DNA of 36,921 bases from Lewinellaceae bacterium (GTDB lineage Bacteria > Bacteroidota > Bacteroidia > Chitinophagales > Saprospiraceae): positions 1-36,921 of the forward strand of contig CANJPT010000037.1 of the NCBI GenBank assembly GCA_947476195.1, in the 5' to 3' direction. The notes below the pieces were generated by a model. That model saw only the letters and a program-made list of their open reading frames with translations. It did no database searches and was not told where the DNA came from. The stretch's first letter is position 1, and every line of letters begins with the position of its first letter. A program made the translations under genes and the position numbers. Positions 1 to 36,921 of the stretch are shown here, piece after piece.

Positions 1-152
1 CGAATATCGCCCGCCAATTTCAGCCGGTCCGGCTCATGCAAATACATCCTGTGCCCGGCCTCGTAATAGGTTTTGGTGACCCGTTCCTGAACGATCCCAT
101 TCCGGGCAAAGGTATATTTGGTATCGAAAAACGGACAAATGAGATCGCTGCA
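1..152 (-). pseudogene. Serine carboxypeptidase (S10-like) C-terminal remnant
   Basis: The minus strand reads without stops from 152 to the window edge. It gives a peptide with the hallmark end of peptidase family S10: a DLICPFFDTKYTF segment, then YYEAGHRMYLHEPDRLKLAGDI-type sequence (given here only in part) that carries the catalytic histidine in AGH. Immediately upstream in the same frame are a TAA (153-155) and a TGA, and nothing resembling the rest of the enzyme is found between here and batD. The N-terminal ~450 residues are therefore missing. The stretch 156-308 has an open minus frame with protein-like composition that I could not assign. I infer a rearranged or truncated gene that may end just outside the window. 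The family call is from memory of the motif, not from a search. Confidence 0.5.
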
Positions 153-308
153 TTAGAATCATCCTGGATAGTGATGTCGCTATGAACGGATGCTTTGCCG
201 GCTCGTTATTGGGCAGGGCATTGAGGACCATGGGCTTCGTGTATTCCGTACCATAAGAATCGATTTTAGTTTCGCAATAGTAGAGAAGAAACCAATGGCA
301 CCAGGAAC

Positions 309-2123
309 TTAATGGATCTCCCGATCCAAAGCTTCTATCACCTGCCCGGCCATTTGCCAGGTAGGTTCCATTAGCGTCACTTGTGCCTGTCCGCCATAAA
401 TGGCTTGTTCGCAGGTATGCCATACTGAAAGTAGTGCCTGGATGCGAATAGGAGATGCTCCACTTTGGAGGAGGACAATGCGCACATCGGCCTCATTCAT
501 CTGTGCAGGCTGGATTCCGAATGTAGCAGAAAGCCAACCATGCAAAGCTTTAAAAAGCGCGTCATAAAACTGCCGTGGTTCGTCCGTTTTCAAAAGCAGG
601 CCAACATTGGCAAAGCTCAGTTGGGCTGAAAGCAGCGTGGTGCCAAGCGGTTTGTTTGGGCTGCTTATGGGCGATCTGTCAGCCGGTTTATTGGTGACAG
701 CCTGATGTCCAGGCTCCTGGTAGGCAACGGAGGATGGTTTCCGCTTTTTCAGGAGGACAAAAATGCCGATTGCCAAAAAAGGCAGCACCACGATACTCCA
801 AAGTATAGGAGATCTTAGCCATTTGCTCAACCTTTCCAACAGGCCCGGTTTCTGGGTATTCGCCTGCTCTGGCAATTTATTTGACAGAGCATAGTTTTTT
901 CCGGCCGTTACTTTGAACTGAATGGATGCAGTTCGGAGCTGACAATATCGGTTGCTGTCGGCATTAAAATACGACAACACCGGCTTAATCTCCTGAATAC
1001 CAGTGTCTTTTGGCAGCACCACATATTCAAATCGTTTGCGGTGCAGGATCTCCAGTTCACCCTCATACTCTTCTTCTTCCAGGATCCTAGGCTCGAAGAT
1101 CTCACAATTGGGCGGCACTGAAATTTTGGGTGCGGCAAACCTTCGGGCGTCGCCATTCCCTTTGACCTCCACGACAATAGTGAGTGCATCGTCTGTGGTC
1201 AACGCAGTCGTGTCTGCTTTTACATCCCACTCGTATAAGCCTATTGCTCCGGTGAATTCGGTGGGCAAGGGCTGAGGTAATGCTTTTACCGTTAGTCCAA
1301 CTGGTTGGGTTTGCAAATTTACAGGCTTGGGTCCGAAAAGGAAGCCTTGGGCGCCAGGCTGCTCGATACCCACACTTACCCGTGCAACACCTACACTTAG
1401 CTCGCCCGCTTCCTGTGGGAAAAGTGCCTGTTCGTGTAAGGTACGTACGGCGTATTTTTTTTTACCCAGGGTGAGATACTCCACGCGCTTGTCGTAGCGG
1501 ATCTTTTCTTTGGGAAAAAAGCCATCAAATTCAGGCAGGGCGATAATGTCATAACCATCTACCGAAAGCTGGGTGTAAAGTCGAATCCGCCAGGTTACTT
1601 GTTGGCCGACAAAGGCCTCTTTTTGGTCAAAATCTGAAGCTACAAATACCCGGTCGTCTGAACCTGGTGGAATTGGCACATTGCCCTTGCCACTTGTACC
1701 GGAAGATAAGACATTGATGGTAATAGCCTTGGAGCTAAGCGTTTTACCTCCGGCAACAACCGTGGCTGAACCAGTTGTGAAAACGCCCGGTTTATTTGGG
1801 GTAAGTTCCAGGATCCAGGTCTGACTGGTGCTGCTTCGACCGTTCACAAAACTCATGCCCCTTGTTTCGGAGATTCCGCCCTTGTTGAACCCAGGAAAAC
1901 CGGGTGGTGTAAAACGGCTGCCCTCCGCATTTTTCAGGGTAAAAGTCAGCTCAAAAGGCACGCCTACGAGCACTTCTTTCGTATTGATACTTGTTTCGAA
2001 ACTGACATTGCTTTGTGCAGGCAACACCGGAATTTTGAATAGAAAAAGCAGCGCTGATGCCCAAAAGCTGCAAGCCCGGACATTTTTTTGAAAACGATCG
2101 CTGAAGCTAATTAGGGCCGTCAT
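309..2123 (-). CDS. batD: BatD family protein (Bacteroides aerotolerance-type)
   Basis: This is a 604-residue exported, membrane-anchored protein of the BatD family, which is usually encoded with BatA/BatB/BatC/BatE VWA-domain proteins in Bacteroidota. A signal-peptide-like hydrophobic stretch lies at about residues 18-36. The N-terminal half has the typical BatD beta-sandwich start: VGVPFELTFTLKN, then the RFTPPGFPGF motif, then TPNKPGVFTTGSA. A second copy-like module follows around residue 160 (VFVASDFDQKEAFVGQQV). One transmembrane helix sits at about 436-456 and is followed by KKRKP, so most of the protein faces the periplasm. The length is normal for the family. It starts 9 bases after the stop of the short BatD-like gene at 2133-2633, so the two are probably co-transcribed. 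No other bat genes are in the window. Its biochemical role is not established. Confidence 0.85.
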   Translation of the reverse strand: MTALISFSDRFQKNVRACSFWASALLFLFKIPVLPAQSNVSFETSINTKEVLVGVPFELTFTLKNAEGSRFTPPGFPGFNKGGISETRGMSFVNGRSSTSQTWILELTPNKPGVFTTGSATVVAGGKTLSSKAITINVLSSGTSGKGNVPIPPGSDDRVFVASDFDQKEAFVGQQVTWRIRLYTQLSVDGYDIIALPEFDGFFPKEKIRYDKRVEYLTLGKKKYAVRTLHEQALFPQEAGELSVGVARVSVGIEQPGAQGFLFGPKPVNLQTQPVGLTVKALPQPLPTEFTGAIGLYEWDVKADTTALTTDDALTIVVEVKGNGDARRFAAPKISVPPNCEIFEPRILEEEEYEGELEILHRKRFEYVVLPKDTGIQEIKPVLSYFNADSNRYCQLRTASIQFKVTAGKNYALSNKLPEQANTQKPGLLERLSKWLRSPILWSIVVLPFLAIGIFVLLKKRKPSSVAYQEPGHQAVTNKPADRSPISSPNKPLGTTLLSAQLSFANVGLLLKTDEPRQFYDALFKALHGWLSATFGIQPAQMNEADVRIVLLQSGASPIRIQALLSVWHTCEQAIYGGQAQVTLMEPTWQMAGQVIEALDREIH

Positions 2124-2132
2124 AATGATGCG

Positions 2133-2633
2133 TTACATCCGGATGGTTTTGATCCGTTTTTTAGACTCACTGGGTGTCTGAGCAGGGGAAGACTTGGACC
2201 CATTTGGGTTAACTCCCTCTGCCCCTGGTAATGCCTGAATGGAAATAGGCTCGGTTTTTAATGCTGCGTCACCATTTTTAATACTGACGGACGGAATGGT
2301 CAAAATACCCTCCTGTACGGGAGTCAGTGTAAAGTGGTAACTGGCAGAGGTACTGGTCTGGCCATTCATGATGGAAATGTTGGACGACTGGCTGCTTCCG
2401 AGCACCATAAAACCGGCAGCTTCCCAATCGGGCGGGGTAAATCTTCCGTTGTTTTGCCCGTTTTCCAGCATGAAGGAGACCTTGAAAGAGACGCCAACGG
2501 CTACCTCCGGAATGCCCTCCTTCTGATTCACGGCGGGCAAACTGGTTTCGGCATAAAAACGCGTTTCGTTCTGAGCAGATGCGCTCAGGAAGTTCAAAAC
2601 GACCAGAGAGAAAATGGATAGTACGGTACGCAT
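2133..2633 (-). CDS. Short BatD-like secreted protein
   Basis: This is a 166-residue protein with a clear signal peptide (MRTVLSIFSLVVLNFLSASA, cleavage near residue 20). A single BatD-type N-terminal module follows: VAVGVSFKVSFMLENG, NGRFTPPDWEAAGF, the SSNISIMNGQTSTSASYHF strand pair, and a TPVQEGILTIPS turn. It aligns by eye with residues 40-140 of the downstream BatD protein, including the shared RFTPP and STS-rich strand. It has no transmembrane helix and ends in a short basic tail (KKRIKTIRM). It is the first gene of a two-gene unit with batD, 9 bases apart. It could be a duplicated lone BatD domain acting as a soluble partner, or the residue of a longer ancestral gene. The complete signal peptide and clean frame favour a functional gene. 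Confidence 0.75.
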   Translation of the reverse strand: MRTVLSIFSLVVLNFLSASAQNETRFYAETSLPAVNQKEGIPEVAVGVSFKVSFMLENGQNNGRFTPPDWEAAGFMVLGSSQSSNISIMNGQTSTSASYHFTLTPVQEGILTIPSVSIKNGDAALKTEPISIQALPGAEGVNPNGSKSSPAQTPSESKKRIKTIRM

Positions 2634-2722
2634 ATAGATGTTTTTTATTGAGACAAATACAAGGATTTAGAGGCCACCTAATTTTTTGAGTTCTCGTCGC
2701 TCAATGATACTATCAGGGTGGT

Positions 2723-2857
2723 TTAAATCCAATACTTTAATGGTTCAATATGGAAAGCAAAGAGGGAGTTTTGAGCAGGCAATCGACAATACTCACAACG
2801 ATATTTGGCTCTTTCAGCAACAAATTCTCTAAGTATATATTGGATATGCCGGCTCAT
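2723..2857 (-). pseudogene. Truncated HNH endonuclease
   Basis: A 44-codon minus frame starts MSRHIQYILREFVAERAKYR and continues with CEYCRLP and FHIEPLK before a stop. It matches the start of a widespread small HNH endonuclease family that begins MSRYVP..LR..V..RA..RCEYC and continues with an FHIDHI..KHGG-type active site. Here the N-terminal zinc-knuckle cysteines are intact. The active-site histidine after FHIE/D is a proline and the frame ends a few residues later, so the catalytic ββα-metal fold is absent. It lies 26 bases downstream of the truncated small partner gene, in the order usual for this pair. Dead by sequence. Confidence 0.6.
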
Positions 2858-2883
2858 AATCAGGCAGCTTGTGCACGAATTTT

Positions 2884-3000
2884 TTAAAGCCGTTCCAAGC
2901 GTTCCTGCATCTCGCTGGAAGCCTTCAATGCCAATATTTTAGCAGGAGCAAACTGCGCCAGCAATTCGGCAATTTCATCATAAACTGAATAGATAGTCAT
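2884..3000 (-). pseudogene. Truncated small partner protein of HNH endonuclease
   Basis: A 38-codon frame beginning MTIYSVYDEIAELLAQ contains the motif KILALKASSEMQERLERL and then stops. In many Bacteroidota and cyanobacteria a ~75-residue protein with this core (LALKAS.EMQ.RLE.L, then an acidic linker and a ..LDRLI.LAKARA end) sits directly before an HNH endonuclease gene. Here only the first half remains and a TAA cuts it. The truncated HNH frame that follows (2723-2857) makes the pairing convincing. The pair is a decayed module of unknown role. Recognition is from remembered family patterns. Confidence 0.55.
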
Positions 3001-3057
3001 GTCTAACCTGATTTTGATGCAAGTTTAAGGTTTTTTTAAAACAATATAGCAAGCATT

Positions 3058-5280
3058 TTATTTTACCCCCATTCCATTCGGCCAGCCATTTCCCGAGCTT
3101 ACAAAACTCAATTTCCCCTCCGCATCTTCGGCCATCAGGATCATTCCCTGCGATTCTATCCCCATCATAACACGGGGAGCCAGGTTGGCCACAATAACGA
3201 CTTGCTGCCCAATAACTTGTTCGGGTGTAAAATATTCTGCAATACCAGACAGGATCGTGCGGCTCTCAAAGCCGAGGTCCACGCTGAGTTTGAGGAGCTT
3301 TTTGGATTTTGCCATTTTCTCAGCGCTTAAAATGGTGCCTGTACGAAGATCGAGTTTGGCGAAGTCATCGAATTGTATGTTTTCTGAAACGGGCCGATAA
3401 ACCATTGGTATTGGTTCGGTGCTATCTGGGGCTTGTTCGTTCATTGTTTTTAGTTCGTTGTTACGATTTGATTTAGACGCATTATCTGCGACATCAGGGT
3501 CGGCGGGAACTTCGGCAGACATGGTTAACTTAGCGATCTGTTTTTCAATCACTTCATCCGGAATGCGGCTAAAAAGGTGTTCCGGTTCATTGAGCGCATG
3601 AAGTGGTGGCACCACGGGGTTGCCTTCTACCAGCTCATTGAGTACCTCGAGCAGGTCGCCGTTATCTTGTAATGCAGTAAGATTGAGCATTTGCCGAAGC
3701 CGGTCTGCTGCGAATGGCAGAAAAGGCCTGGCAGCCACCGATAGGACGGCTACATATTGAATGGCGAGGTTCATCACCACCTTTACCATTTCCGGCTCAT
3801 CTTTTACGGTTTTCCAAGGCTCATTGAACTGGAGCAAAGCATTTCCGGCACTGGATATTTCCATCAGAATCCGCAGTGCTTCGCGCAATTCGTAGCGCTC
3901 TATTGCCGCACCCATCTCTTGCAATTTGTTATGCAAAAGCCTCAATTCCTCATTATATTGTCCTGTTTTATCGATATCCCATCCGCTTTTAAAGCTCAAT
4001 TCAGCGTTAATCCGCGGTACCACACCATTGTAATATTTCTTCGAAAGCACCAGTACCCGATTCACAAAGTTGGCCAGATTATTCACCAGCTCGTTGTTAT
4101 TTGTCTCTTGAAAGCCTTTCCAGGTAAATTCTGAATCGCTCTGCTCAGGCATTTTTTTGATCATATTGAATCGGAGCACATCTTCTTGCCCGGCAAATTC
4201 TTCGCAGTATTCATGCACCCAGACTGCCCAGTTTTTGGACGTCGAAAGTTTGCGGCCTTCCAGATTCAGAAACTGATTAGCAGGCACGTTTTCAGGCAAA
4301 ATAAAGCCGCCATGTGCTTTCAGGATTGCCGGGAAGATCAGGCAATGGAACACAATATTGTCCTTGCCGATAAAATGCACCAGGGCCGTGTCGTCGCTTT
4401 TCCAATAAGGCTCCCAATCCTTGCCATTGTCCAGAGCCCATTGTTTGGTGGCAGAAATATATCCAATCGGAGCATCCAGCCAGACGTAGAGTTTTTTTCC
4501 TGCCGATCCCGGGATCTCCTGCGGCACATCTACCCCCCAGTCCAGATCGCGGGTCATGGCGCGAGGCTGCAGGCCCTGATCAAGCCAGGAATTACACTGG
4601 CCGATCACATGGTTTTTCCAATTTGCCGGATTATGGAGTTGTTTTCCGTCCGTGATGCCAGTATTGATCCATTCACGAAGCCAGGCCTCGTGTTGGTCAA
4701 GCCGGAGAAACCAGTGTTTGGTAGGCCGTTTTACCGGCACTGAACCGCTGAGCATGGAGCGTGGACTAATGAGGTCGTTGGGACTCAGGGCAGAGCCGCA
4801 CTTTTCGCACTGGTCGCCATAAGCATCCGGGTTAGCGCAGACCGGGCAAGTACCTACGATGTAGCGGTCGGCCAGGAATTGGTCAACGGTATCGTCATAA
4901 TATTGCTCGGTAGTTTCTTCCAAAAACTCATTTTTTCCATTGAGTTTTCTGAAAAAATCCTGAGAGGTCTGGTGGTGGATTGCTTCTGTGGTCCGGTGGT
5001 AGATATCAAAAGAGATGCCGATCTTTTGGAACGTATCCCGAAGCATCGCATGGTACTTGTCCACTACCGCTTGCGGCGTAGTATCTTCTTTTCGGGCCTT
5101 CACCGTAATGGCAGCACCATGCTCATCTGAACCGCATACGAACACTACGTCTTTGCCCATCAGGCGCAAATAGCGAACAAAAATATCAGCAGGAAGGTAG
5201 GCACCAGCCAAGTGACCGATGTGGAGCGGGCCATTGGCATAAGGCAGAGCCGCGGTAACTAAGTATCTTTTTTTGGACAT
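3058..5280 (-). CDS. metG: Methionyl-tRNA synthetase
   Basis: This cytoplasmic enzyme charges tRNA-Met with methionine using ATP. The 740 residues carry the class I HIGH motif (LHIGH, residues 19-23) and the zinc knuckle CPVC...CEKCG near residues 145-165. The KMSKS loop appears as KLSTSKNW near 345, the variant common in Bacteroidota. The anticodon-binding helical domain runs to about 560. A low-complexity linker (about 590-640) leads to a C-terminal tRNA-binding domain of the EMAP-II/Arc1p type (FDDFAKLDLRTGTILSAEK...), which drives dimerisation in other bacteria. Length is typical for the long form. A TTG-N23-TACTTTTG promoter lies 76-110 bases upstream, so it is probably transcribed on its own as well as from the upstream block. 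Both strands of the gene carry only shadow frames. Confidence 0.97.
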   Translation of the reverse strand: MSKKRYLVTAALPYANGPLHIGHLAGAYLPADIFVRYLRLMGKDVVFVCGSDEHGAAITVKARKEDTTPQAVVDKYHAMLRDTFQKIGISFDIYHRTTEAIHHQTSQDFFRKLNGKNEFLEETTEQYYDDTVDQFLADRYIVGTCPVCANPDAYGDQCEKCGSALSPNDLISPRSMLSGSVPVKRPTKHWFLRLDQHEAWLREWINTGITDGKQLHNPANWKNHVIGQCNSWLDQGLQPRAMTRDLDWGVDVPQEIPGSAGKKLYVWLDAPIGYISATKQWALDNGKDWEPYWKSDDTALVHFIGKDNIVFHCLIFPAILKAHGGFILPENVPANQFLNLEGRKLSTSKNWAVWVHEYCEEFAGQEDVLRFNMIKKMPEQSDSEFTWKGFQETNNNELVNNLANFVNRVLVLSKKYYNGVVPRINAELSFKSGWDIDKTGQYNEELRLLHNKLQEMGAAIERYELREALRILMEISSAGNALLQFNEPWKTVKDEPEMVKVVMNLAIQYVAVLSVAARPFLPFAADRLRQMLNLTALQDNGDLLEVLNELVEGNPVVPPLHALNEPEHLFSRIPDEVIEKQIAKLTMSAEVPADPDVADNASKSNRNNELKTMNEQAPDSTEPIPMVYRPVSENIQFDDFAKLDLRTGTILSAEKMAKSKKLLKLSVDLGFESRTILSGIAEYFTPEQVIGQQVVIVANLAPRVMMGIESQGMILMAEDAEGKLSFVSSGNGWPNGMGVK

Positions 5281-5325
5281 TGGATGGTAGACGGTAGACT
5301 GTGCACGGTGGACGGTGGTTTATGA
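5281..5325. repeat. Short GACGGT-type repeats before metG
   Basis: Immediately upstream of the metG start codon the words GGTAGACGGTAGAC and GGTGGACGGTGG follow one another, a degenerate 7-9 bp periodic sequence. It lies inside the predicted metG 5' leader. No coding potential or clear hairpin is seen. Confidence 0.4.
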
Positions 5326-5355
5326 TCTGGCCATCCATGGACTTATTTGAAAGGG

Positions 5356-5390
5356 CAAAAGTAAGATGGAAATGCTCAAAAACCGGCAAA
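5356..5390 (-). promoter_or_regulatory. metG promoter
   Basis: On the minus strand TTG (5387-5389) is followed after 23 bases by TACTTTTG (5356-5363). This fits the Bacteroidota sigma-A pattern TTG-N17-23-TAnnTTTG. It predicts a start of transcription about 65-70 bases before the metG ATG at 5280. Confidence 0.6.
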
Positions 5391-5432
5391 GGTTCCAGGC
5401 TTTGAGCCATATTTCATAGAGAAAAAATTTAA

Positions 5433-5656
5433 TTGACAATCCGTTTTCAGGAACTATAAAATGATTGACGATATACGATTGATGATTAAATTTTGAAGTA
5501 TGATTTCTCCAAATAGAACCTTTAGTGGTGCATATTAGCCCTTTATGGCACATCATCCATCTGAAATCAGCATTCAAAATCATCAATCGTATATCATCAA
5601 TCGTATATCGTTAATCAAAGGCCTGCTTGTTTCCTAAAAACGGGTTGGCATTAAAA
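5433..5656 (-). repeat. Dispersed ~220-bp 3'-end element, copy A
   Basis: This copy shares most of its sequence with 27059-27276 in the same orientation. Shared blocks include TTGAC.ATCCGTTTT, TGAAGTATGATTTCTCC, CATATTAGCC, TCATCAATCGTATATCG, CTGCTTGTTTCCTAA and GGCATTAAAA. The ends are imperfect inverted repeats (CCGTTTTCAGGAA against TTCCTAAAAACGG). An inner pair, ATATACGATTGATGATT against AATCATCAATCGTATAT, would fold the element into a long hairpin. On the minus strand it begins 24 bases after the stop codon of the lptG/F-like gene. It is non-coding and no target duplication was seen. Confidence 0.75.
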
Positions 5657-5680
5657 TTTACATCCCATCTGCCACCAAAC

Positions 5681-6778
5681 CTACTTCTGGGCTCGGGCAG
5701 ACAGCCACCAGGCCATCAGGCCAAAAGCCAAATTGGGCAACCACATCCCAAGCCAGACCGGCATGGCACCACCCGTAGCGAATGAAACCGTAAACTTAGA
5801 AAATACAATATAAGCAGCGCCGATCCCAATACCAAGGGCCAGGTGAAGACCCATCCCACCACGAACTTTACGGCCTGCGACCGCCAGCCCAATAATGGTC
5901 AGGATAAGGATGGTGAACGCATCAGCGGTGCGGCGGTACATTTCTACCTCGTAACTGCGGGTATAAGGGAGTCCGCGCCCCCGATCGCGGCCAATGGCTT
6001 CGCGTAATTCTGGCGTGGTCATTTGTTCGCGCTGATTGGCATAATAGACAAAATCAGCCGGTGAAATATTGATGGCGGTGTCTAAGGGAGTATTGCTCTG
6101 GGTGAAATTTTCCCGTAAGCCATCGAAGGTGCGCACAGACCATTTGGGGAGCTGCCAACGATTGGGCTCTCCTTTCCAAATGGCGGACTCCGCTTCTAAA
6201 ATACTAATGACCTTGTTGCCTTCAAATCGTTCGAGACGAAGACCAGAAGCCGTTTTGGAATTCTTATTGTAGCCACGAACAAAGACCTTGGTATCGGGAG
6301 CTGTGAGCAGGTGAACATTGGTGGTTTTGCCCTTGTCCTGATCGACCCAAACGTAGGTATGCTCAAACCAAAGCCTCCATTGATTGAGGATCGGCGCACC
6401 AAAGTGGTTGATGGTCAGGTGCAAAAGCATGACCATAGAGGCTGCAATCAGGTAAGGCTGAAGCAAGCGCCGGAATCCTATTCCTGCATTAAAAATCGAT
6501 AGAATTTCTGAATTTGAAGCCAGCCTGGAAGTAAAAAAAACGACCCCAATGAGGGTATAAAGGGGCAACAGCAGGCTTGCCATATGTGTCATGAAGCCCA
6601 TGTAATAAGCCATTACATCTTTCCAGGTGCAGGGCTTTTCAATGATACTCTGCACTTTATCGCTAAAGTCAATGGCACAGGAAATCATGCTGAAAATCAA
6701 TAGTGAAAAAAATACCGTTGAGAGGTATTGCCGGATTAGGTAGGCATCTAAGACTTTGAATTTCAGCGGATTTGTCAT
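5681..6778 (-). CDS. LptF/LptG family permease (YjgP/YjgQ)
   Basis: This is a 365-residue inner-membrane protein of the YjgP/YjgQ family, the transmembrane part of the ABC exporter that moves lipopolysaccharide to the cell surface (with LptB as ATPase and LptC/A/D as bridge). It has the family layout: an N-terminal start LDAYLIRQYLSTVFFSLLIFSMI, three helices in about residues 15-120, a periplasmic beta-jellyroll of roughly 150 residues (about 130-275), and three C-terminal helices (about 285-360). The call between LptF and LptG cannot be made safely by eye. Its start codon overlaps the first GTCATT hexamer of a large repeat field, and an in-frame TAA just upstream fixes the start. It is the third gene of the scpB-DUF2480-lpt block. 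The dispersed element copy A follows its stop. Confidence 0.9.
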   Translation of the reverse strand: MTNPLKFKVLDAYLIRQYLSTVFFSLLIFSMISCAIDFSDKVQSIIEKPCTWKDVMAYYMGFMTHMASLLLPLYTLIGVVFFTSRLASNSEILSIFNAGIGFRRLLQPYLIAASMVMLLHLTINHFGAPILNQWRLWFEHTYVWVDQDKGKTTNVHLLTAPDTKVFVRGYNKNSKTASGLRLERFEGNKVISILEAESAIWKGEPNRWQLPKWSVRTFDGLRENFTQSNTPLDTAINISPADFVYYANQREQMTTPELREAIGRDRGRGLPYTRSYEVEMYRRTADAFTILILTIIGLAVAGRKVRGGMGLHLALGIGIGAAYIVFSKFTVSFATGGAMPVWLGMWLPNLAFGLMAWWLSARAQK

Positions 6779-6953
6779 TGGTTATTAAGTCATTAAGTCA
6801 TTAGGTCATTGAGTCATTGGTCATTATGTCATTGGTCATTATGTCATTGGTCATTATGTCATTGGTCATTATGTCATTGGTCATTGTGTCATTGTGTCAT
6901 TGGTCATTGTGTCATTGGTCATTGTGTCATTGGTCATTGGTCATTGTGTCATT
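6774..6953. repeat. GTCATT tandem repeat field (left arm)
   Basis: About 22 copies of GTCATT (counted by eye) are spaced by one or two bases. The dominant 15-bp unit is GTCATTGGTCATTAT, later GTCATTGGTCATTGT. The first hexamer includes the lptG/F-like start codon (CAT on the plus strand). The field occupies the whole spacer upstream of that gene, where a promoter would be expected. Confidence 0.9.
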
Positions 6954-6973
6954 AAATCATCGGGGCGTTTACA

Positions 6974-7170
6974 AATGACTTAATGACTCTAAATGACCGA
7001 ATGACTCTAAATGACTGAATGACTCTAAATGACCCCAATGACTCTAAATGACCCAATGACTCTAAATGACCCAATGACTCTAAATGACCCCAATGACTCT
7101 AAATGACCCAATGACTCTAAATGACCCAATGACTCTAAATGACCCAATGACTCTAAATGACCCCAATGAC
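6974..7170. repeat. AATGAC tandem repeat field (right arm)
   Basis: Ten 18-19 bp units of the form AATGACTCTAAATGACCC, plus end hexamers, give about 22 AATGAC words. AATGAC is the reverse complement of GTCATT, so this field mirrors the one at 6774-6953 across a 20-base unique centre. It ends 5 bases before the DUF2480 stop codon. The frames that run through it are repeat artefacts. Confidence 0.9.
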
Positions 7171-7175
7171 TTAAT

Positions 7176-7700
7176 CTATACTTTTGCCCGCTTAAACACC
7201 GGCACCGTAGAACAAGGCTCGCCAAACATGATACTAAGCGCCACAGGTTGCAATTTTCGGGTGATCTCCAGGTAAGCAGAGGCCGGAACAGGCTTATCGC
7301 TGCAACCTTTAACCACGATGCGCTTGCCTTCGTATGGTTGCATATCAAGCGTAGCCAGCTTTTTCAGGAACGCTTTTTCAGCAAATTCTGCTGGCTCACC
7401 TAGTGCAATATCGTTCACATAAGGCGCTGCATGGGTAGCCACCAGCATATAGGCCCAAAGCGGAATGATCGCATCTGCAGAGCAAAATACAGCCAGGTTT
7501 TTCCCACGGTATTGTTCCCAGTCCAGTGCAAGCAGTGCCTCGCGAAAGTCCTTTTCTTTCAGGATCAACTCCATAAAAAGATAAGCTTTCAGGTCGAAAG
7601 GTACGATCTCACCTGGTGGGTACATTTCTTCCAGATCTAAAGTGACCAGGCTACTGCTTGCTATGCGGTTTATCAGCGGTTGTTCGAGTGTTGCTTCCAT
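7176..7700 (-). CDS. DUF2480 family protein
   Basis: A 174-residue soluble protein of the Bacteroidota-specific DUF2480 family. Visible family features are the N-terminal LINRIASSSLVTLDLEE segment, the PPGEIVPFDLKAYLFMELILKEKDFREAL block, WEQYRGKNLAVFCSADAIIPLWAYML in the middle, and a GCSDKPVPASAYLEITRKLQP block near the C-terminus. There is no signal peptide or membrane helix. Two conserved cysteines (CSADA and GCSDKPVP) are present. Function is unknown. It follows scpB by 45 bases with no terminator between them, so co-transcription is likely, and members of this family often sit in such housekeeping neighbourhoods. Its stop is directly bordered by the AATGAC repeat field. Confidence 0.85.
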   Translation of the reverse strand: MEATLEQPLINRIASSSLVTLDLEEMYPPGEIVPFDLKAYLFMELILKEKDFREALLALDWEQYRGKNLAVFCSADAIIPLWAYMLVATHAAPYVNDIALGEPAEFAEKAFLKKLATLDMQPYEGKRIVVKGCSDKPVPASAYLEITRKLQPVALSIMFGEPCSTVPVFKRAKV

Positions 7701-7745
7701 GATTTTTAAATGTGGTTTATGGGGGTTGTTAATGGGCGCAGTTGG

Positions 7746-8354
7746 CTATTGTTCCTCTTGTGCTGGGACTACGGCCGGCAAAACGACTTCTTCCAGGGCA
7801 GGTATTTCGCCTACACTATTTTCTTCGTCTTTGAAATCTTTGGGTTTGGGCAGATCGGTCAGGCTATTGATCCCGAGATAGTCCATGAATTTTTCAGTGG
7901 TACCGTAAAGCAATGGCCGGCCGGGACCTTCGCTGCGTCCGGTGATAAAAACAAGTTCTTTTTCCAAAAGTTTCTGAAGTGCGTAATCACAGTTCACGCC
8001 ACGGATCTCCTCGATCTCCGGGCGGCTCACCGGCTGTTTGTAGGCAATAAGTGCCAGGGTTTCGAGGGCGGCTTGGGACAGGCGTTTTTTTGTGGCCTGA
8101 CGCAGGTGTATGGCCACCGTGGTATGGTATGCGCCTTTCGTGAGAAACTGCCAGCCCCCTGCAATTTCAATGAGTTCAAACGAATAATGTGCTTGCTGGA
8201 ATTGCGCTTTAGTTTCCTCAATAGCCTTCAGAATATCCTCTGCTTTGACCTCAGCCTTAAAGGCCTCTTCCATCACTGTTTTCAGATCAGTAAGGGCCAC
8301 GGGTTGCGGGGATGCGAAAATTAGCGCCTCTACGTGCTGTTTCAAGAATTCCAT
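7746..8354 (-). CDS. scpB: Segregation and condensation protein ScpB
   Basis: This is the 202-residue winged-helix subunit of the SMC-ScpA-ScpB condensin that organises and segregates the chromosome. The N-terminus LKQHVEALIFASPQPVALTDL and the block LSQAALETLALIAYKQPVSRPEIEEIRGVNCDYALQKLLEKEL are diagnostic, followed by GRSEGPGRPLLYGTTEKFMDYLGI. An acidic tail of about 35 residues follows. The start at 8354 agrees with the family and lies only 4 bases after a TATCTTTG -7 box, which implies a leaderless or nearly leaderless message. It heads the minus-strand block ending in metG. scpA and smc are not in the window. Confidence 0.95.
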   Translation of the reverse strand: MEFLKQHVEALIFASPQPVALTDLKTVMEEAFKAEVKAEDILKAIEETKAQFQQAHYSFELIEIAGGWQFLTKGAYHTTVAIHLRQATKKRLSQAALETLALIAYKQPVSRPEIEEIRGVNCDYALQKLLEKELVFITGRSEGPGRPLLYGTTEKFMDYLGINSLTDLPKPKDFKDEENSVGEIPALEEVVLPAVVPAQEEQ

Positions 8355-8358
8355 TCCG

Positions 8359-8366
8359 CAAAGATA
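8359..8366 (-). promoter_or_regulatory. scpB -7 box
   Basis: TATCTTTG on the minus strand matches the Bacteroidota -7 element TAnnTTTG. It is 4 bases upstream of the scpB ATG, so transcription should begin at or next to the start codon. No TTG at the standard distance is obvious. Confidence 0.5.
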
Positions 8367-8427
8367 TACTATGATTAAGGTGATTTGAATGATTTGAGTG
8401 ATGCAAATACCTGATTTTAAAATGAGT

Positions 8428-8610
8428 TTAATCTTCGAAATTCAAAACCACTCTGCTTTGAGCATAGTTATGGAAGCGGATGTTGCGTTTGTTGAAGTGT
8501 AGAGAAAATTGAGCAGGGGTTCTTTAAACCGTTCAAATTGATAACTCCCGATAAAAGCAGACATGAGCTGCACTTGGGCTATTCTGCCAACCTCCTTTTG
8601 ACAAATTTAA
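8428..8610 (-). pseudogene. Possible frameshifted gene remnant
   Basis: In the 440-base spacer before scpB, one minus frame reads KEVGRIAQVQLMSAFIG and SYQFERFKEPLLNF. A second frame takes over near 8513 with FSLHFNKRNIRFHNYAQ and SRVVLNFED before a stop at 8428-8430. Joined, they look like the C-terminus of one protein interrupted by a frameshift. I do not recognise the family. The evidence is only protein-like composition in adjoining frames. Confidence 0.25.
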
Positions 8611-8684
8611 AAGGTGCGCTCTGCCTGGCATAGGAGGCCGGATCCTATCGGGTTAAACCACTTTTTTCAGCATAAAAAACACCC

Positions 8685-8733
8685 TCAGAAACCTGACTTT
8701 ATCAAAAAAATGTCCAACGGAACTTCTGACTTT
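8685..8733 (+). promoter_or_regulatory. Candidate LytTR-linked operator upstream of precursor peptide
   Basis: TCAGAAACCTGACTTT (8685-8700) recurs perfectly at 10764-10779 upstream of the LytTR gene. A second CTGACTTT lies at 8726-8733, 33 bases on, which is three helical turns in phase. LytTR regulators generally bind paired direct repeats, so this arrangement is plausible. Binding is inferred. Confidence 0.4.
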
Positions 8734-8794
8734 GTGAGTAACTTTAATCCGTTAATAATATAGGTTACCAAATCATCTTTCAAATCTCTCTGGT

Positions 8795-8989
8795 ATGGCA
8801 AAGGAAAAACTCAAACTTAAGGACCTTAAGGTACAAAGCATTGTTACTTCGCTTGAAGAAGGACAGATGCAGACCTTAAAAGGGGGGAAAGAAGTGGCAG
8901 GCCGTCGCCACACTTACACCACCCGTTGGACCATGGTTGACACCCGTGTTCAGTGTGACGGCGTAGTAGGCTTTCTCGGCGGCAATTAA
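8795..8989 (+). CDS. Putative RiPP precursor, pinensin-like double-glycine leader
   Basis: This is a 64-residue peptide. Residues 1-31 look like the leader of Bacteroidota class I lanthipeptide (pinensin-type) precursors: a lysine-rich start, the KLKLKDLKVQSIVTSL core, an acidic EEGQMQ and a Gly-Gly at 30-31 preceded by TLK. The remaining ~33 residues would be the core. It is rich in threonine (T40, T42, T43, T46, T50), contains two tryptophan/tyrosine aromatics and a single cysteine (C54), and ends GFLGGN. No LanB/LanC dehydratase or cyclase, protease-transporter or other maturation gene is in the window, so modification would need enzymes encoded elsewhere. Its stop codon overlaps the stop of the convergent 516-aa gene. 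The upstream region carries the 16-bp word shared with the LytTR gene. It could also be an unmodified bacteriocin-like or signalling peptide. Confidence 0.65.
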   Translation: MAKEKLKLKDLKVQSIVTSLEEGQMQTLKGGKEVAGRRHTYTTRWTMVDTRVQCDGVVGFLGGN

Positions 8990-10536
8990 GACTGCCTGGC
9001 TTCCATTTCGCGCAAATATTTTTCGCGCACCACCGTTGCAAATTGCTGACCTCTTGCCTTGGCATCCAGCCAGGACAAGAGGTCAAATGTTTGAAGCAAT
9101 GCCCTGGTTTCAGGCTCTTGCGCTTTAGCCTCCAGATCATTTTTTATCTTGGCAAAGATCTCGCGTTGGCCCCGGGCATCGGGCAATTTGATCGCTTCAA
9201 AGATGCCATGCATAAACCGCCGCTCCAATTCGTGCAGGCGGTTTTTCCTTTTTAAAAAGCGGGTGGAAGTGCGCAGTTGAGAATCCAGCAGTAAGAAATT
9301 TCCCAATTCAAAGTGGAGCAGCAAGGAGAGCATTCGGGCGAGGCTTTGCAGGTCTTCCCGGCCAAGGGTCCGGCGTTGGGCAAGCCAATGATTGAGGTGG
9401 TCGAGCGCCCTGTTAAAATCACCAAATCCGATGCAGATTGGCACAAACTGAAGATGAAAACTGCCCGTCTCGTAATCGCGCAGGTCGAAAACTTCTGCCT
9501 CAGCCAGACAGCGCTCCATTTCCAGTCGCCCCGCTCCAAAATCCCCTGTATACGTACACAAGGCAAAGAAAGTACTGAAATACTGCCGGTGGATTTTTCG
9601 ACGATCATCCTCTGTAATGGGTTGAAGATCACGTAGTTTTACCAGACAAGCCTGTACTTCTGAATACTTCTGTAAAAGGCCGCAAGCCAGGGCCTGGTTA
9701 CTCAGTGTAGCGATGTAGTCTGATAAATTTTCCCTCAAAAAATGAGGCTGAGACTCCTGCAGTGCGATGAGTATCTTGCCTGTTTCATAAAACTTTTCCG
9801 GCTCCAACGCAGTATGGTAGTAGAGGCTTAAGGTGCGGTAATATAGCACCCTTGCGGTATGCGATACCGCTGCATCCGGGTCGGAGAAGGCCTCCTGTTC
9901 CACGAGCTGGCGCAGCCTTGCAACCCGGTCTGAGCCACGCTGAAGGGGATCTTTTTTGATGGTCGTATACGCCTGAAAAAACGCCCTTCGATAATGAGCG
10001 GCATTCCGCAATTGCTCCATGGCTCGGGCCTCATCCTCTTGTAAACGCCCCAGGTTCTTGTGCAGAAAATCAACGTCCATCCGGGTGTAAGCAAGTTGCT
10101 TTTCCCATCGGACGATCTCAATTAAATGGGCAAAACTTTCATACTGTTTAGCAAGTTTTCGGGCCTTGCTTAGGAGCTCGCGACAATCCATATAATGCCC
10201 CCGCTTGAAAAGGACTGCTACGCTTTGGAGGAGATGGTTGAGCCGTTGCTGGATGGAGTGCAATTCATCGTAATTCTGGAGACATTTCAGGATCAGTTCG
10301 TAGAGATAGGCTTTTAATTCAGAGAATTTTTTACTGCCTATACTCTGACTTTTATAAATTATTGCCTTCCATTTCTCATCGTCAAATTGCTCAGTGGTGG
10401 CCAGGGCTTCGAATAATTGGGTGTACTTGGTATCCACTCCTGGTTTGCCATTCAAGAAAATGCGGAAATAACGCTTTTCGGTAGGTGAAAGCGAACGAAC
10501 CAGGCGATGCAATTTGTCAGAATACGTTTTGGACAT
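8986..10536 (-). CDS. Helical-repeat protein of unknown function
   Basis: A 516-residue cytosolic protein with no signal peptide or membrane helix. It begins MSKTYSDKLHRLVRSLSPTEKRYFRIFLN and then is almost wholly amphipathic helices with TPR-like spacing, for example LLSKARKLAKQYESFAHLIEIVRWEKQLAYTR, LQEDEARAMEQLRNA and YSEVQACLVKLRDL. I recognise similar hypothetical proteins in Saprospiria-like genomes but no named family. It is convergent with the RiPP-like precursor, the stop codons overlapping by two to three bases. It is divergent from the LytTR gene across a 260-base spacer, and a TGTGACTTTCA word lies about 40 bases before its start. The layout suggests that it belongs with the peptide and the regulator, perhaps as a peptide sensor or adaptor. 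That role is inference. Confidence 0.8.
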   Translation of the reverse strand: MSKTYSDKLHRLVRSLSPTEKRYFRIFLNGKPGVDTKYTQLFEALATTEQFDDEKWKAIIYKSQSIGSKKFSELKAYLYELILKCLQNYDELHSIQQRLNHLLQSVAVLFKRGHYMDCRELLSKARKLAKQYESFAHLIEIVRWEKQLAYTRMDVDFLHKNLGRLQEDEARAMEQLRNAAHYRRAFFQAYTTIKKDPLQRGSDRVARLRQLVEQEAFSDPDAAVSHTARVLYYRTLSLYYHTALEPEKFYETGKILIALQESQPHFLRENLSDYIATLSNQALACGLLQKYSEVQACLVKLRDLQPITEDDRRKIHRQYFSTFFALCTYTGDFGAGRLEMERCLAEAEVFDLRDYETGSFHLQFVPICIGFGDFNRALDHLNHWLAQRRTLGREDLQSLARMLSLLLHFELGNFLLLDSQLRTSTRFLKRKNRLHELERRFMHGIFEAIKLPDARGQREIFAKIKNDLEAKAQEPETRALLQTFDLLSWLDAKARGQQFATVVREKYLREMEARQS

Positions 10537-10574
10537 CTTGGAGCAACGGATTTAGAAACGGTTGAATGATAACA

Positions 10575-10692
10575 TGTGACTTTCAGGCAGATTCCTTTTT
10601 GTCCAGGCAAGTATCTTTTTGTGCAAATAGTTGGCCGCTTTAACGGAGAAGATGGGGACATAGGGGTGGAAACGAATCAGATGAAAGTCACA
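10575..10692. promoter_or_regulatory. Inverted TGTGACTTTCA pair between helical protein and LytTR gene
   Basis: TGTGACTTTCA (10575-10585) and its reverse complement TGAAAGTCACA (10682-10692) flank the middle of the divergent spacer, each oriented toward one gene. The core TGACTTT is also in the 16-bp word at 10764-10779 and twice upstream of the precursor peptide gene. This fits shared control of the trio. Confidence 0.45.
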
Positions 10693-10763
10693 AGCGATCA
10701 TTCACCCAATCCTAAGAAGCAAAATTGTCGCTTTTTTATGATTTAGCAAAAAAAATTACCTGT

Positions 10764-10779
10764 TCAGAAACCTGACTTT
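10764..10779 (+). promoter_or_regulatory. 16-bp word shared with precursor upstream region
   Basis: TCAGAAACCTGACTTT is identical to 8685-8700 and in both places is followed by an A-run. It lies 79 bases before the preferred LytTR start, consistent with autoregulation. Confidence 0.45.
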
Positions 10780-10858
10780 TAAAAAAAATAGAGTTGTGTG
10801 GATAATAGGGGGAATGGACTTTTGTCTCATCAAATCCAAAATCAAAAATGCTGCTGCC

Positions 10859-11314
10859 ATGTTAAACACTATCGTCGTTCGTCGCCGCCCCGAAATGGCA
10901 GAACCAAGCGCTTCACTTACCCGGTCTGTGCCTGTGAAGCATACCCAGGAGCTTGAGTTCGTAACACGTCCCGCCCCGGAAGCAGGAAAGATCGCCCTCC
11001 CAACCATGGAAGGCCTTTGTTTCGAAAAAGTAAAACACATTACTTATCTGGAAGCAAGCGGCAACTATACCGTCTTACACTTTAAAGACAAGCGACAGGT
11101 ATTGATCTGCAAAACCCTGCGTGAAGTGGAGCAAATGCTTTCTGATCGGGCTTTTGTACGGATCCATCGCTCACACACGATCCATTTGAAACATCTGAAA
11201 AAATATGTTCGCGGCAAAGGCGGCCAGGTGCTACTCCAAAACGGGGTGATGCTTACCGTTTCCACAGGCCAAAAGGAATCATTTCTGGCACATTTGAAGT
11301 GCTATTTTGGATGA
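10859..11314 (+). CDS. Stand-alone LytTR DNA-binding protein
   Basis: A 151-residue transcription regulator consisting of a ~50-residue unstructured N-terminus and one LytTR domain. The domain shows the family pattern: ITYLEASGNYTVLHFKD, then LICKTLREVEQML, FVRIHRSHTIHLKHLKKYVRGKGGQV and a final LTVSTGQKESFL. There is no receiver domain, so it is not a classic response regulator. The frame is open back to a GTG at 10796 and an ATG at 10814. I chose ATG 10859 because the upstream codons show no family similarity and because the 16-bp shared word at 10764-10779 would otherwise crowd the start. It is divergent from the 516-aa helical protein. A strong terminator lies about 200 bases downstream. 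Likely target: the shared TGACTTT sites here and before the precursor peptide. Confidence 0.85.
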   Translation: MLNTIVVRRRPEMAEPSASLTRSVPVKHTQELEFVTRPAPEAGKIALPTMEGLCFEKVKHITYLEASGNYTVLHFKDKRQVLICKTLREVEQMLSDRAFVRIHRSHTIHLKHLKKYVRGKGGQVLLQNGVMLTVSTGQKESFLAHLKCYFG

Positions 11315-11512
11315 AAAGGATTTAAACCTGCAGCATCCCCTTTACCCCTCAACAGGTGCCTTTCCCCCTGGGAAAGCGCATGTTGAGCTTTTTTACCTAA
11401 GGCGAAAAAAGTGCCGTATTGGACACCTTACCATAACAACCAACATTGCTGGTATACCAAATAACCCTGGAAAATGTAAAAGATCGTTAGACACAGTAAG
11501 GGTTTGGTTTGG

Positions 11513-11549
11513 CACCGGGCGCAGCAATTTGCGTCCGGTGATTTTTTTT
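11513..11549 (+). terminator. Rho-independent terminator after LytTR gene
   Basis: CACCGGGCGCA pairs with TGCGTCCGGTG across the loop GCAATT (11-bp stem with one G-T pair) and is followed by A and eight Ts. The rest of the 11315-11655 spacer shows no supported gene. Confidence 0.85.
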
Positions 11550-11655
11550 GTGACGAAGGCCAAATTATTAAGACCTTTCGCACTGTGATTGCTTTCCTGA
11601 CAACAAGAACATTGCATTCTGGCAAACAAATCCACAAATACCCGCACCTGCGTTA

Positions 11656-13860
11656 ATGAACCTCGCCACCACAAACCTTACACGCCGCTATCCTGGCCTA
11701 CGCCCCTTCGAGCGTAGCCAAAGTGCTGTCTTTCGTGGCAGAGGCGAAGACATTACCAAACTTAGCAACCTAATTTTACGCGAACGTCTGGTGGTTTTGT
11801 TTGCAAAATCAGGCATGGGGAAAACCTCCTTGCTACAGGCTGGCTGTGCCCCGGAACTTGAGCGGCAGGATTTTGTCCCTATTTTCCTCCGCACAGAGCG
11901 AAGTGACCGCCCATTACTCGCTGGAATAAGCGAGATGCTGGAAAAAAATGTACATGTAGGAGGCACCGACCAAACCGGACTTCGGGTTGCGGCGCCTCAA
12001 ACCTTGTGGGAAAAAATGAAACGGCTGGAGTTTGATCTGGATGGCCTGCCAGCTACGCCTGTTTTAGTTTTTGATCAATTTGAAGAAGCTTACACGCTTT
12101 CTCATTCAGAAGAAAGCCGCCGTCAATTTTTTAGCGAGCTGGCTGATCTGGCCAATGATACCATGCCCGAGGCATTAAGGGCCACACTACTGGAACAGTT
12201 TAAATTAGGCAACCTATCGGTAGAAACGATGCAATGGTGGGAACAGCAACCCAACGTACGCATCGTGTTGAGCATTCGTTCTGATTTCTTACACTATATC
12301 GACCGGGTAAGCAAGAGCATCCCGGGTATCCTGCGCAACCGGTATGAACTGCAGGCCCTCGACCGTGAAAAGGCCCGAACTGCTATCGTGGAACCCGCCA
12401 TACAAGAGGGTACATACGCCAGTCAGACTTTTAGCTTTGTGCCAGCGGCTTTGGAAGAAATGCTGGATTTTCTTTCCGGCCATGATGCCACTACAGATGA
12501 AGAAGGTAAAGCCACAACCCGGGCCGAGGAAGTGGAGGTGGTCAACCTCCAGATCATTTGCCAGGATGTAGAGGAGCGCATTATAGATGCCCAAAAGCTA
12601 GCAAAATTTGAAGTAGACAGTCCTTTCTATGAAGGCAAAGAAGGACTGCGGAATTCAATTCGAAATTTCTATCAAAACCAACTCCAATTATTCCCCAAGG
12701 CTTATGTAGAGCGTATTTTACAAAAAACGCAGCAAGGCACTCCCATCACCGCACTTGACCAGGCCCTGACAGCCAAAACCGGAAAGGAACTCCATGATTT
12801 GGCTCAACGCCTTATGGAGGAAAGTCTGATTACCCCTGGGAACCGCCGCAATAGTGTCGTCGACGATACACTCATCAGCGATTATAAGGTTTCACCAGAC
12901 TTTCTCGACACCTTGGTAGACAAGAGTCGCCTGCTGCGGAAGGAACCCCGACTGGACGATTTTTATTACGAGATCAGCCACGATACGCTTCTGCCTGCAG
13001 TGATTGAATCACGCAATACGCGCCGCGATAGAGAACAGACTGACCGCCAAAAAGCCGAATACCAAACGCAATTGGCAGAGGAGGCCAAACGTCGGGAAGC
13101 AGTGGAGGCCGAATTAAAAGCGACCCTTCGCCAGCGCAAACTGGCTCGTACCGTAGCAATTACCTCGTTTATTTCTTTGCTGGTTAGCCTTGCATTTGGA
13201 GGTTGGTTCATCAAAGAATATGTTGATAATACACGAAGTCAACTCGATCAGGCCGAGTTTTATGTGCACAATGAGCTCTTCAACGCCGCAGATATTACTT
13301 ATGATATCCTATTAAAGCACCCCAACCGATGCTGGGTTTTGGCCAATTTTAACCCCAATAAAATTATCGCAGATGAATTTAAGATCGTAAACCAGTTCCA
13401 AAAAGGCTTTGTTGCGGTGGATAGCAATTTTATAATTGCAGATTCTCTGATGCTGGCAAACAACTACGCGCTGGCCTTGAACTGCTATCGGCTGGCCGAA
13501 GATTCCTTAAATGCGTATCGCTTGCTAAATGCAAAATACTCCGATGACACCTTGCAAAACGATTGGCGTATTCAACCCCAAATCATAGATAAAAAAGCCG
13601 ATCTGATTCAACAACGTATTATAAACGCCAGATTGACCCTCGCACGTGAGTTCAAGATTAGTCAGCGTGAATATGAATCTTTTCTGGAAGCCAAGGTCTG
13701 GGGCCAGGCTCTGCGTAATCTACGGCGCATGAAACAGCTCCTGCCTGCCCATCCTGCTGATGAAGCTGATTTGCAAATTGCGCTGAAGATCCGTGGACGG
13801 CCTAGTGATTATGTTAAAAAGGAGCTTGAAAAATATGAGGCGCGGGTTTTAGGCTTGTAG
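11656..13860 (+). CDS. STAND-type ATPase with membrane anchor
   Basis: This is a 734-residue protein. The N-terminus RYPGLRPFERSQSAVFRGR and Walker A loop FAKSGMGKTSLL (about residues 49-60; the first glycine of the P-loop is alanine) mark the nSTAND1 class of AAA+/NACHT-like signalling ATPases. The Walker B is PVLVFDQFEE near 136-146. The winged-helix region (about 380-445) ends in YYEISHDTLLPAVIESR, typical of the class. A charged coiled coil (about 450-495) leads into one transmembrane helix (about 496-519), then a C-terminal helical region (AEFYVHNELFNAADITYDILLKHP) like TPRs. Most relatives carry WD40 or TPR sensors, and no recognised effector domain (TIR, nuclease, protease, caspase-like) is present here. 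It may be a membrane-signalling or defence protein. It stands alone, between a terminator and a separately promoted gene. Confidence 0.75.
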   Translation: MNLATTNLTRRYPGLRPFERSQSAVFRGRGEDITKLSNLILRERLVVLFAKSGMGKTSLLQAGCAPELERQDFVPIFLRTERSDRPLLAGISEMLEKNVHVGGTDQTGLRVAAPQTLWEKMKRLEFDLDGLPATPVLVFDQFEEAYTLSHSEESRRQFFSELADLANDTMPEALRATLLEQFKLGNLSVETMQWWEQQPNVRIVLSIRSDFLHYIDRVSKSIPGILRNRYELQALDREKARTAIVEPAIQEGTYASQTFSFVPAALEEMLDFLSGHDATTDEEGKATTRAEEVEVVNLQIICQDVEERIIDAQKLAKFEVDSPFYEGKEGLRNSIRNFYQNQLQLFPKAYVERILQKTQQGTPITALDQALTAKTGKELHDLAQRLMEESLITPGNRRNSVVDDTLISDYKVSPDFLDTLVDKSRLLRKEPRLDDFYYEISHDTLLPAVIESRNTRRDREQTDRQKAEYQTQLAEEAKRREAVEAELKATLRQRKLARTVAITSFISLLVSLAFGGWFIKEYVDNTRSQLDQAEFYVHNELFNAADITYDILLKHPNRCWVLANFNPNKIIADEFKIVNQFQKGFVAVDSNFIIADSLMLANNYALALNCYRLAEDSLNAYRLLNAKYSDDTLQNDWRIQPQIIDKKADLIQQRIINARLTLAREFKISQREYESFLEAKVWGQALRNLRRMKQLLPAHPADEADLQIALKIRGRPSDYVKKELEKYEARVLGL

Positions 13861-13972
13861 GACCTGTGCTGGAAATAGCTTTTGGCCGGCAACGGGCAAA
13901 TTTTATTTTATCCAGCGTTATCCCGTTTCAAGCGGGTTCAAAGATTGCCTATATACGACTGCAAATTTTCCC

Positions 13973-14000
13973 TTGCCTGAAATAAAAATTGCTATCTTTC
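13973..14000 (+). promoter_or_regulatory. Promoter of the 14154 gene
   Basis: TTG (13973-13975), a 17-base spacer and TATCTTTC (13993-14000) fit the Bacteroidota promoter with one mismatch in the -7 box. It predicts a leader of roughly 145 bases before ATG 14154. Confidence 0.4.
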
Positions 14001-14153
14001 GGCTCACAACTCATGCCCGAATAAGCGCTGATCCGGATGCGATAACTTCAAACGGACATCAAATTTGGCAAAAAGTATCTGATTCGCACGATCTTAAAAT
14101 CCCTTTTGGATTTTTAAAAGATGGTAACCAGTTTCAAAATAAAATAGTAAAAC

Positions 14154-14666
14154 ATGAGAAATACAATAAAAATCAGCCTGTTTTTGCTTGCCGGAATCAT
14201 CGTTTCAGCAACAACCCTTTCGGGCCAGGATGTTTGCCTTAAAATCGGAGGTAGTTATTTTATCAACTGTAAACGGACGATAGCGTTTGGTGAACAGGCA
14301 ATAATGACGGTGAGCCTCGATGATAAAAATCGACGTATGGTAAACTTTGATATTTTTTCACAAGAAGGTGTGCTGGATGCGTCGTTGAAAGATGGTAAAT
14401 TTTCGGGCAGGCAGGCAAACGCCTATGTCGTAGAAAACATTGGAGAAGGATTTGCCGTGACGGATACCCGCAGCAAACGGGTCGTTCTAAAAGTAATGGG
14501 TGTAAAAAACGAGGATCAAAAAAGGAATGAACTTCATGTTTGGGGTGATTTTTTTCTACCCGATGGCGGGCGATTTCAATGCACACCGGAAGAATCGAAC
14601 GTTCCGATGCTGAATATGGTGCGTGGTGCAACTTTCAAAAATAACGAAACGGCCATACAACTCTGA
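14154..14666 (+). CDS. Secreted protein of unknown function
   Basis: A 170-residue protein with a typical signal peptide (MRNTIKISLFLLAGIIVSATTLSGQ, cleavage near residue 25). The mature part is predicted beta-rich and has three cysteines (C28, C39 and one in RFQCTPEE). The layout (short strand SYFINCKRTIAFGEQAIMTVSLDDKN, then VNFDIFSQEGVLDASLKDG, then VTDTRSKRVVLKVMGV) resembles small beta-sandwich or cuff-like folds, but I do not recognise a family. It has its own promoter about 150 bases upstream and no close partner; the next gene begins 180 bases later with its own -7 box. Periplasmic or surface location is inferred. Confidence 0.7.
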   Translation: MRNTIKISLFLLAGIIVSATTLSGQDVCLKIGGSYFINCKRTIAFGEQAIMTVSLDDKNRRMVNFDIFSQEGVLDASLKDGKFSGRQANAYVVENIGEGFAVTDTRSKRVVLKVMGVKNEDQKRNELHVWGDFFLPDGGRFQCTPEESNVPMLNMVRGATFKNNETAIQL

Positions 14667-14804
14667 CCCCTTTTCTTCCAGCGCAGATCATAAAAAGCAG
14701 CATTGCCAGAAAGGGATGGGCAACTGAATTATGGCCGAGTGAGCCAACGCCTCATACAGCACGAAAAACCATCTGGCCATTTTAAAAAAAAGCCATAATC
14801 AGCG

Positions 14805-14812
14805 TAGATTTG
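14805..14812 (+). promoter_or_regulatory. -7 box of the TMTC-like gene
   Basis: TAGATTTG matches TAnnTTTG. It lies 34 bases before ATG 14847. No TTG at the expected distance is visible. Confidence 0.45.
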
Positions 14813-14846
14813 CCTTGAATAACTGTTTAAATCGCTCCAGTTTTTT

Positions 14847-16703
14847 ATGGCAAAAGGAACGAAGTCACCGAAGGAACCAGTTCAAGCGTCTTTTTCAAGA
14901 AAAAAAACAACACAAAAAGACCAAAAGCAAGAGGCTTCCAATTGGATGTCCGGTAAGCAAGTGCTGTTGCTGGCCCTCCTGGTGTTGGTACTGACCAGCA
15001 TAGCCTTGTCACCCTTATTGAAAAATGGATACACCAATTGGGACGACCTCATATATGTCACCAAAAACCCCTTACTCAAAAACACCTCCTGGGATGGAAT
15101 AAAGGCGATTTTTAGCACGCCTGTGAGTTCAAACTACCATCCGATTACGATATTGAGTTTGGCGATCAATTACCAGATGTCAGGGTTGAATCCGTTTTCT
15201 TATTTGATGACGAATTTACTGTTTCACCTCTGCAACACCCTGCTTGTTTTCTTTTTCATATACCGTCTTTCTGGCAAACAAACAATCACAGCCTTGTTTG
15301 TTAGCTTGCTTTTTGGTATTCATCCTATGCACGTTGAATCCGTAGCATGGGTATCGGAGCGAAAAGATGTATTGTATGTTTTTTTCCTATTGTTGGGGTT
15401 CATGGCTTATTTGAATTATCGCAAGCATCCTACTTTTATCAAATTTCTGGGTGTTTTTTGTCTTTTTGTCTTGTCGTTGCTGTCTAAGCCTGCAGCGGTT
15501 GTTTTTCCGGTATTGCTGTTGCTCATTGATTATTACCGCGAAAATCAAACATCCATGAAAAGGCTTATTTTTGAAAAGACGCCTTTTTTCTTAGCATCTT
15601 TGGTAATTGGAGTAGTCACTTTCAAGATTCAATCGGTCAGTGCTATTTCGATGGAAAGGTTCAGTTTTATGAACCGGATACTGTTTGGTATGTATAGCTA
15701 TGTTGTATATATACTGAAATTATTTGTGCCTATTGGGCTATCGGCACTTCATCCATTTCCGAAAACAGATTCTTTAAATTATTGCTATTATTTGGCCCCG
15801 ATGGCCGTTTTAGCCATTTTGCTTCTGACCTATTATGGCAGGAAAAACCGGGTCCTCGTTTTTGGCCTTGGTTTTTATACGGTTTCAATTTTTCTGATGC
15901 TGCAATTTATTGCAGTGGGCAATGCGATCATTGCTGAAAGGTACACGTACCTTTCTTATATTGGTTTGTTGTTTGTGCTTGGAACCCATTACGATAATGT
16001 TGCAAATAACAACCGTTTTTTCCCTGGCGGGAAAAGTACTTTGCATGTTCTTTTTATCGGAGTTGTATTGCTGTTTATGATGCTAACGTACCAGCGTACT
16101 AAAGTATGGAACAATTCAGAAACATTGTGGACAGACGTACTTCAAAAATATCCAGACAGCTACCGTGCAAACAGTGCTCTGGGTGGTTACTACGTAGATA
16201 ATGCACAATATGAGCTTGCGTTGAATCCTTTGAGCAGGTCCCTGGAAATCAACCCCAATTTTTTAAATTCGTTGAAGTTGCGGGGGGTAACCTACAACTA
16301 CTTGAAGCAATATGCTTTGGCACTTGTTGACCTGGAAAAATGCATTACTATAGAGCCCAACAATTCAGAAACCTGTGTTAATACCAGTATTGCTTTAGAT
16401 AAGCTTGACAGGCCCATGGAGGCATTGACCTATTTGGATCAAGCCATTAAACTCGATCCGCGCAATACCATAGCCCTTTTGAACAGGGGATCGTTGTACT
16501 TCAATAAATTGAAGGATTATCAAAGGGCCTTGATTGACTTTAACCGAGCTATTGAAGTGGATGTAAATTATGGCATAGCCTATAAAAACTTGGCCAATTG
16601 TTACCTGGTTTTAGGAGACAAAGCCAAAGCACTGGAAAATGCCAATAAAGCGCTCCAATTAGGATACAAAGTGCCGGAGAGTTTTTTAGATAAATTGAAG
16701 TAG
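14847..16703 (+). CDS. TMTC-like membrane glycosyltransferase with TPR repeats
   Basis: A 618-residue polytopic protein. A basic cytosolic N-terminus of ~33 residues precedes the first helix (about 38-58). The first loop has the NWDD acidic motif (near residue 66) expected of GT-C glycosyltransferases. HPMHVESVAWVSERKDVL and LLSKPAAV are the conserved blocks of bacterial and eukaryotic TMTC/PMT-like O-mannosyltransferases. About ten membrane helices run to near residue 415, followed by about four TPR units (about 430-610), including ALGGYYVDNAQYELALNPL and ALLNRGSLYFNKLKDYQRAL. It probably transfers a lipid-linked sugar to exported proteins, with the TPRs binding substrate. Substrate and sugar are unknown. 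Codon choice appears more AT-rich than its neighbours by eye. An aldo/keto reductase gene follows after 18 bases. Confidence 0.75.
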   Translation: MAKGTKSPKEPVQASFSRKKTTQKDQKQEASNWMSGKQVLLLALLVLVLTSIALSPLLKNGYTNWDDLIYVTKNPLLKNTSWDGIKAIFSTPVSSNYHPITILSLAINYQMSGLNPFSYLMTNLLFHLCNTLLVFFFIYRLSGKQTITALFVSLLFGIHPMHVESVAWVSERKDVLYVFFLLLGFMAYLNYRKHPTFIKFLGVFCLFVLSLLSKPAAVVFPVLLLLIDYYRENQTSMKRLIFEKTPFFLASLVIGVVTFKIQSVSAISMERFSFMNRILFGMYSYVVYILKLFVPIGLSALHPFPKTDSLNYCYYLAPMAVLAILLLTYYGRKNRVLVFGLGFYTVSIFLMLQFIAVGNAIIAERYTYLSYIGLLFVLGTHYDNVANNNRFFPGGKSTLHVLFIGVVLLFMMLTYQRTKVWNNSETLWTDVLQKYPDSYRANSALGGYYVDNAQYELALNPLSRSLEINPNFLNSLKLRGVTYNYLKQYALALVDLEKCITIEPNNSETCVNTSIALDKLDRPMEALTYLDQAIKLDPRNTIALLNRGSLYFNKLKDYQRALIDFNRAIEVDVNYGIAYKNLANCYLVLGDKAKALENANKALQLGYKVPESFLDKLK

Positions 16704-18289
<1,586 letters not shown>

Positions 18290-18297
<8 letters not shown>

Positions 18298-19405
18298 GTG
18301 GAGCTGCGAAGGAGCGTTCATGAATTTCGACGGTCCTGTTTTTCAAGGGCGTTCCGTGCCGGTCTGAAAATACGGCCTTTATTTCGGCCATGACAGCCAA
18401 GGCAATTTCTTCCGCAGTTTCTGCTCCGATATCCAATCCAACCGGGCCGTAGAGTTTACACCGCATTGATGCATTTATGTTCAGCCCCTTTGCATATAAT
18501 TCGTCCAGCATCTTTTCCTGCTTTTTCTTCGGACCAAGTAAGCCGATGTACCTACAGGCACTTCCGATCAATTGTTCCAGGGCTGCCACATCATAATTGT
18601 AATTATGGGTCATTAGAACCACAGCTGTCTGGCTGTCTATTGTAATGGAAGTCCATAGATTGGCTGCTTTGGCCAAACAGATTTGATTGGCTTTTGAAAA
18701 GCGCTGCAAGGTGGCGTATGCCGGTCTCCCATCGACCACAGTAATATGCCAACCCAATAAAAAAGCCATTTCCATCAATGGCTGTGCATCATTGCCTGCA
18801 CCAACGATCACCAGGTGAATGGATGGCGGAATAAATTGGTATAAGATCGATCGGTCAGGGTGGGGGATTGTGATGGTTTCCTTTTGTTGCAAGACAAACG
18901 CAAGCTCTTTTGTAATGTACTCGTCCAGTATCATCGGAGATTCATCTTCCTGCACGACCAGGCAGGTTCCGGTTTGCGCAGCGTTTTTGTCTGGATTGAA
19001 GACTGTGACCAATGCCGCTTCTTTTCTATCCAGGGCCACTTTTTTCAACAATTGGATGGGGTTATTCGCATCCTTTTGCAGGATTGGTTCGATCAAAATA
19101 TACACGATACCATTGCAGCCCAACTGGATGCCAAGACTTTGATCTTCCTCATGGATCGTATCGTATATCAATAGTTTATTTTGCCCCAGCTGCATGGAGC
19201 GCTGTGCCTTGCGCAAAGCATCTCCTTCCAGACATCCGCCACTGATCGCCCCCGTTATTTCGCCCGCTTCAGTGATCAACATCCTTGCCCCGGGCCTGCG
19301 GTACGAAGAACCTTCTACCTGTACCACGGTCGCCAAAGCGGTTTGCTTATTTTGTGATACCGCTTTATCGTAGGCAATAATAATATCCTTGAGTTCTTTC
19401 ATCAC
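18290..19405 (-). CDS. XdhC/CoxI family cofactor insertion protein
   Basis: A 371-residue cytosolic chaperone that binds and sulfurates or inserts the molybdenum cofactor into xanthine-dehydrogenase-family enzymes. The N-terminal XdhC/CoxI domain shows ATVVQVEGSSYRRPGARMLI and ISGGCLEGDALR (C58 region). The C-terminal Rossmann domain begins LVIVGAGNDAQPLMEMA (about 190-206), and MTHNYNYDVAALEQ and GLLGPKKKQEKML follow. It overlaps the upstream molybdopterin subunit by ATGA (4 bases) and the downstream nucleotidyltransferase by 8 bases, evidence of translational coupling. Its position makes the oxidase encoded here the likely client. Confidence 0.92.
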
Positions 19406-21561
19406 ACGGAGGTCAGATCAAAAGGTAGGTTTCTAATCCGCTTTCCGGTCAGATCAAAAATGGCATTGGTCAGTGCAGGCGCAAACGGCGGTAGTCCCGG
19501 CTCTCCTACACCGCCTGCATCGGCTTCATTTTCCATGACATGTATCTCCACCAGTGGCGCATCCGTGATGCGAGGCATGTGATAGGTATAGAAATTATTG
19601 GCCTCTGCCAGACCGTCTTTGAAGGTAACCTCATGAATGGTGGCAGCACCCAGCGCCATGATGACACTGCCTTCTACCTGTGCTCGAATGGTATCCGGAT
19701 TCACATACCAGCCACAATCCATCACGGCCCATACTTGGTCGATCTGCACTTTATTTTCGGCATTTCTGGACACTTTCACCACGTATCCGGCGTAAGAGCC
19801 AAAACATTCCGTGATGGCGGTGCCATATCCTTCGTTTTTCTTTCTGCTTTTCCAACCAGAAACAGCTTCCAGTTTGTTGATCAGTTGTTGCAGCCGTTCT
19901 TCCTGTAAATGAACCCTTCTGAATTCGAGCGGATCCTTTCCAGCAGCAAGCGCCAATTCGTCCAGGAAACTTTCAAACGCAAATCCGTTGGTAGAGGCAT
20001 ACACGGATCTCCACCACATAATCGGGATGGGCGTTTCAAACGGGACATCCGCGAAACTGACGTTTTTGAGGTGTGCAAAATAGGACTCCAAAAACCCTTC
20101 TGTGGCACTGCTGTTGGCCTCTCCTCTTTTGTCATCCGAAAAATGGTCAATATTTTGTCCGGCCATCCGAACCTTAAATGCACTGATCTCGCCATTGGCG
20201 ACCATGCCTTCACAACGGTAGGAAACCCCTGGTCGGAAAGGCCCCTGGTTCAGGTCATCTTCCCGGGTCCAGACCACTTGTACCGGTCCGCCTATTTGTT
20301 TGGAGATCAAGGTCGCCTCATAGGGATAATCCATAAAGGCTTTTCTGCCGAAGCCACCACCCAAAAAGGTCATGTTGACGATCACATTTTCTCTTTTCAG
20401 GCCCATTTCTTCGCTGAGATAATCCTGCACCCAGTCCGGGCCCTGAATTGGCCCCCAAATCTCCAGTTTATCGCCCTGATAATGGGCGATACAATTGAGC
20501 GGCTCCATGCAGGCATGCGCCTGATACGGGGTCTGATACAGGGCATCGATTTTTTGACCGCCTTGCTTCAAAATCGGGTCCGGATCACCCGTCTTGCGGA
20601 AAGATATCCCTTCCCTGGTTTCCAGGATTTCCTTATGCTGTCTGAATATATCCTCGGAATTTACATGCTCAAATCCGCTGTCGTCCCACTCCACTTTTAA
20701 GGCTTTTCTGCCTTGAAATGCTGCCCAGGTTGAATTGGCTACGACCGCTATTCCTTCACGATCGGTGTTAAAAACCTTCATTTTTACCAAAAAAACGTCC
20801 TTAACGCCCGGAACTTTGCGTGCAGCCGTATCATCGAAACTTTTGACCTTTCCGCGGAGCCGTGGATTGCGTTCCACCGAAGCATACAACATACCAGGAA
20901 TCCTTTTGTCCAGGCCGAAGATGGCCGCACCGTTGGTTTTTAGCGGAGTATCCTGCCTTTTCAGCGGTTTGCCGATCAGTTGATACGCCGAACGGGGTTT
21001 GAGGGTAATATTTTCGGGCACCTTAAGTTTGGAGGCTTCCACGACCAACTCCCCGTAATGGAATTTTCGCCCTGTGGGACGGTGGATAATATGCCCCGCC
21101 TCGGCATAACAGTCCGTTTTTGAAACACCCCATTTTGTGCTGGCCGCTTCGGTCAACATTTCCCGGGCCGTAGCGCCGAGCTTCAGTAAATTCTTGTACG
21201 AGCTACGCACCGTCGAGCTGCCTCCGGTAATCTGACTACCATATTTTCGATTGTCGCCCGGGGCAAAAAGAATATTTACCTCCTTTAAGACCACGGCTAA
21301 TTCTTCCGCCACAATTTGTGGAATGGCCTGAAAAGCACCTTGTCCCATTTCGGCTCTATGGCTGAAGATCGTGACCTTGCCGGAGGTATTGATACTGATC
21401 CACGCATTCAGTTCTATCTCTGTTTCGGCAGCTTCTGCTGAAGCGTTTAATATTTGGGCTGCGTCGGCGCTGAGTGGGAAATAATAGCCCAGACAAAGTG
21501 CCGTTCCGCTCAAACTGGATAATTGTAGGAACTTCCTTCTGGATAATGAATTGGTAGGCAT
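19402..21561 (-). CDS. Molybdopterin-binding aldehyde/isoquinoline oxidoreductase large subunit
   Basis: A 719-residue subunit of the xanthine-oxidase family, closest to IorB-type (isoquinoline 1-oxidoreductase beta) enzymes. A Tat signal is present (SRRKFLQLSSLSGTALCLGY), so the folded enzyme is exported to the periplasm. Visible motifs: GEMGQG-like AEMGQGAFQAIPQIVAEEL, the GGSSTVRSSY block, TFLGGGFGRKAF, and near the end GGVGEPGLPPFAPALTNAIF, whose glutamate is the expected active-site base. IorB-type proteins have the two ancestral halves fused with a long N-terminus, and the length fits. It is flanked by a cytochrome c gene 101 bases upstream and by xdhC with a 4-base overlap. The substrate cannot be assigned: aldehydes and N-heterocycles are both possible. 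Confidence 0.9.
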   Translation of the reverse strand: MPTNSLSRRKFLQLSSLSGTALCLGYYFPLSADAAQILNASAEAAETEIELNAWISINTSGKVTIFSHRAEMGQGAFQAIPQIVAEELAVVLKEVNILFAPGDNRKYGSQITGGSSTVRSSYKNLLKLGATAREMLTEAASTKWGVSKTDCYAEAGHIIHRPTGRKFHYGELVVEASKLKVPENITLKPRSAYQLIGKPLKRQDTPLKTNGAAIFGLDKRIPGMLYASVERNPRLRGKVKSFDDTAARKVPGVKDVFLVKMKVFNTDREGIAVVANSTWAAFQGRKALKVEWDDSGFEHVNSEDIFRQHKEILETREGISFRKTGDPDPILKQGGQKIDALYQTPYQAHACMEPLNCIAHYQGDKLEIWGPIQGPDWVQDYLSEEMGLKRENVIVNMTFLGGGFGRKAFMDYPYEATLISKQIGGPVQVVWTREDDLNQGPFRPGVSYRCEGMVANGEISAFKVRMAGQNIDHFSDDKRGEANSSATEGFLESYFAHLKNVSFADVPFETPIPIMWWRSVYASTNGFAFESFLDELALAAGKDPLEFRRVHLQEERLQQLINKLEAVSGWKSRKKNEGYGTAITECFGSYAGYVVKVSRNAENKVQIDQVWAVMDCGWYVNPDTIRAQVEGSVIMALGAATIHEVTFKDGLAEANNFYTYHMPRITDAPLVEIHVMENEADAGGVGEPGLPPFAPALTNAIFDLTGKRIRNLPFDLTSV

Positions 21562-21662
21562 AACAGGTGTTTAAAAGCGTTCGAGATTTCAATCCTAAAT
21601 CTAAAATCCAATCGTAAATCGTATATCATGCAATCGGATATCGCAAATCATATGAAATGCCG
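21562..21662. repeat. ATCGTAAATCGTATATC-type short repeats
   Basis: The spacer inside the oxidase operon contains AATCGTAAATCGTATATC, then CAATCGGATATCGCAAATC. These are degenerate copies of the same ~10-bp word (ATCGTATATC) that makes up the inner arms of the dispersed elements at 5433 and 27059. Confidence 0.5.
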
Positions 21663-22313
21663 CTATTTTTCAGCCGGTGCATAAGCTCCCTTTTTGATCC
21701 ATTTGACCCAGGCTTTTGCAAATTCCTCCTGACTCAAGGGGGGCGGTGTGCGTCCTTCTCCGGGATTCCAGGAAGCGATCACCAGCGCATCTGCCGCATG
21801 CGCGAGCAACTGTTCTCTGCTCTTGTGTCCATTTTGGGCAGGGTGGATCAATTGTTTGGCCAACTGATGGGGTGTTCTCCCCTGAAAAACCATTTTCATA
21901 TCGGCGGGTGGCATGTGCCAGTTTGGATTCCCGGGAGGCATGTGCAGTCCGGGCGTATTGGCTGCCTGGTGGCAGTTGGCGCATTTCATGGCATAAAGGC
22001 CTCTTCCATCCTTGCCTCTTTGGGGTTGCATGGCGTGTAAATGACTGTCTTCTCCCTGAAGCGGAACATCGCCGGAAGGGTGGCAATTCATGCACCGGGG
22101 ACTCATCAGCACCTGATACACCTGCATAAAGGCTTTCACGGATTCAATGCTGTCTTTTCTGGGTTTTTCCAGAGATGATGTATCCAGTCCGGAAGGCTCC
22201 TTCGTGCTGCTCATCGCTGCCATTAGGGCAATGACGGCAAAAATGAATGCGGGGAAAGTGACCGTTTTGTTGGGTAAAAAGTGACGGAGCTTAATGGTTA
22301 AAAGTTGCTGCAT
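21663..22313 (-). CDS. Cytochrome c, two CxxCH sites
   Basis: A 216-residue exported protein with two haem-binding motifs, CMNCH and CANCH. An N-terminal hydrophobic segment (FPAFIFAVIALMAAM) serves as signal or anchor. The frame is open further upstream (to 22469) but that part lies inside the 2Fe-2S gene. I chose ATG 22313 because it gives a proper signal peptide; ATG 22370 is a possible alternative overlapping the upstream stop. Sandwiched between the 2Fe-2S and molybdopterin subunits, it is the probable electron acceptor that links the periplasmic oxidase to the respiratory chain. The second methionine ligands are plausibly in the MPPGNPNWHMPPADMKM stretch. Confidence 0.85.
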   Translation of the reverse strand: MQQLLTIKLRHFLPNKTVTFPAFIFAVIALMAAMSSTKEPSGLDTSSLEKPRKDSIESVKAFMQVYQVLMSPRCMNCHPSGDVPLQGEDSHLHAMQPQRGKDGRGLYAMKCANCHQAANTPGLHMPPGNPNWHMPPADMKMVFQGRTPHQLAKQLIHPAQNGHKSREQLLAHAADALVIASWNPGEGRTPPPLSQEEFAKAWVKWIKKGAYAPAEK

Positions 22314-22359
22314 AGTCTGATTTAATTTTTGGCGAAGGAGGGTGGGGGGATGCGAGTCC

Positions 22360-22824
22360 TTACTTTCCATTTTTTTGTAGCTCAGCGGCATGGTGGATCG
22401 CTTTTCGGATCCGGGAATAGGTTCCGCAGCGACAAATATTGCCAGCCATGGCCTGATCAATATCCTCATCAGTAGGATTTGGGTTTTCGCGCAGCAGCAC
22501 TGCCGCCGACATCAATTGTCCGGAATGACAATATCCACATTGCGGGACATCCAATTCCTGCCAGGCTAGCTGCAAGGGATGGTCGTTTCCTGCCGACAAG
22601 CCTTCAATGGTGATTACTTGTTGTCCAACAGCACGACTCACCGGGGTCACACAGGAAAATACCGCCTCCCCGTTCAGATGAACCATACAGGCGCCGCACT
22701 GTGCTGCACCGCAACCATATTTCGTTCCTGTAAGACCAATTACATCCCGTATTGCCCATAATAAGGGCATATTTGGATCTACGTCCAGTTGATAGGTCTT
22801 TTTATTTACGCTTAAAGTGATCAT
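22360..22824 (-). CDS. (2Fe-2S)-binding oxidoreductase small subunit (IorA-like)
   Basis: A 154-residue electron-transfer subunit with the two [2Fe-2S] clusters of the xanthine oxidase family. The plant-ferredoxin type cluster is [17 protein letters not shown] with C in FSCVTP. The helical-domain cluster is [13 protein letters not shown] and [15 protein letters not shown]. The frame extends to 22896, but ATG 22824 begins the domain exactly ([17 protein letters not shown]) and is preferred. It is the first gene of the oxidase operon and has no Tat signal, so it would be co-exported with the Tat-tagged large subunit, as known for this enzyme group. Divergent from the cyclophilin gene. Confidence 0.93.
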
Positions 22825-22993
22825 GGGTTGGAATGATGTGTTGTGATGTTTTTTTGGCATCTGGATTTGAAGCGGAAAATTACAGGTTCTCCGCAATAAG
22901 TGGCATTTTAGAAACCTTTTATCTGGGTTCTTTTCAAACCCAAGAGAATACGCTCTTCTCCATCTTCCATCCTAACAATCCTTCCAAAAAGTC

Positions 22994-23001
22994 TACTTTT
23001 G
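22994..23001 (+). promoter_or_regulatory. -7 box of the HEAT/cyclophilin gene
   Basis: TACTTTTG matches TAnnTTTG and lies 23 bases before ATG 23025. This rules out the much earlier in-frame ATG at 22833. Confidence 0.5.
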
Positions 23002-23024
23002 CGCCGCTAAGCGACCAAACGCCC

Positions 23025-25124
23025 ATGCTTCTTCCCATGCGATACAGGATTTTTACCGCTTGCTACTTGCCGCTTGCTACTTGCTACCTGCTACTTGCCA
23101 CCTGCTGCGTGCTACTCACAACAGCCTGTCAGCCGCCCGAATTCAATCAAAAAAAGGAGGTTGAACTCGGCAAGGTCAACCTCGATCTGCGCAATAAAAA
23201 GGTGCAACTCCTTTACAACCTGCGCGATAAACGCAACACCGATAGCCTGTTGCTTTTCCTGAACGACCGCGACGTAACCCTGCGTTACCTCGCCGCGCTT
23301 TCTTTCGCCTCTGTGCGCGATACCAATGCCATCGCTGGCCTCGCTGCCTTGTTGAAGGATCCAGTGGAAGATGTACGCATCGCAGCCGCTTTTTCGATGG
23401 GACAGATCGCTTCGCCCAAATGCGAGCGTCCGCTGATCGAGGCGTTCTTTTCCAAAGATTCCCTTTCTCAACACCAGCAGTTCAACGCAGTAGTGCTGGA
23501 GGCCGTGGGCAAATGCGGCTCACGAAGTAGTCTCCGCCAAATTGCAGCCGTTACCACCTATCAGCCCTCAGACACCCTCCTGCTTCAGGGACAATGCCGT
23601 GCCATCCTGCGTTTTGCCATGCGCGATTCCGCGATTATTGAAAGTTCCGCTACGGCGCGCATGGTAGAATATGTGGGCAACGAAAAGATCCCCATTCCAG
23701 CTCGCCTGGTAGCGGCGTATTATCTCGCCCGGGCCAAAGGCATAAGCCTCGACAGTGCACAAGCGGTTACCATCAGCCTGGGTTTTGTACGGGCATTCAA
23801 TGCCCCCGAGGTGCGGGCGCAACTTGCCCTCGCCTTGAGCAGATCGACGAGCAGCCCAGCTTTTGCAATCCTTTCAAAAGTGATCAAAACAGAGCAGGAT
23901 TGGCGTGTAAAATGCGACATTATAAAGGCTTTAGGCAAATTCAACTATGACACAGCACGTGTGTTGGTAGCCGAAAAACTGTACGATCCTAACCCCCATG
24001 TGGGCAATGCTGCCGCTGAATTTTTCCTGGAAAGCGGTCGACCTCAGGATGGGGAATGGTATTGGCGAATGGCACGGGACAATCCTGCCTGGCCCATGCC
24101 CATGCAGATCACGCTGTATCATGCTGCGAACAAAAATCTCTCTTACAGAACAGATTCTACTGCTAAGTCAGATGTAAACTGGCGATTAAAACAGATCTTC
24201 CAACAATCAAAAAGTCCTTACGAACGGGCAGCATGCCTCAGCGGCCTGGCTGAACATGGCTGGAATTACAGCTGGATCCACCAATACGGGTTCAATGATC
24301 CGACCTCGGCAGTGAAGGTTGGCGCAATGGAAGCCCTGGTTTCGATCATGTTACGCCCGGATTTTTGGTCACATTTTGGAGAGGGTGGGAAAGGCGTTCG
24401 CCGGACGCTTTATAATTATACCCGGGAAGTAGTGGCCAATGGTGATCCAGGTATGATTGGCGCGATAGCGCCGGCTTTTTCAAGCAAAAACCCTCTAAAT
24501 TTTAGGGAAATCCGCGATTCCACCCGGCTCGAAGACTTCCGTACAGCATTCGGAAAACTCAAAATGCCCCGTGATTACGAAGGTATTGCAGCACTTGAAA
24601 AGACGATCGCATACCTCGAAAATCGTCCGGATCCAGCCATGCCGAAGATCCCTCAAAATCACCCCATCAACTGGGAGCGAATGCAGGTAGTAGGAGATCA
24701 CACAGAGGTGACGATCCAAACAGCAAAGGGATCCATTGTACTGGAACTCTGGCCACAATGGGCACCAGGCTCTGTAGCCAATTTCATTGAGCTGGCTGGT
24801 ACAGGGTTTTACAATGGCAAACTTTTCCACCGCGTGGTCTCAGACCATGTTATTCAAAGTGGTTGCCCGCGGGGCGATGGCACTGGTTCACTTGACTATT
24901 CACTGCGTACTGAGATCGGACTGACCTGGTATGATCAGGCGGGATTGCTGGGTATGGCATCCTCGGGTTTTGATACAGAAGGCACCCAGTTTTTTATCAC
25001 CCATTCGGCACGGGTACATCTGGACGGCCGCTACACGATCTTTGGCCGGGTAAAATCGGGTATGGATGTGGTAGACAATATTCAGCAGGGAGATGTGATG
25101 GAGAAGGTTACGGTGAAATATTGA
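23025..25124 (+). CDS. Lipoprotein with HEAT repeats and C-terminal cyclophilin domain
   Basis: A 699-residue predicted lipoprotein; the lipobox LTTAC places the lipidated cysteine at C35. Residues about 60-540 are alpha-helical HEAT/PBS-type repeats (VTLRYLAALSFASVRDTNAIAGLAALLKD, VEDVRIAAAFSMGQIAS, and further copies). Residues about 560-699 are a cyclophilin peptidyl-prolyl isomerase domain: GSIVLELWPQWAPGSVANF, then FHRVVSDHVIQSGCPRGDGTG with the catalytic arginine after FH, then FFITHSARVHLDGRYTIFGRV. The protein probably assists folding of exported or outer-membrane proteins, with the repeats as a binding arm. The signal peptide is encoded by a 14-bp tandem repeat. ATG 23037 is a possible alternative start. 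The -7 box at 22994 supports the chosen region. Confidence 0.85.
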   Translation: MLLPMRYRIFTACYLPLATCYLLLATCCVLLTTACQPPEFNQKKEVELGKVNLDLRNKKVQLLYNLRDKRNTDSLLLFLNDRDVTLRYLAALSFASVRDTNAIAGLAALLKDPVEDVRIAAAFSMGQIASPKCERPLIEAFFSKDSLSQHQQFNAVVLEAVGKCGSRSSLRQIAAVTTYQPSDTLLLQGQCRAILRFAMRDSAIIESSATARMVEYVGNEKIPIPARLVAAYYLARAKGISLDSAQAVTISLGFVRAFNAPEVRAQLALALSRSTSSPAFAILSKVIKTEQDWRVKCDIIKALGKFNYDTARVLVAEKLYDPNPHVGNAAAEFFLESGRPQDGEWYWRMARDNPAWPMPMQITLYHAANKNLSYRTDSTAKSDVNWRLKQIFQQSKSPYERAACLSGLAEHGWNYSWIHQYGFNDPTSAVKVGAMEALVSIMLRPDFWSHFGEGGKGVRRTLYNYTREVVANGDPGMIGAIAPAFSSKNPLNFREIRDSTRLEDFRTAFGKLKMPRDYEGIAALEKTIAYLENRPDPAMPKIPQNHPINWERMQVVGDHTEVTIQTAKGSIVLELWPQWAPGSVANFIELAGTGFYNGKLFHRVVSDHVIQSGCPRGDGTGSLDYSLRTEIGLTWYDQAGLLGMASSGFDTEGTQFFITHSARVHLDGRYTIFGRVKSGMDVVDNIQQGDVMEKVTVKY
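23058..23113 (+). repeat. 14-bp tandem repeat inside a signal peptide
   Basis: Four contiguous 14-base units are present: GCTTGCTACTTGCC, GCTTGCTACTTGCT, ACCTGCTACTTGCC and ACCTGCTGCGTGCT. Since 14 is not a multiple of three, successive units are read in different frames, yet together they encode the hydrophobic core of the lipoprotein signal. Confidence 0.85.
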
Positions 25125-25140
25125 GTGGTTGGTGATTTGC

Positions 25141-26085
25141 TTATTTGTTTGCTGGGGGATTTGAAGGCAAAAAAACCTCCGCCATCATACATCTTGCCGA
25201 TCCGCCGCCATAGGTCTCTATAGTATCAATAGGCGCATGAAGCAGTTTGGTATGACTTTCCAATAACCGGATCTGTTCTGGAGTAAGGGCGCGATATGCC
25301 TGACTGGACATGACCAGAATGGTTTGCCCTTTTGTGTTGCGCACCTGGAGCATATTGCCGGCAAAGGAATTCATTTGTCCGAGCGAAATATCCACAATGG
25401 TCTTTCCGGTCTCTTTGAATTTTGCTTCCAGCATATTGCGTTCTGGGGGGTTACGCACAGAATCCAGGCAGATCACCACAAAGGTCTCTCCGAGTGCCAT
25501 CATTACGTTGGTATGGTAAATATCCTGACCATTTCCATCCACTGAATCGAACACTACTTTTTGATAGCCAATGGCTTGGCAAAGTTCCTCCAGCAAGGCT
25601 GCATCTGTACGGGGACTTAAGCAGGCGTAGGCGAGTCGGTGTTGATGGTCGAAAATGATGCTTCCGGTGCCTTCTAAAAAGCGATCCGATTGCTCGTTGG
25701 ATTCAAAACACAGTCGCTGTTTCTCCATAAAACCTTGCTCCAGAACGGTCTCGATAATATTTTCGCTACGCTCCAGCCGTCGGGTAGGGGCAAACATCGG
25801 ATAGGTCACAATGATGCCCTCCTGATGGAAAGTGACCCAATTGTTGGGGAATACGGCATCAGGCTTGACCGGGTCCGGCGTGTCGTTGGCAACAATGACC
25901 TCTACCCCGGCATCGCACAATTGAGCTACAAAGCCATCAAACTCCTTCATGGCGCGTTCCCGCATTTCTGTGGCGCTCAGTTTGCCATCCCGGCTTTGGA
26001 AGGCATTATTGGCTGCTGTTTCTTCGTTGAAAGCGAAATTGGCCGGACGGACCATCAGGATATAAGGCGTGGTTTGTTGACGCAT
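25141..26085 (-). CDS. ctlX: Citrulline hydrolase-type amidinotransferase (CtlX-like)
   Basis: A 314-residue cytosolic member of the guanidino-modifying (amidinotransferase/dimethylarginine hydrolase) superfamily, matching the CtlX group annotated for citrulline utilisation. Features: ILMVRPANFAFNEETAANNAFQ at the start, DAVFPNNWVTFH, EGTGSIIFDH, the histidine in DIYHTNVMMALG and the nucleophile C299 in GGGSARCMMAEVF near the end. The frame is open to 26157, but a CAAAAATA (-7 box on the minus strand) overlaps that ATG, so translation must begin at 26139 or, as family alignment suggests, at 26085. It is downstream of, and in the same direction as, the gene at 26484, but 325 bases or more away and separately promoted. 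Confidence 0.85.
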   Translation of the reverse strand: MRQQTTPYILMVRPANFAFNEETAANNAFQSRDGKLSATEMRERAMKEFDGFVAQLCDAGVEVIVANDTPDPVKPDAVFPNNWVTFHQEGIIVTYPMFAPTRRLERSENIIETVLEQGFMEKQRLCFESNEQSDRFLEGTGSIIFDHQHRLAYACLSPRTDAALLEELCQAIGYQKVVFDSVDGNGQDIYHTNVMMALGETFVVICLDSVRNPPERNMLEAKFKETGKTIVDISLGQMNSFAGNMLQVRNTKGQTILVMSSQAYRALTPEQIRLLESHTKLLHAPIDTIETYGGGSARCMMAEVFLPSNPPANK

Positions 26086-26154
26086 GGCGATCGATTCGAT
26101 AGGTACTGAAGGATTGATTCGATTGTTCGATTCAAGCATGGCTATTTGCTGAGG

Positions 26155-26162
26155 CAAAAATA
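26155..26162 (-). promoter_or_regulatory. ctlX -7 box
   Basis: TATTTTTG on the minus strand matches TAnnTTTG. It overlaps the most upstream in-frame ATG (26157) and so excludes it as the start. Confidence 0.5.
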
Positions 26163-26341
26163 CTTCGAAGTCTCGCCCATTTGGATCAATCTCTCCATTG
26201 AATAATTGAAAACATGAAAAGGTACTGCCGACGCTATCATTTTACGAAGTAGTATGATAAGCGGCTGGTTCGTCAGAGAATCAAGTCGTATAACCCTCCT
26301 AATGTAAAGAAATTGGGGGGGAGCATTGTGATTTGGGCGGC

Positions 26342-26349
26342 TATTTTTG
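26342..26349 (+). promoter_or_regulatory. -7 box before a small membrane frame
   Basis: TATTTTTG matches TAnnTTTG and is 9 bases before ATG 26359. It lies on the opposite strand to the neighbouring genes. Confidence 0.35.
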
Positions 26350-26358
26350 TATATTGTA

Positions 26359-26487
26359 ATGATGCGATACGAGGGTCAAGGCTGGCTTAAAACCTTTCTT
26401 AAATGGGTCCTGTATGGATTTTTTTAGGTTTTCACCTTTTCAATATCGGTTATCCTGGGCTTGATCGTTTTATTTGCAATAGTTTAG
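26359..26487 (+). pseudogene. Small membrane-segment frame with in-frame amber codon
   Basis: From ATG 26359 the frame reads MMRYEGQGWLKTFLKWVLYGFF, then a TAG, then without shift VFTFSISVILGLIVLFAIV and a second TAG. The two halves together make one basic N-terminus plus one membrane helix, as at the start of a bitopic membrane protein. A -7 box sits just upstream. It may be the severed, mutated 5' end of a lost gene; I cannot name the family. It fills part of an otherwise empty 26163-26483 spacer. Confidence 0.3.
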
Positions 26488-26978
26488 ACCAGGCGTTTAT
26501 GCCAGCTTTTGCCGAAGGGTACCAGCCATTTTTCAGATAGTTGTGCTTTGGTCTGTACCAAAGTGTCTGCAACCAGGGTATCTCCATGGATCCTGCCTTC
26601 GCGTACAAGCGTGACAAAGTCCGGGCGGTTGGCAAAACGCATCACCCCTTGCTCATCTACCCAGGCAAAACGCATTCGTTCAAAAAGATCTGTGCCGATC
26701 TCCTGGCCCAGTCGTTCGAGAAAATGCACAGATTTGTCAATGGAACAACCGCTGGCACCTGCCTGGGTTTCGTCCACCATGAGTATGATGAATTGATTTT
26801 CAAGTACTTCTGCTTTTGCCAAAAGAGCCTGGTTGTGCGCGGTCCATTGCTGGCAAAAAGCATCCAGATTTTTTTGGGCAAACAAAGCCTCCTCCTCCGT
26901 CAGCGCACGGTTGGAGGTATATACCCAGATTCGGGAATCAGGCGAAAACTTAATATCATTAGCGATTATTGGTGTCAT
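26484..26978 (-). CDS. Conserved Bacteroidota protein (often mislabelled ABC transporter ATPase)
   Basis: A 164-residue soluble protein of a family widely conserved in Bacteroidota. Blocks visible: RIWVYTSNRALTEEEALFAQKNLDAFCQQWTAHNQALLAKAEVLENQFIIL (given in shortened form: RIWVYTSNRALT to QFIIL), then DETQAGASGCSIDKSVHFLERLG and RIHGDTLVADTLVQTKAQL. Databases commonly name relatives 'ABC transporter ATPase', but no Walker A, signature or Walker B motif is present, so that name should not be used. The GASGCSIDKS motif with its cysteine is the most conserved part and could be a catalytic or metal site; this is inference. It is monocistronic or leads towards ctlX, which has its own promoter. 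Confidence 0.8.
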   Translation of the reverse strand: MTPIIANDIKFSPDSRIWVYTSNRALTEEEALFAQKNLDAFCQQWTAHNQALLAKAEVLENQFIILMVDETQAGASGCSIDKSVHFLERLGQEIGTDLFERMRFAWVDEQGVMRFANRPDFVTLVREGRIHGDTLVADTLVQTKAQLSEKWLVPFGKSWHKRLV

Positions 26979-27058
26979 AATTTGCGGAATCTAGGTGAAG
27001 AGGGTGTCTCATGAAGTTTATTCACCGCGCCTTTGCGTCCCGGCGGTAAAAAAGCATA

Positions 27059-27276
27059 TTGACTATCCGTTTTTAGTAACCATAAAATGACATACGATTG
27101 ATGATCTATGATGGAAGATTAAATTTTTGAAGTATGATTTCTCCAAATAGAACCCATGGTGGTTCATATTAGCCACCTATGGCAAATCATCCTCCTAAAA
27201 TCATCAATCTTACGTCATCAATCGTATATCGTAAATCAAAGTCTGCTTGTTTCCTAAGAACTGATAGGCATTAAAA
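27059..27276 (-). repeat. Dispersed ~220-bp 3'-end element, copy B
   Basis: This is the second copy of the element at 5433-5656, in the same orientation, with the same terminal inverted repeats (CCGTTTTTAG against TTCCTAAGAAC-type) and the same inner blocks. On the minus strand it begins 27 bases after the stop of the CCG-domain gene, as copy A does after the lpt gene. Non-coding; it fills the 26979-27303 spacer. Confidence 0.75.
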
Positions 27277-27303
27277 GCATTTTAGGGGCAACCTTTTTCG
27301 TAG

Positions 27304-28098
27304 TTATAACAACCTCGAAAGGATCATCTCCGAAAGGTCGTAAACCGGAATTTGTTCATTTTTTTCCTTGGCTTTCAGTCCGTCCTGCAACATGGTGATA
27401 CAGAAGGGACAATTTGCCACCACCGCAGTCGGGTTGGTCTCGAGGGCTTCTTCAATGCGTTCGAGGCTGATACGCTTGTTGCCGGGCTCGTCCTCCTTCC
27501 ACATCTGGGCACCGCCTGCACCGCAGCAGAGGCCATTTTTGCGGGAACGCTTCATTTCTACCAGATCTACGTCAAGGCTTTCGAGCAGGGCACGGGGCGC
27601 TTCGTATACGTCATTGGCGCGACCCAGGTAGCAGGAATCGTGGTAGGTGATGCGTTGACCTTTGAAATCTCCGCCCTCTTTTAATTTGAGTTTTCCGTTT
27701 GAGATCATCTCATTGATCAGTTGCGTGTGGTGCACCACCTCGTAATGTCCGCCGAGATCCGGATATTCGTTTTTCAGGGTATTGAAACAGTGAGGACAAG
27801 TAGTCACGATCTTTTTAACGCCATACATATTCAGCGTTTCGATGTTCATCGCGGCGGTCATCTGAAATAGGAATTCATTGCCTGCGCGTCGAGCGGGATC
27901 CCCCGAGCAGCGTTCTTCGCTACCCAGGATTGCAAATTCCACCTTGGCATGGTTGAGCACCTCGCATAGGGCGCGGGTTACTTTTTGGGCGCGGGCATCG
28001 AATGAGCCAGCGCAGCCTACCCAGAAGAGGATCTCTGGGTTTTTGCCTTGTGCGGCCATTTCGGCCATGGTATATACTATCATGTTGTTGATTGTCAA
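27304..28098 (-). CDS. CCG-domain iron-sulfur oxidoreductase subunit (HdrB/GlpC-like)
   Basis: A 264-residue cytosolic protein with two cysteine-rich CCG domains as in HdrB, GlpC and LutA/FadF. The first domain has GCAGSFDARAQKVTRA, EERCSGDPARR and TTCPHCFNTLKNEYPD. The second has YHDSCYLGRANDVYEAPR and GLCCGAGGAQMW, with a final ANCPFCITML. These cysteines bind a non-cubane 4Fe-4S centre. It starts 8 bases after the membrane iron-sulfur gene, clearly as one unit. Together the two equal one FadF-like protein, which in other bacteria takes electrons from ETF or a dehydrogenase to menaquinone. That assignment is by domain content only. Confidence 0.85.
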   Translation of the reverse strand: MTINNMIVYTMAEMAAQGKNPEILFWVGCAGSFDARAQKVTRALCEVLNHAKVEFAILGSEERCSGDPARRAGNEFLFQMTAAMNIETLNMYGVKKIVTTCPHCFNTLKNEYPDLGGHYEVVHHTQLINEMISNGKLKLKEGGDFKGQRITYHDSCYLGRANDVYEAPRALLESLDVDLVEMKRSRKNGLCCGAGGAQMWKEDEPGNKRISLERIEEALETNPTAVVANCPFCITMLQDGLKAKEKNEQIPVYDLSEMILSRLL

Positions 28099-28106
28099 AA
28101 GATGAA

Positions 28107-29450
28107 TTAAGCTTCTCTCCAGGCTTCCCGTGGCTCACTCATAGACCAGGCAGCCCCTGCATTTTCGATTGCATTGAACATGGGCAACCATTCTGCCGGG
28201 CCGGCTGACTGGGTCAGGATCTCATGGCGACGCATTTGAAGGATAATATCAAGGGGATTAATCATCACCGGACAGGCTTCCACACAGGCGTTGCAAGTAG
28301 TACAAGCGTGAATTTCTTCGGGCGTGATGCGATCGAAAAGTGATTTTCCGTCGTCATAGTTTCCTTTTGCCCCTTGCCCCTTGCTAATTGCGGCCCCAAC
28401 CTCTTCTGCACGGTCGCGTACATCCATCATCACTTTTCGGGGCGAGAGTTTTTTGCCTGTAATATTGGCCGGGCATGCCGCCGTACAACGGCCACATTCT
28501 GTACAGGAATAGGCCTGAAGAATGTTTTGCCAGGAAAGTGAGAACACGTCATTGGCTCCAAACTCTAAGCCCCCCCCATCCCCCCCATTCAGGGGGGAGT
28601 CCGCTCCGCTATTGGAATCAGTGGAGATTTCCGGCAGCCCCATCATGCTCCGTACTTCCTTTTGTATTTCCGGCATGTTTTGCATGTGGCCATTCGTGGT
28701 GAGGCGAGCGTACCAAGTATTGGGAAAGGCCAATATGATGTGCAAATGCTTGGAATATGGCAAATAGCAAAGAAATCCCAAGACGGTGCTGAGGTGTAAC
28801 CACCAGCCGAAGCGCTCTATGGTGCCTACGGTGGCATTGCTCAATCCACCAAACAAGGCCGGCCCCAGCCAGGTGCTCACGGCAAAATTTCCCGTAAGCT
28901 GATAATGTTCTACCCCTCTGGCCTGCAGCACTTTGTCACCACCATTCATGCAGAATATTCCCGTGATGAGAATGATCTCACCCAGTAGGATCAGGTTGGC
29001 GTCCCGGGAAGGGAAACCTTTTAATTCAGGCTTTTGAAAGCGCGCCACCCGAAGTACATTTCTCCGGGCAAGAAAAATGATGGTCGCCACAAATGCCAGT
29101 ACAGATAATACCTCAATGCTACTAATCACAAAGGTGTAAAACCCTCCGAACTGTGGCGCAAAGAATCTATGGGTTCCCAAAATACCATCTACAAAGATCT
29201 CGATCAACTCCACTTGTGTCACCACAAAAGCAATGTACAAGGCCAGATGGAGCACTGCTGGCAGCAGGTTTTTGAACATTTTTTGCTGACCCAATGCAAT
29301 CAGGACAACATTTCGCCAACGCAGCGCCTTGTGGTCACGAATCGTTTCAGGCTTTCCAAGGTTAATGTTTTGCAACACCCGGCTGAAGCCTTTCCAGGTA
29401 AACCAGCTTGCTGCACCAGCCACTAAAATAAAAAGGAGTGATTGAATCAT
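28107..29450 (-). CDS. Membrane-bound 4Fe-4S protein (HdrE/NarI + ferredoxin domain)
   Basis: A 447-residue protein with about six N-terminal membrane helices (to about residue 265), carrying histidines suited to b-type haem as in NarI/HdrE. A cytoplasmic double-cubane ferredoxin domain follows: CTECGRCTAACP near 320 and CTTCNACVEACP near 395. Paired with the CCG-domain gene 8 bases downstream, it looks like the membrane half of an electron-transfer complex reducing menaquinone. The frame extends to a TTG at 29474; ATG 29450 (MIQSLLFILVAGAASW) is preferred. Two insertions are odd: a glycine-rich stretch encoded by a C7/G6 palindromic sequence at 28568-28605, and SKGQGAKG encoded by repeated GGGGCAA words at 28364-28392. 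Confidence 0.85.
   Translation of the reverse strand: MIQSLLFILVAGAASWFTWKGFSRVLQNINLGKPETIRDHKALRWRNVVLIALGQQKMFKNLLPAVLHLALYIAFVVTQVELIEIFVDGILGTHRFFAPQFGGFYTFVISSIEVLSVLAFVATIIFLARRNVLRVARFQKPELKGFPSRDANLILLGEIILITGIFCMNGGDKVLQARGVEHYQLTGNFAVSTWLGPALFGGLSNATVGTIERFGWWLHLSTVLGFLCYLPYSKHLHIILAFPNTWYARLTTNGHMQNMPEIQKEVRSMMGLPEISTDSNSGADSPLNGGDGGGLEFGANDVFSLSWQNILQAYSCTECGRCTAACPANITGKKLSPRKVMMDVRDRAEEVGAAISKGQGAKGNYDDGKSLFDRITPEEIHACTTCNACVEACPVMINPLDIILQMRRHEILTQSAGPAEWLPMFNAIENAGAAWSMSEPREAWREA
28568..28605. repeat. C/G-run palindromic insertion in coding sequence
   Basis: Eight Cs, ATC-type spacer, seven Cs, ATTCA and six Gs form a strong local hairpin (CCCCCC-ATTCA-GGGGGG, 28581-28597). 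It encodes the SPLNGGDGGGL segment of the membrane iron-sulfur protein, between the helices and the ferredoxin domain. Confidence 0.7.
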
Positions 29451-29556
29451 AAAAAAAACGTTTTCAGGGCGCAAAATACAGCGAGAGGGTTGGACTTTTG
29501 CGAAGATTTCAGTTGTAACACAACCTGAAGGCGAGTTACCATAAAATTTAGACAGG

Positions 29557-30057
29557 ATGCAAATACTTACCGACCGTCAGATCCGCCAAAAAATCCGCCG
29601 TATTGCCATCGAAATACTGGAACGTAACTATGGTGAGCCGGAAATTATTCTGGCTGGTCTGAACAACAATGGACTTGGTTTCGCCAAACTTTTACTGACC
29701 GAATTGCAAGCCGTTGCTACACAAAGCACCAAAATTACGCTTACCCGCATTCGACTAAACCCAGCCAACCCGGTCGAATATGAACCCGAAGTGGAGCTCA
29801 CGGCTGAGGAGTTGCGTGGCAAATCTATTATTATTGTAGATGATGTGGCGAATACCGGGCGTACGATCTTCTACGCCGTACAGCCGCTTCTCCGTGTAGT
29901 GCCGAAAAAAGTGGAAGTAGCGGTACTTGTGGACCGACAGCACAAATCATTTCCGATCAAAGCTGATTATGTCGGACTGTTGCTCGCCACTACGTTGCGG
30001 GAGGATATTGAAGTGCGTATACGGGACGTGGAGGAAATGGCGGTTTATTTGCATTAA
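29557..30057 (+). CDS. PyrR-like phosphoribosyltransferase
   Basis: A 166-residue type I phosphoribosyltransferase. The PRPP-binding motif is IIIVDDVANTGRT (about residues 97-109). The N-terminal LTDRQIRQKIRRIAIEILERN and the flexible-loop region resemble PyrR/uracil phosphoribosyltransferase proteins; DRQHKSFPIKADYVG near 125-140 is also PyrR-like. It is not in a pyrimidine operon and no attenuator-like PyrR RNA site was seen, so a base-salvage role or a general PRTase is as likely as regulation. It is divergent from the iron-sulfur gene, with a possible TTG...ACTTTTG promoter region at about 29490-29505. Its stop is 3 bases from the convergent gene's stop. Confidence 0.85.
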   Translation: MQILTDRQIRQKIRRIAIEILERNYGEPEIILAGLNNNGLGFAKLLLTELQAVATQSTKITLTRIRLNPANPVEYEPEVELTAEELRGKSIIIVDDVANTGRTIFYAVQPLLRVVPKKVEVAVLVDRQHKSFPIKADYVGLLLATTLREDIEVRIRDVEEMAVYLH

Positions 30058-30060
30058 GCA

Positions 30061-32673
30061 TTATCGGAGCCGGTAGGCCCACACTCCATTTATATTGCCT
30101 GAAACTAACATGTCCACGCCATTCAGGCGCGTCAACCTGAATTCGGTATTACCCCCAAGCGGGAATCCCGCGATGGTGTTTCCCTTTTTATCGAGCAACC
30201 ATAAACGCCTCCCTTGCGTATCTACCGTGCCAATCCGATTGTTTTTGGAGAAAAATAAGAGATGCTGTTTTTCCGGAAATCTGGTTTTGAAGATCTGTGA
30301 AGCTCTTGTATTAGTTCCGTCGGGAAAAACACCGGCGGTCAGATTTTTTCCTTCCAAAACGGCCCATTCAAAACGGGCATCCCCGGTCAACTGGCCGAAT
30401 GCAATTACGCTCCCAGGATTGCCCACCTGCCAGGAAGATACGTTGCCCTGTAGATCACAGGCAAAGACCTTTCCGTCAGTATTTGCACAATAGATACGCG
30501 GTGAACTTGCGTTAAGATCTACCTGTAACGGACTGGAGAATCCGCCCTGTTTGGCTTCGGATAATTGCACTGGATCAAAGCGCAAGGTCCCGTTTCGGCC
30601 ATATACCGAGAGCAAGCCGGCATCCGTCAATACGGCCAGATAATCTTTCCCATTATGTTGAAAATGAAGAATTGGCTGTCGCACGTTACCGTTAGCGGGC
30701 AAAGCATTCCAGCCGTCAAGCGGCTTTCCCCAATGTCCGAACCCGTAGATCTTGCCATTCTCGCAAGCCACGAAGTAGCTGAGTTTTGTGTCCTTGTCAA
30801 AATTCACCACGGTAGCCCCATTGGTCGCAGTGGCAGATAATTTGAAAGGGAAACCTTCTACATCGCGCCCTTTTTCATCAACCATGTAAAGATGTGTGGA
30901 GGTGCTAAAGGTGTAGCATTTTGCACCGCTATCATAAAAATCTACTCCATTGACCTCAGAGCGGATGGGCTGAGGTAGGGATCGATTCCAAACACTTGTG
31001 CCGTTTTGAGCATCCAGACAGTGCAGGTTATTGTCCAGATCCTGGATAAGCACAACTGTTTTTCCGGTAGGTTGCTCCACCAGATATGGTTGTGTAGCCA
31101 TCGGCTTTGAAAGTCCGACCTTCCACAAAATATCCGTCTCTGTGAACGGCTGTGAAAGGGCCTGGGTGGACAAAGTGAGTTGCGCTTTTCGGCCAGATCG
31201 GGGCTGCAATACCGCACGGATAAAACCAATTCTGGTAAACGAAGGTGCTACATTGGCCGAGGTAATATTTTGCATAAGGCCGGGCAAATAGGTCGTATTC
31301 AGTAGAAAGGAGGCCGGGCCTTTTATAGGGATCTTTTGTTGTAATTGAAGGAAGTCAGTATTGGCGGCAAGGGTTTGGTTTACCAGATATTTGTCCAAAA
31401 AGACCTCTAAAGAGGAGCGGTCTGGTGCAAAAACGGCATATCCGCCTACAAGGCAGCAAACTGGGTTTCTAAATGCCTCATCATCGCCCAAAAGGGGCTT
31501 TAGCAGCGAGGAATTTTGGAAACACAATACTTCGAACATCTGATAGGTACCCGTAGCAGCAGGTAGCGTGCCATTCGCTTTGCCAAAAGCTCGGAGCTTG
31601 CTCACCGCCATCGCACTATCGTGCACGGCAATCAGTACCAAACGATCGCCCATAAGCCCTGGGGAAAGCGGCTCCGTTACGGCAAACGCGGCTTCAGCAC
31701 CAGCCCAGGGCTCCACATATTGTTCAAAATCCCCCGATCGTTCTTGTCCGATCTTCCTGAAAAAATCAGGAATGTTTCCCAGGCCTGTCCGTGCCAAAAA
31801 GGCTGTATTGTCAGGAAGAACGTTGAATATCAAGTTGCCAGGAGTTTCACCCCAATTACTCAGGTTGCTGAGAAATCCATTTGTTTCAGCGAGTGTTTTA
31901 AGTTCTGTTCCATCCCAGGAAAGCCCAAGCCATTCGATGTTCCGTGCCAGGAGATCGGGCAAACTGCGCCAATGGGGTTTCATTTGACTGCGCAATTGCT
32001 CTGCAAGGGCTGATGGGCGGAGGTGAAAGCGTAGGGTTGCATCTGGCAAGTCATGGATGAGGGGTCGGTCGGCCCACCAGTTATGGGCGTTTTCGAGTTG
32101 TGCAAGCGCGTCTTCGACCAGGGTTGCGCGGTGTGAAAAGAGTAAAAGTCGCCCAGAGACTGCCACTTCCAGTTGTTCTGTTTTAGACAGGTATACCGTG
32201 AAAATATCGTTGCCATGGAATTGGTGCGGGAAATATTTGGGCGTATGTTTATTGGTTTTTAAGGCCTTTTCCAGGTTGAGATCTTCGTCGAGTTCCAGGA
32301 CAAAAAGAGCGTGTAGGCTGTCTGCCGGATGGAGCGAAAAGGCCGCCATGCCTTTGTTTTTTGCGAAGGCACTTAATACCTTGGGGTCGTGTTTGAATAA
32401 TTGTAGCGCGGAGTCCACTGCTTCAAAACAACGATTGAAAAGAGCACTGTGCAACACTTCGCGCCAAAGCAGGTCAGGCATTTTGTCGATCATGATCCTG
32501 GCGCGGAGCAAGCCCTTACATTCCAGTAAGAGTGCGGTTTGAGCAGGTACAGCGCGGAAGGATCCATCATTACGCGGCAAAAAAAGGAAAAGCAGCAGTC
32601 CCGCGATGAGTAGGCTGGCAAGGGCAAAACGGATCCGGGGGGCAAAGAAGCCTGGCTTAATCTCTAAGTTCAT
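30061..32673 (-). CDS. Large membrane-anchored protein with C-terminal PQQ/propeller-like repeats
   Basis: An 870-residue protein with one N-terminal membrane helix (ALASLLIAGLLLFLFLP, about residues 15-33) and a large extracytoplasmic part. Residues about 40-480 (RAVPAQTALLLECKGLLRARIMI...) are of unknown family and reminiscent of DUF3352-like lipoprotein domains. Residues about 530-870 have the recurring pattern of PQQ/WD-type beta-propeller blades, for example LVEQPTGKTVVLIQDLDNNLHCLDAQNGTSVWNRSL and KLSYFVACENGKIYGFGHWGKPLDGW. Such proteins bind or sense ligands in the periplasm or serve as scaffolds. The frame is open to 32745; ATG 32673 (MNLEIKPGFF) gives the expected short cytosolic tail before the helix and is preferred. 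No operon partner. Confidence 0.7.
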   Translation of the reverse strand: MNLEIKPGFFAPRIRFALASLLIAGLLLFLFLPRNDGSFRAVPAQTALLLECKGLLRARIMIDKMPDLLWREVLHSALFNRCFEAVDSALQLFKHDPKVLSAFAKNKGMAAFSLHPADSLHALFVLELDEDLNLEKALKTNKHTPKYFPHQFHGNDIFTVYLSKTEQLEVAVSGRLLLFSHRATLVEDALAQLENAHNWWADRPLIHDLPDATLRFHLRPSALAEQLRSQMKPHWRSLPDLLARNIEWLGLSWDGTELKTLAETNGFLSNLSNWGETPGNLIFNVLPDNTAFLARTGLGNIPDFFRKIGQERSGDFEQYVEPWAGAEAAFAVTEPLSPGLMGDRLVLIAVHDSAMAVSKLRAFGKANGTLPAATGTYQMFEVLCFQNSSLLKPLLGDDEAFRNPVCCLVGGYAVFAPDRSSLEVFLDKYLVNQTLAANTDFLQLQQKIPIKGPASFLLNTTYLPGLMQNITSANVAPSFTRIGFIRAVLQPRSGRKAQLTLSTQALSQPFTETDILWKVGLSKPMATQPYLVEQPTGKTVVLIQDLDNNLHCLDAQNGTSVWNRSLPQPIRSEVNGVDFYDSGAKCYTFSTSTHLYMVDEKGRDVEGFPFKLSATATNGATVVNFDKDTKLSYFVACENGKIYGFGHWGKPLDGWNALPANGNVRQPILHFQHNGKDYLAVLTDAGLLSVYGRNGTLRFDPVQLSEAKQGGFSSPLQVDLNASSPRIYCANTDGKVFACDLQGNVSSWQVGNPGSVIAFGQLTGDARFEWAVLEGKNLTAGVFPDGTNTRASQIFKTRFPEKQHLLFFSKNNRIGTVDTQGRRLWLLDKKGNTIAGFPLGGNTEFRLTRLNGVDMLVSGNINGVWAYRLR

Positions 32674-32886
32674 TGATATAATTTTCAGCCAAGGAGGGAT
32701 GTCTTGGAATCCACTTCTTTTTCGGAAAAGAATTTGCGCAAGCATTCAATAAAGGTTCCAAATCCATTCCCGTAAATACGGAAACGGACTCTGTTTAGCC
32801 CGTTCCAACAGGCATGCTTGGTTCATATTTACAGGAGTTCAGATGCTGGAATGATTCCAGATTTTTCCAGTAATAATCGGTTAAAA

Positions 32887-32900
32887 AAATGTCCAGTAGT
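32887..32900. repeat. Solitary transposon-end-like sequence
   Basis: AAATGTCCAGTAGT is identical to the outer part of the inverted ends of the MITE at 36514-36603. It has no partner end nearby and diverges after 14 bases (ATGG instead of GTGA). It is probably the worn end of an old insertion. The rest of the 32674-33088 spacer shows only a -7 box. Confidence 0.4.
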
Positions 32901-33001
32901 ATGGTTTGGCACTTGTATGCCTTCGAAAGCCTGGGTAGTGCGAGACAAAGTCAGGATGATTTTGGATTGAAATTAAGTTTCATTCTAATTACAAAACAAA
33001 A

Positions 33002-33009
33002 TAGATTTG
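33002..33009 (+). promoter_or_regulatory. -7 box of DUF423 gene
   Basis: TAGATTTG matches TAnnTTTG; transcription would start near 33016 and give a leader of about 75-85 bases before the chosen start. Confidence 0.4.
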
Positions 33010-33088
33010 GGCAAGGTGAATGTACCAATTTTTCCCAAACCTTGCACACCCGTTGCCAAAATGCCCCAATGACGATTTTATTGACGCA

Positions 33089-33490
33089 ATGACCATTTCA
33101 ATGACCAACATTTCCTTCCTCCGCACCGGCGCCCTCGTTGGCGCATTGGCTGTAGCCATCGGCGCATTTGGCGCACACGGACTTAAGCCGCACCTTTCAG
33201 ACTATCAGATCACGATATTTGAAAAAGGGGTACAGTATCAGTTTTACCATGCATTTGCGCTCCTGGCCGTGGGTCTTTTACTGAGCCAATCGCCGGGAAA
33301 CAAATGGTTCCAACGTGCCGGCTGGCTTTTTGTAGCTGGTATTATCGGATTCTCCGGCTCACTCTACTTATTGGCTTGCCGTGATCTGCTGGCATTTCCA
33401 GTCGGCTGGGCTGGTCCGGTTACCCCATTGGGTGGACTGTGTTTTTTGGCCGCATGGAGTATGCTCGCAATGGGGAGTAGCCTTAAATAG
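33089..33490 (+). CDS. DUF423 family membrane protein
   Basis: A 133-residue inner-membrane protein with four predicted helices and the family signature ALVGALAVAIGAFGAHGLKPHL followed by YQFYHAFALLAVGLLL and FVAGIIGFSGSLYLLA; the helical end is TPLGGLCFLAAWSMLA. Function unknown. The frame is open to 33020, but relatives begin just before the first helix, so ATG 33089 or 33101 is expected. Three AATGAC words straddle these two start codons, the same hexamer that is massively repeated before the lpt gene. Convergent with the T9SS protein gene, with a long inverted repeat between them. Confidence 0.85.
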   Translation: MTISMTNISFLRTGALVGALAVAIGAFGAHGLKPHLSDYQITIFEKGVQYQFYHAFALLAVGLLLSQSPGNKWFQRAGWLFVAGIIGFSGSLYLLACRDLLAFPVGWAGPVTPLGGLCFLAAWSMLAMGSSLK

Positions 33491-33587
33491 GAAAACAGGA
33501 GAACAGGAAAATTGTGATAGGAGAAACGTACCAATCAAAGATTTGGGCATGCTTCTCTACGTTTAGTTTTCCTGTTCTCCTATTTCC
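33490..33587. terminator. Long inverted repeat between convergent genes
   Basis: GGAAAACAGGAGAACAGGAAAA (33490-33511) pairs with TTTTCCTGTTCTCCTATTTCC (33567-33587), about 19 of 21 positions, and an inner AAACGTA/TACGTTT pair extends the stem. It could end transcription from both sides, with T-rich tails present on each strand. Confidence 0.6.
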
Positions 33588-33609
33588 CTTTAAAAACGTC
33601 AAATAACTT

Positions 33610-36366
33610 TTATTCTTTCACCAATTTCCCGCTCTTGTGCCAGCCTTTGCCGCGTAATTCCCAAACGTAAATTCCCGTCGGCAGGTTGTTCAACTGTAGC
33701 AGGCCTTTATCGCCCGATAAATTTTCGGTGCGCAACAAATTGCCTTTCAGGTCAAAAAGTCTGAGCTGGGTATTGTCGAGACTTTGCCCGGCAATACTGA
33801 ATGCTGCCACATCACGGGTAGGATTTGGCAAAACCTGTACAGAGATTGAGTTTTTGGGCTCACTGCTTCCCAGACCTGTTGCAAAATTGGCGGTAAACAT
33901 CCCATTGCCGTGAGATGCGGCTACTACCAGGCCATCTGAACGGCGGACATCTACAAAGTCCACCACCGTGCTACCGATCTCATTGGGGCTTTCGAGCGTC
34001 CAGACAGTACCAGGTTGGCCTGTTGCATGGAGTTTCAGGGAATCAGCGCTGTACAAGCCTACACTGGTTCCACAGAAATACTTGCGGGAACCATTATCCA
34101 TGGGCAAAATACTTATCCAACGGACAGAAGGGCCTGTGCCAGAGCCTACCAGATTCGTTTCAAGATTTCCAGCCACTTTTTTCCAGGTTACTCCCGCGTC
34201 TTCACTCAGGAACATACTGTAAACGGCATAGTTGGAGAATACCATTACTACGCGGTTTGCATTGGTAGGGTCAATGGCCAGGCAGTTAACAAAAGCGTTT
34301 GCCGTTGTAATAGGGGAGGTCAGCGTTGTAAAAGAAGGTGACCCTGTATTGGCATTGTCTACCCTATAAATTTTATTATTCGAAGTGCCAAGGTAAAGGC
34401 GGTGTGCCGGCGCAGCTTCAGAAACAGCCAAGGCTGTGAATTGGCCAGCAGTCGACAATAAAGTGTCCGGGAATCTTGTCCAACCCAGAGAGATGGTATC
34501 CCATTGACCAGTAAGTGGGATCGTTTTGAGCTGGTTTTGGCGGTACAGTTTGTTTCCAGCCGGCAGATATAGAATATTTGCATCATTCGGGTCTAGGGCT
34601 AAAGGATTGATAAACTGATAGTCATCCTTTGTAGGGCCGATGGGGTCGATACGCCGGAAACCCAGCACATTGCCATTGGCATCCAAATTTACTTTAGCTA
34701 CTTTACCTTGTTGGATGGATAGCACATAGAAGGCCTTGTTGGGTGCAATTGCACCGTAGGCGCCATCGCCGTTCACCGTTTGCTTCCAGGGAGCATTTGC
34801 ATTGGCTGAATTCACAAAGAAATTGCCGTTGTCTTGCAAACCACCGATGATCGTATTGTCGCCCGGGACGTTCTTATCGATAACGGCCGTATAGAACTGT
34901 GAGGTGATATATCCATTATTTAGATAAGTCCAATCGACAAAGGGAGCGAGGCAGTTTTGAGTACGGTGGATACCACCATCGCTACCTGTAATCATCACAT
35001 TTGGATTAGAGGGTAGGAATATGGCTTCATGGATATCGGGGTGGTGGTTGGGATAGAGCTCAAAAAATGGCAGGGTAGTACCGATCTTGTATCCACCAAT
35101 TTTAGTGGTGTTATTGGGGGTAGCAAAACCGTCTGTGCTACGCCATAGGTTCGTACCGCCAATGAACACGTTGTCGGTGCCAGGCTGTACTTTTACCACC
35201 AGATCATAACCACTTTGAGCGGCACATTGGTCAAATTCAGTGCCGCTGCCAGGTAAATTGGCCGTTCTGTCCAACCACTGGCCACCAGCGCCAGTACCAT
35301 CGCCGCTTACGTAGGTATACTTCCAAAGGCTGGTCCAGTCATTTGAGCCCAGGTAGTTGGTGTAGTGGCCGCTCTCGGGTGTGGTTCCAAAGAAATACAC
35401 CTCTTTTTCATTGTTTGGATTGATGCCCATTACAATGCGATTGTACTTCGCAGGGAAATTTGCTGGCGTGATGTTAACCCAGGTCGTTCCATTGGTACTT
35501 CTCCAAAACCCTTTTTGTCCGCTTTCGCTGCTTAGGGTGGCGTAGGCTACGCCTGTTTTGGTGATCGCAATATCTGTATAGTAAGAAGCTGGATTGGCAG
35601 TGCTGCTCCCCAGCACGACGCTCCAGGTGTTGCCGCCGTTGGAGGTCCGGAAGATTGCGCCATACGTTGCAGCATAGACTACATCTTCGGCAGATGCAGG
35701 GTCTGTGGCAACCCGCCATACGCCTTGCCAAACGGTGGAAAACGAGGCAGGATTGCCATCATCCGTTGCAGCCACCGGACTCCAGGTGTTACCGGAGTCG
35801 AAACTTCTGAACAAGCCATCGCCAAGATAATAAGCACCCCCACCGGAAGGGGAAGCACCATATAGTTCGCCGCTGGCATAATACCAGGTGTTGGTTCTCC
35901 CAGGCCTGGTATCCTGTGAAATACTCGTAACGCCGGGATGTACATTGAGTGGCGTTTTACGTGTCCAGGTTTGGCCACCGTTTACACTCAGCCAAATTCC
36001 ACCAGAAATTCCGCCTGCAAGCATACGGTTTTCGTTGGCAACATCTATCGCCAGGGCACGGGTGCGTCCGCCCACGTTCCAGGGGCCGCGCGACATCCAC
36101 ATGCCATTTCCTCCGCGTTCAGCTACAGTCTGTGGTAGATTGGCTGCAAATTCGCGTTCTAAAAATTGAATTCCTGCAGGAATTTGTCCGGTTTCCGGAT
36201 CTGCAAGGCGTTTGCGCTCCCATTCCCGGCGTAAGTCACCATTTTCTTCTGAGGCACCCGAGGGCATTTGAAGGCTGTTTACGGGTGATTTTTCCAGGGT
36301 GGAAAAATAATAAAGGCCGCCGGCGGCAAAAAGAAGGGCTGCAAAAACGGGTATGATTCTTTTCAT
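33610..36366 (-). CDS. T9SS-secreted Asp-box beta-propeller protein
   Basis: A 918-residue secreted protein. It has a signal peptide (MKRIIPVFAALLFAAGGLYYFS) and then a long domain with repeated Asp-box motifs S-x-N/D-x-G-x-T-W: SVNGGQTW, SFDSGNTW, TSNGGNTW and SEDAGVTW, as in sortilin/VPS10, sialidase and xyloglucanase-like propellers. The C-terminal ~75 residues (VQVLPNPTRDVAAFSI ... LPTGIYVWELRGKGWHKSGKLVKE, given in parts) are a type A sorting domain recognised by the type IX secretion system, so the protein is exported across the outer membrane and probably attached to the surface. The frame extends upstream into the MITE to 36528, but the signal peptide fixes the start at 36366. No catalytic residues for a glycosidase are evident, so adhesion or binding is as likely as hydrolysis. 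Confidence 0.88.
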   Translation of the reverse strand: MKRIIPVFAALLFAAGGLYYFSTLEKSPVNSLQMPSGASEENGDLRREWERKRLADPETGQIPAGIQFLEREFAANLPQTVAERGGNGMWMSRGPWNVGGRTRALAIDVANENRMLAGGISGGIWLSVNGGQTWTRKTPLNVHPGVTSISQDTRPGRTNTWYYASGELYGASPSGGGAYYLGDGLFRSFDSGNTWSPVAATDDGNPASFSTVWQGVWRVATDPASAEDVVYAATYGAIFRTSNGGNTWSVVLGSSTANPASYYTDIAITKTGVAYATLSSESGQKGFWRSTNGTTWVNITPANFPAKYNRIVMGINPNNEKEVYFFGTTPESGHYTNYLGSNDWTSLWKYTYVSGDGTGAGGQWLDRTANLPGSGTEFDQCAAQSGYDLVVKVQPGTDNVFIGGTNLWRSTDGFATPNNTTKIGGYKIGTTLPFFELYPNHHPDIHEAIFLPSNPNVMITGSDGGIHRTQNCLAPFVDWTYLNNGYITSQFYTAVIDKNVPGDNTIIGGLQDNGNFFVNSANANAPWKQTVNGDGAYGAIAPNKAFYVLSIQQGKVAKVNLDANGNVLGFRRIDPIGPTKDDYQFINPLALDPNDANILYLPAGNKLYRQNQLKTIPLTGQWDTISLGWTRFPDTLLSTAGQFTALAVSEAAPAHRLYLGTSNNKIYRVDNANTGSPSFTTLTSPITTANAFVNCLAIDPTNANRVVMVFSNYAVYSMFLSEDAGVTWKKVAGNLETNLVGSGTGPSVRWISILPMDNGSRKYFCGTSVGLYSADSLKLHATGQPGTVWTLESPNEIGSTVVDFVDVRRSDGLVVAASHGNGMFTANFATGLGSSEPKNSISVQVLPNPTRDVAAFSIAGQSLDNTQLRLFDLKGNLLRTENLSGDKGLLQLNNLPTGIYVWELRGKGWHKSGKLVKE

Positions 36367-36504
36367 ATTTAAAATTGTTTTAGGGGGGAAAGGTAAATGA
36401 ATGTATGCAATGTGAAGAATGTGGTCAATAGGTTTAATGTGGACAATTTGATAAATGAGGTCAATATGTTTAATTAAAAAGCCGTCTTCGCACCCAATTC
36501 CTGG

Positions 36505-36612
36505 ATCTGGAGCCACACTACTGGACATTTCCTAAAACCTAAACCTATAAGGTTTTGGAAACCTTACAGGCTTTTGGGCAAAACAAAAATGTCCAGTAGT
36601 GTGATCTGGAGC
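36505..36612. mobile_element. 90-bp MITE with 17-bp perfect TIRs and 9-bp target duplication
   Basis: The element spans 36514-36603. Its ends are CACACTACTGGACATTT and the exact reverse complement AAATGTCCAGTAGTGTG. Both flanks carry the same nine bases ATCTGGAGC (36505-36513 and 36604-36612), a target-site duplication. The 56-base centre has the palindromic AAACCTATAAGGTTT type sequence and no coding capacity. A 9-bp duplication is common for IS4-like transposases, which would have to act in trans. The region 36613-36921 beyond it shows broken minus-strand frames with protein-like stretches that I could not assign. Confidence 0.85.
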
Positions 36613-36921
36613 TCAGTAGGCTATGGCGGGCAAAATGGAGTTAATGGTATATCAAATCGTATAGGCAGAAACCATAGGCTTGTTTTATTGTTCAATAAAA
36701 CCTTCAATTTGTCGCCCCACATGCTTCATATTAGTCACATCAATCATGATCCGGATCAATCCTAAAGCGCAACAATGCCAAGGTACCTTCAATGGCGGTA
36801 AAATTTGTAGAGAATAAACCCATTGGATTTCCACAGGACCATTCAAGCTTGCGGCCCTATTCCAATCTTTTTACTGGGCACATGCACTCGCCGTTACCGA
36901 CAGTACCATTGGGCTGCAACC

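Follow-up and report, generated by a model that had tools for sequence, protein, structure and literature searches.

A double-glycine peptide gene paired with a TPR-like protein across Saprospirales: a candidate self-inducing peptide signal in Bacteroidota

The window, by which we mean the whole analyzed stretch of 36,921 nucleotides from a Lewinellaceae bacterium, carries a short peptide gene that converges on the gene of a larger protein, here called F0, from which a LytTR gene diverges. The earlier note on this DNA had described these neighbors as a large helical protein and a LytTR regulator, and both the 516-aa helical protein and the LytTR protein were confirmed. The features of the locus are the following.

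8689..8709, + strand: DNA element AAACCTGACTTT-N4-AAAAA, exact match, 85 bp before the peptide ATG
8795..8989, + strand: peptide gene, 64 aa, established from the ORF list, the leader match and homologues
8795-8887, + strand: leader of the peptide, with the Gly-Gly codons at 8882-8887
8888-8986, + strand: part of the peptide after Gly-Gly
8900..8947, + strand: conserved core GRRHTYTTRWTMVDTR, defined by the family alignment and pN/pS
8927-8947, + strand: family-wide heptad W45-R51, inside the conserved core
8986..10536, - strand: F0, 516-aa all-helical TPR-like protein, proposed receptor/regulator, convergent with the peptide gene
10768..10788, + strand: another exact copy of the same element, in the F0/LytTR intergenic region, upstream of the LytTR gene
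10859..11314, + strand: LytTR DNA-binding-domain protein, 151 aa, accessory member, divergent from F0

The peptide gene, whose end overlaps the convergent F0 gene by 4 bases, encodes 64 residues with Gly-Gly at positions 30-31, followed by five threonines and one cysteine, just as the earlier note had read it. Its description of the leader as pinensin-type also holds: residues 5-31 match the NCBIfam model leader_pinensin (NF038180) with 40.5 bits (E 1.8e-10; cut-off 24), and a search of the 4.76-Mb assembly with this leader model returned the window peptide as the sole match above the cut-off. The leader also matches the rSAM-RiPP family TIGR04149 with a score below the cut-off. In PMC7268733, Bacteroidetes class I precursors are characterized by an LxLxKx5L leader motif, with many leaders terminated by GG and a C39 protease gene often located nearby; the window leader resembles these leaders in sequence.

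The pattern of substitutions indicates a real gene under selection. Pooled pN/pS is 0.176 in the leader, 0.094 in the core and 0.507 in the tail across 18 genus pairs, which partly overlap, and seven independent pairs give 0.183, 0.078 and 0.634, respectively; this pattern implies that the peptide gene is translated and that the core is its most constrained part. An alignment of 30 peptides, 28 of them from the genus, shows the segment GRRx2YRTRWTxVDTR held after Gly-Gly and a variable tail. Across the wider family of 77 peptides, in which precursors range from 64 to 87 aa, the heptad Wx2[VIL][DE]xR is found in 58 (for instance, WDDVEIR, WTSVDTR, WTMIDTR and WEGVDVR) and is missing or altered in 19, as in WTEVKSG, WIADTIVDIR and WDEITIR, or in L271, which has no Trp. 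When 73 peptides were compared, after exclusion of the Trp-less peptide and of F0 fragments that were too short, and with leaders aligned ungapped, heptad identity exceeded that of the leader, linker and tail in each of four bins of F0 distance. For instance, at an F0 identity of 0.4-0.5, the heptad reached 0.40 versus 0.21 for the leader, 0.10 for the linker and 0.07 for the tail. The anchoring Trp by itself guarantees a heptad identity of one seventh, and the heptad value is 0.30 when it is left out (calculated by hand).

Other traits of the precursor are distributed differently. Gly-Gly is kept across the 77 peptides (as Ala-Gly in one), a pair of residues that also helped to select them. 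The leader type varies outside the genus, with two of seven relatives passing the pinensin cut-off and five falling below it, as do all three further relatives. The single-cysteine core pointed out in the earlier note is present in the window copy and is not typical of the family, given that a Cys follows Gly-Gly in only two of the 77 members, the window copy included. The NF038180 model would label many such precursors as lanthipeptides, and nearly all of them have no Cys after Gly-Gly.

Our Pfam scan of 27 window ORFs, the peptide included, found no lanthionine, LanB, ATP-grasp or radical SAM gene, in agreement with the earlier remark that no maturation enzyme lies nearby, and none of the protein families recurring beside the peptide-F0 cassette looked like a maturation enzyme when their sequences were inspected. 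The window genome as a whole contains 16 radical SAM matches. Wider searches for LanC and a C39 transporter had been proposed as a check. LanC is absent from the window genome (G000) and from 20 of the 26 genus genomes tested, G000 included, and a LanC-type gene occurs elsewhere in the other six. A C39 domain is encoded in the window genome, as in all 26, but also in all eight genus genomes that have no cassette; its presence does not follow that of the cassette, and a cassette-specific C39 exporter was therefore rejected. The orphan lanthipeptide-like products considered earlier are likewise not supported, because the genome has no LanC, 75 of the 77 members have no Cys after Gly-Gly and the core is conserved more than the leader, a pattern that the earlier note had itself set in advance as evidence against its proposal.

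The label of orphan does not survive either, because the peptide gene has a near-obligate partner. The leader model gave one match above its cut-off in 32 of 42 genus genomes, all 32 of which have an F0 orthologue, and it missed G005 and G010, where F0 is accompanied by a divergent peptide and by a contig-edge peptide, respectively. The genus tally is 34 genomes with both genes, eight with neither and none with only one, where the peptide was sought in those eight by the leader model only and four of them (G015, G018, G036 and G040) are less than 90% complete. Seven of the eight show neither gene, and G040 has partial matches to F0 paralogues only.

At the level of the order, two degenerate patterns taken from an F0 profile were run against 84,980 species genomes, and the best 80 of 86 relatives were kept. 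Their titles, where a group is given, read Saprospiraceae, Saprospirales, Chitinophagales, Bacteroidota or Bacteroidetes. Named carriers are Phaeodactylibacter luteus KCTC 42180, P. xiamenensis KD52 and Lewinella cohaerens DSM 23179, and for the latter two the NCBI taxonomy gives Saprospirales, families Haliscomenobacteraceae and Lewinellaceae. Once the window and two further loci are added, the set holds 79 distinct F0 orthologues with room for a peptide and three more without room (at least 400 bits; the 23 sequences behind the orthologue profile lie partly within the scored set). A convergent peptide lies beside 77 of these 79 orthologues in Saprospirales. An automatic rule, which asks for a convergent ORF of 50-100 aa with [KTR]GG within 600 bp, finds 73 of them (a stricter rule gives 62 of the 79), and four were recognized by eye: L232 and L235 (genomes G030 and G032, both missed by the start rule), L269 (AG for GG) and L260. 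The two exceptions are L273, beside which no peptide was seen, and L280 (genome G052), whose peptide is on another contig.

Control placements yielded little: one of the 79 orthologues has such an ORF downstream on the same strand, and two of the 79 orthologues and one of the 38 paralogues have one upstream of F0. By the automatic rule, complemented by ORF lists read by eye for 18, none of the 38 paralogues has a qualifying convergent peptide, and the idea that they form further peptide-receptor pairs was set aside. The genes flanking the cassette differ between lineages and the pair itself is kept; thus, synteny alone does not explain the pairing.

The F0-like (BT2802-like) family is large, with at least 15 matches each in G068, G086 and G099 (some proteins were counted twice), and paralogues such as L101-L134 have no peptide where examined. 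An F0-like protein of G070, a genome from another family, was rejected as an orthologue, since an independent profile (224.9 bits) identifies it as a paralogue. The same genome has four pinensin-leader matches, and the three that were read (L059, L060 and L061) have Cys-containing cores and may be true lanthipeptide precursors; one G070 contig with a pinensin-leader match also carries an F0 paralogue.

The AlphaFold2 model of F0 is all-helical, with a pLDDT of 87.6 and a pTM of 0.81. In a second-look structural alignment against 961 Foldseek-ranked chains, the first 12 rows are Rap or NprR proteins (Z 17.1-19.2), led by the RapJ-type structure 4gyo (Z 19.2, rmsd 4.9, 308 aligned positions, F0 residues 126-514) and including NprR 5dbk (Z 17.9), while the TPR protein LGN follows at Z 16.8, tied with the lowest Rap/NprR rows; Z-scores are easily inflated for helical repeats, and the comparison concerns the F0 model, with the paralogues outside it. 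Foldseek itself gave no match of the model to the PDB with E below 0.001, and its ranking mixes many TPR proteins. A profile search of PDB sequences with F0 returned weak matches to kinesin light chain and to the TPRs of GPSM2. Pfam TPR models match up to eight of 23 F0 orthologues weakly (best 9.8e-7), and at E values up to 0.1 none of them matches window F0.

F0 matches the NCBIfam BT_2802 family (NF058569), named for ribose utilization, over its full length with 120 bits against a cut-off of 550, and, judged by sequence, it is a distant relative only. The BT2802 protein is, we assume, RusR. According to PMC12596196, RusR is the regulator of the ribose scavenging genes BT2803-2809 in B. thetaiotaomicron. 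Sequence and fold searches recognized no DNA-binding domain or HTH in the N-terminal 130 residues of F0; as a candidate for a known DNA-binding fold, this region gave uninformative Foldseek and VIA-align matches (best Z 4.8), an outcome that excludes no family. Of 27 F0 positions conserved specifically in the orthologues, nine fall in residues 301-400 and eight in residues 1-95.

A shared motif, GAAACCTGACTTTT..AAAA, recurs upstream of the peptide genes of the genus. The window genome has only two exact matches to the long motif AAACCTGACTTTN4AAAAA, one upstream of the peptide gene and the other upstream of the LytTR gene. G007 and G009 each have a single exact match, which sits outside the locus, in front of the gene of a secreted protein, and both of their locus sites carry one mismatch. 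Only close matches carry weight, because the hits obtained when two mismatches are allowed often exceed those of a reversed-pattern control only slightly (12 versus 8 in the window genome). With up to two mismatches, the peptide-side element is found in 23 of 28 loci and never in shuffles; the LytTR-side element is found in 14 of 31 loci, with a mean of 2.7 mismatches versus 6.9 in shuffles.

The association also extends beyond the genus. CTGAYTT occurs within 200 bp upstream of 70 of the 77 peptide genes, compared with about 2.7 expected from shuffles and four on the opposite strand. By group, it is present in 27 of 31 genus loci, in 20 of 21 other loci with LytTR (one is too short to tell) and in 23 of 25 other loci without LytTR, with shuffles giving about one in each group and the opposite strand 1, 0 and 3. 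In most loci its distance to the ATG is approximately 80-125 bp, and it precedes TGGTTTG-like and TATATTTA-like boxes that we take to resemble the -33/-7 promoter boxes of Bacteroidota. The G052 peptide, located on another contig than F0, retains the element, and four pinensin-leader-like peptides away from F0 orthologues do not have it (the leader of one, L058, is just under the cut-off).

Close element matches are also found near the gene of a GWxTD-domain-like protein and near secreted proteins with T9SS sorting tails, one above and one below the Pfam cut-off. The GWxTD gene has the element with up to two mismatches in 10 of 20 cassette-positive versus one of eight cassette-negative genomes, a count that excludes G020 (represented by fragments only), G026 (where the orthologue was not found) and the second of the G040 fragments and that takes G042, G050 and G056, whose peptides are present, as cassette-positive (10/20 instead of 10/17). 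The corresponding site of the window genome has two mismatches, and we consider this gene a weak candidate target of the element. A stricter element pattern gave 14 sites in nine of 22 genomes, and several of these sites are at the cassette. Most family sites escape this pattern, both of those in the window genome included, and its absences say little. As for the proteins themselves, the GWxTD-domain-like protein at L155:2827-4296 and those at L149, L151 and L152 score below the Pfam cut-off. L147, L148 and L154 encode proteins of 115-126 aa, beside close element matches, with signal-like N-termini and a shared IEHxxxKxxxxPFKFRLGS near the C-terminus.

The LytTR protein of the window has no receiver domain, and no kinase was found among the window ORFs scanned. 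The most plausible start of this protein is ATG 10859, which agrees with the starts of its relatives; a longer GTG frame is listed from 10796 and contains, at 10816, what is presumably a -7-like box. In the wider set, LytTR lies beside F0 in 47 of 72 loci and was not detected in 25, and the idea of a three-gene unit with LytTR as an essential partner was rejected on this basis. Because CTGAYTT persists in nearly all loci without LytTR, LytTR is not the sole candidate binder and F0 is the simpler candidate at the promoter; LytTR seems to be a co-regulated addition to the pair. The LytTR gene is immediately followed by an nSTAND1-type NTPase gene (11656-13860, + strand), and five close relatives, or their cut contigs, have a homologue (family F5) after LytTR as well. 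Upstream in the window, positions 6809-7180 hold short tandem repeats between LptF/G and DUF2480 genes, with repetitive ORFs on both strands.

Taken together, the pairing, the selection pattern, the promoter element and the receptor-like fold fit a self-inducing peptide signal acting on F0. The peptide is one half of a conserved gene pair with the regulator-like F0 and is probably a signal that induces its own production. Of the options given earlier, the last, a signal peptide (presumably unmodified) whose neighbors suggested signaling, is the one that now draws support from the pairing with F0, from the fold of F0 and from the shared DNA element. As a specific model, a two-gene, self-inducing system of peptide signal and TPR receptor/regulator, RRNPP-like but in Bacteroidota, has in our view an even chance of being correct. 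A PCAT-type C39 transporter resident in the genome would most probably cleave its precursor, made of a double-glycine leader and a constrained core, at Gly-Gly, and the released peptide, of about 30-40 aa, would be the ligand of F0. The peptide would be exported and might then re-enter the Gram-negative cell, or it might act intracellularly. F0, by itself or jointly with LytTR in the loci that have it, may act as the putative binder of the CTGACTTTT element, whose presence at both the peptide and the LytTR promoters would create a self-inducing loop, assuming activation rather than repression. In some genomes, the loop may extend to the GWxTD-domain protein and to secreted proteins. We hold more tentatively, at somewhat below even, the broader proposal that this is a Bacteroidota form of peptide-pheromone quorum sensing across Saprospirales, with a double-glycine peptide, a largely fixed Wx2VDxR core and a TPR regulator of the BT2802 kind, independent of or very distant from the Bacillota RRNPP receptors.

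Other readings of the same pair must be weighed against a signal. The peptide could be a small protein that is never exported and binds F0 as an adaptor or feedback inhibitor, its KGG being a cut site or a hinge inherited from a leader-like ancestor. This would account for C39 domains that do not track with the cassette and for the purifying selection acting on the leader itself, and the element would allow a feedback loop without export. However, Gly-Gly is kept in 77 peptides (in part as a selection criterion) while the leader type shifts, as expected for an exporter cleavage site, and the tail evolves nearly freely, unlike that of a small folded protein, which leaves us regarding this explanation as rather unlikely.

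It is still less probable, in our judgment, that the peptide is a RiPP natural product whose core is modified by enzymes encoded elsewhere, such as radical SAM or ATP-grasp enzymes, that act on Trp, Tyr, Thr or Asp, with F0 and LytTR only as regulators. In favor of this reading are the membership of the leader in a family of class I lanthipeptide leaders and its score, although below the cut-off, in an rSAM-RiPP family, as well as the radical SAM matches of the genome, the LanC-type genes of six genus genomes and the conserved Trp and Thr, which might be modified. Against this stand the lack of a maturation enzyme among the window ORFs scanned and in the families recurring beside the cassette, the general absence of Cys after Gly-Gly and a constrained core, which fits a recognized signal better than a diversifying toxin. 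Finally, F0 might serve the peptide as a chaperone, an RRE-like recognition protein or an immunity protein rather than as a receptor, since TPR proteins bind peptides in many contexts and near 1:1 pairing fits any dedicated binder; we consider this very improbable, as the nearest named family concerns ribose utilization and holds what we take to be the regulator RusR, and the shared promoter element points to regulation.

To our knowledge, peptide quorum sensing has not been established in Bacteroidota. The literature matches listed, a non-exhaustive set, contained neither peptide quorum sensing of this kind in Bacteroidota nor the pairing of such a peptide with F0, and the RRNPP peptide-receptor systems described in PMC10075063 and PMC9765709 belong to Bacillota and their mobile elements. 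If the proposed signal acting on F0 is correct, it would provide a defined set of ligand, receptor and promoter that is testable in Phaeodactylibacter luteus, P. xiamenensis and Lewinella cohaerens, and it would suggest a type of ligand for part of a large, unstudied F0-like family. It would also mean that automatic names such as "pinensin family lanthipeptide" can hide signaling peptides.

Several known systems share some of these traits. Peptide signaling of the Agr/ComDE type is LytTR-based, and its ComC is a double-glycine peptide. The cassette resembles it in its double-glycine peptide and in the LytTR protein of part of the loci, and differs from it in that the window LytTR protein has no receiver domain, no kinase lies among the scanned ORFs and LytTR escaped detection in about a third of the loci. 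With the pinensin class I lanthipeptides (NF038180), the window copy and part of its relatives share the leader, whereas many orthologous precursor leaders fall under the family cut-off, the core is constrained without a conserved Cys, the genome has no LanC and the partner is F0. The BT2802 family (NF058569) is similar to F0 over the full length, yet F0 stays far under its cut-off. The RRNPP(A) systems of Bacillota (Rap-Phr, NprR-NprX and PlcR-PapR) differ from the cassette, which is found in Bacteroidota in a convergent gene order, combines a peptide bearing a double-glycine lanthipeptide-type leader with an F0 nearest in sequence to the BT2802 family, shows no recognized HTH and involves a putative peptide-F0 binding. 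Rap proteins, for their part, have no HTH DNA-binding domain. As in RRNPP systems, a propeptide gene adjoins the gene of a TPR-like protein in nearly every locus; Rap and NprR structures head the second-look alignment for the F0 model, and the element suggests a peptide promoter under its own control.
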